From Opitutus sp. GAS368 (GTDB lineage Bacteria; Verrucomicrobiota; Verrucomicrobiia; Opitutales; UBA953), in NCBI GenBank assembly GCA_945866215.1, contig CAMBGQ010000012.1, positions 1 to 41,529 of the forward strand: DNA of 41,529 nucleotides. Reading direction: 5' to 3'. The translations under genes were made by a program, and so were the position numbers. Positions 1-41,529 of this stretch are shown here, piece by piece. The first letter of the stretch is position 1; the number at the start of each line of letters is the position of its first letter. Below the pieces are notes generated by a model. It searched no databases. It was given only the letters and a program-made list of their open reading frames with translations, and was not told the DNA's origin.

Positions 1-149
1 TGGGGCTCCCTTGTTTCCATGTCGAGACCGCCGCCGAACTCGACTTCGCCGCTCTCGCCCGTTTCGGCACCGTCGGCGTTACCGCCGGCGCTTCGACGCC
101 TGCGTTCCTCATCGACGAAGTCTGCCTCCAACTGGAAAAGGCGGCTTAA
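1..149 (+). CDS. ispH: 4-hydroxy-3-methylbut-2-enyl diphosphate reductase, C-terminal end only
   Basis: The window opens inside a plus-strand reading frame whose last 48 codons (first whole codon at 3, TAA at 147-149) are visible. The peptide contains CFHVETAAEL followed by VGVTAGASTP. The VG-T-AGAS-P block is the conserved C-terminal signature of IspH/LytB, the iron-sulfur enzyme that reduces HMBPP to IPP and DMAPP in the last step of the MEP pathway. The N-terminal part with its cluster-binding cysteines lies outside the window, so activity cannot be judged. ispG, dxr and ispE follow within 15 kb, which supports the call. It ends 107 bp before lemA and no clear terminator is visible between them. 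Confidence 0.85.
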   Translation, partial: GLPCFHVETAAELDFAALARFGTVGVTAGASTPAFLIDEVCLQLEKAA

Positions 150-256
150 AGCCCGTCGGGGTAGGGCAGAGCATTCCAATTGACGCGTAAAATTATCAAA
201 AGACTGGCCCATGACGACTTGCAGGCTGGGGCGGGTGGGGTAACTCTACTCACATC

Positions 257-865
257 ATGCATCTGATTCCCGCGTTACTTATCATCCTCGCTATCATCGT
301 CGGTGCCCTCGTCATTGCCGCCATCTGGGGTGTGGGCATTTACAACAGCCTCGTCGCGCTGCGGAACGCCTGTAAGAACGCTTTCGCTCAGGTGGACGTG
401 CAGCTCAAGCGCCGCTACGACCTAATCCCGAACCTCGTCGAGACCGCCAAGGGCTACATGGCCCACGAAAGCGGCACGCTCACCGCCGTCGTCGAAGCCC
501 GCGCTAAGGCGACCCAGGCCAACGTCCGCTTTGCCGGCAACCCGAACGACCCGGCCGCCATGCGCGACCTCAGCCAGGCCGAAGCCGGCCTGAGCGGCGC
601 CCTCGGCCGCCTCATGGTCGTCAGCGAACAGTATCCTCAGCTCAAGGCCGACGCCACCATGCGCACCCTGATGGAAGAGCTCTCCTCGACCGAGAACCGC
701 ATCGCCTTCTCTCGTCAGGCCTTCAACGACGCCGTCCTCTTCTACAACAACGGCCGCGAAGTCTTCCCGCAGGTCTTCATCGCGAATGCTTTCGGCTTCG
801 CCGCCGCCGAGTTCTTCAAAATCGAAGATCCCGTCGAAAAGGTCGCCCCGAAGGTCGCTTTCTAA
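257..865 (+). CDS. lemA: LemA family membrane protein
   Basis: The 202-aa protein has one N-terminal transmembrane segment (about residues 5-28). The LemA core follows: YNSLVALRN, then AFAQVDVQLKRRYDLIPNLV around residues 43-62, and a long helical region ending in an FNDAVLFYNN block. LemA proteins have a short N-terminal anchor and a helical-bundle domain; their biochemical role is unsettled. The next gene, 16 bp downstream, is an M48 protease, and lemA next to an HtpX-like protease is a recurrent pairing, so a joint role in envelope quality control is inferred. The ATG at 257 gives a normal family length. No Shine-Dalgarno motif is visible before it. Confidence 0.93.
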   Translation: MHLIPALLIILAIIVGALVIAAIWGVGIYNSLVALRNACKNAFAQVDVQLKRRYDLIPNLVETAKGYMAHESGTLTAVVEARAKATQANVRFAGNPNDPAAMRDLSQAEAGLSGALGRLMVVSEQYPQLKADATMRTLMEELSSTENRIAFSRQAFNDAVLFYNNGREVFPQVFIANAFGFAAAEFFKIEDPVEKVAPKVAF

Positions 866-881
866 GCGCTGACCTCGGCCC

Positions 882-2750
882 ATGGCCGGCACGATGAATT
901 TCTTCCGGGCCCAGGATGAGGCCCGTGGACGCACGACGAAGCTGGTCGTGCTTCTCGTGTTGGCGATCATCGTGCTCGCCGGTTCATTCTACGTGTTGGC
1001 GGTGCTCGGCAAAAGTGAGCTCCTCGAGCATGGCGAATTCGATTGGCTCCAGGGTGACCTGTTCTGCCTAACGTCGGGTCTGGCCTTGGTGGTCATCATC
1101 GGTGGCAGCCTCGTGCGTATCGCCGAACTATCCAAGGGGGGCGGCGCCATCGCGGTCCGGCTGGGCGGCCGCCTGGTCAGCGGCGTCACCAAGGATCTCG
1201 CCGAGCGACGCTACCTGAATGTCGTCCAGGAGATGGCTCTCGCAGCCGGCTTGCCCGTGCCGCTGTGTTTCGTCATTGATGGCGATGCGACCATCAACGC
1301 CTTCGCTGCGGGCAACACGCCGCAGGATGCCGCGGTGGGCGTGACGCGCGGCGCCCTCCTTAACCTTAACCGTGACGAACTGCAGGGCGTGATCGCGCAT
1401 GAGTTCAGTCACATCGGCAACGGCGACATGCGCCTCAACCTGCGCATCATCGGGGCGATTGCCGGCCTGACCGCTCTCGCCCAGCTGGGCTACATCTTCT
1501 TCCGTCTGGCCGGTTCCGTGCGGGGCAAGAACTCCGCGCCCGTTGCGTTGGGCATGGTCCTGACCGGTGTAGTCGTGCTGCTTGTCGGCTCCGGTGGCAT
1601 TCTTTTCGCTAAGGTCATTCAGGCCGCCGTCTCCCGGGAGCGGGAATATCTCGCCGATGCCTCGGCCGTGCAATTCACCCGTAATCCGCTCGGGCTCGGC
1701 TCGGCGTTGAAAAAAGTCGCTGGTCTGTCCGGCGCAAAACGTGAGGCCTCTTCGGCCGAGCTGGAGGCCCAGCACATGTTTTTCGCAGGTTCCGCCGGCT
1801 TCCTCGAATCCCTCTTCTCCTCCCATCCGCCGATCAACGAGCGCATTCGGCGTATCGATCCGGCGTTCGACGGCATCATCCCGGATGTCGCTCCGGTGCC
1901 CGTCACCGGCGACGAGCCGGTCGCCGGCCTCAGCGGCCGCGCGTCCGCGCCGCCGCCGCCGCCTTTGCCGTCCACCGCCCGGGCAGTGCCGACGGATATC
2001 CAGATTCAAGATTCGCTCGGGTTTCGCGGCGTGATCCCAGCCGACTTACGAGAGGCGTCCGAGGACCCCGTGAGCGCGATGGCCGTCGTGCTTGGCCTCA
2101 TTCTGCGGCGCGACCCCGCCCAGCGTGCCGCCCAGCTCGAGCAGGCCGAATCTCTCGCCGGAGGTGAAGTGGTCAAGGAAGCCCGTCGCCTCGACACGTT
2201 GTTGCGCACCGTGCGTGCGGGCTCGCGGGTGGCTTTGCTTGATCTCTCGATGCCCGCCTTACGCCAGCTTTCGCCGACGCAGGTCGCGGCCTTCCGCACG
2301 GCCTTGGAGCGGGCCGGTTACGAAGCCGAGGACGGACTCATCGTCCTCCTCATCCAGGCCTCGATGCGCCGCTATCTTTCGAGCGACAAGAATTTGCCCC
2401 GCCGTTCGGGCGACCTCGCCGCCGCCTGCCGCTTGGTGCTGTCCGCCGTCGTGCAGACCTCCGGTGAGGATCCGGTCGCGCAGGGTCGGGCCTATACGCT
2501 TGGCGTCGCCGTGTTCGGGTGGTCAGACCTGTCGCCGGCGATGATGCCAGCGGCGGCGATCGACCTCCAGAAGGTCGATGATGCCTTGGCGGTCATCACC
2601 AGCCAGAGCGTCTATGACCGGCGCAAGTTCGTGCGCGCCTGCGGAGCGGCGATGCTCAATGACGACCGGGCGCAAGCGGCGGAAATTGAGATCGTCCGCG
2701 CCGTGGGGGATTCGCTCGGCATCAGTTTTTCGACGGGGATCAGCAGGTAG
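882..2750 (+). CDS. M48 family (HtpX-like) membrane zinc metalloprotease with long C-terminal extension
   Basis: The 622-aa protein has two N-terminal membrane segments (about 20-43 and 61-80), the zinc motif HEFSH at residues 173-177, further hydrophobic segments near 188-210 and 222-246, and the third-ligand region EREYLAD near 253-259. This is the classic M48B layout for degrading misfolded membrane proteins. After the protease domain and a proline-rich linker (near 350-365) there is a further region of about 250 residues, helical in appearance, that I cannot assign; HtpX itself is only about 290 aa. It lies 16 bp after lemA, probably in one transcript. A second ATG at 894 is an alternative start. 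The stop codon TAG overlaps a palindromic repeat, and a hairpin terminator follows at 2831-2864. Confidence 0.9.
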   Translation: MAGTMNFFRAQDEARGRTTKLVVLLVLAIIVLAGSFYVLAVLGKSELLEHGEFDWLQGDLFCLTSGLALVVIIGGSLVRIAELSKGGGAIAVRLGGRLVSGVTKDLAERRYLNVVQEMALAAGLPVPLCFVIDGDATINAFAAGNTPQDAAVGVTRGALLNLNRDELQGVIAHEFSHIGNGDMRLNLRIIGAIAGLTALAQLGYIFFRLAGSVRGKNSAPVALGMVLTGVVVLLVGSGGILFAKVIQAAVSREREYLADASAVQFTRNPLGLGSALKKVAGLSGAKREASSAELEAQHMFFAGSAGFLESLFSSHPPINERIRRIDPAFDGIIPDVAPVPVTGDEPVAGLSGRASAPPPPPLPSTARAVPTDIQIQDSLGFRGVIPADLREASEDPVSAMAVVLGLILRRDPAQRAAQLEQAESLAGGEVVKEARRLDTLLRTVRAGSRVALLDLSMPALRQLSPTQVAAFRTALERAGYEAEDGLIVLLIQASMRRYLSSDKNLPRRSGDLAAACRLVLSAVVQTSGEDPVAQGRAYTLGVAVFGWSDLSPAMMPAAAIDLQKVDDALAVITSQSVYDRRKFVRACGAAMLNDDRAQAAEIEIVRAVGDSLGISFSTGISR

Positions 2751-2771
2751 GGACAGCACCACGTGCTGTCC
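2746..2771. repeat. GGTAGGG-type palindromic element, copy 1
   Basis: A perfect 9-bp inverted repeat, GGACAGCAC (2751-2759) and GTGCTGTCC (2763-2771), has a 3-nt loop and is led by GGTAG (2746-2750). That leader includes the TAG stop of the M48 gene. The layout (GGTAGGG followed by a tight stem) matches the elements at 5457-5489 and 9582-9637. There is no T-tract, so it is not a classical terminator. A REP-like intergenic repeat is inferred. Confidence 0.6.
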
Positions 2772-2784
2772 TGATATTGAACTT

Positions 2785-2908
2785 CAGGTGGCGGGTGGCG
2801 GCCTCGGGTGGCCGGTGGCGGGTTGATATGAAAAGACCCTCCGAACCTGAGTCCGGAGGTTTTTAGCCTGCCACCCGTCACCCGGGGCTGCCACCTGCAA
2901 CCCGAAGC
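2785..2908. repeat. GGTGGC-rich inverted-repeat element, copy A (downstream of gpmI)
   Basis: The left arm (2785-2823) is built of GGTGGCGG units joined by GCCTC, and the right arm (2867-2907) is a near reverse complement built of CTGCCACC units. The arms enclose the bidirectional terminator at 2831-2864. A closely related element with the same unit order sits at 4544-4627, so gpmI is bracketed by two copies. No coding function is visible. Confidence 0.6.
2831..2864. terminator. Bidirectional rho-independent terminator between the M48 gene and gpmI
   Basis: The stem is CCTCCG (2838-2843) and CGGAGG (2854-2859) with a 10-nt loop. It is preceded by AAAA (2831-2834) and followed by TTTTT (2860-2864), so a stem plus U-tract is read on both strands. 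It lies between convergent genes, as expected for a shared terminator. Confidence 0.75.
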
Positions 2909-2918
2909 GATTCTGCAA

Positions 2919-4472
2919 TTACCCTGCGATCAGCGACTCGCCGGTCATCTCGGCCGGCTTCGGCAGGCCCATGAGGGCGAGCAGGGTCGGGGCGACGTCG
3001 GCCAGGCGGCCGGTGGGGCGGGTCTTGAGAGCCTTGCAACCTTCGCCGTAGAGGACGACTTCGACCGGGCTGAGCGTGTGGCGCGTGTGGGCGCAGTTTT
3101 CTTCCGGCTCCCACATCTGGTCGGCGTTACCGTGGTCGGCGGTGACGACGGCCTTGCCGCCCACCTGGTCGAGGGCGGCGAGGAGGACGCCGAGGCCGCT
3201 GTCGACCGCTTCACAGGCTTTGCAGACCGCGGCGAGGTCGCCGGTGTGGCCGACCATGTCGGGGTTGGCGTAGTTGACGACGATGAGGCCGAACTTGCCG
3301 GAGAGAATCGCGGCCTTGGCCATCTCGGTGACGTGCGAAGCCGACATCTCGGGCTTCTGGTTATAGGTGGAGACTTCCTTCGGGCTCTGGGCCATGCCGC
3401 GCTCTTCGCCGGTGAAGGGTTCCTCGCGGTAGTCGTTGAAGAAGAAGGTCACGTGCGGGAACTTCTCGGTCTCCGCCGTGCGGAACTGGGCGATGCCTTG
3501 CTTGGCGACCCACTCGCCGAGGATGTTCACCATCTTGGCGGGCTTATCGAAGACGACGTTCGGGCAGAGGCCCTTCTCGTAGTTGGTGAGGGTGGCGTAG
3601 AAAATCTTGAGCAGCTTCGCGCGGGCGAAGCCCTTGAACTCTGGATCGGTGAAGGCGCGGGTGATCTCGCGGGGGCGGTCGCCGCGGAAGTTGAAGAACA
3701 GCACCGAGTCGCCGTCTTGGATGAAGGCCGTGCCCTTGATACGCGTGGCCGGGACGAACTCGTCGCCAGTCGTATTGGAGTCGGTCGGCTTATCGTAATA
3801 CGCCTGCACGGCTTCGGCGGCCGAGGCGGCTTCCGGTGCCGGGGAGCCGGTGAGCGCGTCGTAAGCGGTCTTCACGCGTTCCCAGCGGTTGTCGCGGTCC
3901 ATGGCCCAGAAGCGGCCGGCGACGCTGGCGACCTTGCCGATACCGATCTTCAGGAGTTCGGCTTCGAGCTGCTTAAGGTAGCCAAGGCCCGAGGTGGGCG
4001 GGCTGTCGCGGCCATCCATGAAGGCGTGGATGTAGACCTTGGAGAGGCCTTCTTCTTTCAACAGGCGGAGGAGGGCGTAGAGGTGGGGCAGGGTGGAGTG
4101 GACGCCGGCTTCGGAGCAGAGGCCCATCAGGTGGACTGCGCCGCCGGTGGCCTTGACGTTCTCGACCAGGCCGCGGAAGGCCTTGATCTGACGCATGGCG
4201 GCCGGATCGGTGAGGCCCTTGTCGATGCGGACGATCTCCTGGTCGACGATGCGACCGGCGCCGATGTTCTGGTGGCCGACTTCGGAATTACCCATGATGC
4301 CGACTGGCAGGCCGACATCGAGGCCGTGGGCCATGATCTCGGTGCGGGGCCAATCCTTGGTCAGGCCGCGGGAGACCGGGATGTTCGCCAGCTTCACGGC
4401 GTTGAACTTGTCGTGCTTAGGGTTGTGGTTTTCGCCCCAACCGTCGCGGATCACCAGAAGTACGGGTTTCAT
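2919..4472 (-). CDS. gpmI: 2,3-bisphosphoglycerate-independent phosphoglycerate mutase
   Basis: The 517-aa protein has the full length of the iPGM family, which interconverts 3- and 2-phosphoglycerate in glycolysis and gluconeogenesis using two Mn ions and a phosphoserine intermediate. Visible landmarks, N to C, are [10 protein letters not shown] (first metal Asp), [15 protein letters not shown] (catalytic Ser), [26 protein letters not shown] (substrate-binding Asp/Arg), and [11 protein letters not shown] near the C-terminus (metal Asp/His). All key residues are present. No Shine-Dalgarno motif precedes the ATG at 4472. The gene stands alone, divergent from the hydrolase at 4681 and convergent with the M48 gene, with a copy of the same inverted-repeat element on each side. 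Confidence 0.96.
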
Positions 4473-4543
4473 AAATGGATAGGAATGAGAGATAGGGTGG
4501 ACTTGCCCCCGCTGGCAAGAAGCAGGTGGGCGAGCCAGTCGTT

Positions 4544-4627
4544 TCGGGTGGCAGGTGGCGGCCTCAGGTGGCGGGTGGCGGGGCGATTACCCGAGTCCTG
4601 CCACCCGGGGCTGCCACCCGCCACCAT
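4544..4627. repeat. GGTGGC-rich inverted-repeat element, copy B (upstream of gpmI)
   Basis: The left arm (4545-4582) repeats GGTGGC(A/G)G units with the same GCCTC junction as copy A. The right arm (4597-4625) carries CCTGCCACCCG and GGGGCTGCCACC, also shared with copy A. The spacer between the arms is only about 14 bp and contains no terminator. It occupies most of the divergent gpmI/hydrolase promoter region. Confidence 0.6.
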
Positions 4628-4644
4628 CGGATAAAACGGATGTC

Positions 4645-4668
4645 TTTGCACATTTGCACCTTTGCACA
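4645..4668. repeat. Three tandem TTTGCACM octamers upstream of the hydrolase gene
   Basis: TTTGCACA, TTTGCACC and TTTGCACA lie head to tail, ending 12 bp before the ATG at 4681. Three spaced copies in a 5' leader could be a protein-binding array or a slipped-strand tract. Neither can be decided from sequence. Confidence 0.6.
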
Positions 4669-4680
4669 TAAATCCACGTC

Positions 4681-5454
4681 ATGCCCCGCATCCTCCTCGC
4701 TCTGCTCGGAATGACGTTTTGCGCCGTCGCCTCGGCCGCCACGGTCGAAAAACTCACCATCGATGGCAAGGCCGTGACGGTGAAGGTCCCGGAGAAAGCC
4801 GCCCCCGGTAAGCCTTGGCTTTGGGTTGGCGAGTTCGGCGGCCACCTGAAGACGCTCGAGGACGGTCTCGTCGCCCATGGCTGGCACGTCGTTTACGTCG
4901 GCGTCAGTAATCAATTCGGCTCCTCCCGCTCGATGGCGACTTGGGAAAAGGCCTACGAAGAATTTCACGGTAAGCGTGGCTTCTCCGCCAAGCCCGCGCT
5001 CCTCGGCATTTCTCGCGGCGGTCTTTACGTGAACGCCTGGGCACGTCTGCACCCAGATCGCGTCAGCATGCTCTACCTCGACAATGCCGTGTGCGATATC
5101 CGTTCCTGGCCGGGCGGCGTCGCTCTGACGCACCAGAGTAAGGGTAGCGCCAAGGATTGGGCGTTGTATAAGACCGAGTTTGGTTATGCGAACGACGACG
5201 AAGCCAAAGCCAAGTCGCTGCAGGCCGCTGAAGGGCTCTTGCCTGCCATCAAGGCCGGCGTGTTTCTGATTTCTTGTCACGGTACCGCCGACAAGACCGT
5301 GCCATTCGAAGACAACGCCGCGCACCTCATCAAGCTCTGGCAGGACAACGGCGGCCGTATGAAGGTATTCCCCAAGGCCGGCGGCGACCATCACCCCCAC
5401 GGCCTGCCCGACCCCAAGCCCCTCATCGAGGTGCTGACGGCAGAGGCCAAGTAA
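4681..5454 (+). CDS. Secreted alpha/beta-hydrolase, esterase-like
   Basis: The 257-aa protein begins with a clean Sec signal peptide (hydrophobic 4-16, likely cleavage after ASA near 19). A nucleophile elbow GISRGG places Ser111 in a G-x-S-x-G motif. Asp204 in HGTADKTVPF and a His in GGDHHPHG (237-240) complete a plausible Ser-Asp-His triad. The fold resembles small prolyl-oligopeptidase or dienelactone-hydrolase-like esterases; the substrate cannot be inferred. It would act in the periplasm or outside the cell. It is monocistronic, preceded by the TTTGCAC octamers and followed by a strong palindrome at 5457-5489 that separates it from the convergent transpeptidase gene. Confidence 0.82.
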   Translation: MPRILLALLGMTFCAVASAATVEKLTIDGKAVTVKVPEKAAPGKPWLWVGEFGGHLKTLEDGLVAHGWHVVYVGVSNQFGSSRSMATWEKAYEEFHGKRGFSAKPALLGISRGGLYVNAWARLHPDRVSMLYLDNAVCDIRSWPGGVALTHQSKGSAKDWALYKTEFGYANDDEAKAKSLQAAEGLLPAIKAGVFLISCHGTADKTVPFEDNAAHLIKLWQDNGGRMKVFPKAGGDHHPHGLPDPKPLIEVLTAEAK

Positions 5455-5456
5455 CG

Positions 5457-5489
5457 AGGTAGGGGCGCGACGGTGTCGCGTCCCTACCT
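5457..5489. repeat. GGTAGGG-type palindromic element, copy 2
   Basis: A 15-bp stem, AGGTAGGGGCGCGAC (5457-5471) with GTCGCGTCCCTACCT (5475-5489), has a single G-T wobble and a 3-nt GGT loop. It begins 2 bp after the TAA of the hydrolase gene and lies between convergent genes. It shares the GGTAGGG leader and tight-loop geometry with copies at 2746 and 9582. It could stall transcription from both sides although no T-tract follows. Confidence 0.7.
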
Positions 5490-5522
5490 TGGTGGGCGCA
5501 CGGGTGAGTGCTCTGGCCTTGT

Positions 5523-6215
5523 TTAACGGGCCGTAGCGGCGGGCTTCGACGTATTGAACTTAGCGAGCTCTGCTGCGATTTTGACGTGTAGTTCGGGAAC
5601 CCAGGCGGGCTGTCTGGTTGGCAACGTTACGCCGACTTTTTTCCGGAAATCTACCGGACTCAGGATGACACGAATCTTTGAAGGCCCGGTTAGGGCGGCG
5701 AGGACGAAGAGTTCTTCTGAGGCTGGGTCGCCCATCGCAAGGCAGCCGATGGAGGCATCGCTGCCATGGATCATGATGTCGCCTCCGAGTTGGGTCCGTG
5801 CGTCTTCGCGAGCCCGTCGACGGTCTTCGGCGTTCGGATAGTTGACACGCAGGGAGAGATGGAAGCGGCTGTTAGGGTTAAGTGATTCGATCGCATAGAT
5901 GCCCTCCGGCACCTGAAGGTCTCCCTCGCGCAGCTTCGGCCCCGGTCGGCCGCTGGCCGCCAGGATCGGGTATGTCTTGATTAAGCGTTGCCGGCCCTGC
6001 TTGTCAGGCGCCCATAGTTCCAGACTTTTTTCGCCTTTGAGTCCGATGAGCGTGAATTCTGAGGGCGGATAGTTCACCTGCGCCACGGCGAAGGCCGGCT
6101 CTAGTCTCTGCCTGACTTGCTCCCCATAGGCTTCGACCCTCTGGGATACGGTATATCCGGCTCTGCATTTCGCAATCACCAGGAGGCATGAGGCGATCAG
6201 CAGGGGAATCTTCAT
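5523..6215 (-). CDS. L,D-transpeptidase (YkuD domain), exported
   Basis: The 230-aa protein starts with a signal-peptide-like segment (MKIPLLIASC.., about 1-19). The YkuD catalytic region is clear: IMIHGSDASIGCLAMGD, with His150, Ser155, Gly157 and the nucleophile Cys158 in the H-(x)n-S-x-G-C arrangement. Upstream sequence such as PEGIYAIESLNPNSRFHLSL fits the family's beta-sandwich. These enzymes make 3-3 peptidoglycan cross-links or attach proteins to peptidoglycan; some are amidase-like. Function is therefore envelope-related, with the exact substrate unknown. The gene is monocistronic on the minus strand, 84 bp after ispG in the same direction, and may be co-transcribed with it. Confidence 0.87.
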   Translation of the reverse strand: MKIPLLIASCLLVIAKCRAGYTVSQRVEAYGEQVRQRLEPAFAVAQVNYPPSEFTLIGLKGEKSLELWAPDKQGRQRLIKTYPILAASGRPGPKLREGDLQVPEGIYAIESLNPNSRFHLSLRVNYPNAEDRRRAREDARTQLGGDIMIHGSDASIGCLAMGDPASEELFVLAALTGPSKIRVILSPVDFRKKVGVTLPTRQPAWVPELHVKIAAELAKFNTSKPAATAR

Positions 6216-6261
6216 GCTTTCAGGCTAATGATCGCTGGTATTTTCCAAGTATGAATGGCCT

Positions 6262-6282
6262 AACCGCTAACCGCCAACCGCT
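6262..6282. repeat. Three tandem AACCGCY heptamers between ispG and the transpeptidase gene
   Basis: AACCGCT, AACCGCC and AACCGCT lie head to tail in the short gap downstream of ispG. The tract is slightly similar in rhythm to the GGTGGC elements near gpmI on the opposite strand, but too short to call a copy. Confidence 0.45.
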
Positions 6283-6299
6283 ACTACCGGTTGACGCCC

Positions 6300-8312
<2,013 letters not shown>

Positions 8313-8353
8313 GGGGGTATCTCAACCCCTTTGCCCTCAGCCGTCAACGAGCG

Positions 8354-9394
8354 TCAGAAATCCCAGCGATGGGACGACGGTACCCATTGATAACCCTTGC
8401 GGCCATTAGGGATCACCACGCCCAGGCCCGGCCAGGGGAGGTGGAAACCGTAGGCGCGTTCCTTCGTGGCGGCGATCTCAGCGAAGACCTTCTTGCGGGT
8501 CGCCACGGCGACTTCGGGGTTGTGGTCGAAGTCGATGAACCAATTTGGGTCTTCGAGCATCAGCACATGGTTATGGGCGAGGTCGGAGAGGTGGAGCAGC
8601 GATTGGCCGTCGGATTTAATCCGGAAGATCGCGTGTCCGTCGGTGTGGCCCGGGGCGGCGAGGATTGTGATTGCTCCGTCCAGGATCTGGTCGCCGTCCT
8701 TGTGCATAACCAGATTGGGTTGAAGCGTGTCGAACGAGCCGCGGACGTTTCGGATCATGCCCTTGATGTCGTCGGTGCGGTGCGACTTCGAGAAGTCGGG
8801 CTCCGCGCCGCGCCAGAAGTCGACTTCCTCCTTGAGGACGTGGACGGCCGCGTTGGGGAAGAGGATCCTGCCGCCGCTGGCAAGACCACCGATGTGGTCG
8901 ATGTGCGAGTGGCTGAGCAGGGTGTGGGTGACATCCTTGAAAGCGATGCCGATGGACTCCATCGCGTCGGCGAGCCAGCCCCAGTTCTGGTTCTTGTGGG
9001 GGCCGAAGCCGGCGTCGACGAGGATGACTTCCTTATCCTTCCGCAGGAGCAGGATGTTGATGTAGAGGGTGACGTCGTCGGGCCGCTCGCCGAGGTCGAC
9101 GAGCGCCTTGGTCATCGCCGCCGTCTCAGCCTTCGGGAACATCTTCTTCGTCACGCAGTTCTTGAAGGTGCCGTAGCCGTCGCTGATGGACCAGGCCTCG
9201 AACTTACCGATGGCGAATTTATGGATATAGGGGTTCGGAATCGCCTTCTTCGGAATCGGATTGCCCGCGGCATCGGTCGCGGCTTGGGCGGCGGCAAGCG
9301 CGGCGGGGAGGCTCAGGGCGGCGAAGGCGGCGCCGAGGCTTCCGAGGTTGCCGAGGAACTGGCGACGGGAGTTTTCGGGGAGGGGCTTTTCCAT
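8354..9394 (-). CDS. Tat-exported metallo-beta-lactamase-fold hydrolase
   Basis: The 346-aa protein begins with a twin-arginine signal (SRRQFLG, Arg10-Arg11, followed by an Ala/Leu-rich segment to about residue 40), so it is probably exported folded with metals bound. The MBL motif HSHIDHIGG supplies the HxHxDH zinc ligands. GHTDGHA gives the next His, and HLSDLAHNH the bridging Asp region. The layout resembles the methyl-parathion-hydrolase / quorum-quenching lactonase branch, but the substrate is not predictable. It lies upstream of ispG on the same strand. Upstream there is a 253-bp gap to rseP containing a terminator-like hairpin, a G-rich tract and a cloverleaf palindrome. Confidence 0.85.
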   Translation of the reverse strand: MEKPLPENSRRQFLGNLGSLGAAFAALSLPAALAAAQAATDAAGNPIPKKAIPNPYIHKFAIGKFEAWSISDGYGTFKNCVTKKMFPKAETAAMTKALVDLGERPDDVTLYINILLLRKDKEVILVDAGFGPHKNQNWGWLADAMESIGIAFKDVTHTLLSHSHIDHIGGLASGGRILFPNAAVHVLKEEVDFWRGAEPDFSKSHRTDDIKGMIRNVRGSFDTLQPNLVMHKDGDQILDGAITILAAPGHTDGHAIFRIKSDGQSLLHLSDLAHNHVLMLEDPNWFIDFDHNPEVAVATRKKVFAEIAATKERAYGFHLPWPGLGVVIPNGRKGYQWVPSSHRWDF

Positions 9395-9490
9395 AGGGGT
9401 GGCTTCATTCAGTCTAATCGGCCGGCAGACGGAAGCCGATTTCCTAGGATGAAACCGACGGACCCTGTTCGCAAACCTACCAAATAAGAA

Positions 9491-9510
9491 GACCGCCCGG
9501 GTGGGCGGCC
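9491..9510 (-). terminator. Probable terminator of the dxr-rseP unit
   Basis: The stem is CCGCCC (9493-9498) and GGGCGG (9503-9508) with a 4-nt loop. Read on the minus strand it is followed by a T-rich run, TCTTCTTATTT (9480-9490). It lies about 140 bp beyond the rseP stop. Confidence 0.5.
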
Positions 9511-9516
9511 TTTGAA

Positions 9517-9539
9517 GGGTTAGGGGAGGGGGTAGGGGG
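9517..9539 (+). other. G-quadruplex-capable tract
   Basis: Four G-runs (GGG, GGGG, GGGGG, GGGGG) are separated by loops of 1-3 nt on the plus strand. This meets the usual G3+N1-7 folding pattern. The minus-strand transcript of dxr-rseP would be C-rich here, so any effect would be at the DNA level or in a plus-strand RNA. Confidence 0.6.
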
Positions 9540-9581
9540 TGGTAAGAGTGGAGGGTAGCTATTCCCCCGACTCCTGTATCG

Positions 9582-9637
9582 GGTAGGGGCGACCATCCTT
9601 GGTCGCCCGCGGTCGAGCAGGGATGCTCGACCCTACC
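9582..9637. repeat. GGTAGGG-type cloverleaf palindrome, copy 3
   Basis: The outer stem is GGTAGGG (9582-9588) and CCCTACC (9631-9637). It encloses two hairpins: GGGCGACC/GGTCGCCC (9587-9594 and 9601-9608) and TCGAGCA/TGCTCGA (9613-9619 and 9624-9630). It lies 10 bp beyond the rseP stop. It looks like a compound version of copies 1 and 2. Confidence 0.65.
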
Positions 9638-9647
9638 ACGCCTCGGC

Positions 9648-11486
9648 CTACTTCTTTGGACTGAAGTCCTGCGGCTTATAGACGTGGCGTTCCAAGAGCT
9701 GCTGCTTGAGCTGGAGTTCGCTGTCGCCAGAGCAGCGGCGCACGTCGTGCAGGATGATGTAGGCCATCAGCGATAGCAGGAGGACCATGAACGTGTACTG
9801 CAGAACGATGACCGCCTTATTGCTGAGTACGCCCTTGGTGAAGCGTTGAATCGTGGCGATGAGCATGTGCCCTCCGTCGAGGACGGGGATCGGCAGCAGG
9901 TTGAGGACGGCGAGGTTCAGGTTGATCAGCACCGTGAACCAGAGCACGCGGCGGATGTCCTCCGAGAGGTTGTAATAAGTCTTCGTGATCGAAATCACCG
10001 ATGCCAGTTGCTTCACCTGGATGTCTGATCCGCGGTCAAAGAGGCGGCCGAGCGTAGTGAAGGTGGACTTCACGATGCCCACGCAGGTCTCCCAAGGGTT
10101 ACGGTAGGCCAGCTCGGTCTTTGCGACGAAGGCGGCGCCGATCTGGGCGTGCTCGACGGGCTTGCCGCGCCGCACCTGCGCGTTGCGAAGGGTCAGGTTG
10201 CCGGCGTCGCCGTCGGCGCGTTTCCAGTAGACCGTGAGGTCGCGCGGGGCGCCCGCTCCGGCCTTTTCGAGGTCTTCCAGCGAGCGCACCGAGACAATCT
10301 GCGAGCGTCCGTCGACCTTGTCGATGATCGTGCCGATTTTGAGCGTCTCCGCCAGGGCCGGATCTTCGGGCGAGATACCGAGCACCATCAGCTGGTCGCG
10401 GGCGGCCGCCACGTCGTTGGTGAGCAGGTCGCGCGTGGCGGGAAGGACGACGAGCTGATGGCGGTCCTTGTCCTCGCCGTAGGCGATGATGCTGACCGGG
10501 TTGACGGTCGTGTTCACCTGGGGGGTGACGACGACCTTGATGCTCAAGCCGCCTTCGCGCTCGGCGAGCAGCGTGCGGGGCTTCGCGCCGCCCTTGCGGA
10601 GCAGTTCGCGGAATTCGACGGTGTTGTTGAGCGGCTGCCCGTCGATGGAGAGCACGCGGTCGCCGGCCTTCAGTCCGGCCCGCTCGGCGGGAGAACCCGG
10701 CGCCGGCGCGACGATGACCTCGGTGCGCGGTTGCAAGCCGGCCATGCGGATCTTGTCGCCGGACTTCGAGTTGATCTCGATGAGGGCGGGCTGGATGACG
10801 ATTTCCATGACCTTGCCATCGCGTTCGACCTCGAAGGTCGACGTCGGGTTGCCTTGCGAATCCCGGCGATTACCGAGCAGCACCGCCTCGGTGATCTGGT
10901 TAAAGTTGCTGACCGTGTTATCGTCGATGGTGAGCACCTTGTCCCCGGAGCGCAGGCCGGCTTGGTAAGCCGGGCCCGGGACGGTGTTACCCAAGCCCAG
11001 TTCGGCGAGATGACCGGAGCTGGTGACGACCTGTTCGGGGACGTAGCCGACGACGGTGCTGGTGGTGCCTTCGGCCACCGGCATTCCGGTGAACCAAAGG
11101 ATGCACGCGATGACGAACGCGAAGATGACATTGAAGACTGCGCCCATCACCGAGACGATCATCTTGTCGGCGTAGGAGATCTTCGGGAGCTTTTCGGCTT
11201 CCTCGCTGCTCGCGCCCTCGATGCCTTCCATCTCGGCGAGCTGGGGCAGGGCGACGTAGCCGCCGAGCGGGATGATGGAGACGCGGTAGTCGACGCCGTC
11301 CTTGCCGGTCCAGCCGAAGAGGCGCGGGCCGAAGCCGATGGAGAAGCGCTCGATCTTCAGGCCACGCTTACGGGCGGCGAGGAAGTGGCCCAGTTCATGG
11401 ACGAAGATCGAACCACCGAAGAAGATGGCGACGAGGGTGATGCCCCAGAGGGAGCCGAGCAGATCGCCGAACGAAAGGGTATCCAT
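9648..11486 (-). CDS. rseP: RIP (site-2) zinc metalloprotease, RseP-like
   Basis: The 612-aa protein has the M50 motif HELGH (His30-Glu31, His34) in the first membrane segment, followed by FSIGFGPRLFGW. The second catalytic motif LNLLPIPVLDGGHML lies in a C-terminal membrane segment. Two PDZ domains are visible: one around GPAYQAGLRSGDKVLTIDD and one around PAERAGLKAGDRVLSIDG. A third PDZ-like stretch (LKIGTIIDKVDGRSQ) may explain why it is about 160 aa longer than E. coli RseP. Such proteases cut membrane-spanning anti-sigma factors and signal peptides. It follows dxr by 23 bp in the same direction, the common dxr-rseP pairing. It is inner-membrane located. Confidence 0.92.
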   Translation of the reverse strand: MDTLSFGDLLGSLWGITLVAIFFGGSIFVHELGHFLAARKRGLKIERFSIGFGPRLFGWTGKDGVDYRVSIIPLGGYVALPQLAEMEGIEGASSEEAEKLPKISYADKMIVSVMGAVFNVIFAFVIACILWFTGMPVAEGTTSTVVGYVPEQVVTSSGHLAELGLGNTVPGPAYQAGLRSGDKVLTIDDNTVSNFNQITEAVLLGNRRDSQGNPTSTFEVERDGKVMEIVIQPALIEINSKSGDKIRMAGLQPRTEVIVAPAPGSPAERAGLKAGDRVLSIDGQPLNNTVEFRELLRKGGAKPRTLLAEREGGLSIKVVVTPQVNTTVNPVSIIAYGEDKDRHQLVVLPATRDLLTNDVAAARDQLMVLGISPEDPALAETLKIGTIIDKVDGRSQIVSVRSLEDLEKAGAGAPRDLTVYWKRADGDAGNLTLRNAQVRRGKPVEHAQIGAAFVAKTELAYRNPWETCVGIVKSTFTTLGRLFDRGSDIQVKQLASVISITKTYYNLSEDIRRVLWFTVLINLNLAVLNLLPIPVLDGGHMLIATIQRFTKGVLSNKAVIVLQYTFMVLLLSLMAYIILHDVRRCSGDSELQLKQQLLERHVYKPQDFSPKK

Positions 11487-11509
11487 GGGAAAAGGGAAGG
11501 GGGTTTATC

Positions 11510-12679
11510 TCAACGGGCAAGGCCCAGGGCGAGCCTGGACGTAGCGACGCGGGTGTCGGCGTCGGTAGCCAGGACTTCGTCTAAACTGGCTGGTTCGCGG
11601 GCGGAGAGCGTCGCCAGGGCCCGGCCAACGAGTTCCGCGATGCCGGTGAAGGGCAGCTTGCCGGCGACGAATTCAGCGACGGCGACCTCATTGGCCGCGT
11701 TGAAGATGGCGGGGGCGGTGCCGCCGGTCGTGGCGGCACTCCGGGCCAGGCCGAGGCAGGGGTAACGGGCCGGATCGGGCGGAGCCATGCCCAGCGTGAG
11801 GGCTTGGGTCAGGTCAAGGTGCGGGGCGGGGCAGGGCAGCCTTGCCGGGTAGAGCAGGCAGTCCTGGATCGGGTAGGCCATCGAGGGCGGCGAGAGTAGC
11901 GCCTGGAGGCTGCCGTCGGCCAGCGTCACCAGCGAATGGATGATGCTCTGCGGGTGGACGACGACATCGATACGCTCGGCGGGGATGTCGAAGAGCCAGC
12001 GCGCCTCGATGACCTCGAGGCCCTTGTTGGCCATCGTCGCCGAATCGATGGTGACCTTCGGGCCCATGCTCCAATTCGGATGCTTGAGGGCCTGGGCGAG
12101 CGTGACGTGCCGCAGGTCGGCGAGGGGCGTGTCGCGAAAGGCGCCGCCCGAGGCCGTGAGCACGAGGCGCGCGATGTCGCCCTTGGGCTTATCGCGCAGC
12201 AGCTGGTGGATCGCGTTGTGCTCGCTGTCGACCGGGAGTAGGCGGGCGCCGGAGACACGGGCGGCTTCCGTGACGAACTTACCGGCGAGGACGAGGAGTT
12301 CCTTGCTCGCGAGGGCGACGTCCTTCTTCGCCTTGAGTGCGGCGAGCGTCGGTGCGAGGCCGGCGGTACCGACGACGGCGGAGACGACCATCGAGACTTC
12401 CGGGAGGCAGGCCACTTCGGTCAGGCCGGCGATGCCTTCCAGAATGCGGGTGCCAGCAGGGAAAGCCCCCGAGGCGCGGGCCTCGGCGGCGGCGGCGGGA
12501 TCGGCCAGGGCGATGACGCCGACGCCGAACTCCTTGGCGGGGGCGACGAGTTCGCGCCAGCGCGAGTGGGCCGCCAGCCCCGCCACGCGCAGCCGGTCCG
12601 GATGAGCCCTGACGACGCTGAGGGTGGTCGTGCCGATGGAGCCGGTGGCTCCGAGGATGGCGATGGCCCGGACGTGCAT
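11510..12679 (-). CDS. dxr: 1-deoxy-D-xylulose 5-phosphate reductoisomerase
   Basis: From the ATG at 12679 the protein is 389 aa, the normal size. The start was chosen because the NADPH-binding GATGSIG begins at about residue 8; the frame stays open upstream but that extension is not family-like. Further landmarks are SKELLVLAG, PVDSEHNAI (metal-binding Asp and Glu), TASGGAFRD, and WSMGPKVTIDSATMANKGLE with the substrate-binding Ser, Asn and Lys. It converts DXP to MEP, the committed step of the MEP pathway. It probably forms an operon with rseP and is divergent from queF across a 118-bp gap. Confidence 0.96.
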   Translation of the reverse strand: MHVRAIAILGATGSIGTTTLSVVRAHPDRLRVAGLAAHSRWRELVAPAKEFGVGVIALADPAAAAEARASGAFPAGTRILEGIAGLTEVACLPEVSMVVSAVVGTAGLAPTLAALKAKKDVALASKELLVLAGKFVTEAARVSGARLLPVDSEHNAIHQLLRDKPKGDIARLVLTASGGAFRDTPLADLRHVTLAQALKHPNWSMGPKVTIDSATMANKGLEVIEARWLFDIPAERIDVVVHPQSIIHSLVTLADGSLQALLSPPSMAYPIQDCLLYPARLPCPAPHLDLTQALTLGMAPPDPARYPCLGLARSAATTGGTAPAIFNAANEVAVAEFVAGKLPFTGIAELVGRALATLSAREPASLDEVLATDADTRVATSRLALGLAR

Positions 12680-12797
12680 GCGGCGTGGGTATGACCGAGG
12701 CAACCGCGGCGGCGGACTGAGGCAAGCAGTTTGGGTCAGATAGGGTCTTTCGCCGTTCAACGCTTGTCTCTTTCGTCGGGATGGGTTGGCTGTCCGT

Positions 12798-13211
12798 ATG
12801 GCCACTCAGCCTCAGGACCTCACCGGACTCTCCCACCTCGGGAACACCCAGAACAAGCCCCAGCAGACGCTGGAGACCTTCCCGAACCGTCATGCGGGCC
12901 GGAATTATGTCGTCGAGCTGACGACCGACGAGTTCACCTGCCTGTGCCCCGCGACTGGCCAGCCCGACTTCGCCAAAATTACGATCCGCTACGTGCCGGG
13001 TCCCCGCATCGTCGAGTCCAAGTCCCTGAAACTCTACTATTGGAGCTATCGCCAGCAAGGGATGTTCCATGAGCACCTTTCCAACAAGATCCTCGACGAC
13101 CTCGTCGCGGCCATCGACCCGGTCTGGTGCGAAGTCACCGGCGCCTTCGGCGTCCGCGGTGGCATCGGCATCACGGTGCGAGCCGTGCACGGCAAGCAGC
13201 CGCAATCGTGA
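12798..13211 (+). CDS. queF: NADPH-dependent preQ0 (7-cyano-7-deazaguanine) reductase
   Basis: The 137-aa protein is a short (type I, unimodular) QueF, which reduces the nitrile of preQ0 to preQ1 in queuosine biosynthesis. The motif FTCLCPATGQPDFA contains the catalytic Cys50 (of CP) and Asp57; Cys48 is an extra cysteine nearby. FHEH (His91-Glu92) is the substrate-binding pair, and SLKLYYWSYR matches the family strand. The ATG at 12798 was preferred to an in-frame TTG at 12786. I see no preQ1 riboswitch in the 118-bp leader. The stop overlaps the start of the following Xer gene (GTGA), suggesting translational coupling. Confidence 0.94.
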   Translation: MATQPQDLTGLSHLGNTQNKPQQTLETFPNRHAGRNYVVELTTDEFTCLCPATGQPDFAKITIRYVPGPRIVESKSLKLYYWSYRQQGMFHEHLSNKILDDLVAAIDPVWCEVTGAFGVRGGIGITVRAVHGKQPQS

Positions 13212-14149
13212 AGCGTCGCCCCGTCCAGCCAGACGACGGGGAGCCGACGGATTGGCCGGGTGCTATCCTGGTCGCGGATTTCCTGACGCGGCAGCTGGCC
13301 GGTCGGAGGTTGGCGGCCCGGACATGCCTGACTTATGGTCGCTCCCTCAAGGGCTTCGCGTCATGGATGAAATCCAACGGCGGCTGGGACGGCGATTGGT
13401 CGAAACTCACCGCGCGTAACCTCCGCGACTTCGTGATCGAGCGGCAGGGCACGCATCACCGCCGTTCGGTGCATAATCAAGTCTCGGCCTTGCGCGCCTT
13501 CCTCGCCGACCTGCGTGAGCGCGGCGGCATCACCACCACGCCAGCCGCTGGCCTCGTGCTGCCCAAGCTCCCGAAATCCTTGCCGAAGTTCCTGACCGAG
13601 GCGCAGACGGATTCACTCATGGACGCGGCGGAGACTTCAGGGAAGGACGAGCCGCAGGCGACCGCGCGCGACCTGGCGGTCCTCGAACTGCTTTATGGCG
13701 GCGGCTTACGCGTCTCCGAACTGTGCGGCATCGACGGCGGCGACCTCGACCTTGGCACCGGTCTCGTACGCCTGATGGGCAAGGGCTCGAAGGAGCGCGT
13801 CGTACCCGTCGGCGACACCGCCGTGCAGGCCGTGCAGGCCTACCTCGCCTTGCGCGGCGCGCCGGCACGCGGGGCGCCGATGTTGCTCGCCGCGCGCGGC
13901 GGGCGCCTGCATCCCCGTGCCGTCCAGCTCATGCTGAAGCGCAAACTCGCGCTCGCCGGGCTGCCGGCGGACCTCACGCCGCACAAGTTACGTCACGCCT
14001 GCGCGACGCACCTGCTCTCCAACGGCGCGGACCTGCGTCTCGTCCAGGAGCAGCTCGGTCACGCCTCGCTTTCGACCACGCAGATTTACACGCACCTCAG
14101 CGTCGCCAAGCTGCGCGAGGTGCGTCGGAAGTCGCACCCGCGGGCCTGA
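13208..14149 (+). CDS. xerC: Tyrosine recombinase, XerC-like
   Basis: From a GTG that overlaps the queF stop (GTGA) the protein is 313 aa, a typical Xer length. The N-terminal SAM-like core-binding domain (about 20-110) is followed by the catalytic domain. The residues are Arg in GGGLRVSELCGI, Lys in GKGSKERVVP, His-x-x-Arg in HKLRHACATHLL, His in QLGHASLSTTQIY and the nucleophile Tyr in TTQIYTHL. All are present. XerC and XerD resolve chromosome dimers at dif; a second Xer (35188-36135) is in this window. Which one is XerC and which XerD is assigned only by resemblance. ispE follows after 4 bp. Confidence 0.88.
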   Translation: MKRRPVQPDDGEPTDWPGAILVADFLTRQLAGRRLAARTCLTYGRSLKGFASWMKSNGGWDGDWSKLTARNLRDFVIERQGTHHRRSVHNQVSALRAFLADLRERGGITTTPAAGLVLPKLPKSLPKFLTEAQTDSLMDAAETSGKDEPQATARDLAVLELLYGGGLRVSELCGIDGGDLDLGTGLVRLMGKGSKERVVPVGDTAVQAVQAYLALRGAPARGAPMLLAARGGRLHPRAVQLMLKRKLALAGLPADLTPHKLRHACATHLLSNGADLRLVQEQLGHASLSTTQIYTHLSVAKLREVRRKSHPRA

Positions 14150-14153
14150 GGCG

Positions 14154-15068
14154 TTGATTCGCCTCGCCTCCGCCGGGTGGCCGGAGCATCTTCGCGAGGT
14201 GCTCGTTTCAGCCGCCCATGCGAAGCTCAACCTCTCGCTCGCCATCACCGGCCGGCGGGAGGACGGCTTCCATGAGCTCGTCAGCCTCGTCGTCTTGATC
14301 GACCTCGCCGACACGCTCACGCTTGAGGTGGGCCGTCCGCTCGGCCTTACGTGCGATGATCTTGGGCTGCCAGTCGATGGCACAAACCTGGTGCTCAAGG
14401 CCGCGGCGGCGTATGTGCGGCGCCGGCCTGGCGCCGTGGTCGGGCGCTTTCATTTAGCGAAAAAGATTCCGCATGGCGCCGGGCTCGGCGGAGGAAGTTC
14501 TGATGCGGTGGCCGCCTTGCGTCTGCTCGACCGTGCGTCCGGCGATCCGCTCGGCGCGGAGGCCCTCGAAGCACTCGCCGCCGAGGTCGGTTCCGATTGT
14601 CCGTTCTTCGTGCGTGGCCAGGCGGCGGTCATGCGGGGCAGGGGAGAGCGGTTGGAGATCCTGCCACCGGCGGCGCGCGCCGCCTTGGCTGGCCGTAAGG
14701 TCGTCTTGGTTAAGCCTCCGTTCGGCGTGCCCACTCCGGAGGCCTATGCATTACTCGCTAAGGCCGCTAAATATCGTGCGGCGGCGCCAGTCGAAGCCGA
14801 ACTGGCGGCCTGGATCGCTCGCCCCCTCGCCGACCCCTCGCCCTTGGGGAACGACCTCGCTGCCCCCGTGTTCGCCAAGTATCTCGCCTTACCTGCTGGG
14901 CTGGCTTCTTTCTGTCTCACGACTGGGACGGCTTGGCGGATGACCGGTAGCGGGAGCGCTTGTTTCAGCTTCGTCACGGACCCTTTCGAGCATGCCCGCT
15001 TGCGGGAGGACGTCCGCCGAGCCTGGGGGGCTGGTTCCTGGGTAGGAGAGGCCGTTATTTCGGGTTAG
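14154..15068 (+). CDS. ispE: 4-diphosphocytidyl-2-C-methyl-D-erythritol kinase
   Basis: This is a GHMP-family kinase of about 290-304 aa. It shows [22 protein letters not shown] near the N-terminus (split here only by length), then the ATP-binding glycine loop [13 protein letters not shown] and VGSDCPFF with the catalytic Asp, and MTGSGSACF at the C-terminal GHMP motif. It phosphorylates CDP-ME in the MEP pathway. The open frame begins at a TTG (14154), 4 bp after the Xer stop; a GTG at 14199 would give an N-terminus closer to other IspE proteins. The start is uncertain, the identity is not. Confidence 0.93.
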
Positions 15069-15121
15069 TTTCGGCTTTACTGTCGGCCGAGGGGTCGCCA
15101 AGTTGCGAGCCACTATCACCC

Positions 15122-15220
15122 ATGGGAAGCCTCAAGAAGAAGCGTCGTCTGAAGATGAACAAGCACAAGCGCCGCAAGCGCTCGAAGGAAAATCGCCATA
15201 AGAAGCGTCTCTGGGGCTGA
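15122..15220 (+). CDS. 32-aa basic AURKAIP1/COX24 (mS38-like) putative ribosomal protein
   Basis: ATG GGA AGC at 15122 opens a 32-codon frame. The peptide is dominated by Lys and Arg ([22 protein letters not shown]) and ends in LWG. It matches the C-terminal helix typical of the AURKAIP1/COX24 family, small basic proteins annotated in Bacteroidetes and relatives and related to mitochondrial mS38. Mycobacterial small-subunit protein bS22 is comparable. The peptide would insert into rRNA near the decoding region by analogy. It sits between ispE and rpmG, with a strong terminator at 15243-15275 directly after it. No Shine-Dalgarno motif is seen. The assignment rests on composition and pattern; with so short a protein some doubt remains. 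Confidence 0.75.
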
Positions 15221-15242
15221 TTAACCTCCTCTTCGGAACGAT

Positions 15243-15275
15243 CCGGGCGGCTCGAAAGGCCGCCCGGCTCTTTTT
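15243..15275 (+). terminator. Rho-independent terminator after the 32-aa protein gene
   Basis: A perfect 9-bp stem, CCGGGCGGC (15243-15251) and GCCGCCCGG (15259-15267), has a 7-nt loop TCGAAAG and is followed by CTCTTTTT (15268-15275). Confidence 0.85.
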
Positions 15276-15332
15276 CGGGCTTGCCCCGGCCAAGGCCGTT
15301 CCCAAACCTTAACTTTCCCAACGACCCAAACC

Positions 15333-15503
15333 ATGGCCCGCGAAATCATCATCATTGAATGCACCGAAGCCCGCAAGGAGGGCAAGCGCCCCTCCCGTTA
15401 CATGACCACCCGTAACAAGAAGCTTTCGCAGGAGAAGGTGGAGCTCAAGAAATACAACCCCTCCCTCCGCCGCCACACGCTGCATAAGGAGATCAAGGGC
15501 TAA
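15333..15503 (+). CDS. rpmG: 50S ribosomal protein bL33
   Basis: This is a 56-aa frame, too short for many ORF finders. The peptide contains [18 protein letters not shown] and [16 protein letters not shown]. The TTRNKK and LEL-KYNP-LRRH-L-KE pattern is the bL33 signature (large ribosomal subunit, near the E site). The zinc-binding CxxC pairs of the C+ form are absent; only one Cys is present, so this is a zinc-independent (C-minus) bL33. The ATG at 15333 has no Shine-Dalgarno motif. The gene lies between two terminators, so it appears to be its own transcription unit. Confidence 0.93.
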
Positions 15504-15523
15504 GCTCCTTTCATCCTCCCGCC

Positions 15524-15564
15524 AGAAGGGCCGGCCGCAGCGATGCGCGCCGGCCCTTCTGTTT
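15524..15564 (+). terminator. Terminator-like hairpin after rpmG
   Basis: A perfect 12-bp stem, AGAAGGGCCGGC (15524-15535) and GCCGGCCCTTCT (15549-15560), has a 13-nt loop and is followed by a short GTTT. The T-tract is weak, but the stem is strong and lies between convergent genes. Confidence 0.65.
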
Positions 15565-15578
15565 GGCGAGGGGGATGG

Positions 15579-15800
15579 TCAGGCCGTCTTTCCGAGACGA
15601 CGCAACTGGCGCCAACGGGCCCGGTGGTGTCGAGTCCAGTCGATCAAGGCCCGTTCGAAGCCGATGTCGCTCCCCGCTTTTTCGGACTCGATCCACTTGT
15701 GTCGGAGGATCTCATCGCGTTCGGCGAGGAACTCCGCATAAAGGGATGAACGACCGGCTAGGTCGGCATCTGACTTCGGGTCCTGATTGAATTCTCGCAT
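15579..15800 (-). CDS. 73-aa protein of unknown function
   Basis: The frame is open from 15836, but the ATG at 15800 has a good ribosome-binding site (GGAG, 6-nt spacer), one of the few clear ones in this window, so 73 aa is preferred. The peptide is charged and helical in character: AEFLAERDEILRHKWIESEK, then AGSDIGFERALIDW and a basic end HHRARWRQLRR. The block RHKW-ESEKAG-DIGFE-AL-DW looks like a conserved small-protein motif that I have the impression of having seen in other bacteria, but I cannot attach a family name or function. It has no signal peptide and is probably cytoplasmic. It lies downstream of the Mrp gene (59 bp) on the same strand. Confidence 0.65.
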   Translation of the reverse strand: MREFNQDPKSDADLAGRSSLYAEFLAERDEILRHKWIESEKAGSDIGFERALIDWTRHHRARWRQLRRLGKTA

Positions 15801-15859
15801 CCTTGGCTCCGAGGTTGCGGAAAATATGACAACCATGCAAGCCCTCGGCGACAGCTCGG

Positions 15860-16948
15860 TTACGCCGTCTTTTCGAGCCCCTGGAGCACCGTCAGGCCGA
15901 TGGAGCGGAAGATGCGGGCCGGATTGCAGTCTGGGTGGCTGATCACGACCGGGATACCGTGGTCGCCGCCTTGGCGGATGGCCTGGTCGAGGGGGACTTC
16001 GCCCAGCAGGATCGTCCGGAGGGCCGTGGCGACCTTGAGCCCGCCGCCTTGGCCGAAGAGGTATTGGCGAGAGCCGTCCGCCGCCTCGAGAAAACTCATG
16101 TTTTCGGCCACGCCGAGGATCGGTACGCCAACTTTCTCGAACATCGCCGCGCCGCGGAGGGCGACCGCGACTGCCGCCGTCTGCGGGGTGGTCACGATGA
16201 TGGCGCCGCTGAGAGCCATCGCCTGGGCGATGGAGAGTTGGGCGTCGCCCGTGCCCGGAGGCAGGTCGATCAGGAGGACGTCCAATTCGCCCCAGCGCAC
16301 GTTCGTCGCGAACTGTGAAATCGTCTTCATAATCATCGGTCCACGCCAGACCACCGGGGCGTCGGCATCGATGAGGAGACCCATGGACATCACCTTCACG
16401 CCGAAGTTCTCGAGGGGCAGGAGGGTGTCGCCGTCGAGGAGGGGGCGGCCGCTGACCCCGATCATCAACGGGACGGAGGGACCGTAGATATCACAGTCCA
16501 TGAGCCCGACCTTGCCGGGGCGGCCCTGATCGGAGAGGGCGCGAGCCAAGGCGCAGGCCAGGTTGACCGCGAAGGTGGATTTACCGACCCCACCTTTGCC
16601 GCTGGCGACCGCGATGATGTGCTTCACCTTGCCCACCCCGGCGTCGGCGGGGAGTTTGCCGGTGGCCGCCGGAGTCGCGGCCGCGGGCGGCGTTCCCTTG
16701 GGCACGGTGACCGTGATGGCGATCTCGGGGTGCCGGGCGCCGATGGCTTGGAGGACCGCTTCGATCTCGGCATAGAGCTGCTTGGGGATTGCCGGATCGG
16801 CGCTCGTGACGGCGAGCCCGACGCTGACCTTGCCCTCAAGGGTGACCTCGATGCCTTTCACCAGACCGAAGGAGACGATGTCTCGGCTGTAGCCCGGGTA
16901 GCGGACCTGACCGAGGGCCTTCTGGACAGATTCCTTATCGAGCGACAT
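15860..16948 (-). CDS. apbC: Mrp/ApbC-type P-loop ATPase (iron-sulfur carrier family), CxxC motif absent
   Basis: The 362-aa protein has an N-terminal MIP18/DUF59 domain (about 1-85), an Ala/Pro linker, and a ParA/MinD-type ATPase domain. The deviant Walker A is SGKGGVGKST (116-125), with DCDIYGPSVP and DLPPGTGDAQL as the switch and Walker B regions. The family loads Fe-S clusters onto target proteins and usually carries a CxxC after ENMS in the ATPase domain. Here that place reads ENMSFLEAADGSRQYLFG and has no cysteines; only three Cys exist in the whole protein. It may therefore bind a cluster differently or not at all. It is divergent from the TolB-like gene across a 63-bp gap. Confidence 0.92.
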   Translation of the reverse strand: MSLDKESVQKALGQVRYPGYSRDIVSFGLVKGIEVTLEGKVSVGLAVTSADPAIPKQLYAEIEAVLQAIGARHPEIAITVTVPKGTPPAAATPAATGKLPADAGVGKVKHIIAVASGKGGVGKSTFAVNLACALARALSDQGRPGKVGLMDCDIYGPSVPLMIGVSGRPLLDGDTLLPLENFGVKVMSMGLLIDADAPVVWRGPMIMKTISQFATNVRWGELDVLLIDLPPGTGDAQLSIAQAMALSGAIIVTTPQTAAVAVALRGAAMFEKVGVPILGVAENMSFLEAADGSRQYLFGQGGGLKVATALRTILLGEVPLDQAIRQGGDHGIPVVISHPDCNPARIFRSIGLTVLQGLEKTA

Positions 16949-17011
16949 CAGCAGGATTGAACTCCCTGCCCCACTTAGGTCAAACTGCTATCCTCCAAAC
17001 AGCCCTGACCG

Positions 17012-18199
17012 ATGCGCTTCCTCGTCTTCTTCGCCCTCTTTCTCTCCGCGCCCCTCTTCGCCCAAGGCAATGTCCGGGTCGATACCGAGATCGATGGTTC
17101 AATCAGCCGCAAGATTGTGCCGGTGGCAATCGTCTCGGACGATCCGGTGCTGCGCGACCTCGTCCAATTCGCGCTTTCCACGCACGGGGCGATCGAAATC
17201 TCCGCGGGCTCATCCGTGAAGGTGCGCATCGGCCGTAGCGGGCTCGCCGCCGTGGTCGCCTGCGATAACGCGCTGTACGCGTTCTCGACGAATGTCGAAG
17301 GCAAGGACGAGGAGCAGCTCGCGCTCCGGGTCGCCGACGCCGCCATCGTGGGACTGGGCCGCCGCTGGCAACTCAAGCCGCTGTTCGCGGACACCAAGAT
17401 CGCGTTCGTTTCGAAGCGCACGGGTAAGGATGAGATCTACGTCACCAACCTCGCCCGTTCCAAGACCCTGCAGCTGACGAAATACGGCAGCACCTCGATC
17501 GGCCCGCGCTGGTCGGCCGACGGCTCCCGCATTTTCTTCATCTCCTCCTTCCGGGCCGGCTGGCCGGAGATCTTCTCGACCAACGGCTACGGCGAGGCCG
17601 CCAAAGTGATCACCAACGCGCGCGGAGCCTTGGGTGCTGCGAGCAGCGGGCCGGACGGTCGCATCGCTTTCGCTTCCTCCAACAAGGGCACCATGGATAT
17701 CTTTGTCGCCGGCCCGCAGGGCCAGTCGCCGACGCGCGTGATCAAGGCCCCAAGTAACCAATGGGTGAACACCGATCCATCCTGGTCGCCTGATGGCTCC
17801 CGTTTCGCGCTGACCGCTGGGCCGTCGGGTAGCCCGGGCATCCACCTCGCGAGCAGTGCCGGCGGTGCCCTGCAGCGTATCTCCACTGGCTACAATTACT
17901 GCACCGAGCCCCGCTGGAATCCGGTCGTGCCTAATCAGCTGGTCTTCACCTTTCAGTCGGCCGGTGCGCTCCGGCTCGGTCTGATCGATATCTCGGCTGG
18001 TACCGTCACGCCCATCGAGGCGAAGAGCCCCGTCTCGCTGGCGCATGCTTCCTGGTGTGCCGACGGTCGCCACCTCGTCGCGGCCCAAGCGGGTTGGTTG
18101 GCCGTGGTCGACAGCGTGACCGGCAAGGTCACCCGCCTGACGTCGCCGCAGCTGGGCGATTGTTCCGCGCCGGATTGTTGGACGCGCCGCGCGAGGTGA
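17012..18199 (+). CDS. Secreted TolB-like beta-propeller protein
   Basis: The 395-aa protein begins with a Sec signal peptide (1-19, ending LFAQG). A TolB N-domain-like alpha/beta region (about 20-125) is followed by WD40-like PD40 repeats such as IAFVSKRTGKDEIYV, PRWSADGSRIFFIS, DPSWSPDGSRFAL and ASWCADGRHL. The repeats form a beta-propeller. TolB is the periplasmic partner of Pal in the Tol-Pal system, but no tolQRA or pal is in the window, so the tolB symbol is withheld. It is convergent with the GYF_2 gene, 6 bp apart, with no terminator between them. Confidence 0.83.
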   Translation: MRFLVFFALFLSAPLFAQGNVRVDTEIDGSISRKIVPVAIVSDDPVLRDLVQFALSTHGAIEISAGSSVKVRIGRSGLAAVVACDNALYAFSTNVEGKDEEQLALRVADAAIVGLGRRWQLKPLFADTKIAFVSKRTGKDEIYVTNLARSKTLQLTKYGSTSIGPRWSADGSRIFFISSFRAGWPEIFSTNGYGEAAKVITNARGALGAASSGPDGRIAFASSNKGTMDIFVAGPQGQSPTRVIKAPSNQWVNTDPSWSPDGSRFALTAGPSGSPGIHLASSAGGALQRISTGYNYCTEPRWNPVVPNQLVFTFQSAGALRLGLIDISAGTVTPIEAKSPVSLAHASWCADGRHLVAAQAGWLAVVDSVTGKVTRLTSPQLGDCSAPDCWTRRAR

Positions 18200-18205
18200 C
18201 GGTTT

Positions 18206-19600
18206 TTAAGGGACGTCCAAGCCCGGCGGCGTGGTTGATTCGCGAGGCTCAGGGAAGCAGCGACTCTTCGCCTGCCAGGTCTGCGCGTGGTCGAAGCGAT
18301 CGCCGACCTTGAAGGCGGCGAACTTTTTCTCGTCGACGAGCACCTGGAGCTCGTCGGTATCGCTCTGTCGCGCGATGGCGAGGTAGTGCCAGGTCGGCGA
18401 GACGCGTTTCACGTCGAAGCTATGGTGCGGCGTGGACACCGTCGCCTTGAAGGTCTTGGCGCCGACCGTTGTCTTCTTGGTGACGAAATAGCGCTCCTGC
18501 GCGAGGAAGTATTCGGCGGGCAGTGGTTCGGCCTGCCAACGGGTCTGGTCGAAGCAGGCGGCCCCCCATGAGGCGAAGGCGGGCCGGCCGCCGATGCTGA
18601 GTTCGACCACGACCTGCGGGCTCATCGAGGTGTTGATGGGCGCGATCATCTCGAAGCGGAAAGTATCGTCCTTGCCGGCCGGTGCGGTCCGGAGGGTCTC
18701 GTCCTTGATGAGAGTTGCGAGCTCCTTGCCGTCTTGGGCGAAGAAAGCCGACCAACTCTGCGGGCCCGTGAGGGGGTTGAGGAGAGCGTTTTCCGAGGCC
18801 CGCAGGAGCTCAAGGGTCCGGCCCGATGGGATTACCTTGAGCAAGTGGACTTTGCGTTCCTTCGCGATTTTTCCATCCGCTTGGCCGAGGGTTTCTTGCA
18901 GGCGCGTCGGCGAGAACTGGGCGGAGAGGAAGAAGGACTTCTCGGGGTTGATCTTCAGGCGATTAGCCAAGGCGGTTTCTACCGAAATACCGCCCGAGGG
19001 CTTATCGAATGCCAGTTTCGCGACCCTCTGGACGGACCAGCGCATCTGCTTGATTCCTCCGCGGCCGGCGAGCAGTTCCACCTTAGCGAGGGGCTCTTTC
19101 TCGAGCATCGGTGCGGACATCAGCGCGCCGAGCGCAGCGGACAAGGGCGGGACATAGAGAGCGGCGATTATCGCCACGGGGATGGCGAGAAAGAAGCAGG
19201 CGGTCTTCGCCAGGCCATGCCGCCGGTGTTCGTCCCGGAGGGCGGACTCTTTGGCGCTGACGGCCCTGACCGCTTGGACCTGCGTGAAGCCATCGACTGA
19301 ACCGACGTCGGCCAGACCATAGACGAGGAGCTTTTTCCGCAGGTCGGGGTCGATACGGGTGGCGTTGGCTTCGTCCTCGGCTGCCGTGGGGATATCCTTG
19401 GTGCGCCTGACCTTGAGGGTACTGCCAAAGCTGAAGTGGGTCGAGAGCGGCACCCAGTCCGTCGAGCCCTCCAGCGCGCACGGCGTAGAAGCGTCCACCG
19501 AGCCGGCCGCGATCATGGCCGTGATTTCATCCTCGGCGAGGGGTCCGCGGGTTTCGTTGCCGATTTGGAGCGAGAAGCAGCGCATGCGGGCGGAATCCAT
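18206..19600 (-). CDS. GYF_2-domain membrane protein of unknown function
   Basis: From the ATG at 19600 the protein is 464 aa. Residues about 6-55 read as a GYF_2 (DUF4339) domain: CFSLQIGNETRGPLAEDEI, a VDAST turn and STDWVPLS. A hydrophobic segment (about 132-160, CFFLAIPVAIIAALYVPPL) is preceded by a charged helix and should cross the membrane once. The remaining 300 residues are beta-rich and unassigned. GYF_2 domains are commonly N-terminal adapter modules in membrane proteins of this kind. A second ATG at 19585 is possible; an AGGAG lies only 1 nt before the first ATG. Upstream frame to 19732 overlaps rpoN and was rejected. It is divergent from rpoN. Confidence 0.68.
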   Translation of the reverse strand: MDSARMRCFSLQIGNETRGPLAEDEITAMIAAGSVDASTPCALEGSTDWVPLSTHFSFGSTLKVRRTKDIPTAAEDEANATRIDPDLRKKLLVYGLADVGSVDGFTQVQAVRAVSAKESALRDEHRRHGLAKTACFFLAIPVAIIAALYVPPLSAALGALMSAPMLEKEPLAKVELLAGRGGIKQMRWSVQRVAKLAFDKPSGGISVETALANRLKINPEKSFFLSAQFSPTRLQETLGQADGKIAKERKVHLLKVIPSGRTLELLRASENALLNPLTGPQSWSAFFAQDGKELATLIKDETLRTAPAGKDDTFRFEMIAPINTSMSPQVVVELSIGGRPAFASWGAACFDQTRWQAEPLPAEYFLAQERYFVTKKTTVGAKTFKATVSTPHHSFDVKRVSPTWHYLAIARQSDTDELQVLVDEKKFAAFKVGDRFDHAQTWQAKSRCFPEPRESTTPPGLDVP

Positions 19601-19712
19601 TCTCCTTGAGTTTTCCCAAGTCTGCTTGCCACCGATGGTTACGCAAGACGAATGGGTCTGAGCGATACCTTTTGCCAACCGCACGGGAATCCGCTTGGCT
19701 GTTATTCGTTCA

Positions 19713-21161
19713 ATGGGCAACCCCGGCATCAATCAATCGCAGAAGCAGGTCCAAGGCTTGATCCTCACGCCGCAGCTGCGCCAGTCGCTGCGTATCCTCC
19801 AAGTGCCGGCGGCCGAGCTGCTGCGCGAAATCTCCGAGGAGATGGCGGCCAATCCTTTGCTGGAAGAAGTCGAACCAGTCGGAAGCGAAGCCCCGGAGGC
19901 GGCCGCCTCGTCTGACGGACCAGAAGAGGAAGGGCCCCGCGAGCTGTCCTTGGGTGACGATGATTTTGACGCGCTGAAGCGCATGAAGGAAGATTGGGAC
20001 GAAAGCTACTACGAGGAGATCCGCTCCCAAGGTTATACGCAGGAAGACGAGGAACGCCGCCGCCACATGATGGAATCCGCGACCGGCGAAGCCTCGCTCT
20101 CCGAACATCTGGCGGACCAGGCCCGGACGGCGTCCGACGATCCCGCCGTGCAGGAAGCGCTCCGGCTCCTGATCGCCTCGCTCGATGAGCGAGGCTTCGT
20201 CGAGGAGGACCTTTCCACAATCGCGTTGCGTTCGGGCCAGCCGTATGAGGCCGTCACGACGGCGCACACGCTGCTGATGGCCTTCGACCCGCCGGGTATC
20301 GGGGCCCGCGACCTGCGCGAATGCTTCTTGGCGCAGCTGCGCCTTCGCAACCGCCGGCTGTCCACGGCGGCGCGCCTGGTCTCGGACTGCTGGGAGCCGA
20401 TGATGGGCCGTCGCCTTGAAGAGTGCGCGACCGTGCTCGACGTCGAACTCGACGACGTGCGCGAAGCCCTGGCCGAACTCGCCAAGCTCGAGACCGTCCC
20501 CGCCCGCCGCTTCGCCCGCGACGAGAACCGCGCGGTCACGCCCGACGCCACCGTCGGGCTCGACGAAGATGGCCGGTGGCAGGTCGTCATGGATGACCGC
20601 CATGTGCCCCGACTCCGACTTGTGCCAGCCTACAAGGACATGCTCGCCGGCCAGGTGCTCGGCGACAAGGAGCGGGCATATATCCTCGAGCGCATGCGCC
20701 AAGGTAAGTTCCTCATCGGCGCGATCGAGGAACGCCAGCGCACCATCGAGAAGCTCGCCCATATCATCGTCGATCGCCAAGCTGATTTCTTCGAGCACGG
20801 TCCCTCCAAGTTACGTCCGCTCACGATGAACGACGTCGCGAAGGAGATGGGCGTCCACGAGACCACCGTCGGTCGGGCGGCGGCCAATAAGTGGATGCTC
20901 ACCCCGCACGGTCTCCGAGAATTTCGTTGGTTCTTCACTTCCGGGGTCGCGACCGCCGACGGCGGCACCGTCGCCCAGGAAGGTGTCCAGGAGATGATCG
21001 CCGACATCCTCGCGCGGGAGAATCCCGCTGAACCGATGGCCGACGAGGCCATCACGGCCGAGTTGCGCAAGCGCGGCGTCCAGATCGCCCGCCGCACCGT
21101 CGCAAAATACCGGGAGGCGCTGGGCCAGCCTTCGGCGCACATGCGCCGCCGGCGTCTCTGA
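19713..21161 (+). CDS. rpoN: RNA polymerase sigma-54 factor
   Basis: From the ATG at 19713 the protein is 482 aa. Region I (QKQVQGLILTPQLRQSLRIL, about 10-29) is the Gln/Leu-rich activator-interacting segment. It is followed by an acidic linker (50-100), the core-binding domain (about 115-300), the HTH with VAKEMGVHETTVGRAA, and the RpoN box ARRTVAKYRE at 459-468, which is canonical. Sigma-54 recruits polymerase to -24/-12 promoters that need an AAA+ activator; none is encoded in this window. An in-frame TTG 18 bp upstream was rejected because Region I begins correctly from the ATG. The TGA stop abuts the convergent amidase stop exactly. Confidence 0.97.
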   Translation: MGNPGINQSQKQVQGLILTPQLRQSLRILQVPAAELLREISEEMAANPLLEEVEPVGSEAPEAAASSDGPEEEGPRELSLGDDDFDALKRMKEDWDESYYEEIRSQGYTQEDEERRRHMMESATGEASLSEHLADQARTASDDPAVQEALRLLIASLDERGFVEEDLSTIALRSGQPYEAVTTAHTLLMAFDPPGIGARDLRECFLAQLRLRNRRLSTAARLVSDCWEPMMGRRLEECATVLDVELDDVREALAELAKLETVPARRFARDENRAVTPDATVGLDEDGRWQVVMDDRHVPRLRLVPAYKDMLAGQVLGDKERAYILERMRQGKFLIGAIEERQRTIEKLAHIIVDRQADFFEHGPSKLRPLTMNDVAKEMGVHETTVGRAAANKWMLTPHGLREFRWFFTSGVATADGGTVAQEGVQEMIADILARENPAEPMADEAITAELRKRGVQIARRTVAKYREALGQPSAHMRRRRL

Positions 21162-22439
21162 TCAGTCGAGCCGCCCGAGGACCGCATCCCAGCCGAAGTT
21201 CGTCATGTCGGGGAAGAGGAACTGCACGCCTGCCGTCAACCCGCCGGGTAGTTTGACTGGGGCCGTCACGGCAGGCAGGCCCGCCAGCGAAGCCGGTGCA
21301 TTGAGCGTGAGCAGTCGGTGGCGGTGCGCCGCGTCGGCCGCCGTCTTGCTGACTGCGCCGCCGAAGGTGGCCGGCAACGCGATGAAGTGGTGTCGGCGGA
21401 AGATGGTGCGGAAGGCGTCGGCCACGCGGGCGCGGACGGCTTCGGCGGCGCGGAGTTCCTCGTAGGTACGACGCCGGCCAGCGTCGAGGCGCTCCCAGAC
21501 GACGGGATCGTAGTCGTGCCGGCGGCGTTCCAGCCAGCTGGCGTGGACGCGGGCCGCGGCGTTGCCGGCCAGCGTCTGGTAGGCCTCGGCGGCTTCCGTG
21601 CAGGCGAGCTGCAGCAGCTGTGCGGCCGCCGGGTCCGTCTGGGCGCCGGCCCGCAGGGCGACGTCTCGCATGGCCGCGAGGTCCTCCGGCGGGATAGCCA
21701 GTCCCAGGTCGCCGGCCCAGAGACCGGCGCCGGCCGGCGGGGCTTCGCCGAGCACGGCGGCGGAGACTTGGCGCAGATCCTTGGCTGTGCGGGCGATCCA
21801 GCCTTGGGTATCGTAGCCGGGAGACAGGGGGAAGATATCGCCGACGGGGGCGATGTCGGGCGAAAGACGCAGGCCCCAGACGCCGCAGTAACCGCAGGGT
21901 ACTCGAATCGAGCCGGCGGTATCGGTGGCCAGGGCGAACGGCACGAGCCCTCGGGCGACCGCGAAGGCTGCGCCGGAGCTGGAGCCGCCTGTCAGCAGGT
22001 CCGGATTTTCCGGATGAGGGCAGTCCCCGTAGTGTGGGTTCTCGCCGCTCAAACCGAAGGCGAATTCGTTGAGCTGCGTGCGACCGCATTCGATCGCGCC
22101 AGCATCGGCCTCGAATGCCGCGGGGAGGGAGGACGACGTCCGGGGTGCGCCGATTTCCTCTGGGAGGAAAGTCGAGCCAGCGTAGGTCGGTTCGCCCGCG
22201 CGGAAGTAGAGGTCCTTCGTCAGGAACGGCACTCCGCCCAGCGCCGCCTCACGCAGTGGCCAGGCCGCTTCAAAGCGGCGCATCAGCGTGGCGACGTCGG
22301 GGAGGCCGCAGAGGGCGGACCGTTGTTCGTCGGGAGCGAGTGCGGCCAGCTTGATGAGAAATGCCTCCGCCGCCATGCGCGGACCGCGCGTGAGGAAGAA
22401 CTCACGCCAGTCTTCCACGGACTGCGGCTGCAGGTTCAC
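21162..22439 (-). CDS. Amidase-signature family enzyme
   Basis: From a GTG overlapping the stop of the upstream nuclease gene (GTGA) the protein is 425 aa. The amidase-signature triad is visible: Lys75 in PFLTKDLY, cis-Ser153 in TGGSSSGAAFAVA and nucleophile Ser177 in DTAGSIRVPCGYCG. The 24-residue Ser-Ser spacing agrees with GatA. The family hydrolyses carboxamides; GatA proper, allophanate hydrolase and fatty-acid amide hydrolase share the fold. No gatB or gatC is present, so a free-standing amidase is more likely; the substrate is unknown. It is the third gene of a tightly overlapped unit (apaG, beta-CASP nuclease, amidase). Confidence 0.85.
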   Translation of the reverse strand: MNLQPQSVEDWREFFLTRGPRMAAEAFLIKLAALAPDEQRSALCGLPDVATLMRRFEAAWPLREAALGGVPFLTKDLYFRAGEPTYAGSTFLPEEIGAPRTSSSLPAAFEADAGAIECGRTQLNEFAFGLSGENPHYGDCPHPENPDLLTGGSSSGAAFAVARGLVPFALATDTAGSIRVPCGYCGVWGLRLSPDIAPVGDIFPLSPGYDTQGWIARTAKDLRQVSAAVLGEAPPAGAGLWAGDLGLAIPPEDLAAMRDVALRAGAQTDPAAAQLLQLACTEAAEAYQTLAGNAAARVHASWLERRRHDYDPVVWERLDAGRRRTYEELRAAEAVRARVADAFRTIFRRHHFIALPATFGGAVSKTAADAAHRHRLLTLNAPASLAGLPAVTAPVKLPGGLTAGVQFLFPDMTNFGWDAVLGRLD

Positions 22440-23794
22440 AGGTCGAGGGGGACGCCCGGGTCGGGATCGTGCACGCGGGTGCCGGGCAGCGCGGCGGCGA
22501 GGGTCTCTTTCATCCAGGCCCGAGCCGGCGGGTCGCCGTGCGTCAGAATGATGTCCTTCGGGGCCAGGTCCTTCGCAAAATCGATGAGCTCCTCGCGATC
22601 GGCGTGACCGCTGAGGTGGAAGCGTTCGACCTTGGCGCGCAGGATCGAGGTGTGGTCGAGGGACTTGAACTTGAATTCCCCGCCGGGGTTCATGCCGATC
22701 AGTTCGCCGCCCGGGGTCTCTGGGTCGCAGTAGCCGACGAAGAACACTGCGTTCTCCTCGTGGTCGAGCATGTTTGCGGCGACGCGCCAAGCGGGGGTTT
22801 TTTCGACGAGCATGCCGCTGGAGAGGATGTAGATGCCCCGCTCCGGCATGTTCTTGCCAGGCTGCACGTATTTGCGGGAAAGGGGCAGGATGCCAAGGTC
22901 CCGCAGGACCTCGCGGCGGAACTTCACCTGTTTGGTCTTCTTGCTGGCCGCGTCGAGGTAGTCGCAGAGGTCGAGGCCGAGCCCGGAGCAGAAGATTGGC
23001 ACATCGGCGAGGTCTCCCTCGTCGGCGACCTCTTGCAGCAGCATGAGGACTTCCTGCATGCGGCCGAATGCGAAGGCCGGCAGCAGCACGGAACCCCCGG
23101 CGTCGCAGACGGCGTTGATGGCCTTGATGAGCCGGCGTTCTTCCCGGCCGCGGTCGAACGACGGCTGAGTCGCGGTCGCTCCGCGCGTACATTCCATCAC
23201 CAACGTATCGACGGGCGTCCGGGGGAAATTGGCGGCGGCGACCGTGCGCTGGGCTTGGAAGTGGACGTCGCCGGTGAAGAAATGCTTTTTCCGGCGGTGT
23301 TCGACCAAGCAGCCGACGGCGCCCGCGGTGTGCCCAGCGAGGTGGAAGGTGAGGGCGACCTCCTCGCCGCCGCGACCGATGACGCGGGGGTTGGCGAGGG
23401 GCACCGCCGCCAGGGCGTTCTCGACGCGCTCGACGTCGGTTTCGACATAGAGCGGGTAGTCGGCGTTACCGGTCTCCTCGCGCTGGCGTTTCATCACTTG
23501 GATCGAGTTGCTCAGGAGACGCCGGACGAAAAGGGTCGTGGCGGCCGAAGCAAAGACGCGGGCCGTCGGGTGCTGCTTCAGCAGGAGCGGGAGCGAGCCA
23601 AGGTGGTCGAGGTGGCAGTGCGTGAGGATCACGCCGTCGACTCCGCCTTGGATCTTATCGAGCTGGGGTAGCGCCTTGCGGCCGTCCAGTTTCGGATGGA
23701 GGCCGCAATCAAATACCAACCTCAGTCCACCGAATTCGGCAAGTAGGCAGTTGGCGCCGATTTCGCGGCCAGAATTAAGGTCAGTGAGTCGCAT
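22436..23794 (-). CDS. Beta-CASP metallo-beta-lactamase RNA-processing exonuclease family protein
   Basis: The 452-aa protein has the MBL core (THCHLDHLGS, the HxHxDH motif; AGHTAGAVG; FTGDVHF) and the beta-CASP cap (LLPAFAFGRMQEVLMLL, SSGM). Motif C is SGHADREELIDF, with ILTHGDPPA at the C-terminus. The layout is that of the YSH1/CPSF73-like prokaryotic group that cuts or degrades RNA, rather than RNase J, which carries a different C-terminal domain. Cytoplasmic RNA turnover is inferred. Its ATG shares one base with the apaG stop (TGATG), and its TGA overlaps the amidase GTG. Confidence 0.88.
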   Translation of the reverse strand: MRLTDLNSGREIGANCLLAEFGGLRLVFDCGLHPKLDGRKALPQLDKIQGGVDGVILTHCHLDHLGSLPLLLKQHPTARVFASAATTLFVRRLLSNSIQVMKRQREETGNADYPLYVETDVERVENALAAVPLANPRVIGRGGEEVALTFHLAGHTAGAVGCLVEHRRKKHFFTGDVHFQAQRTVAAANFPRTPVDTLVMECTRGATATQPSFDRGREERRLIKAINAVCDAGGSVLLPAFAFGRMQEVLMLLQEVADEGDLADVPIFCSGLGLDLCDYLDAASKKTKQVKFRREVLRDLGILPLSRKYVQPGKNMPERGIYILSSGMLVEKTPAWRVAANMLDHEENAVFFVGYCDPETPGGELIGMNPGGEFKFKSLDHTSILRAKVERFHLSGHADREELIDFAKDLAPKDIILTHGDPPARAWMKETLAAALPGTRVHDPDPGVPLDL

Positions 23795-24225
23795 CAGGAA
23801 GGATCGGGGGGAGGGGTCAGGGGGAAGACCGGGATACGCGTGAAGATACGTTCGCCGGAAGCGGTGGTGCCGTGGAAGGAACCTTCGGCCGTCCGCGGGC
23901 CGCCAGCCAGGTGGTAGCTGTTATAGGAGAATTTTTCCCCGGGGGGCAGGGTAGGGGTCTCGCCCACGATGCCATCTCCCTCGAAGATCTCGATCTGGCC
24001 GTCCGGCGAGCGGATGATCCATTTTCGCCCCAGCAGCTTCACCGTCTCCTGCGAAAGGTTGCTGATGGTCAGGAAGTAGACGAAGGCGTGCGGGGTTTCG
24101 GGAGGAAAGTTGGCATCCCGGTGGTGGACCACCTTGTCGACGGTGACCCTGAGGCCTGGGAGTTCCTTTCCGGTGGGTTGCACTTGGGCCAAGACAAGAG
24201 GGGATGGTCCGGCTAAGGAAGCCAT
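23794..24225 (-). CDS. apaG: ApaG domain protein
   Basis: The 143-aa protein matches ApaG (DUF525): VYFLTISNLSQETVKLLGRK, then WIIRSPDGQIE, the central GDGIVGETPTLPPGEKFSY and a C-terminal GSFHGTT with IPVFPL. These form a small fibronectin-III-like fold. The role of ApaG is unclear; it was named for co-transcription with ApaH and appears also as a substrate-binding module in F-box proteins. The first gene of the apaG - nuclease - amidase unit, it is divergent from the tri-domain DedA fusion across 72 bp. About 15 N-terminal residues precede the usual start of the domain, so a later start is possible. Confidence 0.9.
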   Translation of the reverse strand: MASLAGPSPLVLAQVQPTGKELPGLRVTVDKVVHHRDANFPPETPHAFVYFLTISNLSQETVKLLGRKWIIRSPDGQIEIFEGDGIVGETPTLPPGEKFSYNSYHLAGGPRTAEGSFHGTTASGERIFTRIPVFPLTPPPDPS

Positions 24226-24297
24226 AAATCCGTTAATCGTGGGGATAGTGCCCTTACCTTCTTGCTCCTCATGGCCGACGACCTTTGATGAGGGCGG

Positions 24298-26943
24298 ATG
24301 CTTATCTCAGCCGAGCGCAAGAGCAACCTCGGGCGCGTCCCGCGGAAATGGTGGCTTGTTTCCGCCTACCTGCTGCTCCTCGCGCTGTCGGCGACCTTCC
24401 CCTTCTTCAGTGCCATCGAGACCTCCGACAAGGGTGACCCAATCCGGGTCCCGGCCTTCGACTACGTGGATGATAAGCTTACGCGTCTGGATATCACCAT
24501 TCCCATCCGGGCCCGCCTCCACGGCGTCCAAGGCGGGGAAGAAGCCCGGCAATCCGCCCAGCTGGTCTTCCGTAAGAAGGTCATCGTCTATCTGCACCGC
24601 ATCCCTTGGGACCAGCGGGGCTCGCAGTTCTGCGCGGAGCTCGCCCGCGACCCCGACATCTCCGTCATCGAGCCCTTCCTGCCGGGCTTCCGCAACACGT
24701 CTGGCGCCGTGCCTAATCATTCGATGGAGGTCAACGCCGAGGTCGTCGCCGGCCTGGTCGAACACTTCGGTCTCAAGGAGTACCACGTCATCGGCCAAGG
24801 TTACGGGGGTATCGCCGCCCTCGAGCTGGCTTCATCCCATCCGGACCGCGTCCGCTCCCTGACGTTAATCTCCTCGCCCGGCGCCCAGGAGTTCGAGCTG
24901 ATGGGGAATCCGCTGGTCAACAAGATTGTCTATGGCTTCCAGGGAGCCGGCCTCTGGCTCTTCAGTCGTTTGACGCCTTCTTTTGGTGCCGTCGATCTGC
25001 TGCCGGTCGACGGGAACTATGCCCAGACCGTCTTCGATACCGATATGACGGAGTCCAAGAAGCTACTCAGTCAGTGGACGCAGCCCCTGCTTCTCATCCA
25101 CGGTGAAGACGATTGGATGACGGCAGTCGAGACCGCCAGGTATTCCGCTCTGCTGGCGCCGCAGGCCAAGCTCGCGGTCATCCCGGGCGGCCGCGATGCC
25201 GCCTTCGAGGCCATTCCGGAGGTCGCCGGCAAAGTCCGGGATTTCACCGCCGAGGTCGCCGGCGGAGCCGGGGCGCGGGTGACGTCGCCCAGCCAGGAAT
25301 ACCCGCCGATGCCGCTGGCGAGCGGCATGCGCTACTGGATCCTGCTCCTCGTCATCCTACTCTGCACCTTCGTCGCCGAGGATCCGACCTGCCTGGCTTC
25401 TGGTCTGATGGTCTCCGTTGGCATCATCGACTTCTGGTCGGCCGCGGCAGCCTGCACAATCGGCATCTTCATTGGCGACACGGTGCTGTATTCCGTCGGT
25501 CGGTTCCTTGGTCGGAAGGCCATCCGGAAGGCGCCGTTGAAATGGTTCATCAAGGAGCACAAGGTCAACCAATGGGCGGGCTGGTTCTCGACGCCGAAGG
25601 GCATGCTCGTCGTCGTCAGTTCCCGCTTTGTCCCCGCTAGCCGCGTCCCCACGTTCGTGTCCGCCGGTATCATGAAGCTGAACGCCCTACGCCTCGGGCT
25701 GCTGCTCCTCGTGGCGGCCTTGATCTGGACGCCCCCGTTGATGTGGCTGGGCTACACTTATGGCTCCGCGGCGATGGACATTCTTTATCGCTTCAAGAAC
25801 AACGCCCTCTGGGTGATCATCGGCTTCCTGTTCTTGCTGCACTTCCTCACCCACTGGATGGTGCCGGCGTTGACGTGGCGCGGCCGCCGGCAGATCGTCA
25901 TGAAGGTCCGCGGCTTCCTGCAGCCTTCGTTGTGGCCCTCGACGCTGCTCTATTTGCCGATCCGGCTCGGTATCCTCTGGCTTTGCCTCCGCTATCGCCG
26001 GCTGACCGCGTTCGCCTCCGCCAACCCCTCCTTCGGCGTCGTCGGTGGTTTCATCGGCGACACAAAATCCCTCCTCCTGCGTCCCTTCCAGCGCGACTCG
26101 CGTTGTTGCCCGACCTTGGCGCTCTCCCTTGAGGATAGCCAAGAGGAGCGGGTCAAGCAGGCCGCCGCTTTCGCCGCCTGCCATGCCTTCCCGGTCGTCT
26201 TCAAGCCAGAGGTCGCCGAAGACGGCGCCGGCCTGCGCTACGTCGCCAATCAAGTGCAGCTCGAACGCCTCGTCCGCTCAGCCCAGGAGGACTTTCTTCT
26301 GCAGAAGTTTATTCCTGGACTCGAATTCGAAGTCGTCTGGCGTCGTAATCCCGGCAAAGACGACGGCCATGTCATGACCCTCGTGCAGAAGCGCGACGTC
26401 ACCGTCCGGGGCGATGGCGCGCAGACGCTCGAGGAGCTCATCTGGCTCGACGAGGTGGCGGTCTCTCGCGGCGAACTCTTCATCCAGTGCCATGCGCGCG
26501 GACTCAACCGCATCGTCCCGGCCGGCGAGAAAGTGACGCTCAATCTCAGCGGTAGCTACGGGCACGGCGCGCGCTGCCTGCGTCGCCAGGATCTCGTCAC
26601 CACGGAGCTCGACCTCGCCATGGGGGCTTTCGCCAAGCGTTTCCCGGGTCTGCATTTCGCTCGGTTCGACCTACGAGCCGGGACGATCGAGGACCTCAAG
26701 GCCGGCCGTTTCATCGTCACCGAAGTGGGCGGCTGCTGCCACGTCTCGAGTCTCTTGCGCGACAGCGCGCTGCGCCTCTCCCGTTCGTACGCCATCGTCT
26801 GGGTCCAGCTCAAGGCCTGCCTCGAGGCCGGCGCCTATAATCTTTCTCAGAATGTCCGCCCCGTTCCACTCAGCGAGCTCATGGCCCGCTGGAGCCAGGC
26901 TCGTGGGCGCGCCGACGAGTTTGCGGTCAGCGAAGAAAGCTGA
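24298..26943 (+). CDS. Tri-domain membrane protein: inactive-looking alpha/beta hydrolase + DedA/VTT + ATP-grasp
   Basis: The 881-aa protein has an N-terminal membrane helix (about 19-38). An alpha/beta-hydrolase domain (about 55-320) follows, with strands VIVYLHRI and LLLIHGEDDW. Its nucleophile elbow reads GQGYGG, so Gly168 replaces Ser, and Arg299-Asp300 stand where the His is expected. A DedA/VTT domain (about 344-500) shows IGDTVLYSVGRFLG, SSRFVPASRVPTFVSAGIMK and WLGYTYG. Two further hydrophobic segments (500-563) precede a C-terminal ATP-grasp domain (about 600-850): VVFKP (Lys636), RGDGAQTLEELI, ARFDLRAG (Asp791), FIVTEVGG (Glu809). The usual metal Asn after that Glu is Gly811. DedA proteins move lipids such as undecaprenyl phosphate; ATP-grasp enzymes make amide or ester bonds. 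A lipid-linked modification at the inner membrane is inferred. GAGG lies 4 nt before the ATG. Confidence 0.85.
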   Translation: MLISAERKSNLGRVPRKWWLVSAYLLLLALSATFPFFSAIETSDKGDPIRVPAFDYVDDKLTRLDITIPIRARLHGVQGGEEARQSAQLVFRKKVIVYLHRIPWDQRGSQFCAELARDPDISVIEPFLPGFRNTSGAVPNHSMEVNAEVVAGLVEHFGLKEYHVIGQGYGGIAALELASSHPDRVRSLTLISSPGAQEFELMGNPLVNKIVYGFQGAGLWLFSRLTPSFGAVDLLPVDGNYAQTVFDTDMTESKKLLSQWTQPLLLIHGEDDWMTAVETARYSALLAPQAKLAVIPGGRDAAFEAIPEVAGKVRDFTAEVAGGAGARVTSPSQEYPPMPLASGMRYWILLLVILLCTFVAEDPTCLASGLMVSVGIIDFWSAAAACTIGIFIGDTVLYSVGRFLGRKAIRKAPLKWFIKEHKVNQWAGWFSTPKGMLVVVSSRFVPASRVPTFVSAGIMKLNALRLGLLLLVAALIWTPPLMWLGYTYGSAAMDILYRFKNNALWVIIGFLFLLHFLTHWMVPALTWRGRRQIVMKVRGFLQPSLWPSTLLYLPIRLGILWLCLRYRRLTAFASANPSFGVVGGFIGDTKSLLLRPFQRDSRCCPTLALSLEDSQEERVKQAAAFAACHAFPVVFKPEVAEDGAGLRYVANQVQLERLVRSAQEDFLLQKFIPGLEFEVVWRRNPGKDDGHVMTLVQKRDVTVRGDGAQTLEELIWLDEVAVSRGELFIQCHARGLNRIVPAGEKVTLNLSGSYGHGARCLRRQDLVTTELDLAMGAFAKRFPGLHFARFDLRAGTIEDLKAGRFIVTEVGGCCHVSSLLRDSALRLSRSYAIVWVQLKACLEAGAYNLSQNVRPVPLSELMARWSQARGRADEFAVSEES

Positions 26944-27540
26944 TCAGTCGCGCGCCGTGAAGGCGTGGCAGAGGGCCGTGGCGGCGGCGTCGGATTCATC
27001 CAGCGGCAATGCGTGGCCGAGGTGGAGCACCGACCGGATCATCCGGCCGACCTGTTCCTTCTTGGCGGCGCCATGGCCGGCCACCGCCAATTTGATGCGC
27101 GTGGGGGCGTATTCGCCGACCTTGACCCCCAGGCGCGCGAGGACGCTAAGGGCGGCGCCGCGCGAGGCGCCCATGGCTTGGGCGGTCCGGAAATTCTGCA
27201 CGTAGATAGTCTCCTCGATGGCCGCGTGCGTGACGGCGTGTTCGCGGACCAGTCGCTCGACCTCGTCAGCGATGCGACCAAGGCATTCGAAGGGTGCGAG
27301 CTTGGCACCCAGCCGGACGGAGACGCTTGCGAGGAGGCGCATCGGTTCAGTGCGCGCGTCGATGACGGCGAGGCCAGTGCCGCGCAACGAAGGATCGATG
27401 CCCAGGATGATGGCGCGACAGCCGCGCCCGCCGAGACTGGCCTTGGCCGGACGGCTTCGCTGGGCCTTCCCCCCGGTTGGTGATGCCGCGACGCCCCGGA
27501 GCTTGTCCGTCCAGAGCGAGCGCGAAGATTTGCGGGCCAT
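26944..27540 (-). CDS. ruvC: Crossover junction endodeoxyribonuclease RuvC
   Basis: From the ATG at 27540 the protein is 198 aa. The RNase H-like catalytic residues are Asp49 (ILGIDPS), Glu109 (AAIEETIY) and Asp181/Asp184 (LDESDAAATAL), the four carboxylates of RuvC; the region FRTAQAMGASRGAAL also fits. It resolves Holliday junctions with RuvAB, which are not in this window. About 40 basic N-terminal residues (Lys/Arg/Ser-rich) precede the domain and are absent from E. coli RuvC; they could aid DNA binding or reflect a start further in, though no later ATG exists before the domain. The stop abuts the convergent fusion gene exactly (TGATCA). Confidence 0.92.
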   Translation of the reverse strand: MARKSSRSLWTDKLRGVAASPTGGKAQRSRPAKASLGGRGCRAIILGIDPSLRGTGLAVIDARTEPMRLLASVSVRLGAKLAPFECLGRIADEVERLVREHAVTHAAIEETIYVQNFRTAQAMGASRGAALSVLARLGVKVGEYAPTRIKLAVAGHGAAKKEQVGRMIRSVLHLGHALPLDESDAAATALCHAFTARD

Positions 27541-27630
27541 GGGATAACGATGGGCGCTCGCGCCATGATTTCCACCGCAAAAGCGCCAGCGCCGGATTGC
27601 CACGGTGGGTGAGCGAGCTAAGTTTGGGTC

Positions 27631-28545
27631 ATGCGGTCCATGCTCTCCCTCACCTGCCTTGTCTGGGGTACGCTGGGCGGGGCCGCGGAGCCCGAGGTCA
27701 TTCGCCGGGTCGTCCCGGTGATGCCGGCGCTCGCATTGAGGAGCGTCGGCAAGCTCAACCTGAAGCTCGTGCCGGAGTGTTCGGCTCTTTGGCCCAGTCC
27801 TTCGCAGCCGGGCGTCTTCTGGACGCTGTCGGACTCGGGCGGCCAGCCGTTGATCACGCCAATACGGGCGGACGGCGCCATGGTGCCGGTCGGCCAAGGT
27901 TTCTGGGGCGCGGTCACACTTAAGGGCGCCACGAACGTCGACTGGGAGGCCATCGCAGGCGATGTCGCCGGCAGCATGATTGTCGGCGACGTCGGTAACA
28001 ATGTCTCTCGCCGCAAGGAACTGGCATTCTATCTGTTCAAGGAGCCGGCTTTCGGCGTCACCACCGTCGACAAGGTCCGTAAGGTGGGCTTCAAATGGCC
28101 CGACCAGACCGCCTTTCCGGATCCGGAACTCACCTATGACTGCGAGGCGATGTTCCTCCTGCGCGGGCAGCTGCACTTGCTAACTAAGCATCGCCGTGAC
28201 ACCCTGACGGATCTTTGGCGGGTGGAGATTCCCGCGGTCGGAGAGCGCGCGACGTTGACCAAGGTGGCCCGGTTTGACATCGGCGGCATGGTCACGGATG
28301 CGTGCCTTTCGCCGGACCAGACGCGGCTGGCGATCCTCACTTACCGCAACCTCTGGGTCTTTGACGTCCCGGCGGCGGGCGCGGATTTCTTCCGGGCGCC
28401 GGCGCGGTATGCCCCGCTCGCCCCGCCGGCACTTTCCTTCCAGATCGAAGGCTGCGCGTGGCTCGACGCCAGCCATCTCCTCCTCGGCTCCGAGCAGGGT
28501 GATCTCTTCCGCATCGCGCTCACGGACCTCCGCGAGGTAAAGTAA
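27631..28545 (+). CDS. Secreted beta-propeller-like protein with GD-GNN motif
   Basis: The 304-aa protein begins with a probable signal peptide (1-18, ending GTLGGA). The body shows PGVFWTLSDSGGQPLI, NVDWEAIAGDV, MIVGDVGNN and a YDCEAMFLLRGQLHLLTK block, then MVTDACLSPDQTRLAILTY. This sequence of motifs (W-SDSG, DWE-IA, GD-GNN, D-EA) recurs in exported phytase-like or esterase-like propellers as I recall them, but no enzymatic function has been established that I can name. It is periplasmic or secreted, divergent from ruvC across 90 bp, and followed by a terminator for the convergent transketolase gene. Confidence 0.72.
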   Translation: MRSMLSLTCLVWGTLGGAAEPEVIRRVVPVMPALALRSVGKLNLKLVPECSALWPSPSQPGVFWTLSDSGGQPLITPIRADGAMVPVGQGFWGAVTLKGATNVDWEAIAGDVAGSMIVGDVGNNVSRRKELAFYLFKEPAFGVTTVDKVRKVGFKWPDQTAFPDPELTYDCEAMFLLRGQLHLLTKHRRDTLTDLWRVEIPAVGERATLTKVARFDIGGMVTDACLSPDQTRLAILTYRNLWVFDVPAAGADFFRAPARYAPLAPPALSFQIEGCAWLDASHLLLGSEQGDLFRIALTDLREVK

Positions 28546-28580
28546 AACAAGAAAACCGGCGGCCTTGCGGCGCCGGCCTT
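28546..28580 (-). terminator. Rho-independent terminator of tkt
   Basis: Read on the minus strand, AAGGCCGGCG (28580-28571) pairs with CGCCGGTTTT (28561-28552), with a 9-nt loop and two G-U wobbles, and is followed by CTTGTTTT. On the plus strand the wobbles become A-C mismatches, so the hairpin favours minus-strand transcripts. Confidence 0.8.
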
Positions 28581-28601
28581 CGGTGTTCGCTGTCAGGTCG
28601 C

Positions 28602-30596
28602 TTAGAGTGCCTTGGCGGCAGCGACCACGGCTTCCTTGGTGATGCCGAGCTCCTTCATGACCACGTCGCCCGGAGCGGAGAGGCCGAAGGTGTCGGTGCC
28701 GAGGGCCTTGCCCGCGGTGCCGACGTAGCGGCCCCACGAAATCGTCACGCCCGCTTCGATGCTGACGCGCTTCGTGCAGGCGGCGGGCAGGACTTCTTCT
28801 TGGTAGGCCTTCGGCTGGCGCGCGAAGATTTCCATCGAAGGCATCGAGACCACGCGGACGCCCGCGCCGAGTTCTTCGCCAGCCGCGAGGGCCAGCGAAA
28901 GCTCGCTGCCCGTGCCGATGAGGATGTGGGTGAGGGGAGCGGTCTCCTGGCGAAGGACGTAGCCACCTTTGAGCACGCCTTGGCGGCGTGTGGCGACTGG
29001 GACGGCGTCGAGAGACGGCACGTTCTGGCGGGAGAGGATGAGGGCGACCGGGCCGTCTTTGCGCGCGATGGCGTGGGCGAAGGCGGCGGCCGTCTCCTCG
29101 GCATCGCCCGGGCGGAGCACGTCGAGGTTCGGGATGCAGCGCAGGGCGCTCACGGTCTCGACCGGCTGGTGGGTCGGGCCGTCTTCGCCGACGCCGACGG
29201 AGTCATGCGTGAAGATATAGAAGGTCTGGAGCTTGGCGAGGGCGGCGATACGGATCGAAGGGCGGAGGTAGTCGGAGAACGTGAGGAATGTCGCCCCCGA
29301 GCCCTTGAAGACGCCGTGGTAGGCCATGCCGTTGAGGATGGCGCCCATCCCGTGCTCGCGGATGCCGAAGTAGAGGTTGCGTCCAGCGGGGGTCGCGACG
29401 TCGAAGTCGCCGACGTCCTTGATGTAGTTCTTGGTCGAGCCGTGGAGGTCGGCCGAACCGGAGAGCACGAGCGGCGAAGCCTTGGCGACGGCGTTGATGC
29501 ACGTCTCGCCGGAAACCCGGGTCGCGAGGGTGTTCTTGCCGAATTCCGGGATGGCTGTGAGGAGCGACTGGACGTCGCCGAAGTCGCCTCGCTGCGCCTT
29601 AGCGAGGAGGGCGGCCTTCTCGGGGTTGGCCTTGGACCAAGCGGCGTAGGTCTGCTGCCAGGCAGCGTGTGCGGCGGCCTGCTGCGCCTTGCGGGCGTTG
29701 AAGTAAGCGCGGGTCTCGGGGGAGACGTAGAATTTTTCTTCCGGCAGGCCGAGGGCCTTGCGCGAGGCGTCGACAAACTTCACGCCGGCTTCGCCGTGGC
29801 CCTTGGCGGTGCCTTGGACTTCGGCGATGCCCTTGCCGATGACGGTCTTGCAGATGATCAGCTTGGGTTTGCCGTTCTTACTGGCGCGGGCTTGGTCAAG
29901 GGCGGCGGCAATCGGGGCGAGCTCGTTGCCCTGTTTGATGGTGAAGACTTCCCAGTGGGCGGCTTCGTAGCGCTTGGCGGTGTCCTCGTTCTGCGTCTTC
30001 GAGGCCATCGCGTCGAGGGTGACGTCATTGGAGTCGTAAAGCATGATGAGATTATCGAGTCCGAACCGGCCCGCAAAGGAAGCGGCTTCCTGGGAGATGC
30101 CTTCCTGCAGGCAGCCGTCGCCAGCGAGGCCGACCACGAGGTGGTCGAAGATCTTGTGCTCAGCGGTGTTGAAATGCGCGGCGGCCATCTTGGCGGCAAC
30201 GGCCATACCGACGATATTCCCGGTGCCTTGGCCAAGGGGGCCGGTGGTGGCTTCGACGCCGACCGTCTCGCCGAACTCGGGGTGGCCCGGGGTCTTGGAA
30301 TGGAGTTTGCGGAAATTCTTCACCTCTTGGAGCGGGAGGTCGAAGCCCGCGAGGTGGACCCACGCGTAGACGAACATCGAGCCATGGCCGGCGGAAAGCA
30401 CGAAGCGATCACGGTTGATCCAGGAGGGGGCGGCGGGGTCGTGGCGCAGGAAATCACCATAAAGCACGGCGCCGATCTCGGCGGCACCGAGCGGTAGTCC
30501 GAGGTGGCCCGAGTGGCAGGCGGCGACGGCGTCCATGGCGAGCCCGCGGGCTTCGGTGGCGGCACGGGTAAGGTCAGCGGCATGGTTGAGCGACAT
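28602..30596 (-). CDS. tkt: Transketolase
   Basis: The 664-aa protein has the full family length. The N-terminal TPP-binding half shows [24 protein letters not shown] and [20 protein letters not shown] (the GDG..N-type motif with LYDSND). The middle domain has [15 protein letters not shown] and [20 protein letters not shown], and the C-terminal domain is also present. It transfers two-carbon units between sugar phosphates in the non-oxidative pentose phosphate pathway; it also makes erythrose-4-phosphate for aromatic amino acids. No Shine-Dalgarno motif precedes the ATG. It is divergent from hisI across 76 bp. Confidence 0.96.
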
Positions 30597-30672
30597 AGAC
30601 CATATCCGTAAGGGATAAAGGGTCGGGGTTTCCAGCCTTGAATGAGCACGTGTTCCCCTTCAAATTTCTCTC

Positions 30673-31080
30673 ATGTCCGACCCAGCACTCGAAGAAGGCA
30701 CGGTCCTCCGGCTCGATTTCGGAAAACTGCGAAAAATCGCTTCAGGTCAGGCTGATGTCATCCCGGCCGTCGCCCAAGACGCCCAGACTGGCGAGGTCTT
30801 GATCGTCGGGTACGTCAATGAGCTGGCGCTGCAGACCGCCTTACGCGAAAAGAAAGCGACCTTCTGGAGTACGTCGCGCAATGAACTCTGGATCAAGGGA
30901 CTGACCTCGGGCGATTTCCTCGAACTGATCGAGGTGCGCGTCAACTGCGAGCAGAACTCGATTCTTTATAAGGTGCGTCCCGCCGGCCAGGGCGCCTGTC
31001 ACACGAAGGAGAACGGCAAGGCGCGGCCGGGTTGCTATTACCGTCGCCTCAAGGCGGATGGTTCGCTCGAAAAAGCCTGA
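30673..31080 (+). CDS. hisI: Phosphoribosyl-AMP cyclohydrolase (HisI) family protein with altered metal motif
   Basis: The 135-aa protein aligns over the HisI fold: AVAQDAQTGEVLIVGYVNE, FWSTSRNELWIKG, GQGACHTKE and PGCYYRR. The family opens the purine ring of PR-AMP in histidine biosynthesis with a zinc (three Cys) and Mg. The Cys residues are kept (92, 109, 121), but the usual Mg-binding DCDxD reads NCEQN (91-95), and there are about five extra residues between the last two cysteines (12 apart, normally 7). It may be a divergent active form or a paralogue. There is no fused hisE and no other his gene in the window. It is followed 3 bp later by a convergent gene. Confidence 0.82.
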   Translation: MSDPALEEGTVLRLDFGKLRKIASGQADVIPAVAQDAQTGEVLIVGYVNELALQTALREKKATFWSTSRNELWIKGLTSGDFLELIEVRVNCEQNSILYKVRPAGQGACHTKENGKARPGCYYRRLKADGSLEKA

Positions 31081-31083
31081 GCG

Positions 31084-31818
31084 TCAGCGCCGGCCCAGGG
31101 CCTGCAGGACAAGGTCCGTCTCGATGTCGAAGCGGATCACGAGTAGCTTGGTCTGACGCGTCAGCCGATCGGCGCCCGGCCGCGCGGCGAAACCGAGTGC
31201 TTCGAAATCACCTTGGCGCTCGGTGAGTCGCTTGAGCGCGGCTTCGGCCTCGTCGCCCGTGCGAAAGGCGAACGCAACGGTCGCGACGAGGAAGGCGCCA
31301 TTGTCGCTCTCGCCGACCGCAATCGTGGCGCTTTCGGCTGGCCCACCTGCTTCGACGAGCGCCCGCCCGAGCCACCGTCGCCGGCCGGCGGTCTCGAGCA
31401 GTGGGCCGACCTCGGTGGTGTGCACGATGAGATAGCCGTGGGGCAGGGCCGCCCACTGCGCGCGGGCGATGCCCGGAAGGCTTTTGCCGCCTTCGGGTGG
31501 GTCGCTTAGCGGCAGACGTGCCTCGGCTGGACCAGCGGGCACGAAGCCGACTTCGATGCGCTCAGGCTTTGCGGTCCGCAGTTCGGCGAGGCGCGTGCGC
31601 AGGCCTTCGCGGCGGGTCGGCTCGGTCAGTTCCGCGAGCGCCCGGAGGACGCCGTCCGCGCAACGTCGGTCCGCCGCTTCACGGGGATCGACGACCGCGA
31701 CCTCGCGGCTGCGCGGGTCGACGGAGAGGCGCAGGTCGCCGGGGCGCAACCAGCGCCAGGCCAGCAGGCCACCGACCGACATCACGGCGAGCAACAGCAG
31801 GGCGGCAGGGCGGGGCAT
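31084..31818 (-). CDS. Membrane-anchored protein of unknown function
   Basis: From the ATG at 31818 the protein is 244 aa. An N-terminal hydrophobic helix (about 5-22, ALLLLAVMSVGGLLAW) serves as signal anchor or uncleaved signal. The rest is Ala/Arg/Glu-rich and probably periplasmic; it reads RLSVDPRSREVAVVDPREAA and ends near DIETDLVLQALGRR. I recognise no domain. It could be a hypothetical conserved in close relatives only. It is convergent with hisI, and the strong terminator of the RRM gene lies just upstream, so it is a separate unit. Confidence 0.55.
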   Translation of the reverse strand: MPRPAALLLLAVMSVGGLLAWRWLRPGDLRLSVDPRSREVAVVDPREAADRRCADGVLRALAELTEPTRREGLRTRLAELRTAKPERIEVGFVPAGPAEARLPLSDPPEGGKSLPGIARAQWAALPHGYLIVHTTEVGPLLETAGRRRWLGRALVEAGGPAESATIAVGESDNGAFLVATVAFAFRTGDEAEAALKRLTERQGDFEALGFAARPGADRLTRQTKLLVIRFDIETDLVLQALGRR

Positions 31819-31884
31819 CGACCGAAGATTAAACCGCCATCGTCCGCCCGGGACAAGCGGATTGGCCGACCGACCCATCCGGGC

Positions 31885-31912
31885 ACAAAAAAGGGCGTCG
31901 TAAGACGCCCTT
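31885..31912 (-). terminator. Rho-independent terminator of the RRM gene
   Basis: A perfect 9-bp stem, AAGGGCGTC (31891-31899) and GACGCCCTT (31904-31912), has a 4-nt loop. On the minus strand it is followed by a run of T (complement of 31887-31892). Confidence 0.88.
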
Positions 31913-31934
31913 GAGGAGGGTGTTAATCCGAGGA

Positions 31935-32402
31935 TTAGTAGCCGCCGCGATCGCCGCCGCCGAAGCCGCCGGAGCGACGTTCGCCGCCGCCGAAGCCGCC
32001 ACGAGAGCCGCCGCCACCGCCGCCGCCGAAGCCGCCGCGAGAGCCGCCGCCGCCGAAGCCGCCACGATCTCCACCGCCGAAGCCGCCGGAGCGAGGACGG
32101 TCGCCACCGAAGCCGCCGGAGCGGGGACGGTCACCACCGAAGGACGGGCGTTCTTCGCGAGGACGGGCGACATTGACCTTCAGGGGACGACCCATGAAAT
32201 CGATGTTTTCAGTCTTAGCGATCGCATCCTGAGCTGCTTGCGCGTTGGCCATCGTCACGAAGGCGAAGCCGCGGGGACGACCCGTGAACTTATCCATCAT
32301 GACTTCCACGGAGACCACTTCGCCGCCTTGGGAGAAGTGAGCGCGGATGTCGGCTTCGGTTGCGGCCCAGGGCAGGTTGCCCACGAACAGTTTGTTTTCC
32401 AT
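31935..32402 (-). CDS. RNA-recognition-motif protein with Gly-rich RGG/FGG tail
   Basis: The 155-aa protein has one RRM (about 3-80) with RNP2 LFVGNL (5-10) and RNP1 RGFAFVTM (44-51), both intact. Residues 87-155 are a low-complexity tail of DRPRSGGFGG and RGGFGGG units rich in Gly, Arg and Phe. Bacterial RRM proteins of this type are usually single-domain RNA-binding proteins induced by cold; RGG/FG tails suggest RNA-chaperone or phase-separating behaviour. The gene ends at a strong terminator and begins 251 bp from the divergent pterin dehydratase gene. That gap is relatively AT-rich and probably holds a long 5' leader and both promoters; I see no clear -35/-10 pair. Confidence 0.93.
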   Translation of the reverse strand: MENKLFVGNLPWAATEADIRAHFSQGGEVVSVEVMMDKFTGRPRGFAFVTMANAQAAQDAIAKTENIDFMGRPLKVNVARPREERPSFGGDRPRSGGFGGDRPRSGGFGGGDRGGFGGGGSRGGFGGGGGGGSRGGFGGGERRSGGFGGGDRGGY

Positions 32403-32653
32403 ATCTTTTGTTTTTGCTTTGTTTACCTACACCGCATTGCCCGTTTCCGACCTTCGGATTTCGATTTGCCGTCTTTAACGACCGTCAACTCACCGGATTA
32501 TTGCGGGGCTTGTCTCTTACTTTGGTTATTTTCCGAGACAAACCTGACTGCCGATAAGACGAATCGGCCTGGCTGGGGCAAGTTTATTCACAATAGGGGG
32601 TCTTCTATCAGCCCGACGTTGACTCCCTTAGATGGCCGAAAGAGGCTGTTTTC

Positions 32654-32944
32654 ATGAGCGTAGCTTTGACTTCAGAGCAGATCCAAGCGGCCTTGACCTC
32701 GCTGGATGGCTGGACGGTAGATGGGTGTAAGTTGTTGAAGGCGTATAAGTTAAAGGATTTTAAGGCTGCACTAATCTTCATAAACCAGGTGGGAGCCATC
32801 GCCGAGCAGCAGGATCATCACCCAGAAATCCATAATAGTTGGAACCGAGTCACCCTTTGGCTTTGCACCCATGACGCTGGCGGCCGGATTACGGAGAAAG
32901 ATTTGACCCTCGCCCGCGCCATCCAATCCATTGCCCTCCCGTGA
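32654..32944 (+). CDS. phhB: Pterin-4a-carbinolamine dehydratase family protein
   Basis: The 96-aa protein has the family motif AEQQDHHPEIHNSWNRVTLW and CTHDAGGRITEKDLTLA; the His-His pair and the THD-GG-T block are the conserved PCD residues. PCD dehydrates 4a-hydroxytetrahydrobiopterin after aromatic amino-acid hydroxylation; in bacteria many copies have other or unknown roles. No phenylalanine hydroxylase is in the window. A Shine-Dalgarno-like GAGG lies about 8 nt before the ATG. The stop overlaps the GTG start of the downstream uracil-DNA glycosylase-like gene (GTGA), so the two are translated together. Confidence 0.9.
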   Translation: MSVALTSEQIQAALTSLDGWTVDGCKLLKAYKLKDFKAALIFINQVGAIAEQQDHHPEIHNSWNRVTLWLCTHDAGGRITEKDLTLARAIQSIALP

Positions 32945-33810
32945 TCGACGACCCAGCCGAAGCTTTGGAGATCCTCCTCGAGGAGCTTAAGCGCCAGAAG
33001 GCCGCCGGAGTAAGGCGCATCAGTCTCTCGGCCGAATCCCTCGCCGCCTTGAAGGCTCTCGGAGGCTCGCCCGCCTCTCCTCTGGCGGCGCCAGCGATCG
33101 CACCCTCGGTCAAGCCCACGGTGGCCAAGTCGACCGTTGCCATGGCTGCCCCGCTGATCCCGGATGCGCCGGTCTTCACGCTCGCCGCGGGGACCAAGGC
33201 CGAACGCATGCAAGCCCTCCGGCAGCGCGTCGAAGCATGCGCCGAGACGAAGAAGCATCTGACCGCCGCGCAACGGCCGCTGCTCGGCCATGGTTCCCTC
33301 GACGCCAAGGTCGTCTTCGTGGGCGAAGCGCCCTCGCTCGAAGAAATGGAGGCGGGTCAGGCTTTCGCCGGCGCCTCCGGCGAATTGCTCCAGAAGATCC
33401 TCGCCGCCGCGGAGATCAGCCCCGCCGATCATTACTTGGCGCCCGTGATGGTGTGGCGGCCCGAGGCGCCGACCCAGTATGGCAAACGCCCGCCGACCGC
33501 CCGCGAACTCGCCTTCAACCTTCCTTACCTGCGCGCGCAGATCGACGTCGTCGCCCCGCGCATCGTGGTCGCGCTCGGCGCCCAGGCCTTCGAGGCGCTG
33601 CATGGACGTTCGCCCAGCATCACGCAGGCCCGCGGCCAGTGGTTCGATCTCGCCGGCGTGCCGCTCCTGCCGACATTCCACCCCAACTACCTCCTCCATA
33701 ATCCCAGTCCTTCCGCGAAGCGAACGGTCTGGGAGGACTTCCTTCTGTTGATGGGGAAGCTCGGCCTGCCGATCAGCGAAAAACAGCGCGGGTACTACGC
33801 GGCCAACTGA
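32941..33810 (+). CDS. Family-4-like uracil-DNA glycosylase lacking iron-sulfur cysteines
   Basis: From a GTG coupled to phhB the protein is 289 aa. An N-terminal helical/Ala-Pro region (1-85) is not part of the core. The UDG core shows VVFVGEAPSLEEMEAGQAFA (residues 125-143), VIVALGAQAFEAL-like VVALGAQAF and TFHPNYLLHNP, matching motifs of the family 4/5 UDGs that excise uracil or other bases. Family 4 normally binds a 4Fe-4S cluster with four cysteines (CxxC near the N-terminus, others before and after the first catalytic motif). Here only Cys100 is present; the positions read CAET and FNLP instead. The cluster cannot form as in the family. Function in base excision is plausible but unproven. 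Confidence 0.78.
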   Translation: MIDDPAEALEILLEELKRQKAAGVRRISLSAESLAALKALGGSPASPLAAPAIAPSVKPTVAKSTVAMAAPLIPDAPVFTLAAGTKAERMQALRQRVEACAETKKHLTAAQRPLLGHGSLDAKVVFVGEAPSLEEMEAGQAFAGASGELLQKILAAAEISPADHYLAPVMVWRPEAPTQYGKRPPTARELAFNLPYLRAQIDVVAPRIVVALGAQAFEALHGRSPSITQARGQWFDLAGVPLLPTFHPNYLLHNPSPSAKRTVWEDFLLLMGKLGLPISEKQRGYYAAN

Positions 33811-33813
33811 AGC

Positions 33814-35145
33814 TCAACGCACCGAGTCGCTGAGGCGGCTGAGCGGAAAGCAAAATACCTGCGAGTTACGCCCGCTGGCCTTGAGGGCCTTGCGCCGGTC
33901 GGCCGGCACGTCCGCCAGCGTGCCCGGGACAAAGCCGCAGGCCACCTGGAAGAACCCCTGTGTCTGCGTCGTGAGCGCGATGAGCTTCTTGGCACCGAGC
34001 TGCTTGGCGCGCCGCTTGGCGAACTCGACCAGCTTGCGGCCGACGCCGCGTCCGTGGTAGAAAGGCTGCACGTAGACCGCGCCGAGTTCCATCGACTTGC
34101 CGCCAGGGAAAGGCCGGATCGCCGCGCAGCCGATGATGCTGTCGTCGATTTCGTAGACGTAGAACTCGGCGAACGTCTGCTCGATTTGCTGGCGCGTCCG
34201 GGCGACGAGGGCGTCGGTCTTGGCGCCATGCTTGGCGAGGTTGTAAAGGGCCTGGGCATCCTTCTTCTTGGCTTGGCGGACCCGGTCGTAGTCGTTGGCG
34301 TGCACCATCGTACCGAGCCCGACCTTATCGAAGATCTCGGTCAGAAGGCAGCCGAAGACGCGGCCATCGAGGATGTGCGCGCGCGGGACGTCATTGTCCA
34401 AGGCCTTGGCGGCTTGGACGGCCTTGCTGCGGATGCGCGGGTCGAGCCGGGCCGTCTTGTCCGCAAGTAGGCGCTTGAGGTCGTCTTCGGGAAGGTTGAG
34501 CTGCACGACGCCGTTGACCTGCAGGCCGCTGAACGGCGTGAGGTAAATCAGCTTCGAAGCGCCCAGGGCCACCGCCAGTTCCATCGCGAGGTGGTCGCTA
34601 TTCATGCGCAGCGACTGGCCTTCGCGGTCGCACACGATGGGCGTGACGAGGGGCAGGATGTCCTGGGAGAGCATCGATTTGAGGATCGCGGCGTCGACTT
34701 TCTCGACCTTGCCGGTGTAGAGATGGTCGACTCCCTTGAGCCGGCCGATCTTCGTCGAGCGGACGGCGTTGGTGATGGCGCAACGCAGACCAGCCTGGGA
34801 CAGGTTCTCCAGCACCGACTGCGAGACGAGTGCCGAGGCTTCGCGCGCCAGCGACATGGTGGTGACGTCCGTGGGGCCCTCGCCCTGGATATCGGACAAG
34901 GCGATGTTGTGCGCCCCGGCGAGCCCGACGAGCTGCTGGCCGATACCGTGCACAAGCACGACCTTGATCGAGAGGCTCCGGAGGACGGCGATGTCGGTGA
35001 CGATGTTCGTGAAGTTCTCGTGGGACACAATCGAGCCGTCGACCGCGATGACGAAGACGTGGTCGCGGAACATGGGGACATACCGGAGGATTCCCCGGAG
35101 GTCGGTCGGCTTCATGGCGCGTTCACGCTGGCTGGACATACTCAA
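33814..35145 (-). CDS. argA: Amino-acid N-acetyltransferase (N-acetylglutamate synthase)
   Basis: The 443-aa protein equals E. coli ArgA in length. An amino-acid-kinase fold (about 15-290: VFVIAVDGSIVSHENFTNIV, VHGIGQQLVGLAG, HILDGRVFGCLL) is followed by a GNAT acetyltransferase domain (about 300-443) with AVYVQPFYHGRGVGRKLVE, the acetyl-CoA P-loop, and FFQVACGFVPG. It makes N-acetylglutamate, the first step of arginine synthesis; the kinase domain is the arginine-sensing regulatory part. The ATG at 35145 has an AAGGA Shine-Dalgarno six bases upstream. It is divergent from the second Xer gene and convergent with the UDG gene. A second ATG at 35115 is possible. Confidence 0.94.
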   Translation of the reverse strand: MSMSSQRERAMKPTDLRGILRYVPMFRDHVFVIAVDGSIVSHENFTNIVTDIAVLRSLSIKVVLVHGIGQQLVGLAGAHNIALSDIQGEGPTDVTTMSLAREASALVSQSVLENLSQAGLRCAITNAVRSTKIGRLKGVDHLYTGKVEKVDAAILKSMLSQDILPLVTPIVCDREGQSLRMNSDHLAMELAVALGASKLIYLTPFSGLQVNGVVQLNLPEDDLKRLLADKTARLDPRIRSKAVQAAKALDNDVPRAHILDGRVFGCLLTEIFDKVGLGTMVHANDYDRVRQAKKKDAQALYNLAKHGAKTDALVARTRQQIEQTFAEFYVYEIDDSIIGCAAIRPFPGGKSMELGAVYVQPFYHGRGVGRKLVEFAKRRAKQLGAKKLIALTTQTQGFFQVACGFVPGTLADVPADRRKALKASGRNSQVFCFPLSRLSDSVR

Positions 35146-35187
35146 TCCTTATGGACTCCCCGGGGGGCGGGGCAATACTGATGACGC

Positions 35188-36135
35188 ATGCCGAAGCCGC
35201 CCCGAGTCCGCCGTGAGCCGGTGCCGCCCGACCTCTTGGAGCCGGTGGACGCCTTCCTGGCTCACCTGTCGCTCGAGCGCGGCGCGGCGAAGCTGACGAC
35301 CGAGGCCTACGAAGCCGATCTCCTTCGCTTCGCTGCCCACTGCGGCCGGGCCGGGCGGGTGAACTGGACGGAGGTCTCCTTGGCCGACGTCGACACTTGG
35401 ACGCGGGCGCTGGATCGTAAGGGCCATGCGGCTGCTTCGCTGGCCCGCCGGCTCTCGGCGGTGCGCTCCTTCTCCGCCCATCTCGTCCGCAGTGGGCTGC
35501 GCCGCGACGACTTCACGGAACTCGCCCGCGGTCCGAAACTGCGGCGCAAGCTTCCCGGCATGATCAGCGCCGAGCAAGCCGCCCGGGTCGTCTCGGCTCC
35601 AGATACCTCGACCCCGCAGGGACTGCGTGACCGCGCGATGTTGGAGATGATGTATGGCTCGGGCTTACGCATCTCCGAGCTCTGTGGTCTCGAGATCCAA
35701 GCCATCGACGCGGAGTCCGCGCTCGTGCGCGTCACCGGCAAGGGCTCCAAAGACCGCGTCGTGCCCGTCGGCGAGACCGCGCTCCTCGCCCTGCAGGCCT
35801 ACCTCCAGGGCGGCCGGCCCAAGCTCGTGCGCCCCAAGACCGGCAGCGCGCTCTTTCTCAGCGCCCGTGGCGTCGCAATCTCCCGCAAGACCTTCTGGCT
35901 CGGCGTGAAACAAGCCGCCCAGCGCGCCGGCGTGACCGTGCCCGTCAAGCCCCACCTCTTGCGGCACGCCTTCGCGACGCACCTGCTCGAGGGGGGTGCC
36001 GATCTCCGTTCGATCCAGGAGATGCTCGGCCACGCTGATATCGCGACGACTCAGATCTATACTTCGGTCGACCGCACGGCCTTGTCCGCCGCCCATCGTC
36101 GCCACCACCCGCGCGGGCGCGGGAAGGGACGTTAG
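35188..36135 (+). CDS. xerD: Tyrosine recombinase, XerD-like
   Basis: The 315-aa protein has a core-binding SAM-like domain (about 15-105) and the catalytic domain. The residues are Arg in MYGSGLRISELCGLE, Lys in GKGSKDRVVP, His-Arg in PHLLRHAFATHLLEGGAD, His in MLGHADIATTQIY and Tyr in TQIYTSV. The sequence LRHAFATHLLEGGADLRSIQ is typical of XerD. The site-specific recombinase probably partners the 13208-14149 Xer at dif. The TAG stop overlaps by 2-3 bp the TAA of the convergent nuoN. Confidence 0.9.
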   Translation: MPKPPRVRREPVPPDLLEPVDAFLAHLSLERGAAKLTTEAYEADLLRFAAHCGRAGRVNWTEVSLADVDTWTRALDRKGHAAASLARRLSAVRSFSAHLVRSGLRRDDFTELARGPKLRRKLPGMISAEQAARVVSAPDTSTPQGLRDRAMLEMMYGSGLRISELCGLEIQAIDAESALVRVTGKGSKDRVVPVGETALLALQAYLQGGRPKLVRPKTGSALFLSARGVAISRKTFWLGVKQAAQRAGVTVPVKPHLLRHAFATHLLEGGADLRSIQEMLGHADIATTQIYTSVDRTALSAAHRRHHPRGRGKGR

Positions 36136-37658
36136 CGGCCAGCGAGGACGAACAGGCCGCCGAGAATCGAGGCCGCGGCGAGCACGAATACGAGGGCGCG
36201 CGTGCCGAAGGGCAGTTCGAGCGCGACGATTTCTTCGCCGTCCTCCGTGGGCCGGACGACCGCCTCGCGCAGGATGGAGAAGTAATAGTGAATGCCGATC
36301 GCGACGCCGAGGAGGGCGGCGCCCAGAACCCACCAGAGCTTAGCCGAGACGAGCAAGGCGAGCACGAGCAGCTTGGCGATGAAGCCGACCGAGGGCGGGA
36401 TCCCGGCGAGCGAGCCGATGCCGAAACCGAGGGCGCCGCCGAGCAGCGGGGAGCGGCGCAGCAGGCCGCGGAGCGCCAGTTGCGGGCGCCGGTGATCTTC
36501 GAGCGCCGGTAAGGCGACGAGCGCCTGCGCGGTGAGGAAGGTGCCGACGACGTAGGCGAGGAGGTAGAAGACGACGACTTGCTCGACATCGTAGCCAAAG
36601 GCTTCGACCCCGGGGACGACGAGCGCGGCGGTGACCGCGGCGAGGATGAAGCCGGCATGCGCGACGCCGGAGAGCGCGAGCGTGCGCTTCACATCGGTGG
36701 TGGCGAGCGCGCCGAGGTTACCCGCCAGCAGGGTGAGGACGGCGCCGCCGGCGAGGAGCGGCGCAAGCTTCGTGGCGAGCGGAGCGAACGGGCCCGTCGC
36801 GAGGAGCAGCAGGGTGAACGCTCCGGCGGCCTTGGACGCCGTCCCGAGGAAGGCGGTCGTCGGCGTCGGGGCGCCTTGGTAGACGTCCGGAATCCAGGCG
36901 TGGAAAGGGAAGGCGCCGAGCTTGAAGGCGACGCCGCCCAAGATGAGGGCGATACCAGTAAGTGTCAGCGGCGAGACGGTGCCCGCCGCGGATTGGGCGG
37001 CCAAGGCCTTGCCGATCTGCGTGAAGTTGAGGGAATCGGCGACGCCGGCCGAACCGAGGGCGCCGTAGACGAGCACGATGCCCATCAGGAGGAGCGCGGA
37101 GCTCAGGCCGCCCGTCACGAGGAATTTGACCCCGGCTTCAAGCGAGGCTTCGCTGCGGCGCAGGTAGCCCACGAGCACGTAGAGGCCCACGGCGGCCGTC
37201 TCAAGCGAGAGGAAGAACGTCACGAAGTGATTCGCTTGCGTGAGCAGCATGAACGCGGCCGTGACGACCAGCAGCACGTGGTGGTAGTCGGCGATGGCCG
37301 CATCCCGGTCGCGCAGGAACCCCTCGGCGAGGAAACTGGTCAGCAAGGCCGACAGCAGGAAGACCAGGCGCACCCCGTCGGTGGGTAGGTTCTGGCGAAG
37401 GAGGCCAGCGAACGACGTGAGGTCGGCTGACTGCATCCATGGGCCACTCGTCAGCGCCATGATCGCGACCAGGATCAGGCCGGTGCGGGCGGTGACCGGG
37501 ATGAGGAGGCGGAGAGCCTTGGGGAGGAACATCGCCTGCAGCAGGCACAGGAGCGAGAGGCCGGCGACGGCGATCTCGGGTAGGATGGTCAGCCAGTCGG
37601 CCGAGCGCGGGGCCAGGACCTTGAAGAGCGGATCGATATCGGCGAGGAAAGGAATCAT
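36132..37658 (-). CDS. nuoN: NADH-quinone oxidoreductase subunit N
   Basis: The 508-aa protein is an all-helical membrane protein with about 14 segments, of the antiporter-like (Mrp/Nuo) family. Recognisable parts are YVLVGYLRRSEASLEAGVKF, the GAFPFHAWIPDVYQGAPTP motif, and the central ALSGVAHAGF block; the conserved Lys/Glu residues for proton pumping lie in these helices. It forms the proximal part of the membrane arm in complex I. It is the last gene of the nuo cluster here and follows nuoM by 11 bp. Its TAA overlaps the convergent xerD stop. Confidence 0.95.
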   Translation of the reverse strand: MIPFLADIDPLFKVLAPRSADWLTILPEIAVAGLSLLCLLQAMFLPKALRLLIPVTARTGLILVAIMALTSGPWMQSADLTSFAGLLRQNLPTDGVRLVFLLSALLTSFLAEGFLRDRDAAIADYHHVLLVVTAAFMLLTQANHFVTFFLSLETAAVGLYVLVGYLRRSEASLEAGVKFLVTGGLSSALLLMGIVLVYGALGSAGVADSLNFTQIGKALAAQSAAGTVSPLTLTGIALILGGVAFKLGAFPFHAWIPDVYQGAPTPTTAFLGTASKAAGAFTLLLLATGPFAPLATKLAPLLAGGAVLTLLAGNLGALATTDVKRTLALSGVAHAGFILAAVTAALVVPGVEAFGYDVEQVVVFYLLAYVVGTFLTAQALVALPALEDHRRPQLALRGLLRRSPLLGGALGFGIGSLAGIPPSVGFIAKLLVLALLVSAKLWWVLGAALLGVAIGIHYYFSILREAVVRPTEDGEEIVALELPFGTRALVFVLAAASILGGLFVLAGR

Positions 37659-37669
37659 CGGACGAAGGT

Positions 37670-39217
37670 TCAGCGCGGAGCAGGAGCGGCCGGCCCGGTC
37701 TGGGTGGGCGCCTTGGCGTTAGGCTGCGCGAGGGTGGTGATGCCGGCGGCGACGGGGTTGACGGATTTCGTCACCAGTGAAGGCACGAAGCCAATCATCA
37801 GCGAAGCGCCGAGGAGGATGAAGGCGGCGAAGCGTTCCGCCCACCCGAGGTCGCCAAAGGGCGCGGCGGCAAAACGCTGCTCGAGCGGGGCGGAGGCCGG
37901 ACCGAAGAACGTGGCGGCCACGGCGCGCAGGGCGTAGACGGCCGAAAGCACGACGGTCGAGGCAACGAGCGCCTGCAGCCAGAGCGGCTGGGCGCGCAGG
38001 GCGAGGAAGACGCCCATTTCGCCCCAGAAATTACCGAAGCCCGGGAGGCCGATGGAGGCCATCGTCGCGGCGATGAAGAGCGTGGCGAGAACCGGCGTGC
38101 GGGCGGCGAGACCGCCGAGCTCATCGAGACGGTAGCTGCTGGCGCGGGCGCGGACGGCGTTGGCGAGGAGGAAGAGCGCGGCGCAGGAAAGCCCGTGCGC
38201 CACCATCAGGAACGCAGCGGCGTCAAGTCCGTCGGCCTGGCCGGAGACGCCGCAGACCCAGATGCCGAGGAAGATCGGACCCATGTGGGCGACCGAGCTC
38301 CAGGCCAGCAGCTGCTTAAGGTCGCGCTGCGCGAGGCAGATGAGGCCGACGAGCAGGACGTTGGCCACGGCGAACCAGAGGAACCAGGTGCCGAGCGAAC
38401 CGCCCGTGATGTCGAGGCTGCTCAGGCCCAGGAGGATGATGCCGTACAACCCGAACTTCTTCAGGGCGCCGGCATGGAGCATCGAGACCGGAGTAGGCGC
38501 GGCCGAGTAGCCGGGCGCCGCCCAAGAATGGAACGGGAAGAGCGAGGCGAGCGTGCCGAGCCCGAAGAGCACCAGCGCGCCCGTGGCGGCCGGGATATGC
38601 GCGGCCGTCTGCAGGCCGTTGGCGACGTTCTCGAAGGTGGCCGCGCCGTAAGCGACGCCGGCGGCGTCGACCGCGATCAGGATGCCAGCGAGGGAGGCCA
38701 TGGCCCCGGCGGTGAGATAGATCGCCATCTGCATGGCGGCTGGCCGGCGGCCCTCGCCGCCCCAGAAGAGCGTGAGGATGAACGTCGGGATCAGCGCGAA
38801 CTCATGGAAGAAGTAGCAACCGACGAGGTGGTCGGTACCGAACACGCCAAGCGTGCCACCCAGCATGAACAGGATGAGCCCGAGGTAGGTGTTCCGCCCC
38901 TCCACTTCCTGCGTCAAGGCCTTGATGCCGGCGGCGAGGCCGACGAGCGCGGTCATCGCCAGGAGCGGCGCGCCGAGGCCGTTGAGCCCGAAGCCGAAGC
39001 CCCAGAAGCCGACGGATTGGAATTGCGCCGGAGTGGTCGTAGGATCGGTCCAGCGCAGGAGCAGCCAAGGGGCGAGCACGGCGGGGAGGGCGAAGCCGAC
39101 GAAAGCGAAGCCGGAGGCGAAATGATGAGGCAGCGCACGTCCGGCGACGAGGATCAGGCCCACGATGATCGGGGCGGTGACGGTGAGCGTGAGAAGCGCG
39201 GCGGGGGAAAATTCCAT
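37670..39217 (-). CDS. nuoM: NADH-quinone oxidoreductase subunit M
   Basis: The 515-aa protein is an antiporter-like membrane subunit with about 14 helices. Landmarks are YFFHEFALIPTFILTLFWG (NuoM Glu in the HE motif), SLFPFHSWAAPGYSAAPTPV with the ion-path Lys/His region, and LLAWSSVAHMGPIFLG. A Pro/Ala-rich cytoplasmic tail (about 495-515) is unusual but harmless. It pumps protons as part of complex I. Its ATG comes 3 bp after the nuoL stop and no Shine-Dalgarno motif is seen, so translation is probably coupled. Confidence 0.95.
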   Translation of the reverse strand: MEFSPAALLTLTVTAPIIVGLILVAGRALPHHFASGFAFVGFALPAVLAPWLLLRWTDPTTTPAQFQSVGFWGFGFGLNGLGAPLLAMTALVGLAAGIKALTQEVEGRNTYLGLILFMLGGTLGVFGTDHLVGCYFFHEFALIPTFILTLFWGGEGRRPAAMQMAIYLTAGAMASLAGILIAVDAAGVAYGAATFENVANGLQTAAHIPAATGALVLFGLGTLASLFPFHSWAAPGYSAAPTPVSMLHAGALKKFGLYGIILLGLSSLDITGGSLGTWFLWFAVANVLLVGLICLAQRDLKQLLAWSSVAHMGPIFLGIWVCGVSGQADGLDAAAFLMVAHGLSCAALFLLANAVRARASSYRLDELGGLAARTPVLATLFIAATMASIGLPGFGNFWGEMGVFLALRAQPLWLQALVASTVVLSAVYALRAVAATFFGPASAPLEQRFAAAPFGDLGWAERFAAFILLGASLMIGFVPSLVTKSVNPVAAGITTLAQPNAKAPTQTGPAAPAPR

Positions 39218-39220
39218 GGG

Positions 39221-41065
39221 TCAGCGAGCGAGGAGGAACCAGACAAGGAGAAGGCAACCGACGACGATCCAGAGCCCGTAGGCCCGCGTCTGACCGCGGT
39301 GGAACGACCGGCCGGTGAGGAAGCCCAGCACGGCGGGGACGCCGCCGCCGAGCCAGCGTACGGCCACGCCGTTGATGAGCAGGAGGTCGAGGAAGGCAAC
39401 GAGCTCGGCGATGCGACGCTGCACGGCGTCCACATACCAGCGGTAGAGGCCATCCATCCAGCGGTGTTCGAGGAGGTGATAGGTCCGGGGTGAGACGACT
39501 TGGAGGGCGTCGGCGCCGCGGACGGTGCCGTAAAACTTCAGCGCGCCGAAGAGGCCGACGACGAGTGAGAAGAGACCGACGAGGGTCGAGGGCGCGGTGA
39601 GGTGGAAGGCGAGCGCGTCGAGGGCGGGCTTGATCGGCTGCAGCGCGCCGGCCGGCAGCAGGGTCGAGGCGAGGAAGCCGCCGGCGACGGAGTAGACGAG
39701 GCCGAGTACGACGAGCGGCAGGGTCATCGTCCAGGGCGACTCATGGGCGTGGGCGGCGGCTTCGGAGTTCGCTTCGCCGAGGAAGACCAGGCGAAGCATG
39801 CGGCCGCTGTAGAGGCAGGTCGCGAGCGCCGCAAGGGCCAGGAAAGCGAAGATCGCGACGTGGCCGCCGTGGTAGGCCGCCTCGATGATGGCGTCCTTGG
39901 AATACCAGCCAGCGAGGAAGGGCACGGCGCAGTTCGAAAGCGTCGCCGCGATGAAGGTCGCGGCGGTGAGCGGCATCTTCTTGAGCAGGCCACCCATCTT
40001 GCGCATGTCCTGCTCATGGTGGCAGCCGTGGATGACGGAGCCGGCGCCGAGGAACAGTGTGGCCTTGAAGAACGCGTGCATCGCCATGTGCATGAGCGCG
40101 AGGTCGGGGCGGCCGAGGCCAATCGCGCAGCCCATGATGCCGAGGTGCGCGAGGGTCGAGTAGGCGAGGGATTTCTTAATGTCCGTCTGGGCAAGGGCGC
40201 AGAGGCCGGCGAGTGCGGCCATGCCGGCCCCGGAGATCGCGATGAACTGCAGGACGTCGGGGGCGAGCAGGAAGCTCACTCGGGCCATGAAGTAGACGCC
40301 GGCGGCGACCATCGTCGCGGCGTGGATGAGCGCGGAGACCGGCGTGGGGCCGGCCATCGCGTCGGTGAGCCAGACGTGCAAGGGGAACTGGGCGGACTTG
40401 CCGAGGAAGCCGCACATCAGCAGCGCGCCGACGGCGACGGGGATGGTCTTGGCGGCGGCCGCATGGTCGCGGAGCGCCGTGAAGTCCAGCGTGCCGTAGA
40501 GCGAAAGGCACATCGCGATACCGAGGATGAAGCCGAGGTCGCCCACGCGGTTGACGATGAAGGCCTTCTTCGAGGCGGCGACGGCGAAGTCCTTGTCGAA
40601 GTAGTGCGCGATCAGCATGTAGGAGCTGAAGCCCACGAGTTCCCAGTAGATGAACGTCATGAGCAGGTTGTCGGCGACGACGATGCCCAGGATGGAGAAC
40701 ATGAAAATCGAGAGACCGGCGAAGAAACGGCCACGGGCCGGGTCTTCCTTCATGTAGCCGACGGAGAAGAGGTGAATCCACGCGGCGACGAACGAGACTA
40801 CGAAGAGCATCAGGCGCGCGTTGGCGTCGATGAGGTAGCCGAAACCGAGGCTCACGCCGCCGAACCTAGCGAGCTCGACGTGCCAAGTGACGTCGGAGCC
40901 TTGGCCGAGCAGGAGCAGCGAGAGGCCAGCGATGGCGAAGGCAGTGCCCGTCGAAAGCCAGGCGGCGAGAGTGCCTGCCCGGCGCAGGAACAGTGCGGAG
41001 AGCGCGGCCGCGCCCAGCGGGAGGAACAGGATCCAATGGACCAGGGACGTGAGGTCGGAGGGCAT
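39221..41065 (-). CDS. nuoL: NADH-quinone oxidoreductase subunit L
   Basis: The 614-aa protein is the largest antiporter-like subunit, about 16 helices with the long lateral helix at the C-terminus. Landmarks are FIYWELVGFSSYMLI (conserved Glu), CGFLGKSAQFPLHVWLTDAM (conserved Lys), LIHAATMVAAGVY and DIKKSLAYSTLAHLG. These match canonical NuoL and its proton path. It lies between nuoK (9 bp upstream) and nuoM (3 bp downstream). Confidence 0.96.
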   Translation of the reverse strand: MPSDLTSLVHWILFLPLGAAALSALFLRRAGTLAAWLSTGTAFAIAGLSLLLLGQGSDVTWHVELARFGGVSLGFGYLIDANARLMLFVVSFVAAWIHLFSVGYMKEDPARGRFFAGLSIFMFSILGIVVADNLLMTFIYWELVGFSSYMLIAHYFDKDFAVAASKKAFIVNRVGDLGFILGIAMCLSLYGTLDFTALRDHAAAAKTIPVAVGALLMCGFLGKSAQFPLHVWLTDAMAGPTPVSALIHAATMVAAGVYFMARVSFLLAPDVLQFIAISGAGMAALAGLCALAQTDIKKSLAYSTLAHLGIMGCAIGLGRPDLALMHMAMHAFFKATLFLGAGSVIHGCHHEQDMRKMGGLLKKMPLTAATFIAATLSNCAVPFLAGWYSKDAIIEAAYHGGHVAIFAFLALAALATCLYSGRMLRLVFLGEANSEAAAHAHESPWTMTLPLVVLGLVYSVAGGFLASTLLPAGALQPIKPALDALAFHLTAPSTLVGLFSLVVGLFGALKFYGTVRGADALQVVSPRTYHLLEHRWMDGLYRWYVDAVQRRIAELVAFLDLLLINGVAVRWLGGGVPAVLGFLTGRSFHRGQTRAYGLWIVVGCLLLVWFLLAR

Positions 41066-41074
41066 CGGCGGAGC

Positions 41075-41383
41075 TCAGTCGCGGAGGGTGGTGAGTTCGT
41101 CGGACCGCACCGTGCCGCGCTTGCGGAACAGGGCCACGATGAGCGCAAGGCCGACGGCCACTTCGGCGGCCGCGACGGTGATGACAAAGAAGACGAGGAC
41201 GGCCCCGTCCATCGTGCGGTTGAAGCGCGAGAACGCGACGAGCGCGAGCGTGGCGGCGGCGAGCATGAGCTCGAGGCACATATAGACGACGAGGAGATTG
41301 CGGCGCATCAGCACGCCGGTCAGGCCCAGGACGAAGAGGAGGCCGGCCAGAATCAGGTGGTGCGCTAAGGTGGTGTTTTCCAT
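41075..41383 (-). CDS. nuoK: NADH-quinone oxidoreductase subunit K
   Basis: The 102-aa protein has three membrane helices, normal for NuoK. It shows the motif [15 protein letters not shown] with the conserved Glu of helix 2, and [20 protein letters not shown] with the second conserved Glu of helix 3. These carry the proton path between NuoH/J and the antiporter subunits. It starts 10 bp after the nuoJ stop. Confidence 0.96.
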
Positions 41384-41393
41384 GGCGGCGGCC

Positions 41394-41529
41394 TCAGGCT
41401 TGGCGTTCGGGGTTATCCTTGCTCAGGGAGACGACGCCGACGAGGGCGGCGAGGAGCAGGAACCCAGCGATTTCCAGCGGGAGGAGATATTTCGTATAGA
41501 GTAGGCGCCCGAACGATTTGGCGGCGGTG
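41394..41529 (-). CDS. nuoJ: NADH-quinone oxidoreductase subunit J, C-terminal end only
   Basis: The minus-strand frame enters at the window edge and gives 44 residues ending in TGA (41394-41396). The peptide [20 protein letters not shown] continues with LVGVVSLS and a short charged tail. The [13 protein letters not shown]-type stretch is the conserved last helix of NuoJ. The N-terminal helices lie outside the window. Position directly upstream of nuoK confirms the assignment. Confidence 0.9.

Follow-up and report, generated by a model that had tools for sequence, protein, structure and literature searches.

The stretch of DNA analysed here (the window, 41,529 nucleotides from Opitutus sp. 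GAS368) contains one frame of 881 codons, in which a membrane anchor is followed by an alpha/beta-hydrolase fold, then by a DedA/VTT domain and last by an ATP-grasp domain. The features of the locus are listed below. The domain boundaries (about 49-321, 343-545 and 546-870) are approximate, being read from the full-length AF2 model, and the roles given to helices are a reading of the DSSP list.

23794..24225, minus strand: neighbouring gene with an ApaG domain (PF04379, E = 1.1e-18); divergent, and not thought to be part of the system
24298..26943, plus strand: the whole gene, 881 aa, stop included; the frame is uninterrupted
24343..24396, plus strand: N-terminal membrane anchor, residues 16-33; a helix in the model, where the positive charge before it suggests an N-in orientation
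24442..25260, plus strand: alpha/beta-hydrolase fold, residues 49-321, predicted to be periplasmic (Pfam, AF2 model, Foldseek)
24799..24801, plus strand: residue 168, Gly; a catalytic Ser in most relatives outside the clade of the window
25192..25194, plus strand: residue 299, Arg at the position of the catalytic His; some members of the genus and family still have the His
25324..25932, plus strand: DedA/VTT domain, residues 343-545 (Pfam, NCBIfam, hhalign, AF2 model)
25381..25383, plus strand: D362, aligned with D51 of E. coli YqjA by hhalign
25624..25644, plus strand: the R443-R449 stretch, two Arg of which align with YqjA R130 and R136 (hhalign)
25933..26907, plus strand: ATP-grasp domain, residues 546-870, predicted to be cytoplasmic (family profile, AF2, Foldseek)
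26722..26730, plus strand: E809-V810-G811, a degenerate Glu-x-Asn metal site with the Asn replaced by Gly
26944..28176, minus strand: neighbouring gene for RuvC (PF02075, E = 7.2e-29, the match covering residues 257-404 of a long frame); convergent, and not thought to be part of the system

Domains and predicted topology

The original prediction placed three modules in this order within one frame, and Pfam, a family profile, AF2 models and Foldseek all bear this out. All three folds are modelled in the full-length AF2 structure, made from the window's protein and 42 relatives (mean pLDDT 85.8, pTM 0.74). The N-terminal part has a match to Abhydrolase_1 at residues 128-202 that lies over the Pfam cut-off (E = 4.3e-13). 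It resembles esterases, with 7dq9 as the best Foldseek match (E = 4.9e-10).

In Pfam the ATP-grasp part of the window's protein gives only a sub-threshold match (CPSase_L_D2, E = 0.011). A profile of 24 ATP-grasp domains compared with PDB sequences identified cyanophycin synthetase and glutathione-synthase-type enzymes, with a best E of 6.5e-9. Modelled alone by AF2 the domain has pLDDT 93.6 and pTM 0.90, and the best Foldseek match of this model is cyanophycin synthetase 7wae (E = 4.6e-12, probability 1.00), with further matches to bifunctional glutathione synthetase and Ddl. The C-terminal residues do therefore fold as ATP-grasp, as was foreseen from the sequence. The further suggestion that the GDG-TL-ELI style of the domain marks an uncharacterised group was not sustained; this stretch aligns with cyanophycin synthetase and the glutathione-synthase-type enzymes. 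We have rejected that identity, the domain resembling cyanophycin synthetase, GshF and Ddl.

The central part matches VTT_dom (PF09335) at residues 369-486 with E = 5.1e-11 and 43.6 bits against a gathering score of 33.9, confirming the expected DedA-type lipid-transporter domain. Its list of helices can be read as two re-entrant hairpins plus three membrane helices. Alignment of the VTT part to E. coli YqjA by hhalign has a probability of 95 and E = 2.8e-8. Among the residues characteristic of COG0586 DedA proteins, equivalents of D51, R130 and R136 are present, and there is a gap where E39 would stand. GTDB genomes were scanned with an alignment, by one pattern in the VTT part; this gave 166 relatives, of which the best 80 were retained, and E361, D362, R443 and R449 are conserved in all 81 rows made up of these best 80 of 166 and the window.

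In NCBIfam it is the UptA models that the VTT part matches best. The protein might then act in the recycling of undecaprenyl phosphate (Und-P), with the VTT domain as a UptA-type flippase and the soluble domains editing or sensing the carrier or its headgroup. The retained equivalents of D51, R130 and R136 would fit, since these residues have been tied to Und-P flipping (PMC10127716). Yet the UptA matches are far under the cut-off (52.1 bits against 250 for an equivalog), the E39 position is missing, and no cell-wall genes are found among the 8 of 28 listed neighbour clusters that were examined with Pfam. We think Und-P recycling an unlikely function of the fusion.

A clear hydrophobic segment lies ahead of the hydrolase in 61 of the 80 three-domain rows examined. 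In 55 of these 61 there are more Lys and Arg residues before the anchor than after it, with equal numbers in five and fewer in one. Six of seven two-domain relatives start with a signal- or anchor-like segment before the VTT domain, judged by eye, and L063 lacks one. In the window's protein helices 379-404 and 500-524 lead into basic stretches. This pattern of charge is consistent with a topology in which the hydrolase would lie outside and the ATP-grasp domain inside, in agreement with the earlier placing of the latter on the cytoplasmic face.

Distribution and residue losses

A match of some kind was found in 43 of the 57 genomes examined, including that of the window. Within the genus 34 of 37 genomes have the fusion protein, two have no match and one has a separate VTT protein only. 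Contig ends truncate some of the genus copies, and a stop interrupts another. Across the order 74 of 177 genomes have a match and 53 an ATP-grasp-bearing relative, 15 of them in the family of the window (f1) and 38 outside. Assigned by range of the match, these 38 divide into 24 matching from the hydrolase onward, nine with VTT plus ATP-grasp and five with ATP-grasp alone. The sequence of G146, one of the 24, is cut by a contig end.

The best 80 of 166 relatives comprise 51 in the clade of the window and 29 outside. Record titles place nine of these 29 in Acidobacteria, seven in Verrucomicrobiota, four in Fodinibius/Aliifodinibius and three each in Gemmatimonadetes and Planctomycetota. Three-domain relatives thus occur in five phyla by record title among the best 80, which supports the idea that the fusion may define a class. 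An error of assembly or frame is ruled out by the recurrence of the three-domain order in the genus, family, order and records of other phyla, Fodinibius strains included. A chance open reading frame is ruled out by conservation and Ka/Ks. In a tree of 64 ATP-grasp rows, the 16 from the window's family group on a single starred branch (100/100), whose stem is long. Forms with two domains or one are scattered among three-domain forms, with seven changes for the three labels in a tree that is midpoint-rooted and does not tell gain from loss. The tree took in 16 members of the clade; those of rows L080-L159 that are counted in the clade were assigned to it by similarity.

The nucleophile-Asp-His triad of the hydrolase is not complete in the window's protein, which has G168 and R299. 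Among the best 80 of 166 relatives, the 25 rows that belong neither to the clade nor to Fodinibius all have Ser as nucleophile; it is Gly in all 52 rows of the clade (window included) and in all four of Fodinibius/Aliifodinibius. In a second, overlapping set it is Gly in 44/44 rows from the family and Ser in 15/15 others of the order.

The ATP-grasp domain of the window has its metal ligands D791 and E809 and the ATP-binding lysines, and G811 in place of the Asn. It is by its motif that this Glu-x-Asn site is equated with the one in Ddl; the hhalign alignment to DdlB spans the ATP-binding part only, and the PDB profile alignment reaches the region only in a low-scoring second segment. Within the best 80 of 166 relatives and the window, all 29 rows from outside the clade have the asparagine. 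None of the 47 readable clade rows has it (five more have a gap), and of those 47 rows E809 is lost in 12 and R789 in nine. In one genus (g22) E809, N811 and R789 are all lost in 6/6 and the gene is retained. We considered whether loss of E809 tracks loss of a gene for the OlsB-type protein PF13444. This fits g22, where 0/6 have that gene and 6/6 have lost E809, but it was rejected when G006 was found to have lost E809 and still have the PF13444 gene. The loss of one metal ligand need not abolish ATP-grasp activity, given that E809, D791 and the lysines remain. The working hydrolase and working ligase assumed originally are not borne out for the window's protein, having G168 and R299 in the one and G811 for Asn in the other.

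We calculated Ka/Ks for 15 pairs of the window with members of its clade; the values are rough, with Ks >1 in many pairs. For the hydrolase the ratio is 0.11-0.27 in ten pairs, about 0.62/0.63 in two and saturated in three. For the VTT domain it is 0.04-0.24 in 12, 0.27 and 0.37 in two, and saturated in one, and for the ATP-grasp domain 0.08-0.21 in 11 and saturated in four. The two pairs near 0.6 are those with L098 and L102, which have a hydrolase half that is far more distant. By these ratios all three domains are under purifying selection in most pairs, and the degenerate domains look maintained and not decaying.

Such selection could mean that the protein of the window is still a working ligase or hydrolase, using altered chemistry. 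In favour are the retention of E809, D791 and the ATP-binding lysines, and that of a PF13444 gene with a frame of 599 aa in the window's genome. However, glycine has no side chain to serve as nucleophile and the His of the window is also gone. Moreover, the partner genes described below are absent in 15/15 genomes of the family, and g22 keeps the gene despite its losses. We consider altered chemistry unlikely.

Gene neighbourhood

Outside the clade there are 29 loci (best 80 of 166 relatives), and in 20 of them a gene like OlsB, OlsA or both precedes the fusion on its own strand at a distance of up to about 4.4 kb. By clustering, OlsB-like genes are present in 18 of these loci and OlsA-like in 18. 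OlsB, of ornithine lipid synthesis, is the best NCBIfam name in L129 (E = 4e-45) and L139 (E = 2.8e-34), and OlsA that in L139 (E = 3.7e-36), all below the equivalog cut-off. In L129 and L142 the fusion, counted from its first possible start codon, shares four bases with the end of the OlsA-like gene. The other nine of the 29 loci (best 80) comprise seven from Verrucomicrobiota with DinB-like and TANGO2-like genes upstream, and L154 and L155 with <0.5 kb of upstream sequence. No OlsB or OlsA gene lies beside the fusion in those seven Verrucomicrobiota loci (best 80 of 166), where the upstream DNA is <1.6 kb in three, so that further genes could lie past its end, and >7 kb in three. DinB-like genes occur in 16 and TANGO2-like genes in ten of the 29 loci by clustering, and in 17 and 11 by profile (best 80 of 166). 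Pfam and NCBIfam name example neighbours as GNAT PF13444/OlsB, acyltransferase PF01553/OlsA, DinB_2 and TANGO2. Of the 28 neighbour clusters listed, eight were examined with Pfam; they comprise acyltransferases, DinB, TANGO2, Rieske/ferric reductase and DoxX, plus two to which no family could be assigned.

The association extends through the order outside the family, in counts that are uncorrected for phylogeny. Of the 38 genomes with the protein, 33 have a TANGO2-like gene, in every case no more than 5 kb away from it, against 8 of the 124 that lack the protein. The corresponding values are 32/38 against 9/124 for DinB-like genes and 35/38 against 33/124 for OlsB-type PF13444. TANGO2-like genes were counted by the neighbour profile (41/177 genomes), as the Pfam TANGO2 model misses divergent members (29/177).

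The situation in the window's family is different. DinB-like and TANGO2-like partners are absent in 15/15 genomes of f1 by profile search, and the PF13444 gene is present in 9/15; in the genus it persists in 32/37. In most Opitutales genomes the PF13444 gene is located away from the fusion gene. In the window OlsB/OlsA-like genes are not beside the fusion, which is flanked on the opposite strand by the ApaG-domain and RuvC genes. The link to lipids that was proposed at the outset is strengthened by the OlsB/OlsA-like neighbours of relatives.

The neighbours might be read differently, as a cluster for haem or redox stress with TANGO2-like, Rieske/ferric-reductase, DoxX- and YHS-type proteins as its core and the acyltransferases as bystanders. 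Besides the TANGO2-like genes, clustering finds Rieske/ferric-reductase-like genes in seven and DoxX-like genes in six of the 29 loci, and a profile finds YHS-type genes in two of 29 (best 80 of 166). Yet the OlsB/OlsA-like genes are commoner than any of these, and TANGO2 is reported to be an acyl-CoA-binding protein (PMC11867700). A haem or redox role for the cluster seems very unlikely.

Proposed function and comparison with known systems

The genetic linkage to OlsB/OlsA-like, DinB-like and TANGO2-like genes outside the family of the window, together with the fold of a carboxylate-amine ligase and that of a lipid transporter, suggests a role for the ancestral protein in amino-acid lipids, which it probably modified and moved. 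Our preferred reading is of an ancestral amino-acid-lipid membrane machine that was repurposed in the lineage of the window, to which as a whole we give a probability of about 0.42. An N-acyl amino-acid lipid would be the product of the OlsB-like and OlsA-like acyltransferases. The cytoplasmic ATP-grasp domain would convert a carboxylate into an acyl phosphate, and from it form an amide, either on that lipid or through the free amine of the lipid. As OlsB and OlsA already complete a lipid, this added step is a guess. Several observations tell against the reading as a whole: the seven Verrucomicrobiota loci lack OlsB/OlsA beside the gene, PF13444 is mostly distant in Opitutales and persists in the genus of the window, E39 is in a gap and UptA scores are low, the window keeps most of its ATP-grasp ligands, and five of the 15 pairs have no low Ka/Ks in the hydrolase. 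The VTT domain would carry the product across the inner membrane, where the periplasmic alpha/beta-hydrolase might remove or transfer an acyl or aminoacyl group.

The protein of the window's lineage would have been put to another use, with loss of the DinB-like and TANGO2-like partners, conversion of the hydrolase to a pseudo-hydrolase and degeneration of the ligase site, the VTT residues remaining intact. From the losses of partners and residues, the protein of the window is most likely a lipid transporter whose other two domains serve in binding or regulation, the hydrolase being a pseudo-hydrolase and the ligase having little or no activity.

A frozen accident, in which the three domains were fused but their substrates are unrelated, could explain the two- and one-domain relatives on separate branches of the tree, but is most improbable given the three-domain form in five phyla by record title (best 80 of 166 relatives) and the conservation of active-site residues outside the clade, except in the Fodinibius hydrolase.

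The amino-acid-lipid reading can be taken further, to an undescribed class spread across phyla in which a single chain serves as an aminolipid machine, the ATP-grasp domain ligating, the DedA domain flipping and the periplasmic hydrolase finishing or recycling an OlsBA-type lipid, and which was stripped down in one lineage of Verrucomicrobiota. This is possible, though on balance we doubt it. If true, this would be the first case of a DedA transporter acting on an amino-acid lipid free of phosphorus, and in one Verrucomicrobiota lineage the machine would have been reduced to a transporter bearing two dead enzyme domains. We know of no mechanism for the passage of aminolipids such as ornithine lipid across the inner membrane. 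The main text of a review of aminolipids does not contain the words transport, flippase or DedA (PMC11631085). DedA substrates beyond the Und-P type are described as putative in the part of PMC10127716 consulted; the DedA fusions named there are to rhodanese, PAP2 and pyridine nucleotide-disulfide oxidoreductase, and the three-domain fusion is not among them. A literature search, with preprints and most subscription papers outside its scope, found three papers that mention both DedA and ATP-grasp, and these are unrelated by title. Of 30 further literature matches, none of the ten listed mentions TANGO2 or DinB. A DedA-ATP-grasp fusion inside an OlsBA-like cluster is a single gene that could address both aminolipid transport and DedA substrates, and it is present in named Fodinibius strains. 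The stripped version in the clade of the window offers a natural experiment, in which transport would be separated from catalysis.

The fusion has features in common with several known systems. With the DedA/VTT family of COG0586 type (YqjA, UptA) it shares the VTT domain and the equivalents of D51, R130 and R136, but it has no E39 equivalent and is joined to hydrolase and ATP-grasp domains. With the ATP-grasp carboxylate-amine ligases (cyanophycin synthetase, GshF and Ddl) it shares the fold and the ATP-binding and GDG stretch. Unlike them, its ATP-grasp domain is joined to a membrane transporter and the Asn is lost in the clade of the window. Pseudo-hydrolases of the alpha/beta fold are known, such as ABHD5/CGI-58 and NDRG, and they likewise keep the fold and lose the nucleophile. 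The fusion differs from these in being joined to membrane domains, and in having lost its nucleophile in the clade of the window and, separately, in Fodinibius.

The synthase of MprF is a tRNA-dependent transferase. Taken together, the MprF synthase-flippase and the AcvB/VirJ periplasmic hydrolases have a parallel logic of cytoplasmic synthase, flippase and periplasmic hydrolase acting on an aminoacyl lipid. The fusion has ATP-grasp as its synthase and uses VTT where MprF has its own flippase, with every part in a single chain; it is likened to MprF by its proposed way of working and not by homology. Among the ornithine-lipid enzymes (OlsB/OlsA, OlsF and OlsH/OlsI), it is to OlsB/OlsA-like genes that relatives of the fusion are genetically linked. 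In a planctomycete, ornithine lipid is made by OlsH/OlsI, a pair in which an ATP-dependent amide synthetase works with an O-acyltransferase of the alpha/beta-hydrolase type, and such ligase-plus-hydrolase lipid chemistry therefore exists (PMC12493201). The fusion resembles this pair in bringing together a ligase-type and a hydrolase-type domain, although OlsH is of the GH3 family where the ligase of the fusion is ATP-grasp, and its hydrolase is likened to OlsI by type and not by homology.

Mosaic structure of the fusion gene

Within the genus, the gene encoding the fusion of alpha/beta-hydrolase, DedA/VTT and ATP-grasp domains is a mosaic, its identity to the window gene (24298-26943) being out of step between the domains in the relatives L007, L025 and others. 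Compared domain by domain, L007 shares the hydrolase and ATP-grasp types of the window and has a different VTT type, and L025 has only the ATP-grasp type in common with it. Because the domain-wise identities are out of step, the sequences suggest that parts of the gene have been exchanged.

One fusion copy (G025:C133) is interrupted by an in-frame TAA. The proteins of L112 and L121, from records titled Polynucleobacter and Coprobacillus, resemble those of the window's clade; these assembly names are probably wrong.

Substitutions at the hydrolase and ATP-grasp sites

In the Fodinibius/Aliifodinibius relatives L129, L134, L136 and L142 the serine nucleophile of the hydrolase (position 168) is replaced by glycine, with the histidine retained and the ATP-grasp site intact. 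These are placed apart from the window's clade in the tree. In genus g22 the ATP-grasp residues R789, E809 and N811 are all lost and the fusion is retained in six of six genomes (G074, G089, G117, G138, G191 and G201). A PF13444 (OlsB-type) gene was looked for in the same genomes and was absent from all six.

Partner genes

In L137, L139, L140, L150, L151, L152 and L157 the cluster reaches further upstream, with a Rieske plus ferric-reductase-like protein (the name comes from Pfam matches of the L139 copy), and in some of these also with small proteins without a Pfam family. Five genomes (G060, G078, G107, G154 and G174) have DinB-like and TANGO2-like genes at most about 2 kb from a PF13444 gene; the survey of the order's genomes found none of the fusion's ATP-grasp relatives in these five. 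All 13 TANGO2-like cluster proteins in alignment A6 begin Met-Cys-Thr, and given this shared start Cys2 could act as an N-terminal nucleophile.
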